From Synechocystis sp. PCC 7509 (GTDB lineage Bacteria; Cyanobacteriota; Cyanobacteriia; Cyanobacteriales; Chroococcidiopsidaceae), in the NCBI RefSeq assembly GCF_000332075.2, contig NZ_ALVU02000001.1, positions 186,001 through 250,000 on the forward strand: a stretch of 64,000 nt of DNA, given 5' to 3'. Below are positions 1 to 64,000 of this stretch, piece by piece; position 1 is the stretch's first letter, and every line of letters begins with the position of its first letter. The notes under the pieces are model-generated. The model did no database searches and had not been told where the DNA came from. It was given only the letters and a program-made list of their open reading frames with translations. The position numbers were made by a program, and so were the translations under genes.

Positions 1-561
1 GGTGGTCGTGGTGAGTGCAAAGGTAAAAACGAAAATACTATGGCATTTAATGTTGCCTTAAGGGCAACAAGTGGGAGCTACTACAATGGTCAGCCCAACA
101 GGACTGCAAGCGGTCGGAACCTGCGTGCTCGGGGCTATAAAGTGCGGATTGGTAACGGAACGCTTCGATCGGCAATTGCTAATTCTAATGCTTGGGGAGC
201 AGATTTACACATCCCCATACACAGTAATGCTGACATAGCTGAACAGTGTAATCGAACTAGCGCGAACAGCTTTGGTACATTAACTATTCATTATAATAAT
301 AGTTCAAGAGGGTTAGCTTTCGCTAATAAACTGCGCGAATTGATTGGTTCATCAAGCCCAGGAACCAGGGATACAACCTGTAAAAATCCCGGACATCCTT
401 GTACAGCGATTAATCTCGGCGAACTTCGAGAAACAAATGCTGTGGCAGCATATGTAGAGGCAGAATATCATACATGGAACAGGGGGGTTAGCTGGCTAGA
501 AAACCCCTCATGGCCATGGCGGATTGGATACGCAGTTGACTCATTTCTTAATTATCCCTAA
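1..561 (+). CDS. N-acetylmuramoyl-L-alanine amidase (Amidase_3), 5' end cut by window edge
   Basis: Zinc amidase that cleaves the bond between N-acetylmuramic acid and L-alanine in peptidoglycan, acting in the periplasm or outside the cell. The frame is open from base 1, so the gene begins upstream; an internal ATG at 40 is not the true start. Visible parts are a Glu in KNENTMAFN that fits the second zinc ligand, the HSNA zinc-binding histidine region near codon 74 of the visible frame, and a late YVEAE segment that fits the catalytic glutamate. The first zinc histidine (usually in a PGHGG-like motif) must lie before the window; the residues GGRG at the very start may be its tail. An exported protein follows 46 bp downstream. 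Family assignment is good, substrate detail is inferred. Confidence 0.8.
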   Translation, partial: GGRGECKGKNENTMAFNVALRATSGSYYNGQPNRTASGRNLRARGYKVRIGNGTLRSAIANSNAWGADLHIPIHSNADIAEQCNRTSANSFGTLTIHYNNSSRGLAFANKLRELIGSSSPGTRDTTCKNPGHPCTAINLGELRETNAVAAYVEAEYHTWNRGVSWLENPSWPWRIGYAVDSFLNYP

Positions 562-607
562 TAGACACTCTAATCTTAATATTCAACTTATCTCAGGAGA
601 GCGCATT

Positions 608-1459
608 ATGCGTCGTTTAATTCTCATTCTTGCAACCACAGCTTTGAGTTTATTCGGCTTGCAGTTTTTGGTCAAAGGACAGATTCTATTCGAGCCACAG
701 AAACAGATCCAAATCTCCCCACTTACGAAGTATCCAGGATTTGGATACAACCCAGGAACGGAGGAGGCGCGGTTTAATCGGGAAGCAACAGCGCGAGAGC
801 GCCTCATCGCTGAGTGCATGCAGCAAAAAGGTTTTCCATACAATATATCTACAGTCAACACTGAAAACACTGCTACTCCTGAACAGGGTGCCGTAGCAGT
901 GGAAGACCCTAATGTGAGCCATGCTGAGTCACTCAGCCCGGAGCAGCGTAAAGAATACTACATTGCATTATATGGAGTGCCAGATCCCAACGCCTCTAAT
1001 GTTGATCAACTCTATGACTTCAACAGTCCTGGTGGTGGTGGTTGTCAAGGAAAAGCTTTTTCGACAATCACTGGTGTCTTTGCTGCTTCAAGTGCCTTGA
1101 AAGAGCAATACCTCGATCTGCAAAGTTCAGTTCAAGAAGATTCGCGCGTAAAAAGGGCTGAACAGCGGTGGTCTGCGTGCATACGGGGGCGTGGACACCA
1201 ATACGCGAAACCACGCGATCTACGTGCTGCATTAGATACTGAAGAAGCGCAAAGCAGGTTTACTTCCCGAACTCAGCAAGCAACGGCAGCAGGAAATATC
1301 TGTAGTCAAGAAGTCGCATTAGACGATACTATTGTACAGGTTCGTACTGAAAAAGAAGCGGATTTTGTTGTTAAGAACAAGGATTTCCTTGAGCAGCACA
1401 TAAAACGACTCCGCACTGAAGAAGCGCTCTTGAACCAAATTATCATCAAATCAAGATAA
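608..1459 (+). CDS. Exported protein with duplicated Cys-Gly-aromatic motifs, actinobacterial style
   Basis: Function unknown. A 283-residue protein with an N-terminal hydrophobic signal segment (MRRLILILATT, about residues 1-25), then a soluble region. Two short related motifs occur, ECMQQKGFPY and SACIRGRGHQYAKP. Their Cys-x(n)-Gly-aromatic pattern resembles secreted and lipoprotein families I associate with actinomycetes. There is no lipobox cysteine. The C-terminal part is helical and charged. The start at 608 is chosen because AGGAGA at 595-600 lies seven bases upstream; a longer frame from 524 would overlap the amidase. It follows the amidase closely on the same strand and may be co-transcribed. 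Acquisition by transfer is an inference from the motif style. Confidence 0.65.
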   Translation: MRRLILILATTALSLFGLQFLVKGQILFEPQKQIQISPLTKYPGFGYNPGTEEARFNREATARERLIAECMQQKGFPYNISTVNTENTATPEQGAVAVEDPNVSHAESLSPEQRKEYYIALYGVPDPNASNVDQLYDFNSPGGGGCQGKAFSTITGVFAASSALKEQYLDLQSSVQEDSRVKRAEQRWSACIRGRGHQYAKPRDLRAALDTEEAQSRFTSRTQQATAAGNICSQEVALDDTIVQVRTEKEADFVVKNKDFLEQHIKRLRTEEALLNQIIIKSR

Positions 1460-1485
1460 GTCACTACTAAGAGAAAACATCTTGA

Positions 1486-1815
1486 CGCTTCCTTTTAGTA
1501 GAAGTTCCCGTGCATTGGACAAACGATGATTGGGAACAGTTCGCCTTTTTGTACGATCCCCCAATGGGAAGCGGTGTAATTGAAACTTGCGAGAAAGCCT
1601 TTCAATTGTGGAAAGAAGAATTTGACGGGATGTATCGCTACGGTAGCGCTTTTGTCTTGACAATGCACCCAGAACTCATTGGTCGTCCGGCGCGGGTGAT
1701 GATGTTAGAGCGCTTGATAGATTATATGCGATCGCACGATGGAGTATGGCTAACTACTTGCGAGGAAATTGCTAATTGCTGCGTTACTAACCAAGCTATT
1801 TTAGCAAAAACTTAA
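1486..1815 (+). pseudogene. Polysaccharide deacetylase, C-terminal remnant
   Basis: The frame reads VEVPVHWTNDDW, then GSGVIETC, then LTMHPELIGRPARVMMLERL and VWLTTCEEIA. These fit the C-terminal third of NodB-like polysaccharide deacetylases of the allantoinase/PuuE-like branch. The catalytic N-terminal half, with the metal-binding Asp-Asp and HxxxH motifs, is absent: in-frame stops precede 1486 and another gene ends at 1459. The only possible start is a GTG at 1510 in the middle of a conserved segment. I read it as a 5'-truncated relic, not an active enzyme. Confidence 0.7.
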
Positions 1816-1930
1816 AAAATGTTTCTCAAGGATAAAACCACCTCTAAATACTAATTGCGTCTAAAAGTTTATATATCAATGATCCCCTCGTATTCTGCTA
1901 AGTTTGAATGGTTATTTAACTACTAAAACC

Positions 1931-3217
1931 ATGTCAGAATCATTATTTTCTGATGCCAAACAACGTTTAGAAACAGCATTAAAATATATTTCAATCTCTG
2001 AAGATGCCATTGAACACTTAAAGTTCCCTAAAGCCAGCTTAACAGTGTCAATTCCGGTGCGAATGGATAACGGATCGTTACGCATTTTTCAAGGCTACCG
2101 GGTGCGCTACGACGACACGCGCGGGCCTACAAAAGGGGGCATCAGGTTTCATCCCGATGTGACTTTAGAAGAAGTGCAATCTTTGGCATTTTGGATGACT
2201 TTTAAATGCGCCGTACTTAATTTACCTTTTGGCGGTGCAAAAGGCGGGATTGCGCTTAATCCCAAAGAATTATCAAAAATGGAGTTAGAACGTTTAAGTA
2301 GAGGATATGTAGATGCGATCGCCGATTTTATTGGCCCAGATATTGATATTCCTGCACCAGACCTTTATACAAGCCCGATGATTATGGGCTGGATGATGGA
2401 TCAATACAGTATTATTCGGCGACAAATTACCCCCGCAGCATTCACCGGAAAACCCGTAACGATAGGCGGTAGTTTGGGACGAGACACCGCCACCGCCACC
2501 GGAGCTTATTATGTAATTGAAAGTATCAACCAACTATTTCCCTCTGCTCCTCAAGATACTACCGTTGCCGTGCAAGGTTTTGGTAATGCTGGGGCGCACA
2601 TTGCCGAACTATTATTTAAAGCAGGTTATAAAGTAGTTGCTGTCAGTGATTCTCAAGGCGGTATCTATACTAAAAATGGTTTAGATATTCCCAGTATTAG
2701 ACAATACAAAGAAGCTCATCGGGGTATGAAAGCAATTTACTGTCGAGGTACAGTTTGCAACATCATCGATCATGAAGTTGTGAGCAATCAAGAACTTTTG
2801 ACCTTAGATGTAGATATATTGATCCCCGCCGCCTTAGAAAATCAAATTACCGAGGTAAATGCTAACGATATTAAAGCCAAATTTATTTTTGAAGTTGCCA
2901 ATGGCCCGATTAATTCAGCCGCAGACAAAATACTAGGCGAGAAGGGAATTTATGTAGTTCCTGATATTTTAGTTAATGCTGGAGGCGTAACCGTTAGCTA
3001 TTTTGAATGGGTGCAAAATCGCAGTGGGCTTTATTGGACGCTAACGGAAGTTAACCACCGCCTGAAACAAAAAATGGTGGAAGAAACTAAGCATATTTGG
3101 GAAATTGCCCAGCAGCACGCGATATCATTACGCACCGCCGCTTATGTGCATGGCTTGCATCGCTTAGGGGAAGCTATAGATAGTAAAGGCACGAGAGATT
3201 ATTACGTTAATGGCTAA
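1931..3217 (+). CDS. gdhA: NAD(P)-dependent glutamate dehydrogenase
   Basis: Reversible oxidative deamination of glutamate to 2-oxoglutarate and ammonia in the cytosol. The 428-residue protein shows the Glu/Leu/Phe/Val dehydrogenase layout. The N-terminal substrate domain carries GPTKGGIRFH and PFGGAKGGI with the catalytic lysine near residue 104, then PAPDLYTSPMIMGW. A C-terminal Rossmann domain with a glycine-rich turn (QGFGNAGAH) follows. Length is typical of the class. I prefer the ATG at 1931 (MSESLFSDAK) over an upstream in-frame TTG at 1904; no clear ribosome site is seen. In cyanobacteria this enzyme is an auxiliary route beside glutamine synthetase/GOGAT; a GOGAT gene lies further along the window. 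Cofactor preference cannot be read from the sequence. Confidence 0.93.
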   Translation: MSESLFSDAKQRLETALKYISISEDAIEHLKFPKASLTVSIPVRMDNGSLRIFQGYRVRYDDTRGPTKGGIRFHPDVTLEEVQSLAFWMTFKCAVLNLPFGGAKGGIALNPKELSKMELERLSRGYVDAIADFIGPDIDIPAPDLYTSPMIMGWMMDQYSIIRRQITPAAFTGKPVTIGGSLGRDTATATGAYYVIESINQLFPSAPQDTTVAVQGFGNAGAHIAELLFKAGYKVVAVSDSQGGIYTKNGLDIPSIRQYKEAHRGMKAIYCRGTVCNIIDHEVVSNQELLTLDVDILIPAALENQITEVNANDIKAKFIFEVANGPINSAADKILGEKGIYVVPDILVNAGGVTVSYFEWVQNRSGLYWTLTEVNHRLKQKMVEETKHIWEIAQQHAISLRTAAYVHGLHRLGEAIDSKGTRDYYVNG

Positions 3218-3228
3218 TAATTCAATCG

Positions 3229-4065
3229 TTAGGACTGGGATTTTAATTCGGGTTCAGAAAATGCGATCGCCCTAGAGGTACTAAAATCTAAAAAGTTTTC
3301 CTCTTGCATAATTTGGTAGAGATTAACCTGGGCTTCTACTAAGCAAGCATGACCGCTATAAGGTAAAACTACCATTTTGGCATCAGGCAAACTTTTAACC
3401 AAGTATCTAGCTTCCGTTACCGATGGTAAAAGACGATCTAAAGCACTAGCCACTAGGAATACTGGTTGAGTAATCCGCTGCAATTGATGGGCATCAACAT
3501 CAAACTCTTTAATCAGCGATAACCGCCAAAGAACAGTCTCCGACGGAACTAAACGCATAGTTTTAAGCAAATCTTTACGAATATCACGATCTACTAACCC
3601 TAAAGACGCTAGAAACGGTAATAATCCTATTGCACCAAAGTCAAAAAAACAGGATGGGACTAAATAAACTAGCTGCGATGCCCAATTTAGCCAAGGGCGA
3701 CGATGAAAAGCCGAAGCTGGGTTAACTAAAATAATTCTGTTAAATAACTGGGGTACTTTCAGGGCGACTTTTATTGCCAACGCTCCCCCAAAAGACTCGC
3801 CGCATAAATAAACTAGCCTGTGCGGATTAATTTTTAATTCTTCTTCAATTAAATCTATAACTTGATCGCTTAAAACGTCCCAGCTACTCAAATCGTTCGG
3901 TGGAATCATTAAGCAACGCACGTCAAAAGCAACTTCCAAACCCTCTGTTTGCGTTCTCAAAAGTTGCCCTGTACCGTCCATTCCTGGCAAAAATACAAAC
4001 AACGGGTATTTTGGCTGTAGCCGTTTGGGAGTGAGAAAACAAGGATGACTTGTAAGTTCTGGCAT
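3229..4065 (-). CDS. Alpha/beta hydrolase, phytyl ester synthase N-domain-like
   Basis: A 278-residue alpha/beta-fold hydrolase. The oxyanion-turn segment FLPGMDGTG is near the start, the nucleophile elbow GESFGG near residue 94, a candidate acid in ALDRLLPS and the catalytic histidine in SGHACL. The FLPGMDGTGQLL opening is typical of the hydrolase domain found at the N-terminus of plant chloroplast phytyl ester synthases (PES1/PES2) and of stand-alone cyanobacterial homologues. The next gene upstream on the same strand, 88 bp away, is a PlsC-type acyltransferase. Together they mirror the two domains of the plant enzyme. Acting on galactolipid or phytyl esters is inference; any serine esterase activity is possible. 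Confidence 0.8.
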   Translation of the reverse strand: MPELTSHPCFLTPKRLQPKYPLFVFLPGMDGTGQLLRTQTEGLEVAFDVRCLMIPPNDLSSWDVLSDQVIDLIEEELKINPHRLVYLCGESFGGALAIKVALKVPQLFNRIILVNPASAFHRRPWLNWASQLVYLVPSCFFDFGAIGLLPFLASLGLVDRDIRKDLLKTMRLVPSETVLWRLSLIKEFDVDAHQLQRITQPVFLVASALDRLLPSVTEARYLVKSLPDAKMVVLPYSGHACLVEAQVNLYQIMQEENFLDFSTSRAIAFSEPELKSQS

Positions 4066-4153
4066 TGTCTTAACTTAAGTTATATAAAATTCAACAGATT
4101 TAATACTTCTAAGTTATCAGGCTTTGAGAGTTGCAAGGGTAGAACCATACTTT

Positions 4154-4906
4154 TCAATAACAACCTTGACGTAAAAGCTCAACAATTTCTGCTTGACAAT
4201 GATTAGTCACATCGGCTACTACTGTTTTTGCTTGTTTTCCTTGGTATTGTTGCTGCATCAATGGCGTGATGCGATAAGGACGACCAATTAAAACCGCCAC
4301 CCGACGATATATTACCAGTGGATGCCAGCCATTTTGATTAAATAAAGGTTCTGTTGGGTCAAATAAGCTTAGTAGCCGTAAGGGAACGGCAGAACTACTC
4401 TTTTCTTCAATAGAAGCGATCGCTACTGGTAAAATAACTAAATCTTTAACTGGTTTAATGCGATCGCTACCCGCATCCGCCCGTAATGCCAAATGAGCAA
4501 ATCCACGCTGAAAGTCAGTAATCCCATTTGGTTCGCTAAATTGCACCATCGGTTCTGTACCTTCAGGAAATACCCCAACTGCTTGATTTGCTTGTAATAG
4601 CTGTAAAGCTCGCTGAAAAAATCCCTGTTGACGAGAAGGAGTCGCTTCTAAAGGAAAACACCCCAACCCAGTCACAATCTCTCGCATTACTGGTACTTGT
4701 CCCATGTAATGATGACAAGCAAAGCGAATAGGTCTTTCTACGGCGGCGATTAAAACTGGCGCATCCATAAAACTACGGTGATTGCTCACTACTAAAACTG
4801 GGCTACTTTGGGGAATGCGATCTTCGTAGTAACGAAATATTTTTGTACCTGTAGCCGTTAAGAAGCCATGAGAAATCTGTTGAGGGCTGTTGTTGGCATT
4901 GTTCAT
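4154..4906 (-). CDS. 1-acyl-glycerol-3-phosphate acyltransferase-like (PlsC family)
   Basis: A 250-residue LPLAT-family acyltransferase that would transfer an acyl group to a lipid acceptor at the membrane. It has the catalytic NHRSFMD (NHx4D box, near residue 42) and VFPEGTEP (block III, near residue 112) motifs. It is divergent from the second PlsC in this window (13952-14590), which sits in the fatty-acid cluster and is more likely the housekeeping enzyme. It lies upstream of and on the same strand as an alpha/beta hydrolase, probably forming a two-gene operon. Acceptor is unknown; phytol, plastoquinol, diacylglycerol or lysophosphatidate are all possible for this branch. Confidence 0.82.
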   Translation of the reverse strand: MNNANNSPQQISHGFLTATGTKIFRYYEDRIPQSSPVLVVSNHRSFMDAPVLIAAVERPIRFACHHYMGQVPVMREIVTGLGCFPLEATPSRQQGFFQRALQLLQANQAVGVFPEGTEPMVQFSEPNGITDFQRGFAHLALRADAGSDRIKPVKDLVILPVAIASIEEKSSSAVPLRLLSLFDPTEPLFNQNGWHPLVIYRRVAVLIGRPYRITPLMQQQYQGKQAKTVVADVTNHCQAEIVELLRQGCY

Positions 4907-5212
4907 GCGTTGCAGATATTGACTATGTATGAAACTACTTATCTAGGGAATCACCTAGTTGAAAGATTTAACGGAGGATAGCTATGCGCTTGAAACCTGC
5001 CTGAATAAATAGCATTTTATAATTTATTTTACATTTTTTAACATTTGCACGAAAGTACCTTAAGGTATAAACGGCGCTATTGCCTGTATTGTAAAAGTTA
5101 TTGTTTGATTTGATTAGACAACTCTACCAAGAATCTTTACAAAAATTAATAAAAATATATACATACATATTCTGTTATATGATATTGAGAAGTTAAAAAA
5201 ATATTAAATTTC
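4907..5212. other. Divergent intergenic region between acyltransferase and metG
   Basis: 306 bases between two divergently read genes, strongly A+T rich. It should hold both promoters. I see A+T-rich hexamers but no convincing spaced promoter pair, no RNA gene and no open frame of note. Confidence 0.5.
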
Positions 5213-6805
5213 ATGAAATTTTCAAGTCAAAGCCAAGAAACCTTTGCTGTGACAACACCGCTTTATTATGTAAACGATCTGCCTCATGTAGGTAGCGCTT
5301 ACCCGACGATCGCTGCCGATATATTAGCGCGATTTGAGAGAATGCGAGGGAAGTCGGTACTATTCATTACTGGTACTGACGAACACGGGCAAAAAATTCA
5401 ACGAGCCGCCGAAAGTAACCACAAGTCACCTCAAGTTTACTCTGATGAAATTTCTAGCAGCTTTGTGGCGCTGTGGCAGCAGCTAAATATACAATACGAT
5501 CGCTTTAGTCGAACTACAGCCACAAATCACGAAGCAATTGTTAAAGAATTTTTCGGGCGAGTATGGGATAAAGGCGATATTTATAAAAGTCAGCAAAAAG
5601 GCTGGTACTGTGTTGCTTGTGAAGAATTTAAAGAAGAAAGAGAACTTTTAAGCGACTTTTTTTGCAGCATTCACACCAATAAAAAAGCTGAGTGGCGAGA
5701 CGAGGAAAATTACTTTTTTCGGTTGTCAAGTTACCAAAGTAAACTTGAAGCATTTTATCAAGAACACCCTAATTTTATTGCGCCTCAAAGCCGCCGTAAT
5801 GAGGTTCTAAACTTTGTTGCTCAAGGATTGCAAGACTTTTCGATTTCGCGGGTAAATTTAGATTGGGGTTTCCCTGTACCTATTGATTCTAGTCATACAT
5901 TGTACGTTTGGTTTGATGCACTGCTGGGGTACATAACGGCTTTACTTGAACCTGGCGAAGAACCAACACTTGAAAATGCTTTAGCTAAATGGTGGCCTAT
6001 AAACTTACATTTAATTGGTAAGGATATATTGCGCTTTCACGCCATTTATTGGCCAGCAATGCTGATGTCCGCAGAACTAGAATTGCCTAAAGTAGTATTT
6101 GGACACGGTTTTTTGACTAAAGACAACCAAAAAATGGGTAAAACTCTAGGAAATACTCTAGATCCCGTTGCTTTAGTAAAGCAGTATGGCGCGGATGCTG
6201 TTCGCTACTACTTTATTAAAGCCATTGAATTTGGTAAAGATGGCGACTTTAGTAAAACTCGATTTATTGAAACGTTGAATGCTGACTTAGCTAAAAACTT
6301 GGGGAACTTAGTAAATCGAATTTTAACAATGGCCCTAAAGTACGGTTATGCTAATGCTCTAAATCTGAGTATTGAAACTATAGCTGAAGACAATCCATTA
6401 AAAATTGCTGGGATGACTTTGGGAGAAGAAGTCGCCAAAGCCTACGAAAATCTAGCTTTTAGTCAAGCTTGCGAATTAGTATTAAATTTAGCTCGAACAG
6501 GCAATAAGTATATAGACGACCAAAAGCCTTGGACTTTGTACAAAGAAGGTAAAATTCAGGAACTAGAGCAATTGTTGTATTCTGTTTTAGAATCAGTAAG
6601 ATTAGCTGCTTACCTGCTGTCACCAGTGATTCCTAGCATTGCTAATGACATTTATCAACAATTGGGATTTGTCGCCAATTTTAACGATAAAAATGACGTT
6701 TTCAATACTGTACCCTTCTCTATTCATGCCAATTGGGGAGTCTTAAGTTGCAAGCAACAGTTAGGAAATCCCCATCCTGTATTTAAAAGCCTAGAACTAA
6801 ATTAA
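5213..6805 (+). CDS. metG: Methionyl-tRNA synthetase
   Basis: Charges tRNA-Met with methionine, using ATP, in the cytosol. The 530-residue protein has the class I HIGH-like motif as HVGS (near residue 25) after TTPLYYVNDLP, the GTDEHGQK segment, a single zinc-knuckle-like cluster starting CVACEE (near residue 143) and ending with FCSIH, and the KMSKS-like loop KMGKT near residue 307. An anticodon-binding helical domain follows. Length matches the short bacterial form without the C-terminal tRNA-binding EMAP domain. It starts at ATG 5213 after an A+T-rich leader. Confidence 0.96.
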   Translation: MKFSSQSQETFAVTTPLYYVNDLPHVGSAYPTIAADILARFERMRGKSVLFITGTDEHGQKIQRAAESNHKSPQVYSDEISSSFVALWQQLNIQYDRFSRTTATNHEAIVKEFFGRVWDKGDIYKSQQKGWYCVACEEFKEERELLSDFFCSIHTNKKAEWRDEENYFFRLSSYQSKLEAFYQEHPNFIAPQSRRNEVLNFVAQGLQDFSISRVNLDWGFPVPIDSSHTLYVWFDALLGYITALLEPGEEPTLENALAKWWPINLHLIGKDILRFHAIYWPAMLMSAELELPKVVFGHGFLTKDNQKMGKTLGNTLDPVALVKQYGADAVRYYFIKAIEFGKDGDFSKTRFIETLNADLAKNLGNLVNRILTMALKYGYANALNLSIETIAEDNPLKIAGMTLGEEVAKAYENLAFSQACELVLNLARTGNKYIDDQKPWTLYKEGKIQELEQLLYSVLESVRLAAYLLSPVIPSIANDIYQQLGFVANFNDKNDVFNTVPFSIHANWGVLSCKQQLGNPHPVFKSLELN

Positions 6806-6943
6806 GCAGGTTGGTATCGATTGTACTTTCCTGTCTAATTAGAGGTTTTTAATGTTACTTTATAGATATTTAAACCGCTCAATCGGGCAAATAACATAAT
6901 ACAAAACATAAATTATTTTTTGATAAAAACTGAGGCATAAAAA

Positions 6944-7582
6944 ATGTTGAATAATTTTGATAAAAGTCCAATTTTTACACCTGAACAAGTCTTAGAAAAT
7001 AGAGGACGTGTAGCCATTTTTATTGATGGCTCAAATTTGTTCTACGCAGCCTTACAACTAGGAATTGAAATAGATTATACAAAACTATTGTGTAGGCTTA
7101 CTGGCGGTTCAAGATTGTTGCGATCGTTTTTTTATACTGGTGTAGATAGGACTAACGAAAAACAGCAAGGATTTTTGTTGTGGATGCGGCGCAATGGTTA
7201 CAGGGTAATTGCGAAAGATTTGGTACAGCTACCCGATGGTTCAAAAAAAGCTAACTTAGATGTAGAAATTGCTGTAGATATGATGGCGCTGGTAGATTCT
7301 TACGATACCGCCGTATTAGTTAGCGGTGATGGAGATTTGGCTTACGCAGTCAACGCTGTAAGCTATCATGGCGTGCGGGTCGAAGTAGTTAGTTTACGAG
7401 CCATGACTAGCGATAGTTTAATTAATGTGAGCGATCGCTACATTGACCTTGAGCAAATCAAAGAAGACATCCAAAAAACATCAAGAGTTACAAATTACGC
7501 TTATCGTCCCTTGTCTAGCCTAGGATTGATGGAACAACCCGAAGATGGAACTTTAGACATTATCAAGTCCTCCGATGACTAG
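6944..7582 (+). CDS. NYN domain protein, LabA/DUF88 family
   Basis: A 212-residue protein with a PIN-like NYN domain: FIDGSNLFYA near the start, KANLDVEIAVDMM in the middle and VSGDGDLAYAV later. These supply the clustered aspartates of a metal-dependent RNase fold. The family includes LabA of Synechococcus elongatus, which feeds back on KaiC-dependent gene expression; calling this one LabA is an inference. The C-terminal 35 residues are polar and non-conserved. The gene is 18 bp upstream of the lptC-like gene and is probably co-transcribed with it. RNase activity is predicted only from the retained acidic residues. Confidence 0.85.
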   Translation: MLNNFDKSPIFTPEQVLENRGRVAIFIDGSNLFYAALQLGIEIDYTKLLCRLTGGSRLLRSFFYTGVDRTNEKQQGFLLWMRRNGYRVIAKDLVQLPDGSKKANLDVEIAVDMMALVDSYDTAVLVSGDGDLAYAVNAVSYHGVRVEVVSLRAMTSDSLINVSDRYIDLEQIKEDIQKTSRVTNYAYRPLSSLGLMEQPEDGTLDIIKSSDD

Positions 7583-7600
7583 AACCAAATAAAATCAAGC

Positions 7601-8746
7601 ATGAATAATTGTCATTTCCCATCGGTTAAATGGCGACTCCTAGCTGCGCCCTTAATGAGTGTGGGGTTGATACTGGGGTTATTTGGCTGCGCAGGTCAAA
7701 ATTCTAATCAACAAGCGTCACCAAGCCCCTCATCAAGCCCTACAACGCAAAACGAATTGACATTTAACGATGTCACTTTAGAACAAGCCGACGAACAAGG
7801 ACGACCAGTTTGGAAAGTTCAAGGCAAACAAGCAAGTTATAGTCGAGAACAAAAACTTGCTCAAGTACAAAAGCCATCGGGAGAATTATTTGTTGATGGC
7901 AAAGTAGTCTACAAAATTAGCGCACAACTTGCCCAAATTCAGCAAAACGGCAAACAGTTGTTTTTGACGGGCAAAATTGTTGCTACAGATACAGTTAATG
8001 GCGTAGTCTTGCGCGGTAACGAATTAGAATGGCGACCTAAAGAAGATTTGCTAATTGTCCGCAAGCAAATTAGGGGAACTTATCAGCAAATTCAAGCTAC
8101 AGCAGAAGAAGCACGAGTAAATAGCCGCTCGGCGCGAGTAGATTTGCAAGGTAAAGTAGTAGCTCAAGCTACCGATCCCGCCTTGCAAATGCGGACAACT
8201 CATTTAATTTGGGAAGTAAAGAAGCAAACTTTAATTGGCGATCGCGCCATAGCCATTGATCGTTATAAAGGTAAAGTAATTAGCGATCGCGCCACCGCTA
8301 ACGGCGCAAATGTCAACTTAAAAACTAAAGTTATCACCCTCCAGCCCAAGGCGCAAATCGTCGCCACAGAACCACCGCTACAAATAGACAGTAATTCCTT
8401 AAGTTGGGATTTGAACGCTGAACTTGTTACCGCCAATCAGCCAGTAAAAGTAGTTCATCGCCAGCAGCAAATAACTACAACAGCGAACCGGGGAAGAATG
8501 AATTTAGGCAATGAAATTGTACATTTAACAGGCAATGTGACTGCTAGGGGACAGCGCCAACAATCTCTCGATGCTCAAAAATTAACCTGGTATTTGCCAA
8601 CGCAGTTAGTAGAAGCGGAGGGAAGCGTAGTTTATCGTCAACTAGAGCCGCCAGTTAATTTTACAGGGCAAAAAGCTGTAGGGAAGTTGCAGGAGCAAAA
8701 TATTACCGTTACTGGCGGTAGAGTTGTGACTACATTTATTCCTTAG
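7601..8746 (+). CDS. lptC: LptC-type LPS-export lipoprotein
   Basis: Probable periplasmic component of the Lpt bridge that moves lipopolysaccharide from the inner to the outer membrane. The 381-residue protein has a signal segment ending in a lipobox (GLFGCAG, cysteine near residue 30), a Ser/Pro/Thr-rich linker and then a long beta-rich region of repeated strands typical of the LptC/OstA jelly-roll. It is about twice the length of the proteobacterial protein, as is usual for cyanobacterial homologues with duplicated OstA-like repeats. It lies just downstream of the NYN gene on the same strand. Confidence 0.78.
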   Translation: MNNCHFPSVKWRLLAAPLMSVGLILGLFGCAGQNSNQQASPSPSSSPTTQNELTFNDVTLEQADEQGRPVWKVQGKQASYSREQKLAQVQKPSGELFVDGKVVYKISAQLAQIQQNGKQLFLTGKIVATDTVNGVVLRGNELEWRPKEDLLIVRKQIRGTYQQIQATAEEARVNSRSARVDLQGKVVAQATDPALQMRTTHLIWEVKKQTLIGDRAIAIDRYKGKVISDRATANGANVNLKTKVITLQPKAQIVATEPPLQIDSNSLSWDLNAELVTANQPVKVVHRQQQITTTANRGRMNLGNEIVHLTGNVTARGQRQQSLDAQKLTWYLPTQLVEAEGSVVYRQLEPPVNFTGQKAVGKLQEQNITVTGGRVVTTFIP

Positions 8747-8861
8747 AGACTTGGGAAAATAGAGTACCCATCATTTTGCAGAGGTAACATTAGTTCGATC
8801 TTGTAGCAGTTGAGTTGAATTATAAAACCCAGTATTTCTGAAAGAAGGCGATAAAATAAAC

Positions 8862-9167
8862 ATGAATATCGTCTATAGGCTTGAAGATGTTGAATTTGAG
8901 TGGGATAGCAATAAAGCTCAGAGCAACCTTGAAAAACACGGTATTACCTTTGAAGAAGCAGTAGAGGCTTTCTTCGATCCTTTCTACCAAGTTGGGGAAG
9001 CCAATCCAAATACAATTGCTAATATCGAGAAACGCGAGTTCCTTCTTGGCTATTCTCTAGAGCAACGCCTTTTATTAATCATTTATGTTGAAAGAGGAGT
9101 GCGAAACCGCATAATTTCTGCTCGTCCTGCTACTCAAAATGAAAAGAAACTTTATGAACAAGGCTGA
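8862..9167 (+). CDS. brnT: BrnT family toxin
   Basis: A 101-residue RelE-fold ribonuclease toxin of a type II toxin-antitoxin pair. Family signatures are VEFEWDSNKAQSNLEKHGI, the FDP segment after EAVEAF, and RIISARPATQNEKKLYE at the end. The downstream frame overlaps it by 29 bases and would encode the antitoxin. Toxin-first order is usual for BrnT loci. The canonical basic and aromatic active-site positions look present, so it is probably functional. Confidence 0.9.
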   Translation: MNIVYRLEDVEFEWDSNKAQSNLEKHGITFEEAVEAFFDPFYQVGEANPNTIANIEKREFLLGYSLEQRLLLIIYVERGVRNRIISARPATQNEKKLYEQG

Positions 9168-9411
9168 GGAAGAATTTACATTACAATTGCATCCCCGTCC
9201 TCAAGAGCAAGTGTCTCTTGAGATGCCAATAGATACATTAGAATCTCTCAAAAAAGTAGCTGCTAGTCGAGATATGTCTTGGGAGGCGTTGCTCAAATTT
9301 TATATCGGACAAGGACTACGAAAAGATTTAGCCAAACTATTTTCCGATCGCTTACTAGAAGCAACAGCCCAGCAAGAAGGGTCTTTACCACATCCTAAAG
9401 CTCTAGAATGA
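9139..9411 (+). CDS. Ribbon-helix-helix (CopG-type) antitoxin partner of BrnT
   Basis: A 90-residue protein whose middle, QVSLEMPIDTLESLKKVAA followed by a helix with SWEALLKFYIGQGLR, fits a ribbon-helix-helix DNA-binding fold. It overlaps the BrnT gene by 29 bases and should neutralise that toxin and repress the operon. It differs from classical BrnA, which is more basic at the start. A second in-frame ATG at 9154 could be the true start; neither has a clear ribosome site, as expected for a translationally coupled gene. Confidence 0.75.
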   Translation: MKRNFMNKAEEEFTLQLHPRPQEQVSLEMPIDTLESLKKVAASRDMSWEALLKFYIGQGLRKDLAKLFSDRLLEATAQQEGSLPHPKALE

Positions 9412-9437
9412 CGGATGCCGTGACTTCTACAAGTACC

Positions 9438-10745
9438 TTAGCCTTTGTACATAATCTCATTACGCCTTGCTTCACCCAATGGCTGAGAGTTACTGTCTTG
9501 AAGGCGAGGAGTTAAAGCCGCCGGGACAACGGGGGCAACTTGTAACTGTTTTAAGAGATTTTGCAGTAATCGATCTTGCTCGTTGCGGAAGCGTTCAATA
9601 GCCGAGCCACGATTGATAATTGCAAACCATACCAAACCGCGATCGCGCGTTGGCATTACTCCAGCTAAAGCACTAACATCGTTGAGCGTACCCGTTTTGA
9701 TTACTGTATTTAAAGGGATTTGGCGAGTTAATAACGTACCTCGGCGATCGCGTCCCGATACTGGAAATAAGTCTGCAACCGTTAGCTGGTAGGGTGATAA
9801 CCGCTTTTGGATGCTCATTAACATCGCACACGCCGCCCTAGGGGAAATACGATTTTCTACCCCCAATCCCGAACCATTAACTAGCTGAATTTCTGCCAAT
9901 GGTACGTTAGCCGCCGTTGCTGCTTTTTGTTGGACAACTTGCGCTCCTCCCAGCAAATAAGCCAACATTTCCGACATTTCGTTATTGCTATAAACATTCA
10001 TTTCTTTAAGAATTTGCGAGAGTAGCAAAGAACGATGGCGTACTAATAATATTTGCTTGGGGTTAACTATCTGCGATTGTTGTACCGTCCCCGAAATCAC
10101 AATTTGAGGACGAATCGTTCCGGGGGCTAAAGTTAAATACTGATTTTCTACAGTGTTTGACCAATTAGCAGCATTGAAGGCTTGTTTTAACAATTCACCA
10201 GATGCTACAGGATTGAAGTTGTAATTCATGGCAAAAGTGCCGGTAATTATCAAGTTTCCTTGTACGCGATTGATACCCATAGATTGCAGAGTATTACCAA
10301 GGGCGATCGCTTCTTCCCACACAAACAAAGGATCGCCGTTACCTTGAACGATTAAATCTCCTTGTAATACGCCCTTAGAAATTGTCCCGTTGGTGCTAAC
10401 AGTGGTGTCAAATTGATAATTTGCGCCCCAGGTACTTAAAGCAGCTATTGAAGTCGCAATTTTGGTTAAAGAAGCCGCAGGTATTGGTACTGTGCCTTGA
10501 TGGTTGGCTAGTAAGACGGGCCCTGATTGTATCCATACGCCTTGATTGGCTTCTACTCCTAGAGTTTGGAGCGATTTTAAATACTGCTGTACGGTTATTG
10601 AGGCAACGGGAGAGCGATCGGGCGCTAAAACTAAACTAGGACTACTTTGCCACAACAAAACTTCCAAGGGATCGACCGTCGCCACCTTTACCCCCGCCTT
10701 GTCTAGCCATAAAGAAACTAATCCCGATCCAAATAATTGCAGCAT
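9438..10745 (-). CDS. dacB: D-alanyl-D-alanine carboxypeptidase/endopeptidase, PBP4 (peptidase S13)
   Basis: A penicillin-binding protein that trims or cross-cuts peptidoglycan peptides in the periplasm. Its 435 residues contain the three serine-acyltransferase motifs in order: ASLTKIA (SxxK, near residue 90), YSNNEMSE (SxN, near residue 253) and IKTGTLND (KTG, near residue 360). This is the S13 arrangement, with a large insert between motifs one and two. A short N-terminal hydrophobic segment is present but weak. It ends 26 bp from the BrnT antitoxin gene, convergent. An amidase at the window start works on the same polymer, but the genes are not linked. Confidence 0.9.
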   Translation of the reverse strand: MLQLFGSGLVSLWLDKAGVKVATVDPLEVLLWQSSPSLVLAPDRSPVASITVQQYLKSLQTLGVEANQGVWIQSGPVLLANHQGTVPIPAASLTKIATSIAALSTWGANYQFDTTVSTNGTISKGVLQGDLIVQGNGDPLFVWEEAIALGNTLQSMGINRVQGNLIITGTFAMNYNFNPVASGELLKQAFNAANWSNTVENQYLTLAPGTIRPQIVISGTVQQSQIVNPKQILLVRHRSLLLSQILKEMNVYSNNEMSEMLAYLLGGAQVVQQKAATAANVPLAEIQLVNGSGLGVENRISPRAACAMLMSIQKRLSPYQLTVADLFPVSGRDRRGTLLTRQIPLNTVIKTGTLNDVSALAGVMPTRDRGLVWFAIINRGSAIERFRNEQDRLLQNLLKQLQVAPVVPAALTPRLQDSNSQPLGEARRNEIMYKG

Positions 10746-10915
10746 GAAAATATTTGCCTATTTACTATAAAGAGCGCTTTTAACACGGATATCCGCGCCT
10801 TTCACCTGATTTATTTGCCAAATACTTTTCTAATGTCTCACTAAATAACCGTAAGATTGCGAGTTTGGGGGAAAGCATCTGGTAAAATTTTGAAGGTTTC
10901 TAGAAATTTTAATCA

Positions 10916-11965
10916 ATGGGAGCTACTCGCGCACGGATCGCAATTGATGCCATGGGTGGGGATCATGCCCCCGCCGAAATTATTACAGGGGCGCTGCGAG
11001 CAAGGGAAGAATTAGATGTGGAAATTTTGTTGGTGGGCGACCCCCAGCAAATTAAAGCGCACTTACCGCAGCAAACCAATTTTGGGCAGTTAGAAATTGT
11101 TCCGGCGGAAGGAACAATCGAAATGCATGAGGAGCCTTTAAGCGGCATTAAACGCAAACCCAAGGCTTCAATCAATGTCGCAATGGATTTAGTTAAGCAG
11201 AAACGAGCCGACGCGGTAGTTTCCGCCGGACACTCTGGGGCAGCTATGGCAGCCGGATTGTTGCGCTTAGGACGATTGAAAGGTATTGACCGCCCAGCTA
11301 TTGGCGCGGTGCTGCCGACAATTGCCAGTAAGCCCGTGATAATTTTAGATGTTGGGGCAAATGTAGACTGTCGCCCAAAATTTTTAGAACAGTTTGCCAT
11401 TATGGGTTCGGTTTACAGTCAGTATGTACTCGGTGTTAACGATCCCAAAGTCGGACTACTAAATATTGGGGAAGAAGCTTGTAAGGGTAATGATTTGGCA
11501 CTTCGGACTTACGAATTGCTAGAAAAAAATCCCCAAGTTTCTTTTATTGGCAACGCGGAAGGACGCGACGTACTTTCGGGGCGTTTTGATGTGATTGTCT
11601 GCGACGGATTTACCGGAAACGTGCTGCTAAAATTTGCCGAAGCTGTAGGGGAAGTAATGCTGCAAATTTTGCGGGAAGAATTACCCCAAGGCTTGCACGG
11701 ACAAATTGGCACAGCAATTTTAAAACCTAATTTAAAGCGGATCAAACAGCGTGTAGACCATGCCGAACATGGAGGCGGGCTGTTGCTGGGAGTTGCAGGG
11801 ATCTGTATTATCAGTCACGGTAGTTCTCAAGCACCGTCGGTTTTTAATGCAATTCGACTGGCAAAAGAAGCGATCGATCATCAAGTTTTAGAACATATCT
11901 CGTCTCAAAATGGTAGCAAAAAGCAATCGGCAACTAGCAGTAGTGAAGCCAATAGTGATGAGTAA
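10916..11965 (+). CDS. plsX: Phosphate acyltransferase PlsX
   Basis: Makes acyl-phosphate from acyl-ACP and inorganic phosphate, the first committed step of phospholipid synthesis in the PlsX/PlsY route. The 349-residue protein opens with RIAIDAMGGDHAP, contains SAGHSGAAMAAGLLRLGR and ends with HAEHGGGLLLGVAG, all hallmark PlsX segments. It starts the cluster plsX-fabH-fabD-plsC, which couples fatty-acid initiation with glycerolipid assembly. The last 20 residues are a Ser/Gln-rich tail of no clear role. Confidence 0.97.
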   Translation: MGATRARIAIDAMGGDHAPAEIITGALRAREELDVEILLVGDPQQIKAHLPQQTNFGQLEIVPAEGTIEMHEEPLSGIKRKPKASINVAMDLVKQKRADAVVSAGHSGAAMAAGLLRLGRLKGIDRPAIGAVLPTIASKPVIILDVGANVDCRPKFLEQFAIMGSVYSQYVLGVNDPKVGLLNIGEEACKGNDLALRTYELLEKNPQVSFIGNAEGRDVLSGRFDVIVCDGFTGNVLLKFAEAVGEVMLQILREELPQGLHGQIGTAILKPNLKRIKQRVDHAEHGGGLLLGVAGICIISHGSSQAPSVFNAIRLAKEAIDHQVLEHISSQNGSKKQSATSSSEANSDE

Positions 11966-12021
11966 GGTGTAAAACAAATTTATCCTCTTGTATACAGTTG
12001 GCTCACTATTGGAGAATAATT

Positions 12022-13014
12022 TTGCAAAATTTAGGCGTAGCAATTACGGGAAGTGGCTCGGCGTTGCCAGCAAACTGCTTAGATAATGAAACTTTAAGCA
12101 AGTTAGTTGACACCTCTGACGAATGGATAGCCTCGCGCACGGGAATTAGACAAAGGCGACTAGCTAATTCTTCCCAATCGGTTAGCGAAATTGCTTCTAT
12201 TGCGGCAAAAGACGCGATCGCAATGGCAGGAATTTCCCCCTTAGACATTGATTTAATTATTTTGGCAACTTCCACCGCCGACGATTTATTTGGCAGCGCG
12301 TGTCAAATTCAAACTCAAATCGGGGCAACTAACGCCGTCGCTTTTGACCTCACGGCGGCTTGCTCTGGCTTTGTATTTGGGCTAGTTACGGCGGCTCAGT
12401 TTATTAGAACAGGAGTTTATCAAAACGTTGTTTTAATTGGCGGCGATATTTTGTCGCGCTGGGTAGATTGGCAAGATCGCAGCACTTGCGTTTTGTTTGG
12501 CGATGGGGCGGGGGCGGTGGTGATTCAAGCAACAGAAAGCGATCGCCTGTTAGGATTTGAAATTAGAAGCGATGGTACGCAAAACAACTGTCTAAATTTG
12601 TCCTATAGCCCCGAATCTCAGCCCCTTACCCCCGGTATTGAGGTCGGCAAAGGCAACTTTAAGCCGATTACTATGAATGGTAAGGAAGTTTATCGCTTCG
12701 CCGTCCAGCGCGTTCCAGAAGTCATTGATAAGGCTTTATTTCGAGCTAATATCACTACAGAGCAAGTAGATTGGTTAATACTGCATCAAGCAAATCAACG
12801 GATTCTCGATGCTGTAGCTCAAAGGCTAAATATTCCCAGCCATAAAGTAATTAGCAATCTTGCGAGTTACGGCAACACCTCCGCCGCTTCGATTCCCATA
12901 GCTTTAGATGAAGCCGTGCGTAATGGGCAAATTAAAACTGGCGATACTATTGTTGCTTCGGGTTTTGGCGCTGGTTTAACTTGGGGAGCGGCGATTTTTA
13001 AATGGGGAATTTGA
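12022..13014 (+). CDS. fabH: 3-oxoacyl-ACP synthase III
   Basis: Condenses acetyl-CoA with malonyl-ACP to start fatty-acid elongation. Catalytic residues are visible: Cys in TAACSGFVFG, His in LHQANQRI and Asn in ASYGNTSAAS. The GVAITGSGSALP opening and DEWIASRTGIRQR segment are typical. The start is set at TTG 12022, because GGAGA at 12011-12015 lies six bases upstream and the protein then has the usual N-terminus. A longer frame from TTG 11998 is less likely. It lies 56 bp after plsX. Confidence 0.96.
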   Translation: MQNLGVAITGSGSALPANCLDNETLSKLVDTSDEWIASRTGIRQRRLANSSQSVSEIASIAAKDAIAMAGISPLDIDLIILATSTADDLFGSACQIQTQIGATNAVAFDLTAACSGFVFGLVTAAQFIRTGVYQNVVLIGGDILSRWVDWQDRSTCVLFGDGAGAVVIQATESDRLLGFEIRSDGTQNNCLNLSYSPESQPLTPGIEVGKGNFKPITMNGKEVYRFAVQRVPEVIDKALFRANITTEQVDWLILHQANQRILDAVAQRLNIPSHKVISNLASYGNTSAASIPIALDEAVRNGQIKTGDTIVASGFGAGLTWGAAIFKWGI

Positions 13015-13048
13015 GCATCTACATATTACAAAATTTACAATTTTTCCA

Positions 13049-13939
13049 ATGACTAAAACGGCGTGGATATTTTCAGGACAAGGTTCGCAAGCAGTTGGTA
13101 TGGGCAGCGATTTATTAACATCTTCTAGTGCTGCATCCGAAAAATTGGCACAAGCAGAGGAGATTTTGGGTTGGTCTGTACCAGAAATTTGTCAGCATCC
13201 AGAAGACAAAGTATCGCGCACGTTGTACACCCAGCCTAGTTTGTATGTAATTGAAAGCATTTTAGCGGATGCTTTAAAAGAGCGCGGTTTTACGCCGGCT
13301 TTAGTTGCTGGTCATAGTTTAGGAGAATATACAGCCCTTTATGTTGCGGGGGTTTTTGATTGGGCGACGGGATTGCGTTTAGTCAAAGCTAGAGCCGAAC
13401 TTATGGACAACGCGGCAGGGGGTAAAATGGTGGCGTTAATTGGTTTTGATCGCCAACAGTTACAGGAGAAAATCGCCCAAACTCCTGATGTAGTTTTAGC
13501 TAATGATAATAGTGAGGCTCAAGTAGTAATTTCTGGAACTCCTGAAGGGGTGGAAACGTTACTATCTCAAATTAAAGTCAAACGCGCTGTTCCCCTGAAT
13601 GTATCAGGAGCATTTCATTCTCCTTTAATGGCTCAAGCGGCTAGTCAATTTCAAGAGATTTTAGCTCCCATACAATTTAATAACGCCACGATTCCGGTAA
13701 TGTCTAATGTAGACCCCATACCCTCTACAGACGCGGAGATTTTGAAAGAGCGGTTAATTAAACAAATGACGGGTTCTGTACGCTGGCGAGAAATTTCTGA
13801 GCAATTGCTAACTGAAGGAATAGAGAAAGTTGTGGAGATTGGACATGGTACGGTTTTAACTGGGTTAATTAAACGTACCTGTCCGACTTTAAAGTTAGAA
13901 AATATTAGTAGTGCCGAAATGGTACTCAACGCTGAGTAA
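13049..13939 (+). CDS. fabD: Malonyl-CoA:ACP transacylase
   Basis: Transfers malonyl from CoA to acyl-carrier protein, supplying the extender for fatty-acid synthesis. The 296-residue protein has FSGQGSQAVGMG at the start, the nucleophile in GHSLGEYTAL (Ser near 90), the arginine-containing segment VKARAELM and GAFHSPLM with the catalytic His near 200. It lies 34 bp after fabH and 12 bp before plsC, a tight same-strand cluster. Confidence 0.96.
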   Translation: MTKTAWIFSGQGSQAVGMGSDLLTSSSAASEKLAQAEEILGWSVPEICQHPEDKVSRTLYTQPSLYVIESILADALKERGFTPALVAGHSLGEYTALYVAGVFDWATGLRLVKARAELMDNAAGGKMVALIGFDRQQLQEKIAQTPDVVLANDNSEAQVVISGTPEGVETLLSQIKVKRAVPLNVSGAFHSPLMAQAASQFQEILAPIQFNNATIPVMSNVDPIPSTDAEILKERLIKQMTGSVRWREISEQLLTEGIEKVVEIGHGTVLTGLIKRTCPTLKLENISSAEMVLNAE

Positions 13940-13951
13940 TAGTGTTACAAA

Positions 13952-14590
13952 ATGGGCAGAAGCCGCGAACCGTCAATTAGTTTGTTCCTTTATCACTTAT
14001 TTAAGTGGTCAATGGTCAGCCCTACATTGCACCTCTATCTAAGAGGGCGCGTATATGGTGTGGAAAATGTGCCTAAGCAAGGTTCAGTGGTAGTTGTCAG
14101 CAATCATGCTAGTTACTTTGACCCGCCGTTGCTTTCTTGCGCTGTAGGTCGCCCTGTGGCTTACATGGCAAAGGAAGAACTATTTAAGATTCCCCTTTTG
14201 GGTAAAGCAATAAAATTATACGGTGCTTATCCTGTAAGTCGAGGAACAAGCGATCGCGCTGCGATTCGTGCGGCATTGCAATCCTTAGAAAATGGCTGGG
14301 CTACAGGGGTTTTTTTAGAAGGCGCTCGTACCCCTGATGGCAAAATTAACGATCCTAAACTGGGCGCGGCTTTAATTGCTGCCAAAGCCCAAGCGCCAAT
14401 TTTACCCGTTAGTTTGTGGGGAACTCAAGGGGTTTTAATCAAGGGGTCAGCAATTCCGCGCCCAGTTCCCATTACGATTAGAATTGGTCAACTAATTGCG
14501 CCGCCAACTTCCACAAATCGCCAACAATTACAAGCTACTACCCAGGAATGTGCGATCGCAATTCAAACACTTCACGACCTGGGGCGCTGA
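13952..14590 (+). CDS. plsC: 1-acyl-sn-glycerol-3-phosphate acyltransferase
   Basis: Adds the second acyl chain to lysophosphatidate at the cytoplasmic membrane, making phosphatidate. The 212-residue protein has SNHASYFDPP (NHx4D) near residue 50 and GVFLEGARTPDG (block III, with Leu-Glu-Gly in place of Pro-Glu-Gly) near residue 117. Its place directly after fabD and in the same operon as plsX supports the housekeeping assignment over the more divergent paralogue at 4154-4906. Confidence 0.92.
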   Translation: MGRSREPSISLFLYHLFKWSMVSPTLHLYLRGRVYGVENVPKQGSVVVVSNHASYFDPPLLSCAVGRPVAYMAKEELFKIPLLGKAIKLYGAYPVSRGTSDRAAIRAALQSLENGWATGVFLEGARTPDGKINDPKLGAALIAAKAQAPILPVSLWGTQGVLIKGSAIPRPVPITIRIGQLIAPPTSTNRQQLQATTQECAIAIQTLHDLGR

Positions 14591-14730
14591 TTATTTAGTA
14601 ATTCGGTAATAACAATATCATTAACCGTAGAAGTTAATTTACCCAGCTTATTAGAGATCAACTTAACCATCTCGCTAGGGACTGCAACACCTCCGGTTTA
14701 ATTCCCAAGGGTCGCAGTCCTCGCCTAGCG

Positions 14731-15249
14731 TCAATTTTCAACAACGTTATATTGCAAGACGCTACTACCTGATGGCAAAGAACATTCGAGTTGATAGGGT
14801 CGCCCTGACTGTGTGGAGGAAGCCGCAAGCTGAATAACAAGTGTGCTAGTTCCTGCACCACTCAAACTCTTTGCCTGATAGTCAAAATACCCTCCATCAG
14901 AATTTATTGATTCAAGCCAGCAAGTAGTAGTTACATTTTTGGTGTTTTTTACGCGAATATAAGCTTTAGGACCAATGGTGCTGCTATTAAGAACGTCTCG
15001 AACAATAGGGCAAACAACGTAATTTATAGTTTGAGAACTACTGGTATTTAAGGCTCTACCTGCATACTTGTCTAAGAGGGCAGCGCCAACACTGCTAGTA
15101 GCATCACATATACTACCGGGGTAAGTGTGCTGCTCCGAAGCATAGGCTGAGGCTGAAAATACTATAGTAGACATCAATGTCACGCCAAGAGTAGCGATCG
15201 CATTTATCTGTGTTCTAGTAACACTGTTTCTGTTTGAATGAATAGTCAT
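14731..15249 (-). CDS. Small secreted protein of unknown function
   Basis: A 172-residue exported protein with a signal peptide (hydrophobic core ATLGVTLMSTIVFS, probable cut after ASA near residue 38). The mature part contains YPGSICDATS near its start, VVCPIVRD in the middle, then CWLESIN and LECSLPSGS: four spaced cysteines that could form two disulfides, in a beta-rich domain. Similar YPGsxC...CPivRD proteins are known to me from several proteobacterial groups, with no assigned function. No neighbours suggest a role; it lies alone after the lipid cluster, convergent with plsC. Confidence 0.7.
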   Translation of the reverse strand: MTIHSNRNSVTRTQINAIATLGVTLMSTIVFSASAYASEQHTYPGSICDATSSVGAALLDKYAGRALNTSSSQTINYVVCPIVRDVLNSSTIGPKAYIRVKNTKNVTTTCWLESINSDGGYFDYQAKSLSGAGTSTLVIQLAASSTQSGRPYQLECSLPSGSSVLQYNVVEN

Positions 15250-15759
15250 TGTTTTATTTTGAGTTGGTTGTGAGTTTGCGAATTAAGCTTGATGTGGTTA
15301 TTAAGTTTTTAGTAGGTATTGCGATCGCCGTAACCGCTTTAGACTTACATTTATTAGCGTATGGCGGGGTTTTGTATTTGTCGTTACAGAAAATCTCTGC
15401 ATTTAGCTAGCACTGAAACTCAGAAAAACTCAGCTTAACTAGCGTGAGTTTCTGCACTAAGCGTTTAGACAGTTTCCTAAGATGCTGTTTTTGAATAAAT
15501 CCGATATCCGCGAAAAGCGACCTTACTAAAGATAGGAAAGGCGTTTTTTTATGTGCAACGAGAGGTCTTTTAAGGCACAGAATCACAAAAGGGTATAAAT
15601 GAAAACAAGTTCTTGATTCTCGCAAAGCTGATTTTGCCTTCAACTTTTGTCAGAATCTGAATCAAAAAATATACCGAATGAGAGTAGACTTTGCACTTAA
15701 CTTATTTGTAGCCTTGATTTTGGCTTCCACAAGCCATACCAGACAGATTAGGTTCAAAT
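15250..15759. other. Intergenic stretch, no recognised gene
   Basis: 510 bases between a secreted-protein gene and an AI-2E family transporter gene, divergently read. A 78-codon minus-strand frame at 15407-15643 has no recognisable similarity, many Lys/Arg/Leu residues and no ribosome site, and is not called. A T-run follows an A+G-rich patch near 15535-15550. Nothing else is seen apart from presumed promoters for both flanking genes. Confidence 0.4.
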
Positions 15760-16797
15760 ATGAATGAAGTATCTACTAAAGATTTTTGGGACAAATTAAA
15801 TAATTTATTTTTAGTCCGTTTTTTATTATTTTTTCTCTCTGGCTGGGCTTTAGTAACTCTTTTAGCTTACTTTGAAACAGTAATTGTTATTTTTACATCG
15901 GCGGCAATTTTAGCTTTTTTACTTAGCTATCCTGTCCGTTGGTTGCGGCGGTTTTTGCCTCACGGTTTAGCCGTTAGTGTAGTTTTTATCTCTAGTATTT
16001 TGTTACTTGTTGGTCTGACAGCTACTGTCGGTTTAACTATCTTATATCAAGGGCAACAATTAGTTGATAGCGTCACTGCCTTTTTAAATTCTTTAGCGCC
16101 TTTAGTTGGCCAAGCAGAAGAATTTTTGCGCGAGCGCAATTTGCAAGTAAATTTAACCGGAATCGAAGAGCAATTGCGTAATCAAGCTTTAGGATTAATT
16201 GGCTCTAGCTTGGCTACTCTACAAGTCTTTTTGGCTAATTTAGTAACTTTACTTTTAATTGCTGTGGTTGCTTTATTTATGCTATTAGATGGAGAAAGAT
16301 TGTGGGGTTTAGCTTTGAAAGCTGTACCTAGACAACTACGCAATCGTTTTACAACCGTTGTTAAACGCAAGTTTTTAGGCTTTTTTAAAGGGCAAGTGCT
16401 GTTAATGCTATTTTTATCCACTTCTAGCTTTCTAGTATTTTTAGTATTAAAAGTACCTTTTCCCTTAGTGTTAGCCTTAATAGTCGCTGTTTTCGATGCT
16501 ATTCCAGGAATTGGCGCAACTTTGGGAGTTAGTATAATTACTTTAATTGTCTTATCTCAAAATGTATTTTTAGCAGCAAAAGTGTTAATTGCTTGTATTG
16601 TCCTCCAACAAATTCAAGATAACTTAATTTCTCCTAGAATCATGCAAGGATCGTTAAATTTGAATCCGGTAGTTGTATTTTTTGCTTTATTAGTAGGCGC
16701 AAAAATCGCCGGATTGTTAGGAGTATTTATTTCTATCCCAATTGCCGGAGTTTTGGTAACTTTATTTGAAATCGATGAAATGAAAGCCGAAGCCTAA
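15760..16797 (+). CDS. AI-2E family transporter (PerM/YdiK-like permease)
   Basis: A 345-residue integral membrane protein with about seven or eight hydrophobic segments: a pair near residues 20-65, one near 70-95, a soluble central domain of about 60 residues (100-155), and a cluster to the C-terminus. The segment with PFPLVLALIVAVFDAIPGIG is the family signature. Members have been linked to autoinducer-2 export, sodium/proton exchange or envelope functions; the substrate here is unknown. It is followed 47 bp later by a DUF2288 gene on the same strand. Confidence 0.87.
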   Translation: MNEVSTKDFWDKLNNLFLVRFLLFFLSGWALVTLLAYFETVIVIFTSAAILAFLLSYPVRWLRRFLPHGLAVSVVFISSILLLVGLTATVGLTILYQGQQLVDSVTAFLNSLAPLVGQAEEFLRERNLQVNLTGIEEQLRNQALGLIGSSLATLQVFLANLVTLLLIAVVALFMLLDGERLWGLALKAVPRQLRNRFTTVVKRKFLGFFKGQVLLMLFLSTSSFLVFLVLKVPFPLVLALIVAVFDAIPGIGATLGVSIITLIVLSQNVFLAAKVLIACIVLQQIQDNLISPRIMQGSLNLNPVVVFFALLVGAKIAGLLGVFISIPIAGVLVTLFEIDEMKAEA

Positions 16798-16844
16798 CCA
16801 CTCAATAATTTAATATAGATAAGTGGAGTAAATTTATTGATTTT

Positions 16845-17132
16845 ATGGCAGAACTGAGAGCAGAATTAGCAAAAGACCTAGACGAAGCAGCGTGGGAATG
16901 GCTAATTCCTCACGTCAAGCGCGACAGTGTATTAGTAGTAGCAAAGGAATTAAACTTAGTAGAAGTGGGAATTGCGATCGCAAGTGACAATTTAACATCG
17001 GTGCAACACTGGATTAGCGAACAATTAATTCAAAAACCCTCCCAAACTCAGCTAAGTGATTGGAATAGCGACTTGCAAAAGCGGTTTAACACGCTCATCG
17101 TCCAGCCTTACGTTCTCATTCAAGAACCCTAG
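16845..17132 (+). CDS. DUF2288 family protein
   Basis: A 95-residue acidic cytosolic protein of unknown role. The opening with LRAELAKDLDEAAWEWL, then IPHVKRDSVLVV and ALNLVEVG-like text (here ELNLVEVGIAIASDN), matches the DUF2288 family found across cyanobacteria and proteobacteria. It is probably co-transcribed with the transporter upstream and is convergent with the YdcF-like gene, leaving 3 bp between stop codons. Confidence 0.85.
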   Translation: MAELRAELAKDLDEAAWEWLIPHVKRDSVLVVAKELNLVEVGIAIASDNLTSVQHWISEQLIQKPSQTQLSDWNSDLQKRFNTLIVQPYVLIQEP

Positions 17133-17135
17133 TTG

Positions 17136-17753
17136 CTATTTTGATTTAGCTAAGGTCGATCCGGTGTGACCCGTAATAACCCATAACACCGCTCTAACCC
17201 CGTCACGCAGGGCTTTAGAGCGGGTTTCTGGAACTAATTGGGTTGGTACTACTACTGGCTGCAAATCGATACCCCGGCTACCTAAAACAATTTCGCCCAC
17301 AAGACGAGCGCGGCGCATATGGTAGTCGGAAGTAACTACATAAATCCTCTTAATCCCCAGCGCTTGAAAATCATCTACAAGCGTTGTGAAATTAGTTACT
17401 GTATCTTTGGCTTGATAGTCTAAATGCAGGCGTTGAGAACTAATCCCAGTGTTGGCAAATACTCGCGTCACGTACTTTTTATTAGTGCTACCAGAAGAAA
17501 CCCAAATCGGCAAATCTGGGTATTGAAGCGCCAATTTAGCCGCTACTCTCTCGCGCTCTAATTTAGTAGATGAACCACCCAAAACCAAGACAGCTTGAGG
17601 AGTTTCTAAGCTTCTAATTTGCTTATAGCCCATCCATAGCAAAACTGGTAGAGCAAGGGTAAGTAAAAACTTTACAAACTTGCTCTTAAACCGTCTTTTT
17701 TTAACTGATTTGTAATTGTGCCTGCTTTTTAACATAACCTCGCGCTCTAGCAC
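17136..17753 (-). CDS. YdcF/SanA-like DUF218 membrane protein
   Basis: A 205-residue protein with a basic N-terminus, one membrane segment (FLLTLALPVLLWMGY, near residues 28-43) and a DUF218 domain. That domain has AVLVLGGSS near the start, IWVSSGSTN in the middle and YVVTSDYHMRRARL, the conserved histidine/arginine signature. Family members sit in the envelope and have been linked to peptidoglycan or polysaccharide-lipid metabolism and to vancomycin sensitivity; the reaction is not known. An in-frame ATG at 17735 is an equally plausible start. Confidence 0.83.
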   Translation of the reverse strand: MLEREVMLKSRHNYKSVKKRRFKSKFVKFLLTLALPVLLWMGYKQIRSLETPQAVLVLGGSSTKLERERVAAKLALQYPDLPIWVSSGSTNKKYVTRVFANTGISSQRLHLDYQAKDTVTNFTTLVDDFQALGIKRIYVVTSDYHMRRARLVGEIVLGSRGIDLQPVVVPTQLVPETRSKALRDGVRAVLWVITGHTGSTLAKSK

Positions 17754-17778
17754 GACGATCTAGAATAGCAGGCAATGG

Positions 17779-17792
17779 ACGGGACTGGCGCG
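17779..17792 (-). repeat. 14-bp copy of the tRNA-Arg 3' end
   Basis: ACGGGACTGGCGCG here is identical, and in the same orientation, to 17903-17916, which covers the 3' acceptor arm and discriminator base of the neighbouring tRNA-Arg gene. The two copies are 124 bp apart. Duplicated tRNA 3' ends commonly mark integrase attachment sites, but the enclosed segment is tiny and no integrase is seen. Confidence 0.45.
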
Positions 17793-17903
17793 AGTGGAAA
17801 TAAGCTTTCTTGCTTGCCTTGTCCTAATTACTAGAATATGACTAGAAAGTTTACGGCTCTTTAATAATAAACTTTACTGGACAAGGCTTACAGAAAATAT
17901 AAA

Positions 17904-17977
17904 CGGGACTGGCGCGTCTCGAACGCGCGACCTAGCGCTTAGGAGGCGCTCGCTCTATCCAACTGAGCTACAGCCCC
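17904..17977 (-). tRNA. tRNA-Arg, anticodon CCU
   Basis: A 74-nt cloverleaf on the minus strand. The acceptor stem GGGGCTG pairs with CAGTCCC (one G-U). The D arm is GCTC/GAGC, the anticodon stem is AGCGC/GCGCT with loop CTCCTAA giving anticodon CCT (reads AGG), the variable loop is AGGTC, and the T stem is GCGCG/CGCGC with loop TTCGAGA. The discriminator base is G. The CCA end is not encoded. Confidence 0.95.
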
Positions 17978-18027
17978 AATTGTTAAGCATTTACTATTTT
18001 AGCATCATAAAGCTGACAAGCTAATTT

Positions 18028-19125
<1,098 letters not shown>

Positions 19126-19211
19126 TTAAATTAGCTGCTTTTTTTAGTATGAGCGATCGCTTTACGTCTTATATTCTCCAGAGTTAACCGCAACAACCTT
19201 CACTAATTGTT

Positions 19212-20153
19212 ATGAAAGATCCCCAAACGCCAAAAATGCAAGACTTAGTATCTGTACGTACACTTAAGGGGCATTCCTCTAAAGTCACCTCTTTAGCTTT
19301 TAGTCCTGATGGACAAATTTTAGCCAGTGGCAGTAAAGACAAAACTATTAAGCTGTGGCATCTTTTAGATAGACAAGAACCTTACACACTAAGCGGACAT
19401 GGAGCATCAGATTGGTCTGGAGGAGTTACTTGTGTTGCTTTTCACCCTAGTTTACAAATTTTAGCTAGTGGCAGTAAAGACAAAACTATTAAATTGTGGC
19501 ATTTGTCCACAAAACAAGGATTCAGCACTTTAAAAAGACATGACGAAAAAGTTTTATCCGTTGCTTTTAGTCCTGATGGACAGACTTTAGCTAGTGGAAG
19601 TGCGGATAAAACAATTAAGCTTTGGTCTGTATATACAGGAAAAGAAATACATACACTGAAAGTACATTTAGACGATGTTCATACTCTTGCCTTTAGCCCT
19701 GATGGACAGATTTTAGCTAGTGGTGGCGGTGGTAATGATAAAACTATCAATCTCTGGCGATTAGCCAATAAAAAATGCTTAACTATTACAGGACACTCTG
19801 ACTGGTTTGGAGCAATTAATTCTATTGCTTTTAGCCCCGATAGCAAAACTTTCGCTAGTGGTAGCAAAGACAAAACAATTAAACTTTGGCAAACCGAAGA
19901 TGGTAAAGAAATTTTAACGCTTACAGGTCATTCTGACGATGTTTGTTCTGTTGCAATTAGTCCTGATGGACAAAAATTAGCTAGTGGTAGCAAAGACAAA
20001 ACTGTTAAGATTTGGCAGCTAGACACGGGAAAAGTTCTTGGTACATTAACAGGATTGGAAGAAAAGATTTATGCTGTTGCTTTTAGCCCAGATGGTAAAA
20101 CTTTAGCTATTGGTAGTGGAGATAACAATATTACGCTTTTACCATGTAATTAA
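19212..20153 (+). CDS. WD40-repeat protein, seven-bladed propeller
   Basis: A 313-residue protein made almost only of seven WD40 repeats. Most repeats carry VAFSPDGQ, a short LASGSKDKTIKLW box and a repeat-ending Trp, spaced about 42-45 residues apart. The last blade is degenerate (IGSGDNNITLL). There is no signal peptide, kinase, NACHT or other fused domain, so it is a bare propeller that presumably acts as a protein-binding scaffold. Near-identical repeats at DNA level suggest recent expansion or homogenisation. It sits between tocopherol cyclase and the broken copy of that gene's 5' end. Partners are unknown. Confidence 0.9.
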   Translation: MKDPQTPKMQDLVSVRTLKGHSSKVTSLAFSPDGQILASGSKDKTIKLWHLLDRQEPYTLSGHGASDWSGGVTCVAFHPSLQILASGSKDKTIKLWHLSTKQGFSTLKRHDEKVLSVAFSPDGQTLASGSADKTIKLWSVYTGKEIHTLKVHLDDVHTLAFSPDGQILASGGGGNDKTINLWRLANKKCLTITGHSDWFGAINSIAFSPDSKTFASGSKDKTIKLWQTEDGKEILTLTGHSDDVCSVAISPDGQKLASGSKDKTVKIWQLDTGKVLGTLTGLEEKIYAVAFSPDGKTLAIGSGDNNITLLPCN

Positions 20154-20171
20154 AACTTATTCAGAAGTGCT

Positions 20172-20216
20172 TTACTGGGTTAAGACTTCTTTTAGGTCGT
20201 ACTCGATATTAGTCAT
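20172..20216 (-). pseudogene. 5' remnant of the coiled-coil/membrane-anchor gene family
   Basis: The minus strand reads MTNIEYDLKEVLTQ and then a stop. The first ten residues equal the start of the gene at 21762-22082. The DNA before the ATG (ATTTTTCCCCCAGTGCGAGCG, read on the plus strand) also matches the leaders of both intact copies. It is a third, truncated family member. Confidence 0.7.
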
Positions 20217-20318
20217 TTTTCCCCCAGTGCGAGCGCTTTCCTATAATTTTTTATACATTAACTTGCTTATAACCCGCTCATTTACTAGATTAGCAACGTT
20301 TAGCTGCTGAGTGCGATC

Positions 20319-20501
20319 GCCACTGTGAGGCTTTCCACCTGTAGGATCTTCGATAGAGTACATGAAAGCAAAAGGGAGGTTAATTTCTGGCAAAGTAACG
20401 CGATAATACCAACCTTCAAAGAAGCGGCGATCGCTATTGTCCCATTGATAACCACTATGGGGAGTTTGTTGAAGCAATTTTTTGTCAGGAATACTAAACA
20501 T
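20319..20501 (-). pseudogene. Truncated copy of the tocopherol cyclase 5' end
   Basis: The minus strand reads [20 protein letters not shown] onward for 61 codons that match the N-terminus of the cyclase at 18028-19119 with few changes. It then leaves the family at GKPHSG and runs into unrelated codons (open to 20241). About 40 bp upstream of the ATG, including AAACTTAAATTAGCTGC, also match. Many DNA differences are silent, so the copy was once under selection or came from a relative. It cannot make an active enzyme. Confidence 0.85.
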
Positions 20502-20796
20502 GAAAACTTAAATTAGCTGCTCTTTTTAGTATGAGCGAAGTTTATGGAGTAGTAAATCAATAACTTTGACTATAATATTTGCTTTGGTAAACTTCATAAA
20601 ACAAAATAGTTAACCATAACAGAAGAATTTTTTTAAATTTTATGTTAATTTTCCCATAAACTTTTAGATATTATTTCTCGATTGTGTAATAGATTGAGAT
20701 ACAATCGTCATATGTGTAACGTTATGTCAAGAAAGGCTTCTGATGTTACTAAAGGTTACATCAACTACAACGGTTGAAGGATAAAGGGTGGAATCA

Positions 20797-21312
20797 ATGA
20801 CTTCCTACGCCATTGAAGTTATTCAACAGTTACCGTCATTTAGACTAAATTCTGACTCTAGTAAGTCGAACAACTCGCATTTTGGTAGAATTGCTCATCT
20901 GTTAAAAGAGACGACAAAGGATGTTGAAGATCGCTGGAAGGAAATTTCACAAGAGGATCGTCAATATCTAAAGTTGTGGGCATATAGGGTATTGAAACTA
21001 TCTAATGAGGAAAATATTTCTCAAAAAAACTCTGGGAAATCTATTTTGCTTCAGTTAGAGGGACGCTTCCGCCTTTTTGTAGCTATTATTACTGGACAAG
21101 GGGAGGTTATGATTGAAGCCTATGTTAGTGCAGTTAAGTTAGCCTATGCAATTGTGGAGGCTGTGGAGAGAGAAGAAGCATATCTAACAGCTTTATTTCT
21201 TGATAAGATTATGGAAGATATTGAAAACAATCCCTCTAAACTTGTTCCATTCACGGCAGAAATGAACGATAAGTTAGAACAACTGCTTGATGGAGTTGAA
21301 CTTGACGAGTGA
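20797..21312 (+). CDS. Probable antitoxin of the YhaV-type toxin downstream
   Basis: A 171-residue, largely helical protein with no recognised DNA-binding motif. It lies directly before a YhaV-type toxin and overlaps its start by 23 bases. Its final 39 residues (from LFLDKIM to VELDE) align without gaps to the last 39 residues of the Phd-type antitoxin at 52996-53331. Shared positions include LFLD, Met, Asn, Thr, Met and GVxLD. That antitoxin also overlaps a YhaV toxin. I infer that this tail binds the toxin and that the rest is a different regulatory domain. ATG 20797 is preferred; an in-frame GTG at 20788 is possible. Confidence 0.65.
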   Translation: MTSYAIEVIQQLPSFRLNSDSSKSNNSHFGRIAHLLKETTKDVEDRWKEISQEDRQYLKLWAYRVLKLSNEENISQKNSGKSILLQLEGRFRLFVAIITGQGEVMIEAYVSAVKLAYAIVEAVEREEAYLTALFLDKIMEDIENNPSKLVPFTAEMNDKLEQLLDGVELDE

Positions 21313-21748
21313 GATTCTTGTATGTCATGGGTGGACGATTAGATTCTATCCACTGTTTAATAAGCAATTTTTAGAACTTACCAGGGAAGTTGAAAACCTG
21401 TTAGACAAAGTTCCTAGAGATAAATATTTAGTTCATCCGAAGGTCAAGATGCTGAAAGCCTTGTTAGAAGCGATTAAAAATAAAATTTCTTCAGATCCTT
21501 TTGCTTCTTACTTTGCTTTACAAAAGCCCTTAGAAAGGTATTCTCGCCTCAAAAAGATGGGACTAAACGATCGCTATCGTCTGTTTTTCAAAGCTTACAA
21601 AGAGCAAAAAACTATTATTATTCTCTGGTTGGGATATCCGCACGAAGATGGCGATAAAAACGACTGTTACACAGTTTTCAAAAAAATGGTAAGTAATGGG
21701 GTATTTGCTGGAAGCATAGAAGAATTAATTGCTGAGTGTGATAATTAA
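21290..21748 (+). CDS. YhaV family ribonuclease toxin
   Basis: A 152-residue type II toxin. The conserved core is RYSRLKKMGLNDRYRLFFK, then IIILWLGYP and GDKNDCYTVFKKM, the segment typical of YhaV RelE-fold endoribonucleases. It is similar along its whole length to the second YhaV protein in this window (52569-53021), with no gaps over most of the alignment. The start overlaps the upstream antitoxin gene by 23 bases, so it is probably translationally coupled; an in-frame TTG at 21287 is the alternative. All conserved core residues are kept, so it is probably active. Confidence 0.88.
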   Translation: MELNLTSEILVCHGWTIRFYPLFNKQFLELTREVENLLDKVPRDKYLVHPKVKMLKALLEAIKNKISSDPFASYFALQKPLERYSRLKKMGLNDRYRLFFKAYKEQKTIIILWLGYPHEDGDKNDCYTVFKKMVSNGVFAGSIEELIAECDN

Positions 21749-21761
21749 ATCAAGTTTTTAT

Positions 21762-22082
21762 TCAGTTAGTTAACCCAAAAACTTTCGCAAATCCACCCAA
21801 TACTGCCAAAATCAACCCAATAATCACGCCTCGGTTGATAAATTCTTGGGTATCTATGCGTTTGACAATGTTGTTTACATTTCCTGACAAAACTTCAATT
21901 TCGCTTTTAAGCGTGGTTTCTACTCTGACTAAATCTGTCTTTAAGCCACCGATTTCCTCAGTCATTTTCATTTTAAAATCATTAACATCCTCACTGATTT
22001 TGTCAACCTTACCCTCTAGCTTGTCAAATCTGCCTTCAATTCTGGTCAAAATTTCCTTAAGGTCATACTCAATATTGGTCAT
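21762..22082 (-). CDS. Coiled-coil protein with C-terminal membrane anchor, copy A
   Basis: A 106-residue protein of unknown function. Residues 1-80 form heptad-rich coiled coil (EGRFDKLEGKVDKISEDV and following). The C-terminus NRGVIIGLILAVLGGFAKVF is a single membrane segment. Copy B lies 24 bp away on the same strand and has an identical 28-residue C-terminus. A third, broken copy is at 20172. Small tail-anchored coiled coils of this kind are common in cyanobacteria and are often tandemly repeated. It may tether or space a partner at the membrane, but this is a guess. Confidence 0.75.
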   Translation of the reverse strand: MTNIEYDLKEILTRIEGRFDKLEGKVDKISEDVNDFKMKMTEEIGGLKTDLVRVETTLKSEIEVLSGNVNNIVKRIDTQEFINRGVIIGLILAVLGGFAKVFGLTN

Positions 22083-22106
22083 TTTTCCACCCAGTGCGAT
22101 CGCACT

Positions 22107-22361
22107 TTAGTTAGTTAAACCAAAAACTTTCGCAAATCCACCCAATACCGCCAAAATCAACCCAATAATTACACCTCGGTTAATAAATTCTTGGGTGTCG
22201 AGTCGCTTAGTTATCCCCTCAACCTTCTCAGCCAATACCCCGACTTTTACTTGTAAATCTGTGATATCTTCGCCGATTTTGTCAATTTTGCTCTCTAACT
22301 TGTCAAATCTGCCGTCCAGTCTAATTAAAATTTCCTTGATGTCATACTCGATATTAGTCAT
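22107..22361 (-). CDS. Coiled-coil protein with C-terminal membrane anchor, copy B
   Basis: An 84-residue paralogue of the gene just downstream (21762-22082). It shares the MTNIEYD opening, the RFDKLESKIDKIGEDI heptads and an identical tail from QEFINRGV to the stop. It lacks about 22 residues of the central coiled coil, so the two proteins differ mainly in rod length. Leader DNA with a HIP1 octamer is also shared. The high identity of the tail at DNA level, mostly silent changes, points to duplication with continued selection. Confidence 0.75.
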   Translation of the reverse strand: MTNIEYDIKEILIRLDGRFDKLESKIDKIGEDITDLQVKVGVLAEKVEGITKRLDTQEFINRGVIIGLILAVLGGFAKVFGLTN

Positions 22362-22539
22362 TTTTCTCCCCAGTGCGATCGCGCTACCTTTAATTTAGCT
22401 TGCTACCAATAGCTACTAAAGCTGCAACTAATAGCTATTTATAGCGATCACCAGTTTTGACACAATAATTTATGTATTGTTGGTTATTTTTTGGCAATTA
22501 ATGAGCCATTAATTGAGTAGTAATTTAATTAATGGTTGT

Positions 22540-22998
22540 ATGGATGCTTCGCGCTGCATGATTTTGGTGGCTAAGTCTCCCCAAGACTACCAAGCTTTTC
22601 GGATTAGTCCCGGTGATACTAATAAGTTAGCGATCGTCTTTGATAGTGCTACGGCTAATGTTTCTTTAACAGTTTGTGTAGAAATCTTTGATGTTGGGGG
22701 TAAAACGCCGCCAAATCGCCATCAAACTGCGGTAGAAATGTTTTTTATTTTGCAAGGTGAAGGGAAAGCAATTTGTGATGGTAAAACTGTAGCAATTAAA
22801 GCTGGAGATAGTCTTTTAGTACCGCCTACGGGAACTCATGTAATAGAAAACACTGGAAATACTCGCTTATATGCTTTGTGTATTATGGTTCCCAATGAAG
22901 ACTTTACCGAACTTATCCGTAGTGGAACACCTGTAGATTTAGACGAGGAAGATATAGCGGTATTACGTCGTAATTCTCAAGTATTAATTCCAGCTTAA
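22540..22998 (+). CDS. Cupin domain protein
   Basis: A 152-residue single-domain cupin. The first cupin motif is recognisable as PPNRHQTAVEMFFILQGEG, the second as GDSLLVPPTGTHVIEN. His, Glu and the late His supply a likely metal site. No enzyme activity can be assigned; members act as dioxygenases, isomerases or ligand sensors. The start is uncertain: ATG 22540, ATG 22558 and a TTG at 22513 share the frame and none has a good ribosome site. Confidence 0.75.
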   Translation: MDASRCMILVAKSPQDYQAFRISPGDTNKLAIVFDSATANVSLTVCVEIFDVGGKTPPNRHQTAVEMFFILQGEGKAICDGKTVAIKAGDSLLVPPTGTHVIENTGNTRLYALCIMVPNEDFTELIRSGTPVDLDEEDIAVLRRNSQVLIPA

Positions 22999-23021
22999 GT
23001 TGTAGCAACTATTTTTCATTT

Positions 23022-23504
23022 ATGAATATCAAAACAAAAGAATTTAACACATCAGAAGACGAACTTTGTTACATTACTAGAACTATTTACTATAAATCAA
23101 AAAAAGCTTTAATAATTGTATTTGGAATAGTTGCAGTAATAAGTGTAATTTTTGCTGTGTTTGTGACTCCTCAAGCTTCCTTTTTAGCAGCTTATTTTGT
23201 AATCTTACTTGGCTGTATTTTATTTATTCCTTTTGTTATTAATACCGCAAAAAGTATACCCAAAATTTATTTTAATAATAGAGCTTGTGAAATTACTGAT
23301 AATTACTTTATTACATCTTTTGAAGATGGCAGTTTGAGCAAGATGCACTTACATAATTTTACAAAAGTTACTAGAGAATCTGAATATTACTTTCTATATA
23401 TGGCAAAAATAATGTTTCAATATTTGCCAGTTAGAGCATTTAATTCTGAAAATGATATAAATGAATTTGAGACATTGATGAAGAATAAAAAATTAATGGA
23501 GTAA
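23022..23504 (+). CDS. YcxB-like membrane protein
   Basis: A 160-residue protein with two adjacent membrane segments (about residues 29-50 and 53-75) and a soluble C-terminus. There, YYFLYMAKIMFQYLPVRAF followed by an acidic helix (NDINEFETLM) fits the YcxB-like domain. The function is unknown. The gene is very A+T rich and 23 bp downstream of the cupin gene, so the two may be co-transcribed. Confidence 0.65.
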   Translation: MNIKTKEFNTSEDELCYITRTIYYKSKKALIIVFGIVAVISVIFAVFVTPQASFLAAYFVILLGCILFIPFVINTAKSIPKIYFNNRACEITDNYFITSFEDGSLSKMHLHNFTKVTRESEYYFLYMAKIMFQYLPVRAFNSENDINEFETLMKNKKLME

Positions 23505-23595
23505 ATCAAGTAAGTAAAAATAGAGTATCAAATGTAAAGCAAAGGGCAGAAAAGTGCGATCGCTTCTTCCTACCCTTTATATATAAACTAAATAA

Positions 23596-23901
23596 TTAAT
23601 ATCTAGTAGTTGTAGTCCGATTTACTGTACTTGGATCGCTATAAGCAACGGTTTTTGGCTTGCGGAATAAATTGGCTAAACCAATTAAACCCAATAATCC
23701 TAACCAACCCCAGTTATTATTGTCATCTTTAGTTTCTTGAAAAGGGGTAGTATCAAAGGTAGGTGCGTTAGATTCAGGACTGGTTTGAGTCGTAGGAGCA
23801 GTAGAATCAGTTTGAGCCGAAACAGGTAGAGACAAAGGCATTACAGCTAAACTTGCAGCTATAACACTAGCACCGACGATTTTAGAAAATTTAGAATTCA
23901 T
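23596..23901 (-). CDS. WGxxGxxG-motif small exported protein
   Basis: A 101-residue protein with a signal peptide (cut probably after VSA near residue 29), a Thr/Ser/Pro-rich linker, an acidic patch and then NWGWLGLLGLIGLANLFRK near the C-terminus. This WGxxGxxG segment plus basic residues defines a widespread family of short cell-surface or membrane-attached bacterial proteins, reminiscent of sorting tails. The role is unknown. Confidence 0.75.
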   Translation of the reverse strand: MNSKFSKIVGASVIAASLAVMPLSLPVSAQTDSTAPTTQTSPESNAPTFDTTPFQETKDDNNNWGWLGLLGLIGLANLFRKPKTVAYSDPSTVNRTTTTRY

Positions 23902-24136
23902 GATATTTCCTCTTTATGCTTAATACTTTGGTTGCTTGTAAGTAATTATTTTCTACAAAAACTATCGTCGAATCAGCAAACAACTTTCCACATAAATCTA
24001 TCTAGGTTTTAAGTAAATAGAATCAATCTTTAGATTAAACTTTATTTACGTTCAAGTCCTCCTATAGAAGTAGCACAAGGATATAGCAAGCATTTCGATG
24101 TTTTTAGACGACATAAATAAGCCATAAAAACTAAAA
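23902..24136. other. Intergenic, no recognised gene
   Basis: The 344 bases between the WGxxGxxG gene and the end of glsF hold only the promoter side of the former and two hairpins near glsF, listed separately. No open frame or RNA gene is seen in this part. Confidence 0.4.
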
Positions 24137-24162
24137 TTAGGAGGCACTTTTGCGCCTCCTAA
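24137..24162 (-). terminator. Hairpin terminator downstream of glsF
   Basis: TTAGGAGGC pairs with GCCTCCTAA, a perfect 9-bp stem with an 8-nt loop. Read on the minus strand it is followed by a T-rich run (TTTTAGTTTTTA). This fits an intrinsic terminator for the glutamate synthase transcript. Confidence 0.7.
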
Positions 24163-24203
24163 TAAATAGAATAAATATTTGCTGTGAATAAATATTGTGG
24201 TTA

Positions 24204-24239
24204 GCGATCGCACTACTTTGTTTTAGGTAGTGCGATCGC
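24204..24239 (-). terminator. HIP1-armed inverted repeat just after the glsF stop
   Basis: GCGATCGCACTAC and GTAGTGCGATCGC form a perfect 13-bp stem with a 10-nt loop, starting seven bases after the glsF stop codon. Each arm carries a full HIP1 octamer. No U-run follows on the minus strand, so it may protect the 3' end rather than terminate; the hairpin at 24137-24162 is the better terminator. Confidence 0.5.
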
Positions 24240-24245
24240 AGTAAT

Positions 24246-27200
24246 TTACTGCACAGAAAGCAACTCTTTATCTGCTACAGCATTGGGATTAGCTTCTGGT
24301 GTATCTGCTTCCGATGGTGGGACTACTTGCCAAAACTTAGGCAGATATTCTGACCAATTAGCTAGTATTTGCTTGGCTTTTGGCGATCCAGTACGTTCAG
24401 CATGAAGTTGGATTAGTTGCTGTAATTGTCCTTCACCTACTGTTGAAGCATTTACTTTTTGCAACTTGACAATTTCCGGGTTGACTAATTGAGGAAAATT
24501 GCCACCTTCATCTAAAAAGTATGCCAAACCGCCAGTCATTCCCGCGCCAACATTACGCCCAACTTTTCCGAGTACAACAATTACACCCCCTGTCATATAT
24601 TCGCAACAGTGATCGCCAGCACCTTCAATTACCGCCGTACCTTTGGAGTTGCGGACAGCAAAACGTTCGCCAGCTAAACCATTAGCAAACAAAAAGCCAC
24701 CCGTTGCGCCATAAAGACAAGTATTACCCACAATTACGTTGTGTTCTGGTGTGTAGGTTGCATCGGTGGGAGGGGAAATAACAATTTCGCCGCCGTGCAT
24801 TCCTTTACCGACATAATCGTTAGCTTCGCCTTGTAGCTTTAAAGTCATGTTTGGCAAATTGAAAGCGCCAAAACTTTGACCTACAGAACCCGTGAAGTTA
24901 AGCTCTATTTGTCCGCTAAAGCCACTGTTTCCATACTGGGAAGCAATTTTTCCGGCGATTCTTGCGCCAACGGTGCGGTCTGTATTGACTATTTTGTAAG
25001 TCTTGCTAACGTTACTAGCATTGCTAATAGCGGATTGAACGTCTCTATCGGCTAAGATTTGGTCATCTAAAACTACACCGTTGCTGTGGACTGTTTCGTG
25101 ATTTAACCAAGTGCGATCGCTTTTTGTATCGGGTAAAACTGTTAAGCAATCAAGGTTAAAGTCTTCAGTTTTGGTAAGTTTTGCACCGTCTTTAACTTTG
25201 AGTAAATCCGCACGTCCAATTACGTCAGTTAAAGAGCGATAACCAAGCCTAGCTAACAAACTACGGACTTCTTCAGCGACAAAGTAGAAGAAATTAACAA
25301 CGTGTTCTGGCATTCCAGGGAAACGCAAGCGCAAATGTTCTTGTTGACTTGTAACCCCTACCGGACAGTTATTTGTATGGCATATCCGCGCCATAATGCA
25401 GCCTTCGGCGATCATCGCAATAGAGCCAAACCCATATTCCTCACCGCCCATCAACGCGCCCATAATCACGTCCCAGCCGCTTTTGAAGCCACCATCGACG
25501 CGCAAAATTACGCGATCGCGCAGTTTATTTTCCATCAATACGCGATGTACTTCTGTTAATCCCAATTCCCAAGGACTACCAGCGTGTTTAATTGAACTTA
25601 AGGGCGATGCGCCTGTTCCGCCATCGTGACCGGAAACTTGAATAATATCAGCGTTAGCTTTAGCAACTCCCGCCGCTACTGTCCCAATGCCAATTTCTGC
25701 CACTAACTTAACCGATACTTGCGCTTGGGGGTTAATTTGATGCAGGTCAAAAATTAACTGCGCCAAATCTTCAATAGAATAAATATCGTGATGGGGTGGG
25801 GGTGAAATCAGCGTTACACCAGGCTTAGTACGGCGCAACATGGCAATATAAGGACTAACCTTTTTACCTGGCAATTGTCCGCCTTCCCCTGGCTTTGCAC
25901 CTTGAGAAATTTTGATTTCAATTTGTTTGGCGTTCATTAAATACTCTGGCGTAACTCCAAAGCGTCCCGCCGCTACTTGCTTAATTGAACTTGAGGCGGT
26001 GTCGCCATTTTTCAGTCCTTTTAAGTGCGGTAATAGTTCTGATGTCCCTTCGGCTGTAACATCATCCAAAACCTTGTAACGTACTGGGTCTTCGCCACCT
26101 TCACCAGAATTAGATTTACCACCAATTCGGTTCATAGCGATCGCTAGTGTCTCGTGAGCTTCCCGCGATAATGCTCCTAAAGACATTCCCCCCGTACAAA
26201 AACGTTTAAAGATTTCTGTTACAGGTTCTACTTCTTCTAAAGCTATGGAAGTGCGATCGCTCTTTAAGTCCAATAAGTCGCGCAATGCCGTAACTGGCTT
26301 ACCTTCTAGATGTTTTTGGTAAGTTTCGTAATGGTCGTATTGCTGAGTTCTGACAGCTTTATGCAAAGCCTTAGTCAATTCTGGACTATTGGCGTGATAT
26401 TCGCCGCCTTGACGATACTGAACAAAGCCATAGTTTTCTAGCTTTTTAATGGTTAATTCGGGGAAGGCTTTTTGATGGAAACATAGAACTTCTTGAGCAA
26501 GTTCGCAAATACTCAAGCCACCTAACCGAGAAGTTGTGCCATAAAAGCCCAATTTCAGCAAGTCGTGACCAATCCCAATCGCCTCAAAAATCTGCGCTCC
26601 TTGGTAGCTTGTCAGTAGGGAAATTCCCATCTTCGACAAGATTTTGAGTATTCCACCTTCTACAGCTTTGCGATAGTTAGCAAGCGCCGTATCTAGACTG
26701 ATTGCGGGTATTTTCTTCCGCTCCATAAACTGCTGAGTTTTGGGGTCAGACCACCAGCTTCTAACGCTATCTAAAGCTAAATAGGGACAAACTGCACTCG
26801 CACCATAACCAATCAAACAAGCAAAGTGGTGGGTACTCCAACACTGCGCCGTATTGACGACTAAGGAGGCTTTCATCCGCAATCCTTCACGGATAAGGTG
26901 ATGATGTACAGCGCCGACTGCAAGTAGTGGCGGAATGTAAGTGTCTTCAGTATTTAGGGTAGCTTTGTCGCTCAGTACGATAATTTTTGCCCCAGCTTTA
27001 ACCGCTTCCACCGCCTGCTGACACAGTGATTTAACCGCCGCTTCTAAACCATTTGGCCCGTTAGAAATTGCGAACAGCGTTGATAACTCACTCGTTTTAA
27101 ATTCCGAATTTTTTATTTGCTCTAATTCGCTTTCTAGCAGTACAGGAGTTTCTAACTTAAGCCTTTTAGCAAACTCTGGCTTGGGTTCTAATAAGTTCCC

Positions 27201-28940
27201 TCTCGCTCCTAGTTCTATATTTAGCGACATCACCAAACTTTCCCGCAAGGGGTCAATAGCGGGGTTAGTTACTTGAGCAAAACGCTGTTTAAAGTAGTCG
27301 TAAAGTAAATGTGGCTTCTCAGATAGCACTGCCAAGGGAATATCGTCACCCATGCAAAAAGTTGGCTCTTTACCATCACTTGCCATTGGTTGAATAACCA
27401 TTTCCACATCTTCAGTTGTGTAACCGAAAGCGATTTGATGGCGGAGCAAAGTTTGTCTGTCTGCGGTGGGGCTAGGTTCGGGTAAAGCTTCAGTATCTAA
27501 CGGTTGCAGGCTTTGCGAACCATTTTCGGCTTTTATGGGTTTAATGGCAAGTTCTACCCGATGCTGTTTTAACCATTCACCATAGGGATGTTGTGCTGCA
27601 ACTCGCTGTTTAATTTCCCAATTTTTTAAAACTTCATGAGTTTCTAAGTCTACTGCGATCGTTTGTCCTGGACCAAGCCTGCCTTTTTCAAGAATATCAG
27701 CTTCGGGAAAGTCTACAACCCCAGCCTCGGACGCGACCACAATATAGCCATCTTTGGTTATTGTGTAACGAGCCGGTCGTAAACCGTTGCGATCTAAAGT
27801 TGCGCCTACTTTTTTACCATCGCTAAATACCAACAGCGCCGGGCCGTCCCAAGGTTCTTGAATACCGCTATAGTATTCATAAAAATCGGTAATTTCTGGG
27901 TATTTATCCAAATCTGGCTGATTTTTATAAGCTTCTGGAACCATAATCATCAAAGCTTCCAGAGGGCTGCGCTCTGACCTTACAAGCAACTCCAATACGT
28001 TGTCTAAAGTTGCGGAATCGCTGTTATGAATATGGACGGTAGGCTTTAATTCATCTAAACGGTTTTTCCAAATTGGATGATCTAAATCTGCCTCTTTTGC
28101 CATCATCCAGTTGATATTACCCAGCAGCGTATTAATTTCGCCATTGTGTCCCAATAGTCGCATTGGCTGCGCTAGTGGCCACTTGGGCATTGTATTTGTA
28201 CTAAAACGCCGATGATAGATTGCAAAAGCACTTTGATAAATGGGGTTTTTTAAATCTGGGTAAAAATCCCCTAATACTGCCGATCGCACCATACCTTTGT
28301 ATACAATAGTACGACTAGAAAAGGAGCAGAAGTAACAAGCCTCTGATTCTTTTAAATTCAGGCTTCCTAAAGCTTTAAAAATCCGGCGGCGACCAATATA
28401 TAACTGTCGCTCTAGTTCATCGCCAATAAACTTAGATTCTACGATTAATTGCTCAATTTGGGGCTGATTTTCCTTCGCTTGAGTTCCCAAAGTTTGCGGC
28501 TGTACGGGGACTACTCGCCAGCCCAGTAATTTTATATCTTCTTCTTCTAAAATCTGTGCGGTAATTTGCTTAACTTTGTTAGCTGCCTCTATATTCTGGG
28601 GTAGAAACATCATCGCTACAGCCAAATTCTCTTTTGATGGCATGGGGATGTTTTGCAGGCTAAACCATTGTTGCAACAATTCCCAAGGAATTGCGGTCAT
28701 AAGTCCTGCACCGTCGCCTGAATCTTTATCAGCGCTACAACCGCCCCGATGTTCTAAGCAAGTTAAGGCATTTAAAGCTTTTTCGATAATTTCGTGATTT
28801 GCTTTATTTTCACAGTTAGCAACTAAACCTACACCACAAGCATCCCTTTCTTCTACCAACCATCGGGGTTCCATATATGTCAAAGACTCGGTATTATTTA
28901 TGTTTTGATTATCTGCAAGTGAATTTTCCCGGCGTTCCAT
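24246..28940 (-). CDS. glsF: Glutamate synthase, ferredoxin-dependent type
   Basis: Converts glutamine and 2-oxoglutarate to two glutamates, the main ammonium-assimilation step after glutamine synthetase. At 1564 residues it has the full GOGAT large-subunit layout. The N-terminal glutaminase follows a short propeptide, with nucleophile Cys35 in [10 protein letters not shown] central domain comes next, then an FMN-binding barrel ([20 protein letters not shown]), the 3Fe-4S cysteines in [12 protein letters not shown] near residues 1170-1185, and a C-terminal beta-helix ([15 protein letters not shown]). No gltD small subunit lies beside it, which supports ferredoxin rather than NADPH as donor; length alone does not decide this. 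I found no GTA-N8-TAC NtcA box near the start. Confidence 0.93.
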
Positions 28941-29424
28941 AGGCTAGTCCTAGCTGATTTATTTAATTAAGGGTAGGTGAAAGTTATTGTAGGTGTAGAT
29001 GTTAAGTTTGCTAAAACATCCTAGCAATTGAATTAGAGCGATCGCAATTCTATTGCTACTATTTGCCTAAAAGTAGGATTTTTTTAAGTAATGTTCGCTA
29101 ACTCGTACTTATTCTTGAGTCGATACATTTTTGTCAATGCAATCAAAAAAATTCACGAACCCAGCAGTATTTACCACCCCAACACCTTTATTTTACAAGT
29201 TCTTCGCCCCAGTAATTAGCTTGGTAGCAGAAGGCTTAATCGAGTTAACTTACCATTCCTTTAAGCCAATCCGATTTAATCTCTTAATTGCTGGGCAAGA
29301 CTTAAAAATGTTGATGAGTGCCAATTGAGGCATCAAGCTAATCTATATTATGACGTTAAAGCTTTAAACATAAGTCATTGATTTTTAATATTTGTCGTCA
29401 ATTACCCCTCAACTTGTCTAACTC
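28941..29424. other. Divergent intergenic region
   Basis: 484 bases between glsF (minus) and the glycosidase gene (plus). It must carry both promoters. A 65-codon frame at 29131-29328 lacks a ribosome site and recognisable similarity and is not called. No RNA structure is recognised. Confidence 0.4.
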
Positions 29425-31236
29425 ATGGTAAAAGGTTCATCTAGCTTCTTTCCTACTCCAGCAAAAATCCTCTTACTACTGCTACCAAAGGTTTTAGAGC
29501 TACTACTTACGGGGGAAGTGCGAAGTCAAATGCCATTACCCACCCCAACTAACAAAGAAATTTTACTAAATAATCGCCCTTTAGCGATCGCCTGGACTCA
29601 ATGGCAACAAGCAGGTAAAACTCACATAGGTATTAGCGATACGGGTTTTGCTCAAATTCTCGGTGTCGATTTACTCAATACTAACGACCCCACTAAGCAA
29701 CCGATTCAATGGTTTAACGAACCAAAAACTAACCCCATTGTCTTACCAACTAAGCTTAACGGCGGTTATCGTTATTTAGATGTTACTAACTTTACTCCCC
29801 CTGGGTGGCAGTTTGCGGTTAAAAATAATACTTTAGTAATTACTTCTCCCACTGCTAAAATCCAAGACATTCGGCTAGGAAAACAAACTTTTGGCGATCG
29901 CATTGTTATAGATTTAGATCGTCCTACCTCTTGGCAAGTAAATCAGCAAAGCGCACCACCAAAGCCAAAAACAGTAATTAACGAATTAGTTGAGATTGTT
30001 AAAACGCAAGTAGCGAAACAAGTTTGGCTAATAACCATTGACGGTAGCGCTAACCCCGCCATAGCCAAGACTTTCACTGATTCCCCATCTCAAAAAATAG
30101 AAACTACTCCAACTCTTGCCAAGATTCGCCTCAATCTCCCGGTGGGGATATCTCCGCGCGTTAGTACCTTAACTAATCCCCATCGATTAGTAATTGATAT
30201 TCGTCCCGATGGGATGGTAGAGAAAAATATCCTTTGGGCGGACGGTTTGCGCTGGAGACAGCAGTATGTAAGCTTGAATGAGGATCGTTTTTCGGTGACG
30301 TGGTTAGAACTTAACCCCGCCAAAAACCTAAAAATGCTGCCATTTTGGAGCGAAGCTACAACTCTCGTAGGTACAAACCCTTTAATTAAAACCGCCGAGC
30401 GCTACAATGCCGTTGCAGCAATTAATAGTGGCTTTTTTAACCGCAAAAATCAATTGCCTTTAGGTGCAATTCGCCGCGATGGTAACTGGATATCAAGCCC
30501 AATTCTCAATCGTGGGGCGATCGCCTGGAATAATGGCAAAATAAAAATTGGTCGTCTTAGTATCCAAGAATCTGTACTTACCAATACTGGGCAAACCTTA
30601 GCAATTAAAACTTTTAATAGCGGCTACGTCCAAAAAGGTGTCGCTCGTTATTCTTCTGTTTGGGGTGCTAACTACAGCCCTCTTACCGATAACGAAACTA
30701 TTGTCATAGTCCAAAATAACGCAGTTACAGCACAACTCCCCGGTGGCGTTGCAGGAAAAGCAAATTTTCCCATCCCTACTAATGGCTATTTGCTAGTAGT
30801 ACGCGGTGATAATGTGTCAATTCCTATCGGTTCAATTCTCCGCCTGCAAAGTGCGACTATTCCCGCCGATTTTGCAGCTTACCCCCACATTTTAGCGGCG
30901 GGGCCGGTTTTAATTCAAAATCGGCAAATTGTTCTAGATGCCAAAGCTGAAGGCTTTAGCGATGCTTTTCTTAGAGAAAAAGCAATTCGGAGCGCAATTT
31001 GCACCACCGCATCGGGAAATGTATTAATCGCCGCCGTCCACAATCGCGTTGGTGGTGCGGGGTCAACTTTGGCAGAAGTTGCTAAAGTAATGCAGCAATT
31101 AGGGTGTACTGAAGCCCTTAATTTTGACGGTGGGAGTTCAACTAGCCTTTATTTAGGAGGACAATTAATTAATCGTTCTCCTAGTACCGCCGCTCGCGTT
31201 CATAATGGATTAGGCATTTTTATGACTCAACCTTAA
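29425..31236 (+). CDS. Phosphodiester glycosidase family protein (NAGPA/DUF2233), exported
   Basis: A 603-residue exported protein. The N-terminal hydrophobic segment (ILLLLLPKVLELLL) is a signal peptide. Residues about 50-250 are beta-rich and include an AMIN-like region with DRIVIDLDRPTSW. The C-terminal half is the phosphodiester glycosidase domain, with AAINSGFFNRKNQLPLG, NRGAIAWNNGKI, AAGPVLIQN and NFDGGSSTSLYLGG. In animals the related domain uncovers mannose-6-phosphate; in bacteria it is linked to surface polysaccharide and peptidoglycan-associated substrates. An AMIN-type region suggests envelope localisation. The natural substrate is unknown. Confidence 0.85.
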   Translation: MVKGSSSFFPTPAKILLLLLPKVLELLLTGEVRSQMPLPTPTNKEILLNNRPLAIAWTQWQQAGKTHIGISDTGFAQILGVDLLNTNDPTKQPIQWFNEPKTNPIVLPTKLNGGYRYLDVTNFTPPGWQFAVKNNTLVITSPTAKIQDIRLGKQTFGDRIVIDLDRPTSWQVNQQSAPPKPKTVINELVEIVKTQVAKQVWLITIDGSANPAIAKTFTDSPSQKIETTPTLAKIRLNLPVGISPRVSTLTNPHRLVIDIRPDGMVEKNILWADGLRWRQQYVSLNEDRFSVTWLELNPAKNLKMLPFWSEATTLVGTNPLIKTAERYNAVAAINSGFFNRKNQLPLGAIRRDGNWISSPILNRGAIAWNNGKIKIGRLSIQESVLTNTGQTLAIKTFNSGYVQKGVARYSSVWGANYSPLTDNETIVIVQNNAVTAQLPGGVAGKANFPIPTNGYLLVVRGDNVSIPIGSILRLQSATIPADFAAYPHILAAGPVLIQNRQIVLDAKAEGFSDAFLREKAIRSAICTTASGNVLIAAVHNRVGGAGSTLAEVAKVMQQLGCTEALNFDGGSSTSLYLGGQLINRSPSTAARVHNGLGIFMTQP

Positions 31237-31408
31237 GTTAACAAAATTAACGTTTAATTATGAAGACTTGATGTAGAATACTTAATTTTTAAGCAACACC
31301 CTTTCCCGATCGAGGATATTTTGTTATCTTTGGCTAGGACAAGTGCGATCGCGTTTTTTTGAGTTTTTAACCTTATACTGAAACGTTCAGCAATTCTAAG
31401 GAGAAAAA

Positions 31409-31828
31409 ATGGTTCAACAAGTTAAAGAAGTTTCCCAAGAACCAGCATTAAACCTGCCTTCAGGTGTAACTCATAAAGGAGTTGCTGCAACAGAGTTACG
31501 TCCTTGGGGATCTTTTACAGTTTTAGAAGAAGGACGCGGCTACAAAATTAAGCGCATTGAAGTTAAACCCGGTCATCGTTTAAGCCTGCAAATGCACCAC
31601 CACCGCAGCGAACACTGGATTGTAGTCTCTGGGACTGCTAGAGTTACCTGTGGCGACGCGGAAGTAATGCTAAGTAATAATCAATCTACTTACGTTCCTC
31701 AATGCACAAACCATCGCTTAGAAAATCCTGGAGTAATTCCCTTAGTCTTAATTGAAGTCCAAAACGGCGAATACTTGGGAGAAGACGATATAATTCGTTT
31801 TCAAGATGACTACGCTCGTGGTAAATAA
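31409..31828 (+). CDS. Mannose-6-phosphate isomerase type II cupin
   Basis: A 139-residue single-domain cupin. It carries the phosphomannose isomerase type II signature: RPWGSFTVLEEGRGYKIKRI, then PGHRLSLQMHHHRSEHWIVV and TYVPQCTNHRLENPG, with the metal-binding His cluster intact. It matches the C-terminal half of bifunctional ManC/AlgA but lacks the guanylyltransferase half. It should interconvert fructose-6-phosphate and mannose-6-phosphate for GDP-mannose and exopolysaccharide supply. AAGGAG at 31398-31403 gives a good start at 31409. Confidence 0.9.
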   Translation: MVQQVKEVSQEPALNLPSGVTHKGVAATELRPWGSFTVLEEGRGYKIKRIEVKPGHRLSLQMHHHRSEHWIVVSGTARVTCGDAEVMLSNNQSTYVPQCTNHRLENPGVIPLVLIEVQNGEYLGEDDIIRFQDDYARGK

Positions 31829-31933
31829 AAGTTGCTCAAGCGCGACTTATTAGTAAAATTTATCTAGAATATTTAACTTATCCCCGTTGCCAACTATCTA
31901 GGTGTACGAGGGATTTTGTTTATTTTTATTTCC

Positions 31934-32260
31934 ATGATTACTATTAGCCCCGCCGCCATTCAAGAAATCCGCCGCCTAAAAGCAAAATTTGCTAACCCAG
32001 AAGCTTTATTTCGACTGCAAGTAGAACCAGGCGGCTGTTCGGGTTTGATTTATAAGTTAAACTTCGATCCGCCAACTCAAAGCGATCGCCTTTACGAATC
32101 TAACGGCATAAATATAGTTATAGACCCTAGCAGCGTTGAGCATCTAAATGGTTTAACCCTCGATTACTCGGAAGATTTAATGGGGGGTGCTTTTCGCTTC
32201 CACAACCCCAACGCCCTAACTTTTTGCGGTTGCGGTAATTCTTTCGCTACTACCGCTTAG
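31934..32260 (+). CDS. HesB/IscA family iron-sulfur carrier
   Basis: A 108-residue A-type carrier that would deliver Fe-S clusters to target proteins. The three family cysteines are visible: one in EPGGCSGLIY and the pair in FCGCGNSF at the C-terminus. The start is set at ATG 31934; a TTG at 31916 would add six residues without family support. It is located just before the str operon but separated by a strong promoter, so it is probably not part of that transcript. Confidence 0.88.
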   Translation: MITISPAAIQEIRRLKAKFANPEALFRLQVEPGGCSGLIYKLNFDPPTQSDRLYESNGINIVIDPSSVEHLNGLTLDYSEDLMGGAFRFHNPNALTFCGCGNSFATTA

Positions 32261-32280
32261 ATAAAAACTTTGCTACTTAA

Positions 32281-32310
32281 TTGACACACACCCAGCAAAA
32301 TAGATATAAT
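32281..32310 (+). promoter_or_regulatory. Consensus sigma-70 type promoter of the str operon
   Basis: TTGACA (32281-32286) and TATAAT (32305-32310), both perfect consensus, are spaced 18 bp apart and end 50 bp before the rpsL start. This is the best promoter match I found in the window and suits a ribosomal protein operon. Confidence 0.8.
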
Positions 32311-32360
32311 TAGAATTTGTAAAAACTTAGAACAGCAAAACCTCAATCGTGCTGTAACTC

Positions 32361-32744
32361 ATGCCAACTATACAGCAATTAATTCGCACTGAACGCCAAG
32401 TAGCCGACAAGAAAACCAAGTCACCAGCTTTAAAGCAATGTCCCCAGCGCCGGGGCGTTTGCACTAGAGTCTATACCACCACACCGAAAAAGCCTAACTC
32501 CGCGTTACGGAAAGTGGCTAGAGTACGTCTAACTTCAGGCTTTGAAGTAACAGCTTACATTCCCGGTATCGGTCACAACTTACAAGAACACTCGGTCGTG
32601 ATGATTCGCGGTGGTCGGGTTAAAGATTTGCCCGGAGTAAGATACCACATTATTCGCGGAACTTTAGACACTGCCGGAGTTAAAGATCGTCGTCAAGGTC
32701 GCTCAAAGTACGGCACAAAGCGTCCTAAGCCTGCTGCTTCTTAA
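32361..32744 (+). CDS. rpsL: 30S ribosomal protein S12
   Basis: Decoding-centre protein of the small ribosomal subunit. The 127-residue length and the sequence [20 protein letters not shown], then [18 protein letters not shown] and [13 protein letters not shown], are characteristic. The Lys residues that, when altered, give streptomycin resistance (in PKKPN and GRVKD) are wild type. First gene of the str cluster rpsL-rpsG-fusA-tuf-rpsJ, right after a consensus promoter. Confidence 0.98.
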
Positions 32745-32762
32745 ACTTTGAAATTAAATACA

Positions 32763-32810
32763 GTAGTTAAGGCGACTGGTGTAATAAATCTCAGCCTTAC
32801 TACCGTTTTT
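32763..32810 (+). terminator. Hairpin with T-run between rpsL and rpsG
   Basis: GTAGTTAAGGC pairs with GCCTTACTAC (10 bp with one bulged T), followed by CGTTTTT. It resembles an intrinsic terminator or attenuator and sits in a 248-bp spacer that is long for a ribosomal operon, so rpsG may also have its own promoter. Confidence 0.5.
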
Positions 32811-32992
32811 AAACTTGCATCTCAAAAACTAAATTGAGGCGCAGTCAGTAAAAAGCTTTATAAGTAACAATACAGCGCTCTAGACAAAGATTGCTCAATA
32901 TTTGGTGACAAAACCAGCATCATTGTCAAGTAATTAAAGCGAAATCTCAAGCATCTAATCCAGTTCATAGAAAAACCTTTACAGGCTAAGTT

Positions 32993-33463
32993 ATGTCTCG
33001 TCGTACAGTTGTCCAAAAACGTATCGTTCCTCCTGACTCTGTGTATAACAGCCGTCTCATCAGTATGATGATGCGGCGAGTAATGCGGAGCGGCAAAAAA
33101 TCTATCGCTGCCGGGATTATCTACGATGCGATGAAAACCATCGAAGAACGCACCGGAAGCGACCCTTTAGAAACCTTTGAAAAAGCCGTGCGGAATGCCA
33201 CACCTTTAGTAGAAGTAAAAGCCCGTCGTGTTGGTGGCGCAACTTACCAAGTCCCAATGGAAGTACGCACAGAAAGAGGAATAACTCTAGCTATGCGGTG
33301 GCTAATTCAGTTTTCCAGGCAGCGCCCAGGACGCACTATGGCAAGCCGTCTAGCCAACGAACTGATGGATGCGGCAAACGAAACGGGCAACGCGATTCGT
33401 AAAAGAGAAGAAACACACCGAATGGCAGATGCTAATAAAGCCTTTGCCCATTACCGCTACTAG
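32993..33463 (+). CDS. rpsG: 30S ribosomal protein S7
   Basis: Primary 16S rRNA-binding protein that nucleates assembly of the 30S head. The 156 residues begin with SRRTVVQKR and contain the family stretch [16 protein letters not shown] and the basic C-terminus. Length and order are standard. It lies 83 bp before fusA. Confidence 0.98.
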
Positions 33464-33546
33464 ACGGTTTTCCGTAAAAGTATAGAATCTTAACAGACAG
33501 TAGCATATAGATAAGTGCGGCTAAAAATTAAAGGAGGCAGCTAACT

Positions 33547-35622
33547 GTGGCACGTACAGTCCCACTGGAAAAAGTACGCAATATCGGGATTGCGGCTCAC
33601 ATTGATGCGGGTAAGACAACAACTACCGAACGCATTTTGTTTTATTCAGGTATCGTTCACAAAATTGGTGAGGTACACGAAGGAACAGCAACAACTGACT
33701 GGATGGAGCAAGAGCGGGAAAGAGGCATTACGATTACTGCGGCGGCAATTTCTACTAGTTGGAAAGATTACGCAGTCAATATTATTGATACCCCCGGTCA
33801 CGTAGACTTCACTATTGAAGTTGAGCGTTCGATGCGCGTGTTGGATGGGGTAATCGCCGTATTTTGTTCGGTGGGAGGCGTACAGCCTCAGTCAGAAACC
33901 GTATGGAGACAGGCAGACCGCTACAAAGTACCAAGGATTGCTTTTATCAACAAGATGGATCGGATGGGCGCGAACTTTTATAGAGTTCACGAACAAATCC
34001 GCGATCGCTTGCGAGCCAATGCTGTAGCTATTCAATTGCCAATCGGTACAGAAAGTGACCTGCGCGGCATTGTTGACTTGGTGAAGATGAAAGCTTACAT
34101 CTACAACAACGACCAAGGTACAGACATTGAGGAAACCGAAATTCCTGCCGATATGCAAGACAAAGCCCAAGAGTTTCGCGCCAAGCTAGTTGAAGCTGCT
34201 GCCGAAACTGACGAAGTATTAGTAGAAAAATACTTTGAAGGCGTTGATCTTACTGAAGCAGAAATTCGCGTAGCCTTGCGTAAAGGCACAATCGCCGGAA
34301 CAATTGTTCCCGTCCTTTGTGGTTCAGCCTTCAAAAATAAAGGCGTACAGCTACTCCTAGATGGAGTTGTAGATTATTTACCTTCGCCTTTAGAAGTACC
34401 GCCAATTCAAGGATTGCTACCCAACGGTCAAACGGTCGAACGCCACGCGGACGACAACGAACCCTTGGCAGCTTTGGCATTTAAGATTATGTCCGATCGT
34501 TACGGTCGCTTGACATTTTTGCGCGTTTACTCTGGCGTATTGAAAAAAGGTAGCTACGTCTACAACGCCACTAAAGACAAAAAAGAAAGAGTATCGCGTT
34601 TAGTGCTGATGAAAGCCGACGATCGCATAGACGTAGATGAATTACGCGCTGGCGACTTGGGAGCAACTCTCGGTCTGCAAGACACCTTTACAGGGGACAC
34701 AATTTGCACTGAAGCTGACCCGGTAATTCTGGAATCGCTGTTTATTCCTGAGCCTGTAATCTCGGTAGCTGTAGAGCCAAAGACCAAGCAGGACATGGAC
34801 AAACTATCGAAGGCGTTGCAATCGCTCTCGGAAGAAGACCCGACTTTTAGAGTCAGCGTTGACCACGAAACCAACCAAACCGTAATTGCCGGAATGGGGG
34901 AATTGCACCTAGAGATTCTAGTAGACCGAATGCTACGAGAATTTAAGGTAGAAGCAAACGTTGGTGCGCCTCAAGTAGCTTATCGAGAAACTATCCGCAA
35001 AGCTGTGAAGGCTGAAGGTAAGTTTATTCGTCAAAGTGGCGGTAAAGGGCAATACGGTCACGTCGTAATTGAAGTTACCCCCGGCGAACCTGGTACAGGG
35101 TTTGAATTTGTTTCTAAAATCGTTGGTGGTGTTGTACCTAAAGAGTACATTGGCCCAGCAGAACAAGGAATGAAGGAAACTTGCGAATCGGGAATTCTTG
35201 CCGGATACCCGGTCGTAGATATTCGCGCCACCTTGGTAGATGGTTCTTACCACGATGTAGACTCCTCGGAAATGGCATTTAAGATCGCTGGATCGATGGC
35301 AATTAAAGAAGCCGTCATGAAAGCTTCCCCCATACTGCTAGAGCCGATGATGAAAGTTGAAGTAGAAGCACCAGAAAACTACTTAGGGGATGTCATGGGC
35401 GACCTTAACTCCCGTCGCGGTCAAATCGAAGGTATGGGATCGGAACAAAATCTAGCCAAGGTAACGGCAAAAGTGCCTTTGGTAGATATGTTCGGTTATG
35501 CTACCGATATTCGCTCCAAAACCCAAGGTCGGGGTATCTTCTCAATGGAATTTAGCCACTACGAAGAAGTACCTCGCAACGTCGCCGAAGCAATTATTGC
35601 TAAGAGCAAAGGAAACTCTTAA
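33547..35622 (+). CDS. fusA: Elongation factor G
   Basis: GTPase that drives ribosomal translocation. The 691-residue protein has the P-loop [12 protein letters not shown] (near residue 17), switch [14 protein letters not shown] for guanine binding and the five EF-G domains, including GKGQYGHV in domain IV. It starts with GTG at 33547, preceded by a strong AAGGAGG ribosome site at 33531-33537. Housekeeping copy by context. Confidence 0.98.
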
Positions 35623-35723
35623 TAGAGATAAGTAATACGTTTTAAATTAAAATTAAAACGTATTATCTAACCCATTCTCAAAACTGTTCTAAACTCAAAG
35701 TTCAACACTAAAAACTAAATTCA

Positions 35724-36953
35724 ATGGCACGCGCAAAATTTGAAAGGAATAAACCCCACGTCAATATCGGTACGATCGGTCACGTAGACCACGGCAAAAC
35801 CACCTTAACCGCCGCAATTACAATGACTTTGGCTGCCTTAGGACAAGCTACAGGTCGCAAATATGCGGATATCGATGCCGCTCCTGAAGAAAAAGCGCGT
35901 GGCATCACAATTAACACCGCTCACGTTGAGTACGAAACCGCAGGCAGACACTACGCTCACGTAGATTGTCCCGGACACGCTGACTATGTAAAAAACATGA
36001 TCACTGGTGCGGCGCAAATGGACGGCGGTATTTTGGTAGTATCGGCGGCTGATGGCCCTATGCCCCAAACTCGCGAACATATCTTGTTAGCTAAACAAGT
36101 AGGCGTTCCTAACCTAGTTGTGTTCTTGAATAAAGAAGACATGGTAGACGATGACGAATTAATGGAACTTGTAGAACTTGAAGTTAGAGAACTTCTCAGC
36201 GACTACGATTTCCCCGGCGACGATATCCCTATTGTTAAAGGATCGGGCTTATTGGCGTTAGAAAAAATGACCGAAAACCCCAAAATGCCTAGAGGGGAAG
36301 ATAAGTGGGTCGATAAAATCTACGAACTTATGGAAGCTGTAGATGCTTACATTCCTACTCCAGAAAGAGACATTGATAAGCCTTTCTTGATGGCTGTAGA
36401 GGATGTATTCTCAATCAAGGGTCGCGGTACAGTTGCTACAGGTAGAATTGAGCGTGGAAAAGTCAAAGTTGGCGACTCTGTAGAACTTGTTGGCATCAGA
36501 AATACTCGGACAACAACTGTTACCGGAATCGAGATGTTTAAAAAGAGTCTTGACGAAGGAATGGCTGGAGACAACGCTGGGGTACTATTACGCGGACTTG
36601 AGAAAGAAGATATTGAGCGCGGGATGGTAATTGCTAAACCAGGTTCAATTACTCCTCATACTCAGTTTGAAGGTGAAGTATACGTGCTTAAGGAAAAAGA
36701 AGGCGGTCGCAAGACTCCATTTTTCCCTGGCTATCGTCCACAGTTTTATGTGCGGACAACCGATGTAACTGGCACAATTCGCGCTTTTACTTCTGATGAT
36801 GGTAGCGAAGCTGAGATGGTTATGCCTGGCGATCGCATCAAAATGACAGTAGAACTAATTAACGCGATCGCTATTGAGCAAGGTATGCGTTTTGCAATCC
36901 GTGAAGGTGGTAGAACTATCGGCGCTGGTGTAGTATCAAAAATCTTGAAGTAA
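35724..36953 (+). CDS. tuf: Elongation factor Tu
   Basis: GTPase that carries aminoacyl-tRNA to the ribosome. The 409-residue protein has [22 protein letters not shown] and the three canonical domains. It includes the roughly ten-residue insertion after the GTPase domain that is usual in cyanobacteria and chloroplasts (near [16 protein letters not shown]). It follows fusA by 101 bp and is followed by a clear terminator. Confidence 0.98.
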
Positions 36954-36974
36954 CCCAAGTTACTAATTACCCAT

Positions 36975-37010
36975 AGCAGAAAAGCCCGATTATGCTTTTC
37001 TGCTTTTTTA
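36975..37010 (+). terminator. Intrinsic terminator after tuf
   Basis: AGCAGAAAAG pairs perfectly with CTTTTCTGCT (10 bp) around a 10-nt loop, followed directly by a T-run. It would end most str-operon transcripts before rpsJ. Confidence 0.88.
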
Positions 37011-37048
37011 CTGACTCTAATAAAATCTGAACCTAGAAAATTAAAAAA

Positions 37049-37366
37049 ATGGCAACCCTTCAGCAACAAAAAATTCGCATTCGTTTAAAAGCTTTTGACC
37101 GTCGCTTGCTCGATACTTCCTGTGAAAAGATTGTAGAAACAGCAAATCGCACTAATGCTACCGCCGTTGGGCCAATACCACTACCGACAAGACGGAGAAT
37201 TTATTGCTTATTGCGATCGCCTCACGTAGACAAGGATTCCCGCGAACACTTTGAAACTCGTACCCATCGCCGGATTATTGACATTTATCAACCATCGGCT
37301 AAAACCATTGATGCCTTGATGAAATTAGACTTACCATCGGGTGTTGATATCGAAGTGAAGTTATAA
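37049..37366 (+). CDS. rpsJ: 30S ribosomal protein S10
   Basis: Small-subunit head protein, also known as NusE in transcription antitermination. The 105-residue protein has [26 protein letters not shown] and [13 protein letters not shown], all standard. The tuf-rpsJ linkage is the usual cyanobacterial order, but here a strong terminator lies between the two genes, so rpsJ transcription depends on read-through or its own promoter. Confidence 0.98.
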
Positions 37367-37372
37367 AAATTA

Positions 37373-37407
37373 AAATTTGCCTTTTAGAACGGCTAAAAGG
37401 CAAATTT
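37373..37407 (+). terminator. Perfect 15-bp hairpin after rpsJ
   Basis: AAATTTGCCTTTTAG and CTAAAAGGCAAATTT form a perfect 15-bp stem with a 5-nt loop, starting seven bases after the rpsJ stop. The arms are A/T-rich at the outer ends, so they supply short A and U tracts on both sides. It is a likely terminator for rpsJ. Confidence 0.75.
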
Positions 37408-37469
37408 ATGAGGAATGTCTCTAAAGAAATTCGTTACAGTAAAAGTATTACGATTCTTATCGATATCCG

Positions 37470-38111
37470 ATGACATCTCCTTCAAAAATTGCGGTGCGAG
37501 AACTTCCTTTATTTCCTTTACCAGAAGTAGTCCTTTTTCCTGGTAGACCTTTACCTTTACATATATTTGAGTTTCGCTACCGGATCATGATGAATACGAT
37601 CTTGGAAAGCGATCGCCGTTTCGGAGTTTTGCTATACGATCCGGTACGGGGACAGGTTTCTAACATTGGCTGCTGTGCGGAAATCGTGCAGTATGAGCGA
37701 ATGCCAGACGATCGCATGAAAATGTTTACTTTAGGTCAACAACGGTTTCGCGTCTTAGAATACGTGCGCGAGAAGCCTTACAAAGTTGGTTTGGTGGAAT
37801 GGATGGAAGACCACCCCCCGGAGCAAGACCTGCGACCTTTGGCGACGGAAGTAGAACAGCTTTTACAAGACGTAGTGAGGCTATCCGCCAAGCTAACCGA
37901 CCAAAACATCGAATTACCCGAAAATATCCCCGACTTGCCTACAGAGCTATCTTACTGGGTCGCCAGTAATCTTTATGGAGTAGCGACAGAGCAACAAGCA
38001 TTGTTAGAAACCCAAGATACAGGCGTTCGTTTGCAAAGAGAAGTCGAAATTCTTACCTCGACACGCAACCATTTAGCGGCGCGTACCGTGCTGAAAGACA
38101 CGTTTAATTAA
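37470..38111 (+). CDS. LON N-terminal substrate-binding domain protein
   Basis: A 213-residue protein that matches only the N-terminal PUA-like domain of Lon protease. It opens with RELPLFPLPEVVLFPGRPLPLHIFE-type residues and includes FRYRIMMN, FGVLLYD and a helical C-terminal half. No ATPase or protease domain follows, so it is not a truncated Lon but a stand-alone family common in cyanobacteria and plants' chloroplasts. The role is unproven; it may act as a substrate adaptor. Confidence 0.88.
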   Translation: MTSPSKIAVRELPLFPLPEVVLFPGRPLPLHIFEFRYRIMMNTILESDRRFGVLLYDPVRGQVSNIGCCAEIVQYERMPDDRMKMFTLGQQRFRVLEYVREKPYKVGLVEWMEDHPPEQDLRPLATEVEQLLQDVVRLSAKLTDQNIELPENIPDLPTELSYWVASNLYGVATEQQALLETQDTGVRLQREVEILTSTRNHLAARTVLKDTFN

Positions 38112-38133
38112 AAGTTAAAGGGATGTTGCTCAA

Positions 38134-38154
38134 TGGGTAATGGGTAATGGGTAA
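38134..38154 (+). repeat. Tandem heptamer repeat, three copies of TGGGTAA
   Basis: Three exact copies of TGGGTAA lie in the short gap between the convergent LON-domain and pheA genes. Such short tandem heptamers (STRR type) are scattered in intergenic DNA of many cyanobacteria. Confidence 0.75.
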
Positions 38155-38183
38155 GAAAATCATCACACTTTCAGCCATGCCCG

Positions 38184-39026
38184 CTAAAGGAACAATAGAT
38201 CGTAACTACCAAAAATTTTGAGAGTGTCAGTGTAAATTGCAAGTTCGGAAATTGCTGTTTGTACGGCGGGGGAAGTGGTATCGCCTTCTAAATCCAGGAA
38301 AAAAAGATAGTCGCCGAGCGATCGCTTGCTGGGACGAGATTCGACACGACTAAGGTTAATACCCCTTTGAGCAAACATTTGTAAGGGCTTAACTAGCGCT
38401 CCGGGAACGTTGGCTTTAGTGCTAAAAGCTAGGCTGGTATGACTTCCGGTCACGGGTTGCATTGAAGAACTTAGCACCCAAAAGCGCGTACAGTTATCGG
38501 GATAATCGTTGATATTACTAGCTAATATTGGCACGTTGTAAAGTTCGGCGGCGCGAGGAGAAGAAATTGTCCCGGCGTTTGGTTGTAGGTCAAGTTTTTC
38601 TAAAGCTTCCGTCGTAGAATTAATGGCGATCGCGCGGGTATTGGGTAAATGCTGTTCTAGCCATCCTTGACACTGCGCCAAAGCTTGGGGATGAGAGTAG
38701 ACGATTTCGAGGTTGTTAAGTGATGAAGCTTTTGATAGTAGAGCGTGAGTAATCGGTAAAACTAAAGCAAGAGTAATTTTTAAGTTATCTAGTTGCCACA
38801 ACATATCTAGAGTAATAGCAACGCTACCCTCAATAGAGTTTTCCACCGGGACAACGGCTAAATCTACTTGACCCGTGGCGATCGCTTTTAAAGTTTTGGC
38901 AATACTAGGATAAGGCAGTAAAGTAGCTTCTTGTTGAGTTTGAGTTAAAAACTTACTTACATAAGAACTTGCTGCTTGTTCAGAATAAGTACCCGAAGGG
39001 CCCAAATGACCAATAGATATAGACAT
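38184..39026 (-). CDS. pheA: Prephenate dehydratase
   Basis: Converts prephenate to phenylpyruvate in phenylalanine synthesis. The 280-residue monofunctional enzyme starts with GHLGPSGTYSEQAA. It has VPVENSIEGSV near residue 60 and the catalytic TRF in NCTRFWVL near residue 180. A C-terminal ACT domain follows, with the phenylalanine-binding ESRPSKRSLGDYLFF. Feedback inhibition by phenylalanine is expected from the intact ACT motif. No chorismate mutase domain is present. Confidence 0.95.
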   Translation of the reverse strand: MSISIGHLGPSGTYSEQAASSYVSKFLTQTQQEATLLPYPSIAKTLKAIATGQVDLAVVPVENSIEGSVAITLDMLWQLDNLKITLALVLPITHALLSKASSLNNLEIVYSHPQALAQCQGWLEQHLPNTRAIAINSTTEALEKLDLQPNAGTISSPRAAELYNVPILASNINDYPDNCTRFWVLSSSMQPVTGSHTSLAFSTKANVPGALVKPLQMFAQRGINLSRVESRPSKRSLGDYLFFLDLEGDTTSPAVQTAISELAIYTDTLKIFGSYDLLFL

Positions 39027-39051
39027 AAGTGAGATAACAAATAACTCTGAA

Positions 39052-39672
39052 CTAATATCTTGCCTTGTTCGGTAGTGTTTTTGGTGCTAATCCATATAAA
39101 TTATCTAAGCGCACTAAGGCTACTCCTGCGATCGCAGAACTTACAACCCAAGCTACTGCTAAACCAACTAATTCTCCTAAAAACAGCCGTGTAACTTGGC
39201 GCAAAACTCCACCTATACCCCAACCTAGAACTAAACCAATTGCCCAAGAAACTGCAACTATTGGTATCCATAGCAGCGCTTTTTCGCATCGCTGACGCAA
39301 AACTAACCATTGTCCAACTCCTAACAATGCGCCGACTTGTAAGCCATTTAATAAGCCAAAAATTACTCTCGCTTCTAAGTGCAAAGTCCGGGGAGCCATC
39401 CACCCAATTGCACCCAAGTTACTAGCACCAATTAAGCCCCAACTTACAATACTCATTAATGCCCACCAAGGAGCAATGTTTTTGCTGCGCTGCTCTAAAA
39501 TCATTCCTTGGGCTAAACCAACGATCGCACCGCCAATAATACCTTCAGTAGCTTTAATATGGGGTCTAACATCAACCTCAATCAAACATAAGCTGATGGC
39601 AAAACTAGCCAAAGTAGCTAATATCCATTGCAGCCAAAAGCCACAGTCAGTTTTAAAATATTTAATCAACAT
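39052..39672 (-). CDS. Polytopic membrane protein, cyanobacterial type, unknown function
   Basis: A 206-residue hydrophobic protein with about six predicted membrane segments and repeated Gly-rich helices (AIVGLAQGMILEQ, GLLNGLQVGALLGVGQWLVLRQ). The two stretches resemble each other (G-xx-xG-x-GQ-x-L-x-x-R), suggesting an internal duplication. Similar proteins occur in many cyanobacteria without assigned role. It is separated by 2 bp from the GHL10 gene upstream on the same strand and is 25 bp from pheA. Confidence 0.7.
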   Translation of the reverse strand: MLIKYFKTDCGFWLQWILATLASFAISLCLIEVDVRPHIKATEGIIGGAIVGLAQGMILEQRSKNIAPWWALMSIVSWGLIGASNLGAIGWMAPRTLHLEARVIFGLLNGLQVGALLGVGQWLVLRQRCEKALLWIPIVAVSWAIGLVLGWGIGGVLRQVTRLFLGELVGLAVAWVVSSAIAGVALVRLDNLYGLAPKTLPNKARY

Positions 39673-39674
39673 AA

Positions 39675-40895
39675 TTATTTCTTGGGTTTGGGAATAGAAA
39701 AAAGCGAACTAAACCCATTGCGGCGCTCTTGGGGAGATTCGGGAGTAATATAACCCCACAAACTTTCCCAATAAAAAAAGGATACTCCACTGTAACCGCG
39801 ATCGCGCACCAATTGAACTTGTTGCTTAATTTGTTTGAGAGCTACGGGATTAGTTACCGATCCTGTTAATATCCCAATACCTACAGGGATTTTTTTTCGA
39901 GCCGTTTGTAAAGCAGTTTGTTGCAACTCGGCTAAAAAAGTCTTTTGATCGTTGCGGTAGATTTGACAGATTAATTCCTCTACTAACCCCCGATTTACCC
40001 AAGTTTGCCAATCTTGCAGAGTTGCTCTGTAAGCATACTCTTGAGGATTGGGAGACAAAGTAACTAAACACTTGGGTTTTACAGCTTTAACAGCTTTGTA
40101 AACTCGCTCCATGAAATTTGTGAGCTTATCTGCTCGCCAACGCAGCCATTGAGCGTCTTGGGGGTTGTTTGGGGGGTTTTTGCCTTGGTGTTCTTGTTGA
40201 TATAGGTTAACGGTAAAGCGATCGTAGCCAAAGTCGCTAGGTAAACCAAAATGATCGTCAAATTGAATCCCCTCTACATCGTAGTTGGTGACAACTTCGA
40301 CAATCATATTCAACATAAATTTCTGTACTTCTGGATGGAATGGATTAAGCCATACTCCTTTAGTTAGCATTGGATCAACTACTTTGGAATTGGTCGCTTT
40401 TTGTTGGTTGACATCTACAGAGATTTTGCTGGCATTGCGACGTGCGGTTAGCCAGTCAGGATGACGTTTAGCGATTTGAGAATTAGTTGGGGCCATAAAA
40501 CCGTATTCAAACCAAGGAATAACTCGTAAACCTTGACGGTGTGCTTGTTTGACTATTTGCGCTAAAACATCTTGGTTGAACTTGAGAACTTGTAACGATA
40601 AATCGCGATCGCGTCCAGTTACTTTTTTGGTTACCGAACTCGGATAAAAAGTATTGCCCCGATTCCAAACTACAGGATAAATAGTATTAAATTTTAGTTT
40701 GGCTAGTTGACTTATGGCGCGATTTACACCCCAAGGAGTATATAAAACGCCGCTTGCAACATTGGTTAGCCATACACCGCGTAATTCTGTAGGTTTAGGG
40801 ATAGCTTGAATAGGAGGAACTTGAGCGAAGTTAAAGGCGATCGCACTTAACAACCCTATTAAGCAAATAACCCATCTATAAATCCTTTTACTCAA
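39675..40895 (-). CDS. Glycoside hydrolase-like GHL10/DUF187 exported protein
   Basis: A 406-residue exported protein. A signal segment (VICLIGLLSAIAFNFAQ) precedes a TIM-barrel domain that starts ELRGVWLTNVASGVLY and continues KFNTIYPVVWNRGNTFYPS, GLRVIPWFEYGFM, WLNPFHPEVQ and VEGIQFDDHFGLPSDF. This is the GHL10 (former DUF187) family, related to glycoside hydrolases and proposed to act on peptidoglycan or other surface glycans. The DDHFGL acidic pair could be catalytic. It heads a probable operon with the membrane protein. Confidence 0.85.
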   Translation of the reverse strand: MSKRIYRWVICLIGLLSAIAFNFAQVPPIQAIPKPTELRGVWLTNVASGVLYTPWGVNRAISQLAKLKFNTIYPVVWNRGNTFYPSSVTKKVTGRDRDLSLQVLKFNQDVLAQIVKQAHRQGLRVIPWFEYGFMAPTNSQIAKRHPDWLTARRNASKISVDVNQQKATNSKVVDPMLTKGVWLNPFHPEVQKFMLNMIVEVVTNYDVEGIQFDDHFGLPSDFGYDRFTVNLYQQEHQGKNPPNNPQDAQWLRWRADKLTNFMERVYKAVKAVKPKCLVTLSPNPQEYAYRATLQDWQTWVNRGLVEELICQIYRNDQKTFLAELQQTALQTARKKIPVGIGILTGSVTNPVALKQIKQQVQLVRDRGYSGVSFFYWESLWGYITPESPQERRNGFSSLFSIPKPKK

Positions 40896-40923
40896 AATAT
40901 TTCTACGCTACTGCAAGCACCAG

Positions 40924-41133
40924 CTATGTTGACAAGTCTCCGTCTGGCAGAGTCTTCACGTATTCAAGCAAATCTACAGGCAAATCGGCGGTAGGATCGG
41001 GAAAAGTAAACTTTTTGATTTGTTCGTTTTGAGCAGTGTTTAAGAGCCTCAAGTAGTTGCCCTGCTTATCTACCCGAAATTCTAGCTGATATTTGCGGGA
41101 CAAGTAAATTCGGTTTAACTCGTCAATTTTCAT
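40924..41133 (-). CDS. Small protein, third gene of the XRE operon
   Basis: A 69-residue protein of unknown function: charged, with predicted short beta strands (KYQLEFRVDKQGNYLRLL) and an acidic C-terminus. It overlaps the coiled-coil gene by 11 bases, the same overlap found between the first two genes of the operon. No family is recognised. The repeated tight overlap argues that it is a real co-expressed gene. Confidence 0.6.
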   Translation of the reverse strand: MKIDELNRIYLSRKYQLEFRVDKQGNYLRLLNTAQNEQIKKFTFPDPTADLPVDLLEYVKTLPDGDLST

Positions 41134-41416
41134 TTTCTGCTTGTAATAATCGGTCTACTTTACTTTCTATGCGGCTTAATCGACCTAAGATCGTTGGGCG
41201 ATCGCTATCTAATGAAACAGTCAAATTAGCAATTCCCTCGGTTAGTTCTGCTAGTCGTAGCGTTGCAGTGCGAAGTTCTCCTCGTTCCTCTGCGGCCTCC
41301 TCTTGTAGATGCGTTAGTTCCCCAATGCGATCGGCTATTGCTTGTACTGACCTAGCATTTGACTCTACTAGCAACTCTAGGCGTTCTAGACGATCCGCTG
41401 GGGGATTAGTCATCAA
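41123..41416 (-). CDS. Coiled-coil protein, second gene of the XRE operon
   Basis: A 97-residue heptad-rich protein: RLERLELLVESNARSVQAI near the start, a Glu-rich middle and SDRPTILGRLSRIESKVDRL at the end. The SLDSDRPTILxRLxRIExKVD ending is frequent in small cyanobacterial coiled-coil proteins, often annotated only as hypothetical. There is no membrane segment. It overlaps the XRE regulator gene by 11 bases and the third gene by 11 bases. It could bind the regulator or be the operon's effector; unknown. Confidence 0.7.
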   Translation of the reverse strand: MMTNPPADRLERLELLVESNARSVQAIADRIGELTHLQEEAAEERGELRTATLRLAELTEGIANLTVSLDSDRPTILGRLSRIESKVDRLLQAENEN

Positions 41417-41639
41417 AATTCACCTCTAAGTTCACTGCTAATACTTGCTCAATTCTGCGTAGTGTTTCCTCTGGTAATGCACCACGTATTTTTTCTGATT
41501 CAATGTCATACCAATAAACACGCGATATTTGAGCTAATCTACACAGTGTTTCTACAGAACGATTGTCCGCAACTCTTGCTTGTCGTATTCGCGCTCCTAG
41601 CCCCGGAGAAGATTTTTCCGTACTCCGCTTTACTTTCAT
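41406..41639 (-). CDS. XRE-family HTH regulator, first gene of a three-gene operon
   Basis: A 77-residue Cro/C1-type helix-turn-helix protein: LGARIRQARVADNRSVETLCRLA, then ISRVYWYDIESEKIRG and a final helix with TLRRIEQVLAV. No other domain is present. Just upstream is a minus-strand promoter with a perfect palindrome in its spacer, so it probably represses its own operon. The layout (regulator first, short overlapping genes) resembles toxin-antitoxin modules, but neither partner is a known toxin. Confidence 0.85.
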   Translation of the reverse strand: MKVKRSTEKSSPGLGARIRQARVADNRSVETLCRLAQISRVYWYDIESEKIRGALPEETLRRIEQVLAVNLEVNFDD

Positions 41640-41648
41640 TTCGTTGCT

Positions 41649-41695
41649 CTTACAATCTCTATGTTATTTGTAAGATGTTAGCTAACACTTGTCAA
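41649..41695 (-). promoter_or_regulatory. Promoter with two operator-like dyads for the XRE operon
   Basis: On the minus strand TTGACA (41690-41695) and TACAAA (41667-41672) are 17 bp apart. The spacer contains TGTTAGCTAACA (41676-41687), a perfect 12-bp palindrome. A second dyad, CTTACAA at 41649-41655 and TTGTAAG at 41668-41674, overlaps the -10 box. Both are well placed to be bound by the XRE protein encoded 10-56 bp downstream and to block RNA polymerase. Confidence 0.65.
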
Positions 41696-41854
41696 TCATT
41701 ATTTTTATCTTTCCCCTTGTTGACTTAACTTGAGACAGAGGAACGCTATCAAACAATTTTTTACAATTATTAATATATAAACAATTACTGTCAGTAATTG
41801 ACATTAATTTCTTAAAAAATCCTAAAATAAATTAACAAGTCTGTAAATATACTT

Positions 41855-42433
41855 ATGCCCACTCGGTTTAGTGCCTCTCAGTGCGTGGAAATTGTAGTTC
41901 CACAGCCTGTAGCAATTCATCATTATTTACGTCAGCCTCAACGATTGGTTTCAACACTTGTCGATCCAAGTCGGCTAGAAGTATTGGGACAAGATTGTTA
42001 TCGGCTAAAAATGCGCCCCCTCAGTTTTATGATGCTGAGTATCCAACCAACGGTAGACCTCAAAGTTTGGGCAACAGCAAATGGAACTATTCACTTACAG
42101 TCTGTAGGTTGCGAGATTAGAGGCGTTGAGTATATTAACCAGCGCTTTAAGTTGGACTTGGTGGGCTATTTATCGCCAGAGCAAATTAACGGCGAAACGC
42201 GGCTAAAAGGTAAGGCAGATTTGAAAGTAGAAGTAGAATTGCCTATACCTTTGTCAATGATGCCTGGAGCGTTAATAGAAGCAACGGGTAATGGTTTGCT
42301 TAAAAGTGTTTTATTAACAATTAAGCAACGATTGTTACATCAACTTTTAGCGGACTATCATAATTGGGTAAACGCCCAAACCGGAACGCCTCAAACGCCA
42401 CTTTTGCCGCCAAATGCTGCCACTTCTACTTGA
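41855..42433 (+). CDS. DUF1997 family protein
   Basis: A 192-residue protein of the DUF1997 family, found in cyanobacteria and plant chloroplasts. It opens FSASQCVEIVVPQPVAIHHYLRQP-like and includes RLKMRPLSFMMLSIQPTVDL and VEVELPIPLSMMPG. The fold is probably SRPBCC-like with a lipid or pigment cavity, but no function is established. The 3' end overlaps the convergent rnhB gene by 43 bases, so the two mRNAs could pair. Confidence 0.85.
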   Translation: MPTRFSASQCVEIVVPQPVAIHHYLRQPQRLVSTLVDPSRLEVLGQDCYRLKMRPLSFMMLSIQPTVDLKVWATANGTIHLQSVGCEIRGVEYINQRFKLDLVGYLSPEQINGETRLKGKADLKVEVELPIPLSMMPGALIEATGNGLLKSVLLTIKQRLLHQLLADYHNWVNAQTGTPQTPLLPPNAATST

Positions 42434-43044
42434 CACGGACGAAAAGACATTCGATGCAAGGGTGATGCTCCGTATTGTTGGAGCGCTTGCAGATGACGGG
42501 CTGTACCGTAACCTTTATTTGCTTCTAGACCGTACAGGGGATACTTTTTAGCCAAACGAATTATTAAGTCGTCCCGCCAGACTTTAGCAACAATACTAGC
42601 GCAGGCGATCGCTAAAGACTTTTCGTCTCCTTTAACTAAGGTTTGTTGGGGAATTATTAAGTCTTTAATAGCATGATTACCGTCAACTAAACACAATTGC
42701 GGCTTTACTTTGAGCTTAAGGATCGCTCGTTTCATAGCTAGTAACGATGCTTGTAAAATATTAATTTGGTCGATTTCACGACTAGAAGCAAAGCCAATAC
42801 CCCAACTTGTTGCACCGTTGCAAATTTTTTTGGCTAATTCTTCTCGGCGGTAAGCAGACAACTGTTTGCTATCTCTAATTTGTGCTTCTACAAGTTGCGA
42901 TAAAGCAGAACCAGGTAAAATTACGGCGGCGGCTACCACTGGGCCAAATAAAGCACCTCTACCTACTTCATCTACTCCAGCAACTTCTAGTACACCTTCG
43001 CAAATTGCTGTGTCAAACTCTAAACCTATAAATGCTCGTTTCAT
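42391..43044 (-). CDS. rnhB: Ribonuclease HII
   Basis: Removes RNA from RNA-DNA hybrids and single misincorporated ribonucleotides. The 217-residue protein has the catalytic set AGVDEVGRGALFGPVVAAAV near residue 23 (Asp-Glu), LCVDG-like VDGNHAI (Asp) near 118 and ASIVAKVWRD (Asp) later. It follows rne on the same strand by 54 bp with a strong hairpin between them, as the rne-rnhB linkage common in cyanobacteria. Confidence 0.94.
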   Translation of the reverse strand: MKRAFIGLEFDTAICEGVLEVAGVDEVGRGALFGPVVAAAVILPGSALSQLVEAQIRDSKQLSAYRREELAKKICNGATSWGIGFASSREIDQINILQASLLAMKRAILKLKVKPQLCLVDGNHAIKDLIIPQQTLVKGDEKSLAIACASIVAKVWRDDLIIRLAKKYPLYGLEANKGYGTARHLQALQQYGASPLHRMSFRPCQVEVAAFGGKSGV

Positions 43045-43054
43045 AATTTTAATA

Positions 43055-43087
43055 AAATAGCTGTTAGCCCTTAAGTAACAGCTATTT
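43055..43087 (-). terminator. 12-bp hairpin between rne and rnhB
   Basis: AAATAGCTGTTA and TAACAGCTATTT pair perfectly around a 9-nt loop. On the minus strand the stem begins 11 bases after the rne stop and ends 10 bases before the rnhB ATG, with only a weak T tract. It may be an attenuator or an RNase cleavage/processing site rather than a full terminator. Confidence 0.55.
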
Positions 43088-43098
43088 ATACTTTTTAG

Positions 43099-45222
43099 CT
43101 ATTCTGTAGCTGAAGAACGGCGGCGGCGGCGACGAGGTGGTTCTTCTACAGGTTCGGGTTCAGCAATTTCGCTAACAACCTCCACTAGGTTATTTTCCAC
43201 TGGAGTTTCTTCTATCGCGCTAATTGGGGCAATTTCTGGAGCAATAGTTACGGGTTCTAAGCTGGGTGCAATGGGTAAAACTAACTGCTCGCCCCGATCG
43301 CTATCGGATTCGATTGCGTCTAATGGTGCTACAAAAGTATCTGTTGCCTCTATAGTTTCCACCGCCGCAGATTTTCCCGCAAGTCCTGGTAACGTAACGT
43401 TGACGATCGCACTTTTGGGGTTTTTGACTTGGCGATTTAATAGCACTAAGGGCGACACTCCCATCAACGCATACACATCTTGCTGTTCTGGGGTCATTTC
43501 TACCGTCACAATTTCCGGCGGGGTGACGATAGGTTTGATTGGCTCTGGTTTTACAGGCTTGGTGCGCTCTGCTCTTTCAATCCAACTAACTTTATTGGTG
43601 CTAGATGTTGCGTCAATGTTGCTCTGGGCTTCTTCTTGCTCATCAACGTCTATTTCTGGTTCTAGTTCATTGACCAAATTTAAACTATTTTCTTGGGCTT
43701 CTGCAGCTTCTATCCGGCTATGGCGACGGCGGCGAGTACGGCGATCGCTTTCCTCGTCTTCTTGGTAGCTAGAACGATCACTAATACTCACTACGGGATT
43801 ACGATCGCTATTGTTAAAGGCTTCAGCGATATCTGAATAAGTTTCTCGCGTTTCTGGTAGTTTAGGGGTGGGCGTGCGAAACTCCCTAGTTGCCGGAATG
43901 ACAACGGGCGATCGCTCTGGTACTTCAGCTAAAGATATTCTTTCTCTAGTCGGAGTTGCGGCTACTTCTTTTTCCCGATAGTCGCCTTCACCTGGTAAGT
44001 GTTCTATATGTCCCAATCCGCCACAAGTTGGGCAGGTGCTACCAAACAATTCATAGATGTTTTGCCCTTGGCGCTTGCGGGTAAGTTCGACTAAACCTAA
44101 TTCTGATAACTGGGCTATTTGTGGTCTAGCTTTATCAGCTTTAAGAGCTTTATTAAAGTGTTCTAAGACTTGGAGTTGGTCTTTTTGAGAGTCCATGTCA
44201 ATAAAATCAACAATAATTACTCCCGCTATATTCCGCATCCGCAGTTGTCTAGCTATTTCTGTTGCTGCTTCGCAATTTGTCCATAATACAGTTTCTCTAG
44301 CGGTAGCCGATCGCGTAAACGAGCCAGAATTGACATCAACTACTGTCAAAGCTTCGGTAGGTTCAATAATTACATAACCCCCCGAAGGCAAGTCAACTCG
44401 TGGTTTTAGCGCTTCTTTAATCGCGGCATTGATGCGGAAGTATTCGAGTATTGATGTGCGATCGCGGTGATGATCGATCAGCAACCCTTGGGGAACACTC
44501 CCACCACTCCAATTAACCAAAGCCTGCTTGACTCGTTTTAAGCCTAAATTTGAATCTACTACAATCCGGTTGACATCTGCGCCGTACATATCCCTTAATA
44601 CGCGCTGAATAAAATCATCGTCGCGTTTGAGTAAAGCGGGCGCTCGTGTCGATTGTGCTTCTTGTTGTATTGACTCCCATTGCTTTAGCAACATTTCTAA
44701 GTCTTCAATAATTGCTTCTTCGGGCTTTCCCTCAGCTTCGGTACGCACTAGCATACCCATTCCCGACGGTTTAATGAGGATTGCTAAAGCTCTCAAGCGA
44801 TTGCGTTCGTTTTCGGTTCTAATTCTCCGTGATAAGTTTACGCCACGATTAAAGGGCATTAATACTACATAACGACCGGGCATAGTAATATTACCCGTAA
44901 GCCTAGGTCCTTTATTTCCCGTTGGCTCTTTCATTACTTGGACTAACACTTTTTGCTGGGGAGCTAGTAATTCTGTAATGGCTCCAGATGTGCGCTTGAG
45001 TCGCAACGGGCCTAAATCGGTAACGTGAATAAATCCATTGCGCTCCGAATCGCCAATATTGACAAAAGCAGCATCTATCCCAGGTAATACGTTTTCTACT
45101 ACTCCTAAGTAAACATCACTTATTTGGTGATGCCCAGTAGCTACTACAAGTTCTTGAATTTGATCTTCGCTAAAAACCGCAGCTATGTGGTGCTGTTCGG
45201 CGATAATAATTTGTTTTGGCAT
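43099..45222 (-). CDS. rne: Ribonuclease E/G
   Basis: Single-strand endoribonuclease that starts mRNA decay and processes rRNA and tRNA. The 707-residue protein has an S1 RNA-binding domain (about residues 35-120, with IDAAFVNIGDSERNGFIHV-type text), the RNase H-like and DNase I-like catalytic parts with VVDVNSGSF and IIVDFIDMD, and the zinc-link cysteines CPTCGG near residue 400. The C-terminal 300 residues are acidic and disordered and end in a run of arginines before SSATE. In cyanobacteria such an arginine-rich end binds polynucleotide phosphorylase. Confidence 0.95.
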   Translation of the reverse strand: MPKQIIIAEQHHIAAVFSEDQIQELVVATGHHQISDVYLGVVENVLPGIDAAFVNIGDSERNGFIHVTDLGPLRLKRTSGAITELLAPQQKVLVQVMKEPTGNKGPRLTGNITMPGRYVVLMPFNRGVNLSRRIRTENERNRLRALAILIKPSGMGMLVRTEAEGKPEEAIIEDLEMLLKQWESIQQEAQSTRAPALLKRDDDFIQRVLRDMYGADVNRIVVDSNLGLKRVKQALVNWSGGSVPQGLLIDHHRDRTSILEYFRINAAIKEALKPRVDLPSGGYVIIEPTEALTVVDVNSGSFTRSATARETVLWTNCEAATEIARQLRMRNIAGVIIVDFIDMDSQKDQLQVLEHFNKALKADKARPQIAQLSELGLVELTRKRQGQNIYELFGSTCPTCGGLGHIEHLPGEGDYREKEVAATPTRERISLAEVPERSPVVIPATREFRTPTPKLPETRETYSDIAEAFNNSDRNPVVSISDRSSYQEDEESDRRTRRRRHSRIEAAEAQENSLNLVNELEPEIDVDEQEEAQSNIDATSSTNKVSWIERAERTKPVKPEPIKPIVTPPEIVTVEMTPEQQDVYALMGVSPLVLLNRQVKNPKSAIVNVTLPGLAGKSAAVETIEATDTFVAPLDAIESDSDRGEQLVLPIAPSLEPVTIAPEIAPISAIEETPVENNLVEVVSEIAEPEPVEEPPRRRRRRSSATE

Positions 45223-45736
45223 TCAATTTCCTCGAATTTAGCAGCAATGATTCATGGCTTTGAAGATTGGTTTCTCGCTTTCACAAGCCTGAATATTAAT
45301 GCTGCTGATAATTGCAATTGGAATCTAACTAGGGTTTGGTTCAATGGCAAAAAGCATAGCAATGCTAATTACCTTGATGGAGGCTTATTGCACAACAGTT
45401 GCTTACCATAGTAAACAACGGGCAGCAAGCATTTGTAATTAATCTTTATGCAGTATCCTGACTTTTAAGAGTCAGCAATACAATCTTCAAGACTTTTGAA
45501 AAGTCAACCGCACTCAATAGCGATCGCCGAGCTATTCAAAAGCAACAAATAATCGAGAATTTTCAGTTCGCTTTAACTTTTATGCAAAAGAGTTTTTAGA
45601 ACTGTTCTGCAATTATCTTTGCTTCCGCCCCGATCGCTCCCGATGAGCTACAGCAGACAATTGAGAGCTAAAAATTGCTATTGATACTAATTTTAGCCTA
45701 AGCAGGACAAAAATCAATTAACAAAGGATATTTTTC
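45223..45736 (-). promoter_or_regulatory. Long upstream region of rne with small inverted repeats
   Basis: 514 bases separate the radical SAM gene from rne, on the same strand. No gene is seen. CTGACT/AGTCAG (45458-45475) and GACTTTT/AAAAGTC (45491-45505, with a 1-nt centre) are compact dyads, the second flanked by A+T-rich DNA. RNase E commonly controls its own mRNA through a long 5' leader, so this stretch is a plausible leader, but I cannot fix a transcription start. Confidence 0.4.
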
Positions 45737-48343
45737 CTAATCTTCGATTAGTAGGCGATCGCGGTGGATATGCAGTAAGTTAAATTCTTGCCTTGCTACT
45801 TGCTCTAGCATAAATATTACTTGTTCTGGTTTTAGTTGCGTACCGTCATTTTGACAAACCCCGGTGTAGCGTAAAACTACTTCGTCGAAAGTTGTGGAAA
45901 CTACAGCTAGATCGATTAAACGACTGCGTAAATTGATTGACTGAGGTTTCCCGGATTTGGTAGTGTGTTCAAGCATAATAGAATCAGTAGCTTTAATTGC
46001 TTCTATCCATTGCTGCCATTGACTTTCGTTTGTATTTGTTACTGTTAGCAAATACTCTGCTTGAGTTAGTAGTTTTGCTGAAGATGGCGCTTTTAAATCA
46101 ACTTCGGCTACTTTGTAGATTGGTAAATTCGCTGGCAACTGTTGGCTAAGTTTTTGTTGAAACTCCTCTAAATCCACCGTTTGAGTAAGTTCAAAATCGA
46201 TAATTTCGCCATTGCTAGTTACTCCTAATGGTAGAGCCATAGCGATCGCCATGCGGGGGCTAGGATGAAAGCCACCACTAAAAGAGATTGGCAAAGCTGC
46301 GCGTCGCAGTACGCGATCGAATAAACGCAGCAAATCTAGGTGACTAATTAAAGCCAAGTCTCCCAACTTGCCAAACCACACCCGCACCCGTTGCAATCTA
46401 TCGGTATTGGGGACAAAATCCCCGGCAAATTTGGGAATAGGTAGAGCATCTATAACTACATTGTGACCAAAATCTACGCTACAAACGCCGCAATGGGAAC
46501 ATTCATCAAAAGAGCAATCGGGTACAATAGCGGCGGCTAAGGCTTTTTCTAAGTCTGCTTTTAGCCATTCCTTGCTAATTCCAGTATTGATATGATCCCA
46601 AGGTAAACGCCGATCGTCATTAGTTTGAGGTGTCGCCGCATCTTCTTCTTTTTGGCGATATTTCCATCCTAAACCTGATTCGGCGATCGCTCTTTCCCAA
46701 GCCCCAAAAGCTTGATCGACGCTCTCAAACCAAGCATCCATTCCCGCGCCCAATTCCCAAGCACGACGAATCACCGGCGCAAGGCGGCGATCGCCTCTCC
46801 CGACAAAATCCTCCATCGCCGATATGCGCACGTCGGTAAAATTTGCCTTCAAATTTCTAATAGAGCGAAATTCTTGTCTTAGCAACCATTTTTTGCGTTC
46901 AAACTCCGCATCTGTAACGCAATGCCATTGAAACGGCGTATGGGGTTTGGGCGTAAAGTTAGAAATTGTCAAATTAATGCTTAAAGCCTTTCTACCGTCC
47001 CCAGAGCGGCGCTGCGATGATGATTTATCGTTCCCTGGTACTTCTTTTCTTTCTATATTTCGACATTCGCGTTGCAACCACCGCACCGTCTCCGCAATGC
47101 CTAATACATCTTCCTCAGTTTCGCCGGGTAAACCGATCATAAAATACAGCTTAATTTTGTCCCAGCCTTGCTCTACCGCCGTTTTTACTCCCCGGAGCAA
47201 TTCTTCGTTAGTTAAACCTTTATTGACTACATCCCGCAGCCTTTGAGTACCAGCTTCTGGCGCAAAAGTTAGCCCACCCAGCCTTGTACCGCCTAAAATA
47301 TTAGCAATATTTTCATCAAACCTATCTACTCTTTGACTAGGTAGAGACAGGGAAATGTTTTCATTTTTGAGGCGATTTTTTATTTCTACCCCAACGGCGG
47401 GTAAAGCTAAATAATCCGAGCAACTGAGCGATAGTAAGGAAAATTCGTTGTAGCCCGTCGCTCTCATTCCTTCTTCTATCGATTCTATTACTTCCTCTGG
47501 TTCTACATCCCTCGCCGGACGGGTGAGCATTCCAGGTTGACAGAAACGACAACCGCGAGTACAACCGCGTCTAATTTCTACTGTGAGGCGATCGTGTACC
47601 GTTTCTACGTATGGTACTAAACCAATCGAATAAGCAGGCATGGGAGTAGCTACACGGCGCAAAATCCTAATTGGGACATCGGGGCGCAGGGGATGTACCG
47701 AGCCATCTTCAGCCATTTCATAAAATTGCGGCACGTATACGCCGGGTACTTGTGCTAGTTCAAGGAGTAATTCAACTCTACTTAAACTAGCCAACTTACC
47801 TTGTTCTAAAACTAAGCCAATTTCCGGTAGTAATTCTTCCCCATCACCTAAAGCAATAAAATCAAAAAAATCTGCGTAGGGTTCGGGGTTTGAAGTTGCA
47901 GTTTGTCCACCTGCAAAGATTAGCGGGTAATCGCTTTGTTGTCTTTCTTGCCACGTCAGGGGTATTCCTGCTAAATCCAACATCTCTAGAATGTTGGTTG
48001 CGCCTAGTTCGTAGCTTAGACTAAAGCCTAAAATGTCAAACTCTTTTAAAAAAGCCTTGGACTCTACTGCAAATAAAGGTGTGTGAGTTTCGCGCAGCTT
48101 TGCTGATAAATCGGACGCGGGGAGATAGGCGCGATCGCACAGTTGGCGCGGTTGAGCATTTAAAATGCTGTACAGGATAATATGCCCTAAGTTGGACGCT
48201 CCAACTTCGTACACTTCTGGGTATGTCAATACCCATCGCACTGTAGCTGTATCCCAGTCTTTATGGACTGACCCCAACTCATTACCTAAATAACGAGCAG
48301 GTTTGAGAATTCCATCGGTTAATAATTCTTTAACTGCAACCAC
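45737..48343 (-). CDS. B12-binding radical SAM protein fused to DUF2344
   Basis: An 868-residue protein in two parts. The N-terminal part (to about 610) has a cobalamin-binding-like domain with FDILGFSLSYELGATNIL and GGQTATSNPEPYADF. A radical SAM core follows, with the cluster motif CTRGCRFCQPG near residue 260. A later cysteine set (CSFDECSHCGVC) may hold another metal. From about 645 a DUF2344 domain follows (HLDLLRLFDRVLRRA and GFHPSPRMAIAMALPLG). This fused form (TIGR03960 plus TIGR03936) is typical upstream of rne in cyanobacteria. The substrate is unknown; the neighbourhood suggests RNA. It starts with GTG at 48343. Confidence 0.88.
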   Translation of the reverse strand: MVAVKELLTDGILKPARYLGNELGSVHKDWDTATVRWVLTYPEVYEVGASNLGHIILYSILNAQPRQLCDRAYLPASDLSAKLRETHTPLFAVESKAFLKEFDILGFSLSYELGATNILEMLDLAGIPLTWQERQQSDYPLIFAGGQTATSNPEPYADFFDFIALGDGEELLPEIGLVLEQGKLASLSRVELLLELAQVPGVYVPQFYEMAEDGSVHPLRPDVPIRILRRVATPMPAYSIGLVPYVETVHDRLTVEIRRGCTRGCRFCQPGMLTRPARDVEPEEVIESIEEGMRATGYNEFSLLSLSCSDYLALPAVGVEIKNRLKNENISLSLPSQRVDRFDENIANILGGTRLGGLTFAPEAGTQRLRDVVNKGLTNEELLRGVKTAVEQGWDKIKLYFMIGLPGETEEDVLGIAETVRWLQRECRNIERKEVPGNDKSSSQRRSGDGRKALSINLTISNFTPKPHTPFQWHCVTDAEFERKKWLLRQEFRSIRNLKANFTDVRISAMEDFVGRGDRRLAPVIRRAWELGAGMDAWFESVDQAFGAWERAIAESGLGWKYRQKEEDAATPQTNDDRRLPWDHINTGISKEWLKADLEKALAAAIVPDCSFDECSHCGVCSVDFGHNVVIDALPIPKFAGDFVPNTDRLQRVRVWFGKLGDLALISHLDLLRLFDRVLRRAALPISFSGGFHPSPRMAIAMALPLGVTSNGEIIDFELTQTVDLEEFQQKLSQQLPANLPIYKVAEVDLKAPSSAKLLTQAEYLLTVTNTNESQWQQWIEAIKATDSIMLEHTTKSGKPQSINLRSRLIDLAVVSTTFDEVVLRYTGVCQNDGTQLKPEQVIFMLEQVARQEFNLLHIHRDRLLIED

Positions 48344-48387
48344 TTTGCTAATTTCAGCTATTTAGCTTTACCTTAGCATTAGTTAAT

Positions 48388-48723
48388 TTATGAACACGCT
48401 TTTTCAAAGGCAGTAGTATTTTCAAATATTTCAAATACTCTGTCTAACTGTGTCAATTCAAAGATAATCCGAATAGATGGCGAAACACCGCACAAGCTAA
48501 AACGCGATCCTAAAGTCTGAGCTAGTCTAAGACTTGAAACTAATGCCATCAACCCAGCGCTATCTAATGATTCTACTTCTTTTAAATTTACTAGAACATT
48601 AGATTTTTGATTTTGGGCGATCGCTCTTGCCATTTCTTGCTGAAAATCTACTGAGTTCGAGGCATTTATAGCACCATAAGGGCAGATAACTGTAATTTCT
48701 GGATAGGCGATTGTGGTTGACAT
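48388..48723 (-). CDS. STAS domain anti-sigma factor antagonist
   Basis: A 111-residue single STAS domain. The conserved phosphoacceptor region reads ESLDSAGLMALVSSLR (Ser near residue 55), and the N-terminus has INASNSVDFQ. Such proteins bind anti-sigma kinases when unphosphorylated and free a sigma factor, in partner-switch circuits. No kinase or phosphatase partner lies beside it. It is upstream of the radical SAM gene on the same strand by 44 bp. Confidence 0.87.
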   Translation of the reverse strand: MSTTIAYPEITVICPYGAINASNSVDFQQEMARAIAQNQKSNVLVNLKEVESLDSAGLMALVSSLRLAQTLGSRFSLCGVSPSIRIIFELTQLDRVFEIFENTTAFEKACS

Positions 48724-49634
48724 TGTGGTTTAAATTTATAAGTTACTATTTGCTTCGATTAGTTTTATTTCAACAAAACCAATCGGTTTTTATATCGACC
48801 AGTCGGCGGAGTTTTTACTTTCAACTTACTGATACAGTTTACCCATCTTTACAAAAGTTAAAAGTGTAGTATTATACAAAAATCTTTGAATATGTCTGAA
48901 GGTGAGTAAAAAACTACTAAACTCTGGGATGATAGACTTCAACGCTTTAAATTACTGAGTTCAAATCTATCTTTAGGGGTAGACTTGCCAGCAAAGTTAA
49001 GTTGTATATGATACATTCTATTTCTTTTAAAAAATATATTATTTTTAGCAAAAATTGATTGATTTGTTACTTATATATCTACGGGTAACGAGCAGGTTAT
49101 ATAGTTAAGTAAACTTTTAATATTAGTTATTAGTTAACAAGCTTTTGCAATTATATAAGCATAACTAGCCTCTGAACTCTAAGATAATCTAACTCTTTTA
49201 TAAAAAAGTTTCGACAACAACATAAAGTGCGAAGGGGAGCAAATTGTTTGCATTTTTGATAGCAGTTGTAGATTTTAAATATATTTAGTAATCAAAGGAG
49301 TATTGACTCATAACTTACTGTCCTCAGAGCGCTGCAAACTTGTTGGGTTATTGACAAAAGATACAAGACAGGAGCGGATTTTAAGTCTGTCTATAGATAG
49401 ATGTTGTAGAGATATTTTTGATTTGACTCAAAATCAATCAAACGTGTGACAAGAACCCAAACCTTGTTTTTATAGGTTATCTAGCAAGGCATAAATTATG
49501 TTATGGTGCTTGGACTGGCTAGTAGCCGTCAGCTATGACCCGTCAGCCTTTGAAGAAACGAAGTAAGCTTTAACTGATGCTTATTTATACCTAAAAGCTC
49601 GTAGTTTTTTATAGTAATTTGTTGCTAAATCGCC
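48724..49634. other. 911-bp gene-poor stretch before dapL
   Basis: The longest stretch without a gene in the window, between divergently read genes. It is very A+T rich, with few HIP1 sites. A 48-codon plus-strand frame with a TTG start at 49303 follows AAAGGAG at 49294-49300 too closely (2 bases) to be convincing. Near 49525-49552 a short imperfect repeat (GCCGTCAGC, CCGTCAGCC) resembles scattered intergenic repeats of cyanobacteria. I do not recognise any known RNA family, although the length would allow a small RNA or long leader. Confidence 0.4.
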
Positions 49635-50807
49635 ATGCAGTTCGCTAAACGCTTAGAAAAAATACCTCCCTATCTATTTGCTGAAATAGACCGCAAACGC
49701 GACGAAATGGTTTCCAAGGGAGTAGATATTATTAATATGGGAGTAGGAGATCCAGATAAGCCTACTCCACAACCAATTGTCCAAGCAATGCACGAGGCGA
49801 TTGATGACTCGTTCACGCATAACTATCCGCCTTATCAAGGCACAAAAGAGTTTAGAGAAGCGGTAGTACAATGGATGGAACGACGGTTTGGGGTTACAGG
49901 ACTAGATCCAAATACTGAAGTTGTATCATCTATTGGTTCTAAAGAAGCCATCCACAATACATTTTTAGCTTTTGTAGAATCTGGAGATTATACATTAATA
50001 CCCGATCCTGGTTATCCGGTGTATCGCACTTCAACAATTTTTGCTGGTGGCGAGTATTATCGGATGCCATTATTACCAGAAGCTAACTTTTTACCAGATT
50101 TAGCGGCGATTCCTGAAGAAATAGCCCGTAAAGCTAAGTTGTTGTGGATTAATTACCCAAATAATCCTACCGGGGGATTGGCGACACTAGAATTTTTTGA
50201 GGAGTTAGTAGCTTATTGCAAAAAATACGACATTTTACTGTGTCACGATCACGCCTACTCAGAGATGGCTTACGATGGCTACAAGCCGCCTAGCGTCTTG
50301 CAAGTACCGGGAGCGAAGGATATAGCAATTGAGTTTCATAGCTTGTCTAAATCCTACAATATGACGGGCTGGCGAGTGGGGTTTGTGGTGGGTTCCAGTC
50401 ACGGAATTAAGGGATTAGGACAAGTAAAGACAAATGTAGATTCGGGGGTATTTAAAGCCGTACAAAAAGCTGCGATCGCTGCCTATTCTACTACAGAAGC
50501 GCAATTGCAGGCGGTAATGTCGGTTTACCAAAAACGGCGCGATATTATTGTTCAAGGTTTGCAGAGTTTAGGCTGGGATATTGAAGCGCCTAAAGCAACT
50601 TTGTATGTATGGGCGAAAGTTCCTCAAGGTTATAATTCGACGGAGTTTGTAACGTTGTTATTGGATAAGTGCGGGATTATTGTCCCCCCTGGTAACGGTT
50701 ACGGCGAATCGGGTGAAGGATTTTTTCGGATTGCGCTTACCGTTGCTGATGAGCGGATGCACGAGGCGATTAAACGGATGAAGGATGCGGGGATTCGTTA
50801 CTCGTAA
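49635..50807 (+). CDS. dapL: LL-diaminopimelate aminotransferase
   Basis: A class I PLP aminotransferase that makes LL-diaminopimelate directly from tetrahydrodipicolinate, for lysine and peptidoglycan. The 390-residue protein begins with AKRLEKIPPYLFAEIDRKR and has NMGVGDPDKPTP, INYPNNPTGG, the PLP lysine in HSLSKSYNMTGWRVGF near residue 235 and an Arg near the C-terminus. Length and motifs match the DapL branch found in cyanobacteria and plants. Other class I aminotransferases remain possible but less likely. Confidence 0.88.
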   Translation: MQFAKRLEKIPPYLFAEIDRKRDEMVSKGVDIINMGVGDPDKPTPQPIVQAMHEAIDDSFTHNYPPYQGTKEFREAVVQWMERRFGVTGLDPNTEVVSSIGSKEAIHNTFLAFVESGDYTLIPDPGYPVYRTSTIFAGGEYYRMPLLPEANFLPDLAAIPEEIARKAKLLWINYPNNPTGGLATLEFFEELVAYCKKYDILLCHDHAYSEMAYDGYKPPSVLQVPGAKDIAIEFHSLSKSYNMTGWRVGFVVGSSHGIKGLGQVKTNVDSGVFKAVQKAAIAAYSTTEAQLQAVMSVYQKRRDIIVQGLQSLGWDIEAPKATLYVWAKVPQGYNSTEFVTLLLDKCGIIVPPGNGYGESGEGFFRIALTVADERMHEAIKRMKDAGIRYS

Positions 50808-50823
50808 GTAGGTGTTTGGTGGG

Positions 50824-50851
50824 GTAGGGGCGCAATGCATTGCGCCCCTAC
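50824..50851. repeat. Perfect 28-bp palindrome after dapL
   Basis: GTAGGGGCGCAATG followed by CATTGCGCCCCTAC, a perfect 28-bp palindrome, begins 16 bp after the dapL stop. Similar GGGGCGCAA...TTGCGCCCC elements are frequent between genes of many cyanobacteria. As RNA it forms a strong hairpin for both flanking convergent genes, but it has no U-run. Confidence 0.8.
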
Positions 50852-50895
50852 GTTGTGCATCCCATTAAAAAGGGGGAGAATATATATTTTTTTGT

Positions 50896-51267
50896 TTAAT
50901 CGGCAATGGTATTGTTTTGAAGTTCGCTCTTTTGTGCTTGCCAAAGCTGCTGTACAAAATAGTTTAGCTGTTGACGAGCATAATTATTTGACTGTAATGG
51001 CGGCGTTGAGGTAAAGATATTAGCTAAAAAGGGTAAAATTTCTGTATCTAGGGCAGGACGAAAAGAAGCTAAAGACCAGAGTAAATCGACCGTTGAGCGC
51101 AAGTCTAACACTGATGGCTCGATATCTGTGACCGATACCAATAGCATTGGACGCACCCAACACATTTGACGCGATTCTACAACTTGGATGACTTCGGCGT
51201 ACAAACAAGTAGCAAGATGTTCTAAACAAACAATTTGTAGGGGTTGAAAATTATTTTTATAGTTCAT
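50896..51267 (-). CDS. Conserved cyanobacterial hypothetical protein
   Basis: A 123-residue protein of unknown function, beginning MNYKNNFQPLQIVCLEH. It includes LYAEVIQVVESRQMCWVRPMLL, a strand-rich middle, and LDLRSTVDLLWSLASFRPALDTEI. The start at 51267 is chosen because AGGAAG lies about eight bases upstream; a frame from 51303 would add 12 residues. It is convergent with dapL and divergent from clpS. Confidence 0.7.
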   Translation of the reverse strand: MNYKNNFQPLQIVCLEHLATCLYAEVIQVVESRQMCWVRPMLLVSVTDIEPSVLDLRSTVDLLWSLASFRPALDTEILPFLANIFTSTPPLQSNNYARQQLNYFVQQLWQAQKSELQNNTIAD

Positions 51268-51446
51268 CTTTAAATCTTCCTGGTAGTGACAGGTTTGGGT
51301 CACTTGCTCTATTCTAGATTTTTCTGCCTTTAGTTACGGTGCGATCGCCCTTTCCACATTGATAAGCTATAAAATAGGTTAATGAGTGTTGAGCCACAGC
51401 TTGACAACTATTTAGTTGTAATTAAGTAACAAAAGAGTAGAAAACT

Positions 51447-51728
51447 GTGTCTGTTGAAACCATCCAAAAGCCTTCGACTATCCGTAAAATAGCACCCCGG
51501 TATCGCGTTTTATTGCATAACGACGACTTTAATAGCATGGAATTTGTGGTAAAAGTCTTGATGGAAACCGTAAGCAGCATTACCCAGCCTCAAGCCGTCA
51601 GTATTATGATGGAAGCTCATAGTAATGGTATTGCTTTAGTAATTACTTGCGCTCAAGAACACGCGGAGTTTTACTGTGAAACTATGAATAATCACGGTTT
51701 ACAAAGCACTATTGAGCCAGATGAGTAA
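51447..51728 (+). CDS. clpS: ATP-dependent Clp protease adaptor ClpS
   Basis: Adaptor that delivers N-degron proteins to the Clp ATPase. The 93-residue protein has the core RYRVLLHNDDFNSMEFVV, with the Asn-Asp-Asp motif near residue 27, and a substrate-pocket region MMEAHSNGIALVI. It starts with GTG at 51447. The next gene begins 3 bp after its stop, a linkage with a CPBP protease that I have seen repeated in cyanobacteria. Confidence 0.93.
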   Translation: MSVETIQKPSTIRKIAPRYRVLLHNDDFNSMEFVVKVLMETVSSITQPQAVSIMMEAHSNGIALVITCAQEHAEFYCETMNNHGLQSTIEPDE

Positions 51729-51731
51729 AAG

Positions 51732-52535
51732 TTGAAGGAATTTAACTTTATTGCGATCGCACTTTACCCAGCCCCTGCAAGGTTGGGTATATTTGTTCTA
51801 GGGTTACTGCTGCTATGGTTGCCTTTTGCTTTACCTATCTATGCTTATGTAGGCGATCGCAATTTAGCTAGTATCTTGACAATAGTGTTATTGTATGCTG
51901 AATTTATTTTACTACTGAAACTGTGGGGAAAATACGTTTACCAGCAACCGCAAATATGGCGTTATTACGGGTTAGTCGGTAGTAAGGCGAATGGGAGAGA
52001 ATTGTTAGTAGGGTTGGGAATTGGCTTAATAACGGTTTTGAGCTTATTTAGTTTAGAAGGATTGTTAGGTTGGTTACAGTGGCAGCAAGGGATACAGGCA
52101 AAAATAGTTGTTGAGGGGTTAGTAGTTGCGATCGCAACGGGTTTTGCGGAAGAATTGTTATTTCGCGGTTGGCTATTAGATGAATTACAGCGCGATTACG
52201 CAAAAGCGGCAATTTGGATAAATGCTTTACTATTTGCCTCTTTGCACTTTATTAAACCACTATCAGAAATGCTCCGAACAGCGCCGCAATTTCCCGGTTT
52301 ATTAATACTGGGATTAACGCTAGTTTTGGCAAAACGCCGTTGCAACTCCCGCCTGGGTTTATCGATTGGCATTCATGGCGGTTTAATTTGGGGCTACTAT
52401 ATTATCAATGTTGGTCAATTGATTAAGTATTCTGGGCAAGTTCCCGACTGGGTTACAGGCGTTAATCAAAACCCTTTAGCGGGATTAGTGGGGATAGGAT
52501 TTTTAAGTATTATGGCTTGGGTAATGAGCAGGTAG
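51732..52535 (+). CDS. CPBP family intramembrane glutamic protease
   Basis: A 267-residue polytopic membrane protein with about seven hydrophobic segments. It carries the CPBP (Abi/CAAX-like) motifs: EELLFRGWLLDE (EExxxR) near residue 139, ASLHF (FxxxH region) near 172 and GIHGGLIWG near 212. It is probably a Rce1-like glutamic protease acting within the thylakoid or plasma membrane. It begins with TTG at 51732, three bases after clpS, indicating one transcript. The substrate is unknown. Confidence 0.87.
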   Translation: MKEFNFIAIALYPAPARLGIFVLGLLLLWLPFALPIYAYVGDRNLASILTIVLLYAEFILLLKLWGKYVYQQPQIWRYYGLVGSKANGRELLVGLGIGLITVLSLFSLEGLLGWLQWQQGIQAKIVVEGLVVAIATGFAEELLFRGWLLDELQRDYAKAAIWINALLFASLHFIKPLSEMLRTAPQFPGLLILGLTLVLAKRRCNSRLGLSIGIHGGLIWGYYIINVGQLIKYSGQVPDWVTGVNQNPLAGLVGIGFLSIMAWVMSR

Positions 52536-52568
52536 CACACTTCACCATCAATGCTACATCTGCTTCAG

Positions 52569-53021
52569 TTAATCTTCGTCGCTCAACAATAGCAACTCGT
52601 CAAGAGAATCTGGATAGTCGCCTTGCTCAACCATTTTGGTAAAGGCTTTATAGCAATCGTTTTTATCTCCGGCTTTGCGGGGGTAGCCTAGCCAAAGAAT
52701 GAAGATTGCTTTTTGATTTGGCAAAGCACGAAAGAAAAGGCGGTAGCGCTCAGGCAGTCCCATTTTTTTGACTCGCCCGTACTTCTTGAGTGGACCAGAT
52801 AAAGCAAAATATTCAGCGAAAGGATCTTCAGGAATTCTTTCTTTGATGGCAACCATAATTGCTGTATAAAGTTTTACTACACTGTGACTCAAGTAGTCTT
52901 CAGGAGGCAAAGTCTGTTTCAGGCGGCGAACTTCTGCTTGTAAATCACGGCGCTGTTTGCCAAATAGCCGTTTAATGAAGTAAATCTGCCACCCATTACG
53001 AATCAAGTACCACTCCTGCAA
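52569..53021 (-). CDS. YhaV family ribonuclease toxin, second copy
   Basis: A 150-residue toxin of the same family as 21290-21748. It shares PFAEYFALSGPLKKYGRVKK-type text, MGLPERYRLFFRA, AIFILWLGYPRKAGDKNDCY and FTKMVEQG. Its start lies inside the Phd antitoxin gene (26-base overlap). It is convergent with the CPBP gene. Conserved core residues are kept. The paralogue at 21 kb has a different kind of antitoxin with a matching tail. Confidence 0.88.
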   Translation of the reverse strand: MQEWYLIRNGWQIYFIKRLFGKQRRDLQAEVRRLKQTLPPEDYLSHSVVKLYTAIMVAIKERIPEDPFAEYFALSGPLKKYGRVKKMGLPERYRLFFRALPNQKAIFILWLGYPRKAGDKNDCYKAFTKMVEQGDYPDSLDELLLLSDED

Positions 53022-53331
53022 TCAATTCGTCATCTTCAGATGCCATATCTTCTGTGTAACTTTCCAATTCCTCAGAATTTTGTAAAGCCTTATTCATTAG
53101 CAAATCTAGAAACAGCGAGAGCATAAGTTCATCTTTTTCTTGCTTAAGCTTACGCAGAGCAGAGGCATTAGCATCTTCAAAAGCTTCTAGGCGATTAATA
53201 TCCTCAAGACTAACTATTACTGCTACTGGCTTTCCATGTTGCTCAAGCATTATTCGCTCTTGACCATAACCTACACGCTCGACTAAGTCCGACAGATTAT
53301 CACGAGCTTCATTAAGATTAGTTCTAATCAT
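52996..53331 (-). CDS. Phd/YefM-type antitoxin with YhaV-binding tail
   Basis: A 111-residue antitoxin. Residues 1-50 match the Phd/YefM DNA-binding and dimer domain (RTNLNEARDNLSDLVERV and HGKPVAVIVSLEDINRL). The C-terminal 39 residues (LFLDLLM to VVLDS) align without gaps to the tail of the antitoxin at 20797-21312. ATG 53331 is preferred; an upstream in-frame TTG at 53397 would add 22 residues without family support. A HIP1 octamer abuts the start. Confidence 0.87.
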   Translation of the reverse strand: MIRTNLNEARDNLSDLVERVGYGQERIMLEQHGKPVAVIVSLEDINRLEAFEDANASALRKLKQEKDELMLSLFLDLLMNKALQNSEELESYTEDMASEDDELIAGVVLDS

Positions 53332-53596
53332 GCGATCGCTTTTTGTTTTTCCAATAGGGCGCGACGTTTGCGGGGTAAATCTTCCTTTGCAAAGCAATCT
53401 TTGCGAATGTACAAATTGTGTAATTTACCTGTTTCTCATGTATATCATGGATCTAAGAATTTCGCCTATATATCCTTCTTCTGTCACTTTCCAAAATAAG
53501 ACTTGGGGTGAAAGAGTTGGAGCTATTGCTTTCTGAAGGATTCAGAAATGACCAGAGTTTTCTGAGTCTGACGGAAGAGGGCTAGTTATTTTTTAT

Positions 53597-54223
53597 TTAA
53601 GCGACAGTACCGACTAAACAAGCGCCTGTAAGATTGACTCCTGCTAAATTAGTTCCTTCCAACTCCGCACATAATAAATTAGCTCCGGTTAAATTTGCCC
53701 CGGATAAATTAGCATTGCGTAAATCGGCTTCTTCTAAATTGGCTTCCTGCAACAATGCTCCTTGCAAATCAGCCTGACTAAGGTTTGCTCCTTGTAAATT
53801 TGCCCCACTCAGGTTGACTCCGCGCAAATCTGCGCCCCGCAAGTCTACACCTTGCAAATTGACACTCATTAAATTAGCACCACTTAAAAAAGCACCAGCA
53901 AAAGAGGTTTGTGTTAATTTCGCCCCCATCAGATTCGCCCCTCTTAAGTTGCTACCGCGCAAATCTGCGCCGCTTAAGTCTGCTTGCATCAAATTTGCCC
54001 CTAACAAATTTGCTCTTAAGTCAGAACCTAAAAGCTGACTTCCCAGTAAATTTGCTCCGTCTAAACGCGCTCTTTCTAGTTTTGAACCAGAAAAATTGAC
54101 CCCAACTAAATTAGCACCAGCTAGATTGATTCCCGTAAGATCCAAATTAGAAAAATCTTCATCTTCTAAATTAGCTCCTGGTAAATGTACAATTTTTCCT
54201 TTACGGATGGCTTCAATATCCAC
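53597..54223 (-). CDS. Pentapeptide-repeat protein
   Basis: A 208-residue protein made of about 35 tandem pentapeptides of the A(D/N)LxG type (for example GANLQGANLSQADLQG), forming a right-handed quadrilateral beta-helix. Almost no other sequence is present apart from a short start. It begins inside the end of the DICT-domain gene (11-base overlap), so the two are translationally coupled. The family includes DNA gyrase inhibitors and structural proteins, but the role here is not known. Confidence 0.92.
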   Translation of the reverse strand: MDIEAIRKGKIVHLPGANLEDEDFSNLDLTGINLAGANLVGVNFSGSKLERARLDGANLLGSQLLGSDLRANLLGANLMQADLSGADLRGSNLRGANLMGAKLTQTSFAGAFLSGANLMSVNLQGVDLRGADLRGVNLSGANLQGANLSQADLQGALLQEANLEEADLRNANLSGANLTGANLLCAELEGTNLAGVNLTGACLVGTVA

Positions 54224-55568
54224 TGCTTATCACTCTCTTATCGTTAATATTTGGCACATCCGTACCTTGAGCATCAATTAACCACATTCCGGCGCTAATT
54301 TTAGGTAGAGCAACAGGTAAATTCATACCTTGTTGTAGTCCCATTACTAATAGTTCTAAAGTATCTACTAGCTTTGGCTCCCAATGTTCTCCTTGCTTGG
54401 CTCTAAACTCTGCTAATACTTGCATTAGTACCGAATCGCCGCTATGGTGGGATGCTTGTAGTTGAGTTACGCGCTTTTGAAAGGCGGTAACTAAACCTAA
54501 AATCCTTGATTCTAGGGGTATCTCCTCCCCGGCAAAACCTCCCGGTTGTCCTAAACCATTCCACAATTCGTTTTGATGAGTGATAATACGAGCGATCGCA
54601 CTCATTCGAGGCATAACCCGTAATATCTGCGCGGCGGGCATTAAAGGACAACTAGGCGCTTCTCCATACTCAACACTCACCGTACAAGGTGCAACCCTGT
54701 GTAGCAATCCAGCAAGACGCAAGCGTTTTAACTGCCATGCTGGTAAATCCATCATTTGTCCAACCGTTTCAGCTAAAGCGGCGACTTCGGCGGCGGCCAT
54801 TTGGTTAGTAGTATCGGCATTATCTATTAGTTGCGCTAAACGCAAAAATGCCTGAAGTTCGTTAGAAACTAAGTTGTTATCTAGGGCTTTGTGATGCTCT
54901 TCTGGGTTGCCTTCTAGTTCGCTGGCGTGCAAATAATCGACGACACGGGAAACAATCGAGCCTAAGTCGTCGGGTTCAGTATTTGGAGTAGCAGCAACTA
55001 TTTCTTTTACTTGGTTAGTTAGTTTCTGGGCGAGTTCTGGGTTGTAGGTTTGGATGTGGGCGATCGCAATTTCCACCGTTTCTTGCACTAATACAGGCTC
55101 AAACGTCCAAAATCCGTAAAATTTCCGTTCTAAGTCGGTTTTTGGTTTTCCGGCTGCTCCGTAGTCTGCCTCTGATAGTTCTTGACACAGTACCATTGCT
55201 GTATAGCTAGAACCCAAAATCATTAAGTGCCATTCTTGCGCTACGGGGTCTCTTGGTTCTAATCCTAATACATCTACATTCGGCAATTGGCTTGTGGGAT
55301 GTTCGGTAAATCCCGCGTCAGGAGCCGCCATTATTGCCACTTGCCGAGATTTTTGGGCTAATTCGTTGTATCTATCCGCTTCTTGGAGATACCATTTACC
55401 CCGTTGAAAGGCGGTAACTACCAAGGGAGGAGAGCTACAGCTTAAAATACAGTCTTCTAAGGCGTGACAGAGAGCAACTAGGGTATTTTTGTAGTAAACC
55501 CCAAAATTCAGGGGTCTTTTTTCAGCGTGGGCTGCTGCTAACAATTGTAAAATCGAACCTTGTAACAT
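54213..55568 (-). CDS. DICT sensory domain fused to a degenerate HD-GYP-like domain
   Basis: A 451-residue soluble protein. The N-terminal DICT domain (about residues 1-150, with LNFGVYYKNTLVALCHALED and GSSYTAMVLCQELSEADYG) is a cyanobacterial sensory module often paired with GGDEF, EAL or HD domains. The C-terminal half (about 230-440) follows the HD-GYP pattern: AGLLHRVA where LHDIG is expected, ITHQNELWNGLGQPGGF where HHERWDGSGYP is expected, then EEIPLESRILGLVTAF. The HD pair is lost and GYP is changed, so it is probably a non-catalytic sensor. It overlaps the pentapeptide gene. Confidence 0.82.
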   Translation of the reverse strand: MLQGSILQLLAAAHAEKRPLNFGVYYKNTLVALCHALEDCILSCSSPPLVVTAFQRGKWYLQEADRYNELAQKSRQVAIMAAPDAGFTEHPTSQLPNVDVLGLEPRDPVAQEWHLMILGSSYTAMVLCQELSEADYGAAGKPKTDLERKFYGFWTFEPVLVQETVEIAIAHIQTYNPELAQKLTNQVKEIVAATPNTEPDDLGSIVSRVVDYLHASELEGNPEEHHKALDNNLVSNELQAFLRLAQLIDNADTTNQMAAAEVAALAETVGQMMDLPAWQLKRLRLAGLLHRVAPCTVSVEYGEAPSCPLMPAAQILRVMPRMSAIARIITHQNELWNGLGQPGGFAGEEIPLESRILGLVTAFQKRVTQLQASHHSGDSVLMQVLAEFRAKQGEHWEPKLVDTLELLVMGLQQGMNLPVALPKISAGMWLIDAQGTDVPNINDKRVISSGY

Positions 55569-55611
55569 ATTAGGAATTTATTAAACTAACCGCCGAGAAC
55601 AAAAAAACTAT

Positions 55612-57180
55612 TTATGATGCTGTAACTAACTGTTTATCATTGGCTATGGGAGCGCTGAGAGCTTCTTCTAGCTCAGATTTTCCTAGTTTTTCCTCTAGTA
55701 TATTCATAACTTCGCGCCCGAAGTCATTGGGGTTTTGCCGCCATGCTTGCAAGCAAACTTCACCAAAAAAAGATCCTAATGGTTCGGGATTCCACAAGAG
55801 TTTTTTGGCTGTCCAAGGCATTAAGCTCATAGGATCGTAACCTGGCTCAAGTACACCTTTTTTAAGGGCATAGTCTTCTAGGTGAGTATGAGGTTGCAAT
55901 CCAATAAAGAATATAGCTGGCTCTACTTTATCCGCACCAAAGATTTTTTCTAATTCTCGGTGGTAGGCGATGGTTTGGCGGATGGTTTCGGGGCGTTCGT
56001 CAATGACGTTGAAGGAATAATTGACGGAGACTAAATCGTTGAAACCTGCGGTTTTAAGGTCGCGGCAATTTTCTAAAACTGTCCGCAAATTGTAACCCAT
56101 TCGCATTTTACGGACTAACTCTTGAGAACCGCTAGTTATGCCGATTTCAAAGTAATTCATCCCGGTTTTAGCCATCAAGTCGCATAGCTCAGGGGTTAAG
56201 TTGTCGGCGCGAATATAAGCCGCCCAATGAATATCTTTCATCCCGGAATCGATAATTTTTTGCAGCAACTCTACCGCATCATCCATATAGCGTTTAGCGG
56301 GGATAAATTGCGCGTCGGTAAACCAAAAATTGCGAATGCCGCGATCGTATAATTGCCGCATCTCAGCTACCACTTCATCGGCGGGATTGATGCGTACTTG
56401 TTTGCCTTCTACTACGGTATAAACGCAGTAACAGCAGTTGTGAGGACATCCACGTTTAGTTTGTACGCCGATATAAAAGTCTGACGATTGCAAGTAGTAT
56501 TGAAATTCTGTCCAAATGCTTTCTATATAGTCGTAATTACAGGCGGTTTTTTCAATTGGGGTGGGTTGTTCGTGAATTAGGCGATCGCGTGGTTTTTCTT
56601 CTCCCACTACATAACACCGTTCGCTCTTTAAGTCTTCCCCTTTAATTAGCTTTTCTAACAGTGTCTCTCCTTCACCCACCGAGACAATCGTTCCCTTGGG
56701 CAACTTATTACCCAACTGTTCGTAAAATACACTAACTGCACCCCCACCAACTACCACACGAGCATCTTTGTGATACTTTCGAGCGCGTTTTAATCCTCTT
56801 GAAATTAATCCTTGATTGCGCCACAGTTCTGTATAGTAAGAAGCGGCTAATCTTAATCCCCCAAAAGCTCCCCGTAGCTTAATTAATGGATTGCTGGCAT
56901 AGTAAAATTCAAAAGCATTTTGTAAAGGATTTCCGCCTCGCCCCCCTACTGGTGCGTAAATTTGAATGTCTCGCCAAGAAAATACTAATAATGTGGGCTG
57001 AAACTCGTCTACACACTCATCTAGAGCCGTATTAAAATCTAAGGGCGGTACAACCCCCAAGTCAAAAATACGCTGACGGGCTTCGGGAAATTGCTTGTGT
57101 ACGCCATCAGCTAAATAGACAACCCCAATGGGAAAAATAGGATTGCACGGAAGGCGAACGTAGAGAATACGGTTTTCCAT
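55612..57180 (-). CDS. B12-binding-like radical SAM protein (photosystem II high-light acclimation type)
   Basis: A 522-residue radical SAM enzyme. The N-terminal 190 residues resemble a cobalamin-binding fold (RLPCNPIFPIGVVYLADG, VVVGGGAVSVFYEQLG). The SAM core has the cluster motif CPHNCCYC (CxxxCxxC) near residue 262 and the later IGITSGSQELVRKM. Homologues are annotated in cyanobacteria as photosystem II high-light acclimation radical SAM proteins; I take that name from family knowledge, not from this sequence. Substrate and reaction are unknown. Confidence 0.82.
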   Translation of the reverse strand: MENRILYVRLPCNPIFPIGVVYLADGVHKQFPEARQRIFDLGVVPPLDFNTALDECVDEFQPTLLVFSWRDIQIYAPVGGRGGNPLQNAFEFYYASNPLIKLRGAFGGLRLAASYYTELWRNQGLISRGLKRARKYHKDARVVVGGGAVSVFYEQLGNKLPKGTIVSVGEGETLLEKLIKGEDLKSERCYVVGEEKPRDRLIHEQPTPIEKTACNYDYIESIWTEFQYYLQSSDFYIGVQTKRGCPHNCCYCVYTVVEGKQVRINPADEVVAEMRQLYDRGIRNFWFTDAQFIPAKRYMDDAVELLQKIIDSGMKDIHWAAYIRADNLTPELCDLMAKTGMNYFEIGITSGSQELVRKMRMGYNLRTVLENCRDLKTAGFNDLVSVNYSFNVIDERPETIRQTIAYHRELEKIFGADKVEPAIFFIGLQPHTHLEDYALKKGVLEPGYDPMSLMPWTAKKLLWNPEPLGSFFGEVCLQAWRQNPNDFGREVMNILEEKLGKSELEEALSAPIANDKQLVTAS

Positions 57181-57659
57181 TATGGTTTTTTAACTTCTAT
57201 CTAGTCCTAAGTTCCATCTGTAACCAGCAATACACTCTTTTTTAACCAGATTGCTTTTTTGCCCAATTCTCTGCTGGTTTCCAGATTTTATTTATACTTT
57301 TATTTTTGTAAGCTAAGGAAAATGCTCCTTAACTTACCAGGTTTTATGAAGTTTATTCATATAACTTTACGATAACACCTACTTTACTTAGCTGAGGGAG
57401 GATTTTGGGTGAATTTTTCTAAGAATTTGCCAGAAAACAAATTTTTCTTTCACCGCTTAACACCGAGTCTTTAATTAGTCAATTATCTATTGCTGAATTT
57501 GCGAAAGCTTAATGTAGTATTTACATTCTGTCTCTCTATCTTAAGAAGTAGATCGTTAAAAAATAGTTAGATGGTAGTGGAGGTTACAACAGGTGGGGAT
57601 CGCCAGTGTTAGCGTTAAAAGGTAGTTTTAGGAAGTGGCGTAAAAGCTCATTAGCAGTT
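57181..57659. other. Intergenic between the radical SAM gene and the DUF1830 gene
   Basis: 479 bases between divergently read genes, with A+T-rich tracts. An in-frame extension of the DUF1830 gene to 57606 exists but is not family-like. No RNA gene or repeat is recognised; it should hold two promoters. Confidence 0.4.
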
Positions 57660-57998
57660 ATGGCTCAAATAATCGATCCCATACCATCGGATGAATCTAA
57701 CCGTATTGTCTGCTGCTACGTGAATGCTACTAGCAAAATTCAAATAGCTCGTAGTTCTAACACAGGAAATTGGTATTTTGAGCGGGTAGTTTTTCCCGGA
57801 CAACGGCTAGTATTTGAAGCGCCATCCCAAGCAGTGTTAGAGATTCATACAGGGATGATGGCAAGTTCGATTTTGTCAGATAATATTCCGTGCGATCGCT
57901 TGGCAATGGATGAAGAAAGTAGCAGTGCTTTTATGAAGCAATTAGACGCGCAAGCCGCAGAAGCCGCAAATGAAAGTTTGACCGCAGCCGTTTCTTAA
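57660..57998 (+). CDS. DUF1830 family protein
   Basis: A 112-residue cyanobacterial protein of the DUF1830 family. It contains NRIVCCYVNATSKIQIARSS, NWYFERVVFPGQRLVFEA and a short acidic, Gln/Ala-rich tail. The role is unknown. The start is set at ATG 57660, where family similarity begins. Confidence 0.82.
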   Translation: MAQIIDPIPSDESNRIVCCYVNATSKIQIARSSNTGNWYFERVVFPGQRLVFEAPSQAVLEIHTGMMASSILSDNIPCDRLAMDEESSSAFMKQLDAQAAEAANESLTAAVS

Positions 57999-58172
57999 AA
58001 ACTTCCAAACATGAGAAAATCCCATAAATTGTTTGCGGGTAGCTAAATTTAGTTACCCGTTCGGTGCTTTTTTAAAATCTGCTTTTAAGAAAAGATAATT
58101 TACAAAACTGAAAAGTGAGGTAACGTAGCTATTAGAATACACCGCGCTTAGATTTTAATTGGGTTACTAGGG

Positions 58173-58607
58173 TTGAATTTACCTTCGTTTATTTGGTTGT
58201 GGAAAATAGCCGCCTGGTCAATGGGTTTTTCTGTCCTAGCTTATTTACTACTAGCGGTGACAGGGGTTTGGATGTTTGGAACTAGAACCAAATCTAAAAC
58301 TCAACCAAGTTGGTTAAAGTTTTTGCATTATGTACTGGGTGCTAGTTTAGTTGGTTTAGTATTACTATTGCTGGCGATCGGAATTGTTGGTACTTTAGGA
58401 CATTTTGGCTCTTTAGGTCATTCATCCCACTATGTAGCGGGTTTAGTAGTGGTTGGGCTAGTTTTACTTTCAGGTGCAAGCGCAACATTAATTCATGTCA
58501 AACCTTGGGCGTGGGGAGTTCACATTGGGACAAATATTACTTTATTTGCTGGATTAGTTTGGGTATCGTGGACGGGTTGGAGCGTTGTACAGAAATATTT
58601 ACCTTAA
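58173..58607 (+). CDS. DUF4079-like four-helix membrane protein
   Basis: A 144-residue membrane protein with four hydrophobic segments (about residues 12-35, 52-75, 84-105 and 110-130). GHSSHYVAGLVVVGLVLLSG resembles the DUF4079 family, which is usual in cyanobacteria and plant chloroplasts and similar in layout to cytochrome b561 proteins; conserved His residues (GHSSHY, LIHVKPWAW, WGVHIG) could bind heme. The TTG start at 58173 is uncertain. Confidence 0.65.
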   Translation: MNLPSFIWLWKIAAWSMGFSVLAYLLLAVTGVWMFGTRTKSKTQPSWLKFLHYVLGASLVGLVLLLLAIGIVGTLGHFGSLGHSSHYVAGLVVVGLVLLSGASATLIHVKPWAWGVHIGTNITLFAGLVWVSWTGWSVVQKYLP

Positions 58608-58620
58608 ATTTGGAGTTGGT

Positions 58621-59196
58621 TTAATCCAAAATTCCAGTCAAATCTAGAACAAATTCCGGTAATACATCTTCCCCTGACAAGCTAGACGGCGACTTTAACA
58701 CCTCTACATTTTGTCCTAAGCGATAAATTTCTACTTGCTGATTATGCGGATCGATTAGCCAACCTAAACGCACCCCACAATCAAGATATTCTTGCATTTT
58801 TTGTTGTAGAAGTCGCAAACTATCGGTTGCAGAGCGCAACTCTACAGCAAAGTCAGGAGACATGGGCATAAATTTCGCTGGATCTGGGTTTAATGCTTCT
58901 AAGCGCTCTCGGCTTATCCAGGAGGCATCAGGAGAGCGATTTGCACCATTAGGGAGTTTGTAGCCGGTGGAAGAATCAAAAGCTATTCCTGTTCCATCAA
59001 TATCTGTCCAATTAAATAATTGCTGGTTTAGTCTCCCGTTACGGTTTCCGCTTCCCCATCCTGTCGGTGGCATAATTATTAATTCTCCCTGTGCTGTGCG
59101 CTCAATTCGCAAATCTTGATTGTGCTGACACAGTTGGAAAAACTGCTCGTCGGTTAGCTCAATTGTGGGACTTAAGTTGAGGATTAGGGCGGTCAT
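58621..59196 (-). CDS. Uma2 family (DUF820) putative restriction endonuclease
   Basis: A 191-residue PD-(D/E)xK-fold protein. It includes NRSPDASWISRERLEALNP, PMSPDFAVELRSATDSL and a QQKMQEYLDCGVRLGWLIDP segment typical of Uma2. This family is very abundant in cyanobacteria and may act as stand-alone nuclease or transposon-related protein; activity is rarely proven. The expected second acidic residue and the lysine position (VEL...) are partly replaced by ELRS, as in most members. It stands at the edge of the accessory region. Confidence 0.88.
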   Translation of the reverse strand: MTALILNLSPTIELTDEQFFQLCQHNQDLRIERTAQGELIIMPPTGWGSGNRNGRLNQQLFNWTDIDGTGIAFDSSTGYKLPNGANRSPDASWISRERLEALNPDPAKFMPMSPDFAVELRSATDSLRLLQQKMQEYLDCGVRLGWLIDPHNQQVEIYRLGQNVEVLKSPSSLSGEDVLPEFVLDLTGILD

Positions 59197-59366
59197 ATTA
59201 TGGTGAAGTGCGATCGCATTACTCGTAAAGTAGCACCAAAGTTTGCTTTGCTAGGGGCGCATATCCGCAAAATTACAATTGGCGCAAAGATAATTACAAA
59301 TATAGTAATTAGTTGTTTCTAAATGGGAACACTAAAATCGAACATTGCTGAAAGTTGCATTACATT

Positions 59367-60704
59367 ATGAGTATGACCACTACAAAACTTCAATCCGCTC
59401 TGCGAAGTCTGCCCGAAAATGCACCAGAAGCAATTGTTGATAGTCTTTTTGCGACTCACTTACTGAGAGAATTAGGATTTCAGCCTGAAGAAATTCACCC
59501 ACAATATAATACTGGTCGTAAACCCGTCGATTATGCTGCCAGAAAGACTATTGGAGATGATGTTTTTATACATACTAAATCTAATCCATACTTACTTGTA
59601 GAGTTGAAAGGTAGAGACATAAATTTATGTAATGACACTGTACAATATCACAAAACAGTTAATCAATTAAAAGGATATTTACTTGACTCCAATTGCAATA
59701 ATTCACAGTGGGGCATTATTACTAATTCTTGTCACATTCAACTATTTAGAAAGCACGGAAAGGTAATTTTCCCAGCAACTCAGTGTATTGCACTTAATGA
59801 GGCAAATATTGATGAAGTTATTGCCTCAATTCACAAAAAGATCGACAAGCCAGCTAAAGCATTAACAATAGCAGTTTATAACAATAAAGGAGGGGTAGGC
59901 AAAACAACTACAACAGTGAATCTAGCTGGAATTTTAGCTTTTTTAGGCAAGAAAGTTTTAACTGTTGATTTTGATCCAAATCAGCAAGATTTGACAAATT
60001 CTCTCGGTCTGCCCTTGAGTCCTGATAATTTTTACAAAGCTCTTATTGAGAGAGATATAGAACTTCAAGATGTTATACATCCGTATATTTTCAAAAAAGG
60101 AAATTTGGAGCTTAGATTTGATGTAATTCCAGCAGATAAGAGGTTAGCTGAAGAAACTGAGGATAAGTTACGCAATCATTTGAAGCTAAATACTCTTTAT
60201 CGCAAGTTAGAATCTTTAAGGCAAGAGTATGATTATATTTTGATAGATTCGCCTCCAAACTGGCGAGTATTTAGCCAGTTAGCTTTATATGCGGCTGATG
60301 CCATTCTTATTCCTACAAAGCACAACAATCTTTTCTCTCTAGAAAATGCAGCTACAGCAATCAAAAAATTTATTCCTGAAGTACAAGCTGCAAAGCTTGA
60401 TGGCAGTCCTATCGCACTACCAATCTTTTTCAATGGCGAAAAGATTACACCCCCTCAGTTAGCAGTTGCTCAACAGGAACTTATCAACATCATCAAAACT
60501 GCTAAAAGGGAGAAGGAAAAATTTAATTTACTACCTTATTTTTATCCTAAATACACAGATGCGAGGAAAGATTTGCATATTCATCAAGTACCAAGTTATG
60601 CCAACATAGCAAGTTCAGCTTTCGCTCGTATTCCTGCGGTATATCGAGATAGGACTGCTCATGAGTATTACAAAAATTTAGCTAAGGAGTATTTTTTACA
60701 ATGA
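59367..60704 (+). CDS. HsdR-like nuclease domain fused to a ParA-type ATPase
   Basis: A 445-residue two-domain protein. Residues about 10-135 match the type I restriction HsdR N-terminal nuclease domain. The motifs are KPVDYA (Asp55), LVELKG (Glu79 and Lys81) and the QLKGY motif (Gln100 and Tyr104), so the PD-(D/E)xK plus QxxxY set is complete. From about 165 a ParA/MinD-type P-loop ATPase follows: NNKGGVGKTTTTVNLA near 174-181, VDFDPNQQDL, YDYILIDSPPNW, and the C-terminal part with LIPTKHNNLFSLENA. A ParB-like gene overlaps its stop by 4 bases. The role could be plasmid-style partition, DNA surveillance or phage defence; this is inference. Confidence 0.85.
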   Translation: MSMTTTKLQSALRSLPENAPEAIVDSLFATHLLRELGFQPEEIHPQYNTGRKPVDYAARKTIGDDVFIHTKSNPYLLVELKGRDINLCNDTVQYHKTVNQLKGYLLDSNCNNSQWGIITNSCHIQLFRKHGKVIFPATQCIALNEANIDEVIASIHKKIDKPAKALTIAVYNNKGGVGKTTTTVNLAGILAFLGKKVLTVDFDPNQQDLTNSLGLPLSPDNFYKALIERDIELQDVIHPYIFKKGNLELRFDVIPADKRLAEETEDKLRNHLKLNTLYRKLESLRQEYDYILIDSPPNWRVFSQLALYAADAILIPTKHNNLFSLENAATAIKKFIPEVQAAKLDGSPIALPIFFNGEKITPPQLAVAQQELINIIKTAKREKEKFNLLPYFYPKYTDARKDLHIHQVPSYANIASSAFARIPAVYRDRTAHEYYKNLAKEYFLQ

Positions 60705-61420
60705 ATAATCTCAGCGATATTGGGAATCTAATGCACATATATTTAGATGATATTAGTCCTGGAGAAAAGACTGATGCTCCTGAGTTTTTGATTAAAGCGT
60801 CTGCACGTTTGCTCAAAGAAAAAGGCGATCGCAATTGGATTCCCTTACTTGTCAAAGAAACAGGCAAAGATAAATACGAAGTGATTGCCAACTCTTTTAT
60901 TTATGCAGTTGCTAAAGAAGCTGGCTTAGATAGGGTTTGGTGTATCATTGCTGATAATAGTGATGATACGGCGGAAGTTACTCAAGTTCTCGCCCAGGAA
61001 AAAACCCCAAAAATTAATCTTTCTACCGCCTCTAGAGAGGAAATTGTCGCAGCATTGCAATACTTAATTGAGCAACCTGGAAGCGCCCTTAAGACAGTTA
61101 AACTTGCTGTTGCAGCCAACCGAATTGATGAAGCTCCCCGTCAATATTGGCAAAATTTCGATCCAATTATAAAAATGAAGTGCGGAATTACTAAAGGGGC
61201 AAAACTTGAAGCTTTAAAGCAGGTGTTTTATGTAAAACCTGAACCAGTACCAGAAAAACCGCCCAAAGTAGATGTTGATAAAAAAATGTCAGATAAAACC
61301 AACGATGGAGGCAGTTTTAAAACAATGACAGTAGCTGAACTTAAGAAAATAGCAAAAGCAAGAGGAATGACTATCCCTAGTAAGATAAAAAAAGATGAGC
61401 TTATTGCAGCATTGAGTTAA
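60701..61420 (+). CDS. ParB-like protein with C-terminal Rho_N/SAP-type DNA-binding motif
   Basis: A 239-residue protein. The N-terminal part (to about 105) resembles a ParB/Srx fold: IPLLVKETGKDKYEVIANSF followed by IYAVAKEAGLDRVWCIIAD. The usual ParB GERR box is missing, replaced by ANSFIYA, so CTP hydrolysis is doubtful. A Pro/Lys linker follows, then a C-terminal module MTVAELKKIAKARGMTIPSK that fits a Rho_N/SAP nucleic-acid-binding helix pair. Its ATGA start overlaps the ParA-fusion stop, so the pair is made together. It is the likely centromere- or DNA-binding partner. Confidence 0.75.
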   Translation: MNNLSDIGNLMHIYLDDISPGEKTDAPEFLIKASARLLKEKGDRNWIPLLVKETGKDKYEVIANSFIYAVAKEAGLDRVWCIIADNSDDTAEVTQVLAQEKTPKINLSTASREEIVAALQYLIEQPGSALKTVKLAVAANRIDEAPRQYWQNFDPIIKMKCGITKGAKLEALKQVFYVKPEPVPEKPPKVDVDKKMSDKTNDGGSFKTMTVAELKKIAKARGMTIPSKIKKDELIAALS

Positions 61421-61464
61421 ATCATCAAATTTAATGCGATCGCAAATTGACTAGAGAATAAATT

Positions 61465-61760
61465 ATGAGTGAAACATTACCCTCTCATCCCTGTCCAATT
61501 TGCTCAAATCCTGTCCCTCACTGGAATACCCGCTTGCAGTTTGTCAAGATTGCGATCGCAAAGTCTGTAATGCTGAAGGTCAAAAGTTAGTTTTCTTCAA
61601 CCAGTCAATCAGTGGTGGTTTTGGGGCGATTGTAGCAGATACTAAAGCCGATTACCTCAGCCATATTTGTTACATCGAAGGCAAAAAATGCTGGGCGGAT
61701 GAGGCTCGATTTGGTGGGATTGTCATTCAAATTTCTACAGTGCGATCGCCTTTAAGATGA
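61465..61760 (+). pseudogene. Small Cys-rich protein gene broken by a frameshift
   Basis: Frame one starts at ATG 61465 (SETLPSHPCPICSNPVP) and stops at 61590. Frame two, open from 61500, continues the expected text with YPLAVCQDCDRKVCNAEG, SISGGFGAIVADTKADY and HICYIEGKKCWADEARFGG. Joined at about 61515-61530 the two frames rebuild one intact member of a small zinc-ribbon-like family I have seen in bacteria. A one-base loss (or a sequencing error) explains it; programmed frameshifting is possible but less likely. Confidence 0.7.
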
Positions 61761-61816
61761 GAGTAAGAGCAGTTCTGTTACGGTGAAGTGCGATCGCTCT
61801 GATTATGACTTTCATG

Positions 61817-63256
61817 CTAAAGTTTTGCTGCTAACAAGGCTGTCAGGTTTAAGCTATTCAAAATACTTGACTTAATTGGGCGCTTTTCATCCCAAAAAAT
61901 TAGCGAAGAATAAAAATCTATTACTAATGGAGAGGTCAAAAGGTCAAAAGTTTGGTGAGCAATTTTCTCATCATCAAAACTAAGAAAGTAAACAGTATCA
62001 TCAAAAATTGCAGGCTTATCATCAAGCAAACCAATTAATCTAAACTCTAATTTTTTATAAAGTCCACAAATTCCAATTTTCCAAGTAGTAAAAGTATAAT
62101 TACCAACACCAAATATAGAAAACTTAGGATTGTTTTTGTATATCTTGCTTTTTCTGTTGTCTAAGTAATTTGCGTGAGATTCTAAATATTTCCAGGTTTT
62201 AGGGGCTAAATCTTTGATACATTCCGTTGATTCACCCACAAATCTTTGCGTAACCAAAACATATTTATCTGGATTATTAGTTCTATTTTGAGCAACGTCA
62301 GAGCCTTTAATTAAAGGAAAAAGATAATTTCCTTCAATATCAACAGATTCTCCTAGTCCATTTGTAATAGTATTGTCAAGCTGCTTGCGAAACTCCATCA
62401 CATTTGAGCAATCGTGTTTGATGCCAGACCTCCATTTTATCCCGTTACTCAGAGTGTGAAACTTTTTGAGGTTTTCAAAAGTAGCTATATCTTTAATCAG
62501 AACATTGTTTTTATAACTTATTTTGTAATGTTCTGAACTCGCTAAAGCACTAAATACATTACAAAAATAATTCTTTGAACTTGCATCAAACTTGCAAAAT
62601 AACAAACAGGCTTCAACGTCGGCATCAAAATATTTTTTGGTTTCTATCTTGTAAGTTGCACATTCAGCAATATTAAGATTATTAGAATATAAATAAGTCA
62701 AGATTTTTCTGGAAACTGAAGTTTTACAAAGCATCGCTAAGTAAGCATCGCGTCCTTGCAACCATTGGACAACCTGAATCAGCATCCACTCTGATATATC
62801 AAAGTTGCTTTTACCTGTAATTGCATCCAAGCCGCTATGGTTTTGAAAGTTAGTTTTTTTTGGTAAATTTTTTCCGCCAATATTTCCTTGTTGTGAGTTT
62901 GTTACCCAAGGAAAATTACCCAGTATCAAAACTCTACCGTTTAATCGATTTATATGCGATAACCAATCAAATTGAAAAAAATCCGCATGATGAAGCTCAA
63001 TTTTTCTGTACAACAATTGTCTCTTTGTTAGAACTTCTTGTAGATAATATTGATTTATTTCAACTCCAATAATTTTATCTACCAACGGAAACAGACAGGA
63101 GGAAGCTTTAATAAAATTACCTACCCCACAAGTTGGCTCAACGATGACATTAGGATTAACCCCAATTTCTATTAACTGCTGACATATCTTCTCTGCAAGT
63201 TCTAAGGGTGTTTGAAAATCTCCATATTCTAATTTTGTATGGGTATTATGAATCAT
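61817..63256 (-). CDS. Adenine-type DNA methyltransferase of a type II restriction-modification pair
   Basis: A 479-residue class I DNA methyltransferase. The AdoMet-binding motif reads VEPTCGVGNFIKAS near residue 41, VEINQYYL is the acidic loop, and motif IV is ILGNFPWVTNS near 113 where NPPY is usual (NFPW is a conservative variant). The rest is a target-recognition region without known family. Its start overlaps the stop of the nuclease gene by 4 bases (ATGA). Low HIP1 density and A+T-rich coding set it apart from housekeeping genes, which fits transfer. The recognition site is unknown. Confidence 0.85.
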   Translation of the reverse strand: MIHNTHTKLEYGDFQTPLELAEKICQQLIEIGVNPNVIVEPTCGVGNFIKASSCLFPLVDKIIGVEINQYYLQEVLTKRQLLYRKIELHHADFFQFDWLSHINRLNGRVLILGNFPWVTNSQQGNIGGKNLPKKTNFQNHSGLDAITGKSNFDISEWMLIQVVQWLQGRDAYLAMLCKTSVSRKILTYLYSNNLNIAECATYKIETKKYFDADVEACLLFCKFDASSKNYFCNVFSALASSEHYKISYKNNVLIKDIATFENLKKFHTLSNGIKWRSGIKHDCSNVMEFRKQLDNTITNGLGESVDIEGNYLFPLIKGSDVAQNRTNNPDKYVLVTQRFVGESTECIKDLAPKTWKYLESHANYLDNRKSKIYKNNPKFSIFGVGNYTFTTWKIGICGLYKKLEFRLIGLLDDKPAIFDDTVYFLSFDDEKIAHQTFDLLTSPLVIDFYSSLIFWDEKRPIKSSILNSLNLTALLAAKL

Positions 63257-63915
63257 GGTTGAGCCTTGTAAATAGCATTTATGCCTTCTTGTTTTCCAGC
63301 ATATTCAATAACTCTGCTGTACTGAAGTCGCCATTGCAAAGCATTAGAGATAGCTAAAAATCCTTGTACAGGAGTTTTTTGAAGGATTGCATCAGCAATG
63401 TTAGATGCTTCAATTTCATCAACAGGCAGATTTCGGTCTAGTATAAAAGCAATCAAATCATCTTTATTCCCGTCATTTTCTAAGATGCTGCGAATTCCAC
63501 GAGTCATTTGAAAATCAGCAGTTTTTTCTGCACTTACATAAATTGTATGTAAAATCTTCAAATTTGCTGTTCGATTCGTGCTGTCATCCCTCTTATCGTA
63601 AACAAAAATAATTAACCCATACCCAAGACCAAAAATCTTTTGTCGCCCAGATTTAAAAGGACATGAGGACTGCGGTTGCTTAATACTTGTTACTTTAATG
63701 TCAATAAGTAGTCCTGGAAAGTCAATGCCACTTGCGGAGTTTCCTTCTATAAAATCATACCGATTTTTGAGATATAGCCTAAATTTTTGTTCTAAATACG
63801 TTCCCACAGCTTTCCCATCAGTAACACCGTATAATAAGGGTTCTGGGTGTACAGACTCGGTTGCTGAAAATATTGAAGCTTCAGCGCAAAGGGTTTCTAT
63901 AGTCAAAATTGTCAT
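63253..63915 (-). CDS. Type II restriction endonuclease, PD-(D/E)xK
   Basis: A 220-residue nuclease partner of the methyltransferase. The likely catalytic motif is SGIDFPGLLIDIKVTSIKQP (Asp, then Asp-x-Lys), preceded by a Glu in FIEGNSA. A conserved PQSSCPFKSGRQKIFGLGYGL segment follows. ATG 63915 is chosen; an upstream TTG at 63939 shares the frame. It overlaps the methyltransferase gene by 4 bases, giving one transcript with the nuclease first, an order that usually requires tight control to protect the cell. Confidence 0.8.
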   Translation of the reverse strand: MTILTIETLCAEASIFSATESVHPEPLLYGVTDGKAVGTYLEQKFRLYLKNRYDFIEGNSASGIDFPGLLIDIKVTSIKQPQSSCPFKSGRQKIFGLGYGLIIFVYDKRDDSTNRTANLKILHTIYVSAEKTADFQMTRGIRSILENDGNKDDLIAFILDRNLPVDEIEASNIADAILQKTPVQGFLAISNALQWRLQYSRVIEYAGKQEGINAIYKAQP

Positions 63916-64000
63916 GGTTGCAGCAAATCTTATTGGCAAGTTTCATATTTTAGAGCAATAACTATGTATTAACTATGGCAATAAGCCTTCATTTACAGAC

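What the first reader, a model, noticed from the sequence alone, without database searches (positions are those of the whole stretch)
59367..61420. HsdR-like nuclease fused to a ParA ATPase with an overlapping ParB-like/Rho_N partner
Seen: one polypeptide contains a complete PD-(D/E)xK plus QxxxY nuclease set (Asp55, Glu79, Lys81, Gln100, Tyr104) and an intact ParA deviant Walker A (NNKGGVGKTT). The next gene overlaps it by 4 bases and encodes a ParB-like fold without the GERR box and with a C-terminal SAP/Rho_N helix pair. Known: ParA alone positions DNA; HsdR nuclease domains cut DNA. Inference: a nuclease steered by a ParA/ParB pair could act as DNA surveillance, plasmid exclusion or phage defence. 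The setting (Uma2 nuclease upstream, a restriction-modification pair downstream) fits a defence island.
Basis: partly seen in the sequence, partly recalled or inferred. Interest (0 to 1): 0.78.

Follow-up and report, generated by a model that had tools for sequence, protein, structure and literature searches.

The report
Nuclease-ParA fusion with ParB-like partner
Cyanobacteria carry a conserved two-gene unit in which a DNA-cutting domain is built into a DNA-positioning motor protein and paired with a ParB-like protein, a combination whose job is unknown and may be defence against foreign DNA.

Summary
Gene A (59367-60704, 445 aa) is an HSDR_N-type PD-(D/E)xK nuclease domain fused to a Soj-like ParA. 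Gene B (60701-61420, 239 aa), overlapping by 4 bases, is a ParB fold without the GERR box, with a helical middle domain and a Rho_N/SAP tail. The fusion is a real cyanobacterial family: 37 of 386 sampled genomes carry a near-full-length copy, 31 with B next to it. Among 80 named loci, 70 have an intact A; B follows within 20 bp in 67 and 364-625 bp further on in 3. In 71 proteins E21, E79, K81 and Q100 never vary and D55 once. The defence-island argument fails: the neighbours of 36 loci matched 13 PADLOC families, random positions 100. Other signs fit conflict with foreign DNA: patchy presence, broken copies, deletions, and in Microcystis a dN/dS of 0.66 for A against 0.12 for B. A ParA-steered nuclease against foreign DNA is my best guess (about 45%), untested; partition, plasmid competition and chromosome maintenance are live rivals. 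My literature searches found no paper on the pair.

The parts
59318..59366 (+). Short leader block before gene A, conserved within the window's own subclade (about TGGGAACACTA..ACATTGCTGGAAGT), while sequence further upstream differs; probably promoter/5' leader
   Evidence: Inspection of 110-bp leaders of gene A from the named loci; other subclades have other leaders, so it is not a family-wide site
59367..60704 (+). Gene A: PD-(D/E)xK nuclease domain fused to ParA ATPase, 445 aa, stop included
   Evidence: ORF; Pfam; AlphaFold2 pLDDT 94.9
59367..59855 (+). HSDR_N_2-type nuclease domain, residues 1-163; E21, D55, E79, K81, Q100, Y104
   Evidence: HSDR_N_2 27.0 bits; matched in 51 of 59 members; residues kept in 70-71 of 71, Y104 in 61 of 71
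59529..59531 (+). Codon of D55
59601..59609 (+). Codons of E79-L80-K81 (ExK)
59664..59678 (+). Codons of Q100 to Y104 (QxxxY)
59853..60701 (+). Soj-like ParA domain, residues 163-445
   Evidence: AAA_31 124.3 bits; Z 29.1 to H. pylori Soj 6iub
59880..59909 (+). Deviant Walker A, NNKGGVGKTT, residues 172-181
   Evidence: K174 and K179 in 71 of 71
60701..61420 (+). Gene B: ParB-like partner, 239 aa, stop included, overlaps A by 4 bases
60701..60997 (+). ParB-CTPase-like fold, residues 1-99, box II replaced by VIANSFIY
   Evidence: Foldseek to ParB/Noc/PadC; GERR in 0 of 67 and LG[RK]GL in 0 of 67 B proteins
61007..61234 (+). Helical middle domain of unknown fold, residues 103-178; in 8 of 67 relatives B is longer and a second copy seems to replace the SAP tail
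   Evidence: alignment A4, lengths, model
61319..61414 (+). Rho_N/SAP-like tail, residues 207-238
   Evidence: Rho_N 27.9 bits; Rho_N matched in 36 of 44 B proteins at E <= 0.01

Best explanation
A and B form a self-contained two-gene unit that acts on DNA. A binds ATP through a Soj-like ParA domain, probably dimerises and coats DNA without sequence preference, which carries or holds its PD-(D/E)xK nuclease half on DNA. B, a ParB fold that has lost the CTPase box and the usual ParA-binding motif and has gained a middle domain and a SAP-like DNA-binding tail, probably marks or senses a DNA state and switches A between idle scanning and cutting. The target most likely is invading phage or plasmid DNA. 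Shown: domains, fold of ParA and B, pairing, kept catalytic residues. Inferred: nuclease activity, DNA scanning, role of B, target.
For: Catalytic set kept in 70-71 of 71 proteins and E21, D55, E79, K81 kept in 16 of 16 solo or distant nuclease-ParA relatives as well. Intact ParA motifs in 71 of 71 for K174, K179, D201, D203, D294. B next to A in 31 of 37 genomes and, in the other set, within 20 bp in 67 of 70 loci; distances of A and B correlate, r = 0.83, 0 of 500 permutations as high. Patchy: 37 of 386 cyanobacterial genomes. 8 of 80 named loci have A broken inside the contig. In Microcystis 10 of 12 genomes have it; one absence is a clean gap and the other leaves a piece of B. In Microcystis A has mean dN/dS 0.66 (nuclease 0.57, ParA 0.71) at dS 0.08, B 0.12, five neighbouring genes 0.01-0.39, with changes avoiding the catalytic motifs. 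Copies on two Nostoc plasmids that also have ParM/StbA and on one IMG/VR contig.
Against: No activity or phage data. No enrichment of defence models beside the pair: 13 families in 144 neighbours against 100 in 140 controls. No recurrent neighbour that would name a pathway. In Microcystis the locus is inherited at one place, and fast change could be relaxed constraint or recombination instead of an arms race; in the other pairs printed (24 of 43 shown) dN/dS was mostly about 0.1-0.3. 6 of 37 genomes have A without a B match. PADLOC knows neither protein.
Confidence: 0.45

Rival explanations
1. Partition or cargo positioning: a ParA-type system that places a replicon or other cargo, the nuclease half serving as a DNA-binding or rarely used cutting part.
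For: Soj-like ParA with intact motifs and an operonic ParB-fold partner. On the window's chromosome-sized contig C1 no ParB_N match reaches the Pfam cut-off; the three that do lie on C2 and C3. A distant relative with a small partner is the only annotated ATPase of this kind on a 12.6-kb Pseudanabaena plasmid beside a CyRepA1 replication gene.
Against: 37 of 386 genomes only; catalytic residues kept; no LG[RK]GL motif and no GERR box in 67 B proteins; on two Nostoc plasmids another partition gene (ParM/StbA) is present; most placed copies are on large contigs. I looked for leader repeats only crudely and found no family-wide parS-like site.
Confidence: 0.22
2. Competition between mobile elements: a plasmid-derived module that destroys or excludes rival replicons and was captured by chromosomes.
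For: Plasmid copies, distant relatives on other cyanobacterial plasmids, an IMG/VR contig; ParA/ParB ancestry is typical of plasmids.
Against: At least 15 copies on contigs of 2.4 Mb or more; vertical inheritance at one locus in Microcystis.
Confidence: 0.15
3. Chromosome maintenance or repair in polyploid cyanobacteria, for example trimming or copy control by a nucleoid-bound nuclease.
For: Chromosomal setting between housekeeping genes; solo A beside rpsB-tsf in three related small genomes.
Against: Patchy, deletable and fast-changing in Microcystis.
Confidence: 0.15

Closest known systems
Chromosomal ParABS (Soj/Spo0J)
   Same: Soj-like ParA with deviant Walker A; ParB-fold partner in the same operon
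   Different: ParA carries a nuclease domain; B lacks GERR and LG[RK]GL, and has a middle domain and SAP-like tail instead of recognised HTH and dimerisation domains
HsdR (type I restriction) N-terminal nuclease, Pfam HSDR_N_2/HSDR_N
   Same: PD-(D/E)xK and QxxxY set, Pfam match
   Different: No helicase motor found in the protein; ParA instead; no HsdM/HsdS partner seen
PadC of Myxococcus xanthus (PMC12704722, passages read)
   Same: ParB-like protein working with ParA outside plain segregation; structural match 6ryk
   Different: PadC binds CTP and has a ParA-binding motif; B lacks the motif, and CTP binding is untested
McdAB carboxysome positioning (PMC6328274, passages read)
   Same: Cyanobacterial ParA-type ATPase with a dedicated partner
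   Different: McdB has no ParB similarity; no nuclease domain is mentioned in the passages
ParB-CTPase fold fusions surveyed in PMC12704722 (abstract, passages and section 7 read)
   Same: ParB fold joined to other domains
   Different: That survey names only the DUF3850 fusion as consistently encoded next to parA; B here is a Rho_N/SAP-tailed form next to parA, and the window's B falls under the current Pfam cut-off, so it may have been missed (inference)

Membership tests
PD-(D/E)xK nuclease, HSDR_N type | Sequence-profile match | tested here: met
   HSDR_N_2 27.0 bits, cut-off 25; 51 of 59 members match at E <= 0.01
PD-(D/E)xK nuclease, HSDR_N type | D, ExK and QxxxY residues conserved | tested here: met
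   70-71 of 71, Y104 61 of 71; lost in L022
PD-(D/E)xK nuclease, HSDR_N type | Matching fold by structural search | tested here: inconclusive
   Listed matches cover 163-445 only; element order fits
PD-(D/E)xK nuclease, HSDR_N type | Cleaves DNA | not testable with these tools
   needs biochemistry
Type I restriction enzyme (HsdR) | Helicase motor following the nuclease, HsdM/HsdS partners | tested here: not met
   No helicase model in A; ParA follows; next genes are B and, on the other strand, type II-like MTase/REase
ParA (Soj type) | Fold and deviant Walker A with signature lysine | tested here: met
   Z 29.1 to 6iub; K174, K179 in 71 of 71
Canonical ParB | ParB-CTPase fold | tested here: met
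   Foldseek E 2.7e-6 to 7bnk, probability 1.00, TM normalised to query 0.33 since only the first domain aligns
Canonical ParB | GERR box (CTP pocket) | tested here: not met
   0 of 67
Canonical ParB | N-terminal LG-R/K-GL ParA-binding motif | tested here: not met
   0 of 67
Canonical ParABS | parS site | tested here: inconclusive
   Crude scan of leaders and downstream stretches found no family-wide site
Known anti-phage defence system | Match to PADLOC models | tested here: not met
   A: 31 bits to PDC-M28B over the P-loop only; B: none
Anti-phage defence system (general) | Lies in defence islands | tested here: not met
   13 families in 144 neighbours vs 100 in 140 controls; protein counts behind the 100 not shown
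Anti-phage defence system (general) | Protects cells from phage or plasmid | not testable with these tools
   needs plating and transformation assays

The most novel reading that the evidence does not exclude
A new kind of immune nuclease: a PD-(D/E)xK cutter distributed over the nucleoid by its own ParA domain and licensed by a ParB-like sensor, so that a ParA/ParB reaction selects which DNA in the cell is destroyed.
Probability: 0.3. Interest if true: 0.88.

Novelty: new variant of a known kind. Interest (0 to 1): 0.62.

Why it matters
ParA/ParB systems are known to move DNA and other cargo, and PD-(D/E)xK domains to cut DNA. Here both sit in one conserved polypeptide with a dedicated ParB-like partner. 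If active, it would link ParA dynamics to DNA destruction and give a concrete, two-gene system in which to test whether ATP-driven scanning can tell foreign from own DNA in polyploid cyanobacteria.

Tried and rejected
Defence island: rejected as an argument by a matched-size comparison. Limits: only 36 of 48 non-window loci and 35 of 40 control regions were used, to stay under the residue cap; control regions came partly from other genomes than the cases; the control table shows 25 of 100 families and neither table gives protein totals.

Conserved neighbours: none beyond the pair among 40 fetched regions plus the window; larger clusters reflect shared synteny in relatives or the three Nostoc plasmid contigs.

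Phage origin: the nuclease half has no match in 50,697 phage records; in IMG/VR one contig, which carries a Rad52-like and ImmA/IrrE-like ORF by eye, nature undecided.

parS or RNA element: crude repeat counts showed more repeats than shuffles both before and after the pair, mostly HIP1 (GCGATCGC) sites downstream; no family-wide motif. No Rfam match in 58500-64000.

Solved structures by sequence: only weak, unconvincing matches for the nuclease half and B.

Okeania without B: first scored as lacking it; rejected, since B lies 364-625 bp further on.

One search read reverse-strand loci in the wrong orientation; replaced.

Full report
What is there. Gene A (59367-60704, +) encodes 445 aa with an HSDR_N_2 match at residues 22-129 (27.0 bits, cut-off 25) and a ParA/AAA_31 match at 167-340 (124.3 bits). 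Gene B (60701-61420, +, 239 aa) overlaps it in ATGA. B has Rho_N above cut-off and ParB_N, SAP and HeH below cut-off. The window lies on G000:C1, 4.2 Mb. Its genus in the held taxonomy includes G391, whose coordinates coincide exactly with Aliterella atlantica CENA595 (L089), so the host is probably an Aliterella relative (inference).

Structure. AlphaFold2 models from family alignments have mean pLDDT 94.9 for A and 88.2 for B. A residues 163-445 match Soj (6iub, Z 29.1, 2.9 A, 254 residues) and, lower, McdA and MinD. The nuclease half was not covered by the structural matches listed; its element order with the conserved residues fits PD-(D/E)xK (recalled criterion). B's first domain matches ParB, Noc, PadC and KorB. 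The rest of B is helical and the linker 194-203 is disordered.

How common and how paired. In an even draw of 386 cyanobacterial genomes, own included, 37 have a match of at least 240 bits over 390 or more residues, two more have full-length matches of 158-177 bits, and three have fragments only (three of the 37 carry a stop or are cut short: G355, G121, G105). In the same draw 32 genomes have a B match of at least 149 bits; in 31 of them it lies beside a near-full-length A on the same contig, and in the 32nd (G133) A is in pieces. Six of the 37 have no B match: G306, G280, G089, G179, G247, G385; five of these loci were read and show other genes next to A.

A scan of 84,980 species genomes with an alignment of the nuclease half alone (search patterns outside the catalytic residues) gave 130 confirmed places, of which the best 80 are listed, named as cyanobacteria except one MAG called Tatlockia that coincides with a genome of the window's own genus. 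The 50 not listed were not seen, so restriction to cyanobacteria is not shown. Of the 80, 70 have an intact A, all fused to ParA; 8 are broken inside the contig and 2 are cut by a contig end. B follows within 20 bp in 67 of 70 (51 with the 4-base overlap); in three Okeania loci it lies 364-625 bp downstream, with extra N-terminal B pieces, and in one of these only N-terminal pieces are seen before the contig ends. A and B distances correlate (r = 0.83; 0 of 500 permutations).

Are the nuclease residues kept? In 71 proteins: E21 71, D55 70, E79 71, K81 71, Q100 71, Y104 61. In the first set of 21, D55 and K81 are each 20 of 21, both lost in the same protein, L022. In 16 further solo or distant nuclease-ParA proteins E21, D55, E79 and K81 are all kept and Q100 in 8. 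Several of these distant forms have their own ParB-like neighbour, and three sit beside an ordinary ~300-aa ParA.

What B lacks. GERR and LG[RK]GL are absent from 67 of 67 B proteins; box II reads as VIGNSFIY and variants. In PMC12704722 (passages and section 7 read) the motif LG-R/K-GL is the ParA-binding element and Box II part of the CTP site, so B should contact A and bind nucleotide differently, if at all (inference). In 8 of 67, B is longer and a second copy of the middle domain appears in place of the SAP-like tail, which suggests that both serve DNA contact (inference).

Setting. No gene family other than the pair recurs around it in the 41 regions compared, apart from shared synteny. 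Nearest neighbours include ATP synthase, ribosomal, metabolic and membrane genes. The controlled test for defence genes is negative: 13 PADLOC families at E <= 1e-15 among 144 neighbours of 36 loci, against 100 among 140 proteins at 35 random places. The window itself, with its restriction-modification pair, was left out because it was picked for that pair. Fifteen copies lie on contigs of 2.4 Mb or more; two lie on plasmids of Nostoc sp. UHCC 0870 that also carry ParM/StbA, one on an IMG/VR contig. A distant relative on a 12.6-kb Pseudanabaena plasmid is the only annotated gene of its kind there, which favours a partition role for that branch.

Evolution in Microcystis. Ten of 12 species genomes have the pair, at the same site in those compared. 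G388 lacks it cleanly; G389 keeps about 420 bp overlapping the end of B. Mean pairwise dN/dS (Nei-Gojobori, 45 non-independent pairs) is 0.66 for A (nuclease 0.57, ParA 0.71), 0.12 for B, and 0.01, 0.08, 0.17, 0.39 and 0.14 for five neighbouring genes, at similar dS (0.07-0.14). In eight aligned copies 99 sites change the residue and 46 are silent only, while catalytic and P-loop residues stay. This fits diversifying selection, but relaxed constraint and recombination are not excluded, and the effect is not general: other pairs printed are mostly lower (24 of 43 pairs shown).

Reading. I judge a DNA-acting nuclease under ParA control, most likely against foreign DNA, at 0.45.

Literature. Searches of the held library listed no paper on this fusion or pair; subscription papers and preprints outside the library were not searched. 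PMC6328274 was seen as passages, PMC12704722 as abstract, passages and section 7; other papers only as listings.

Noticed in passing
61817-63939 (-): Type II-like restriction-modification pair: MTase (PADLOC MTase_II 737 bits) and REase (NF052465 342.7 bits), 397 bp from gene B on the opposite strand.
   Followed up: partly
58621-59196 (-): Uma2-family gene (154.5 bits) upstream of A.
   Followed up: no
61465-61760 (+): Small cysteine-rich reading frame that looks frameshifted between an ATG at 61465 and the ORF listed from 61500.
   Followed up: no
L065, L066, L070: Distant nuclease-ParA relatives (448-458 aa) with their own ParB-like neighbour, lying beside an ordinary 294-304 aa ParA.
   Followed up: partly
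L055, L056, L057; L053; L035: Nuclease-ParA without a B neighbour; in L055-L057 it sits beside rpsB-tsf, catalytic residues kept except Y104.
   Followed up: partly
L132, L133: Okeania loci with repeated N-terminal pieces of B between A and B.
   Followed up: partly
leaders of L109, L111, L113, L115, L116, L122: Palindromes of differing sequence (for example around CCG..CGG) between a possible -10 box and the start of A in Nostocales; possible operator or attenuator.
   Followed up: no
L077: A MAG contig labelled Tatlockia coincides with G393, which the held taxonomy puts in the window's cyanobacterial genus; the label is probably wrong.
   Followed up: partly
L022 (G157): One family member that lost both D55 and K81 while keeping ParA motifs and B.
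   Followed up: no
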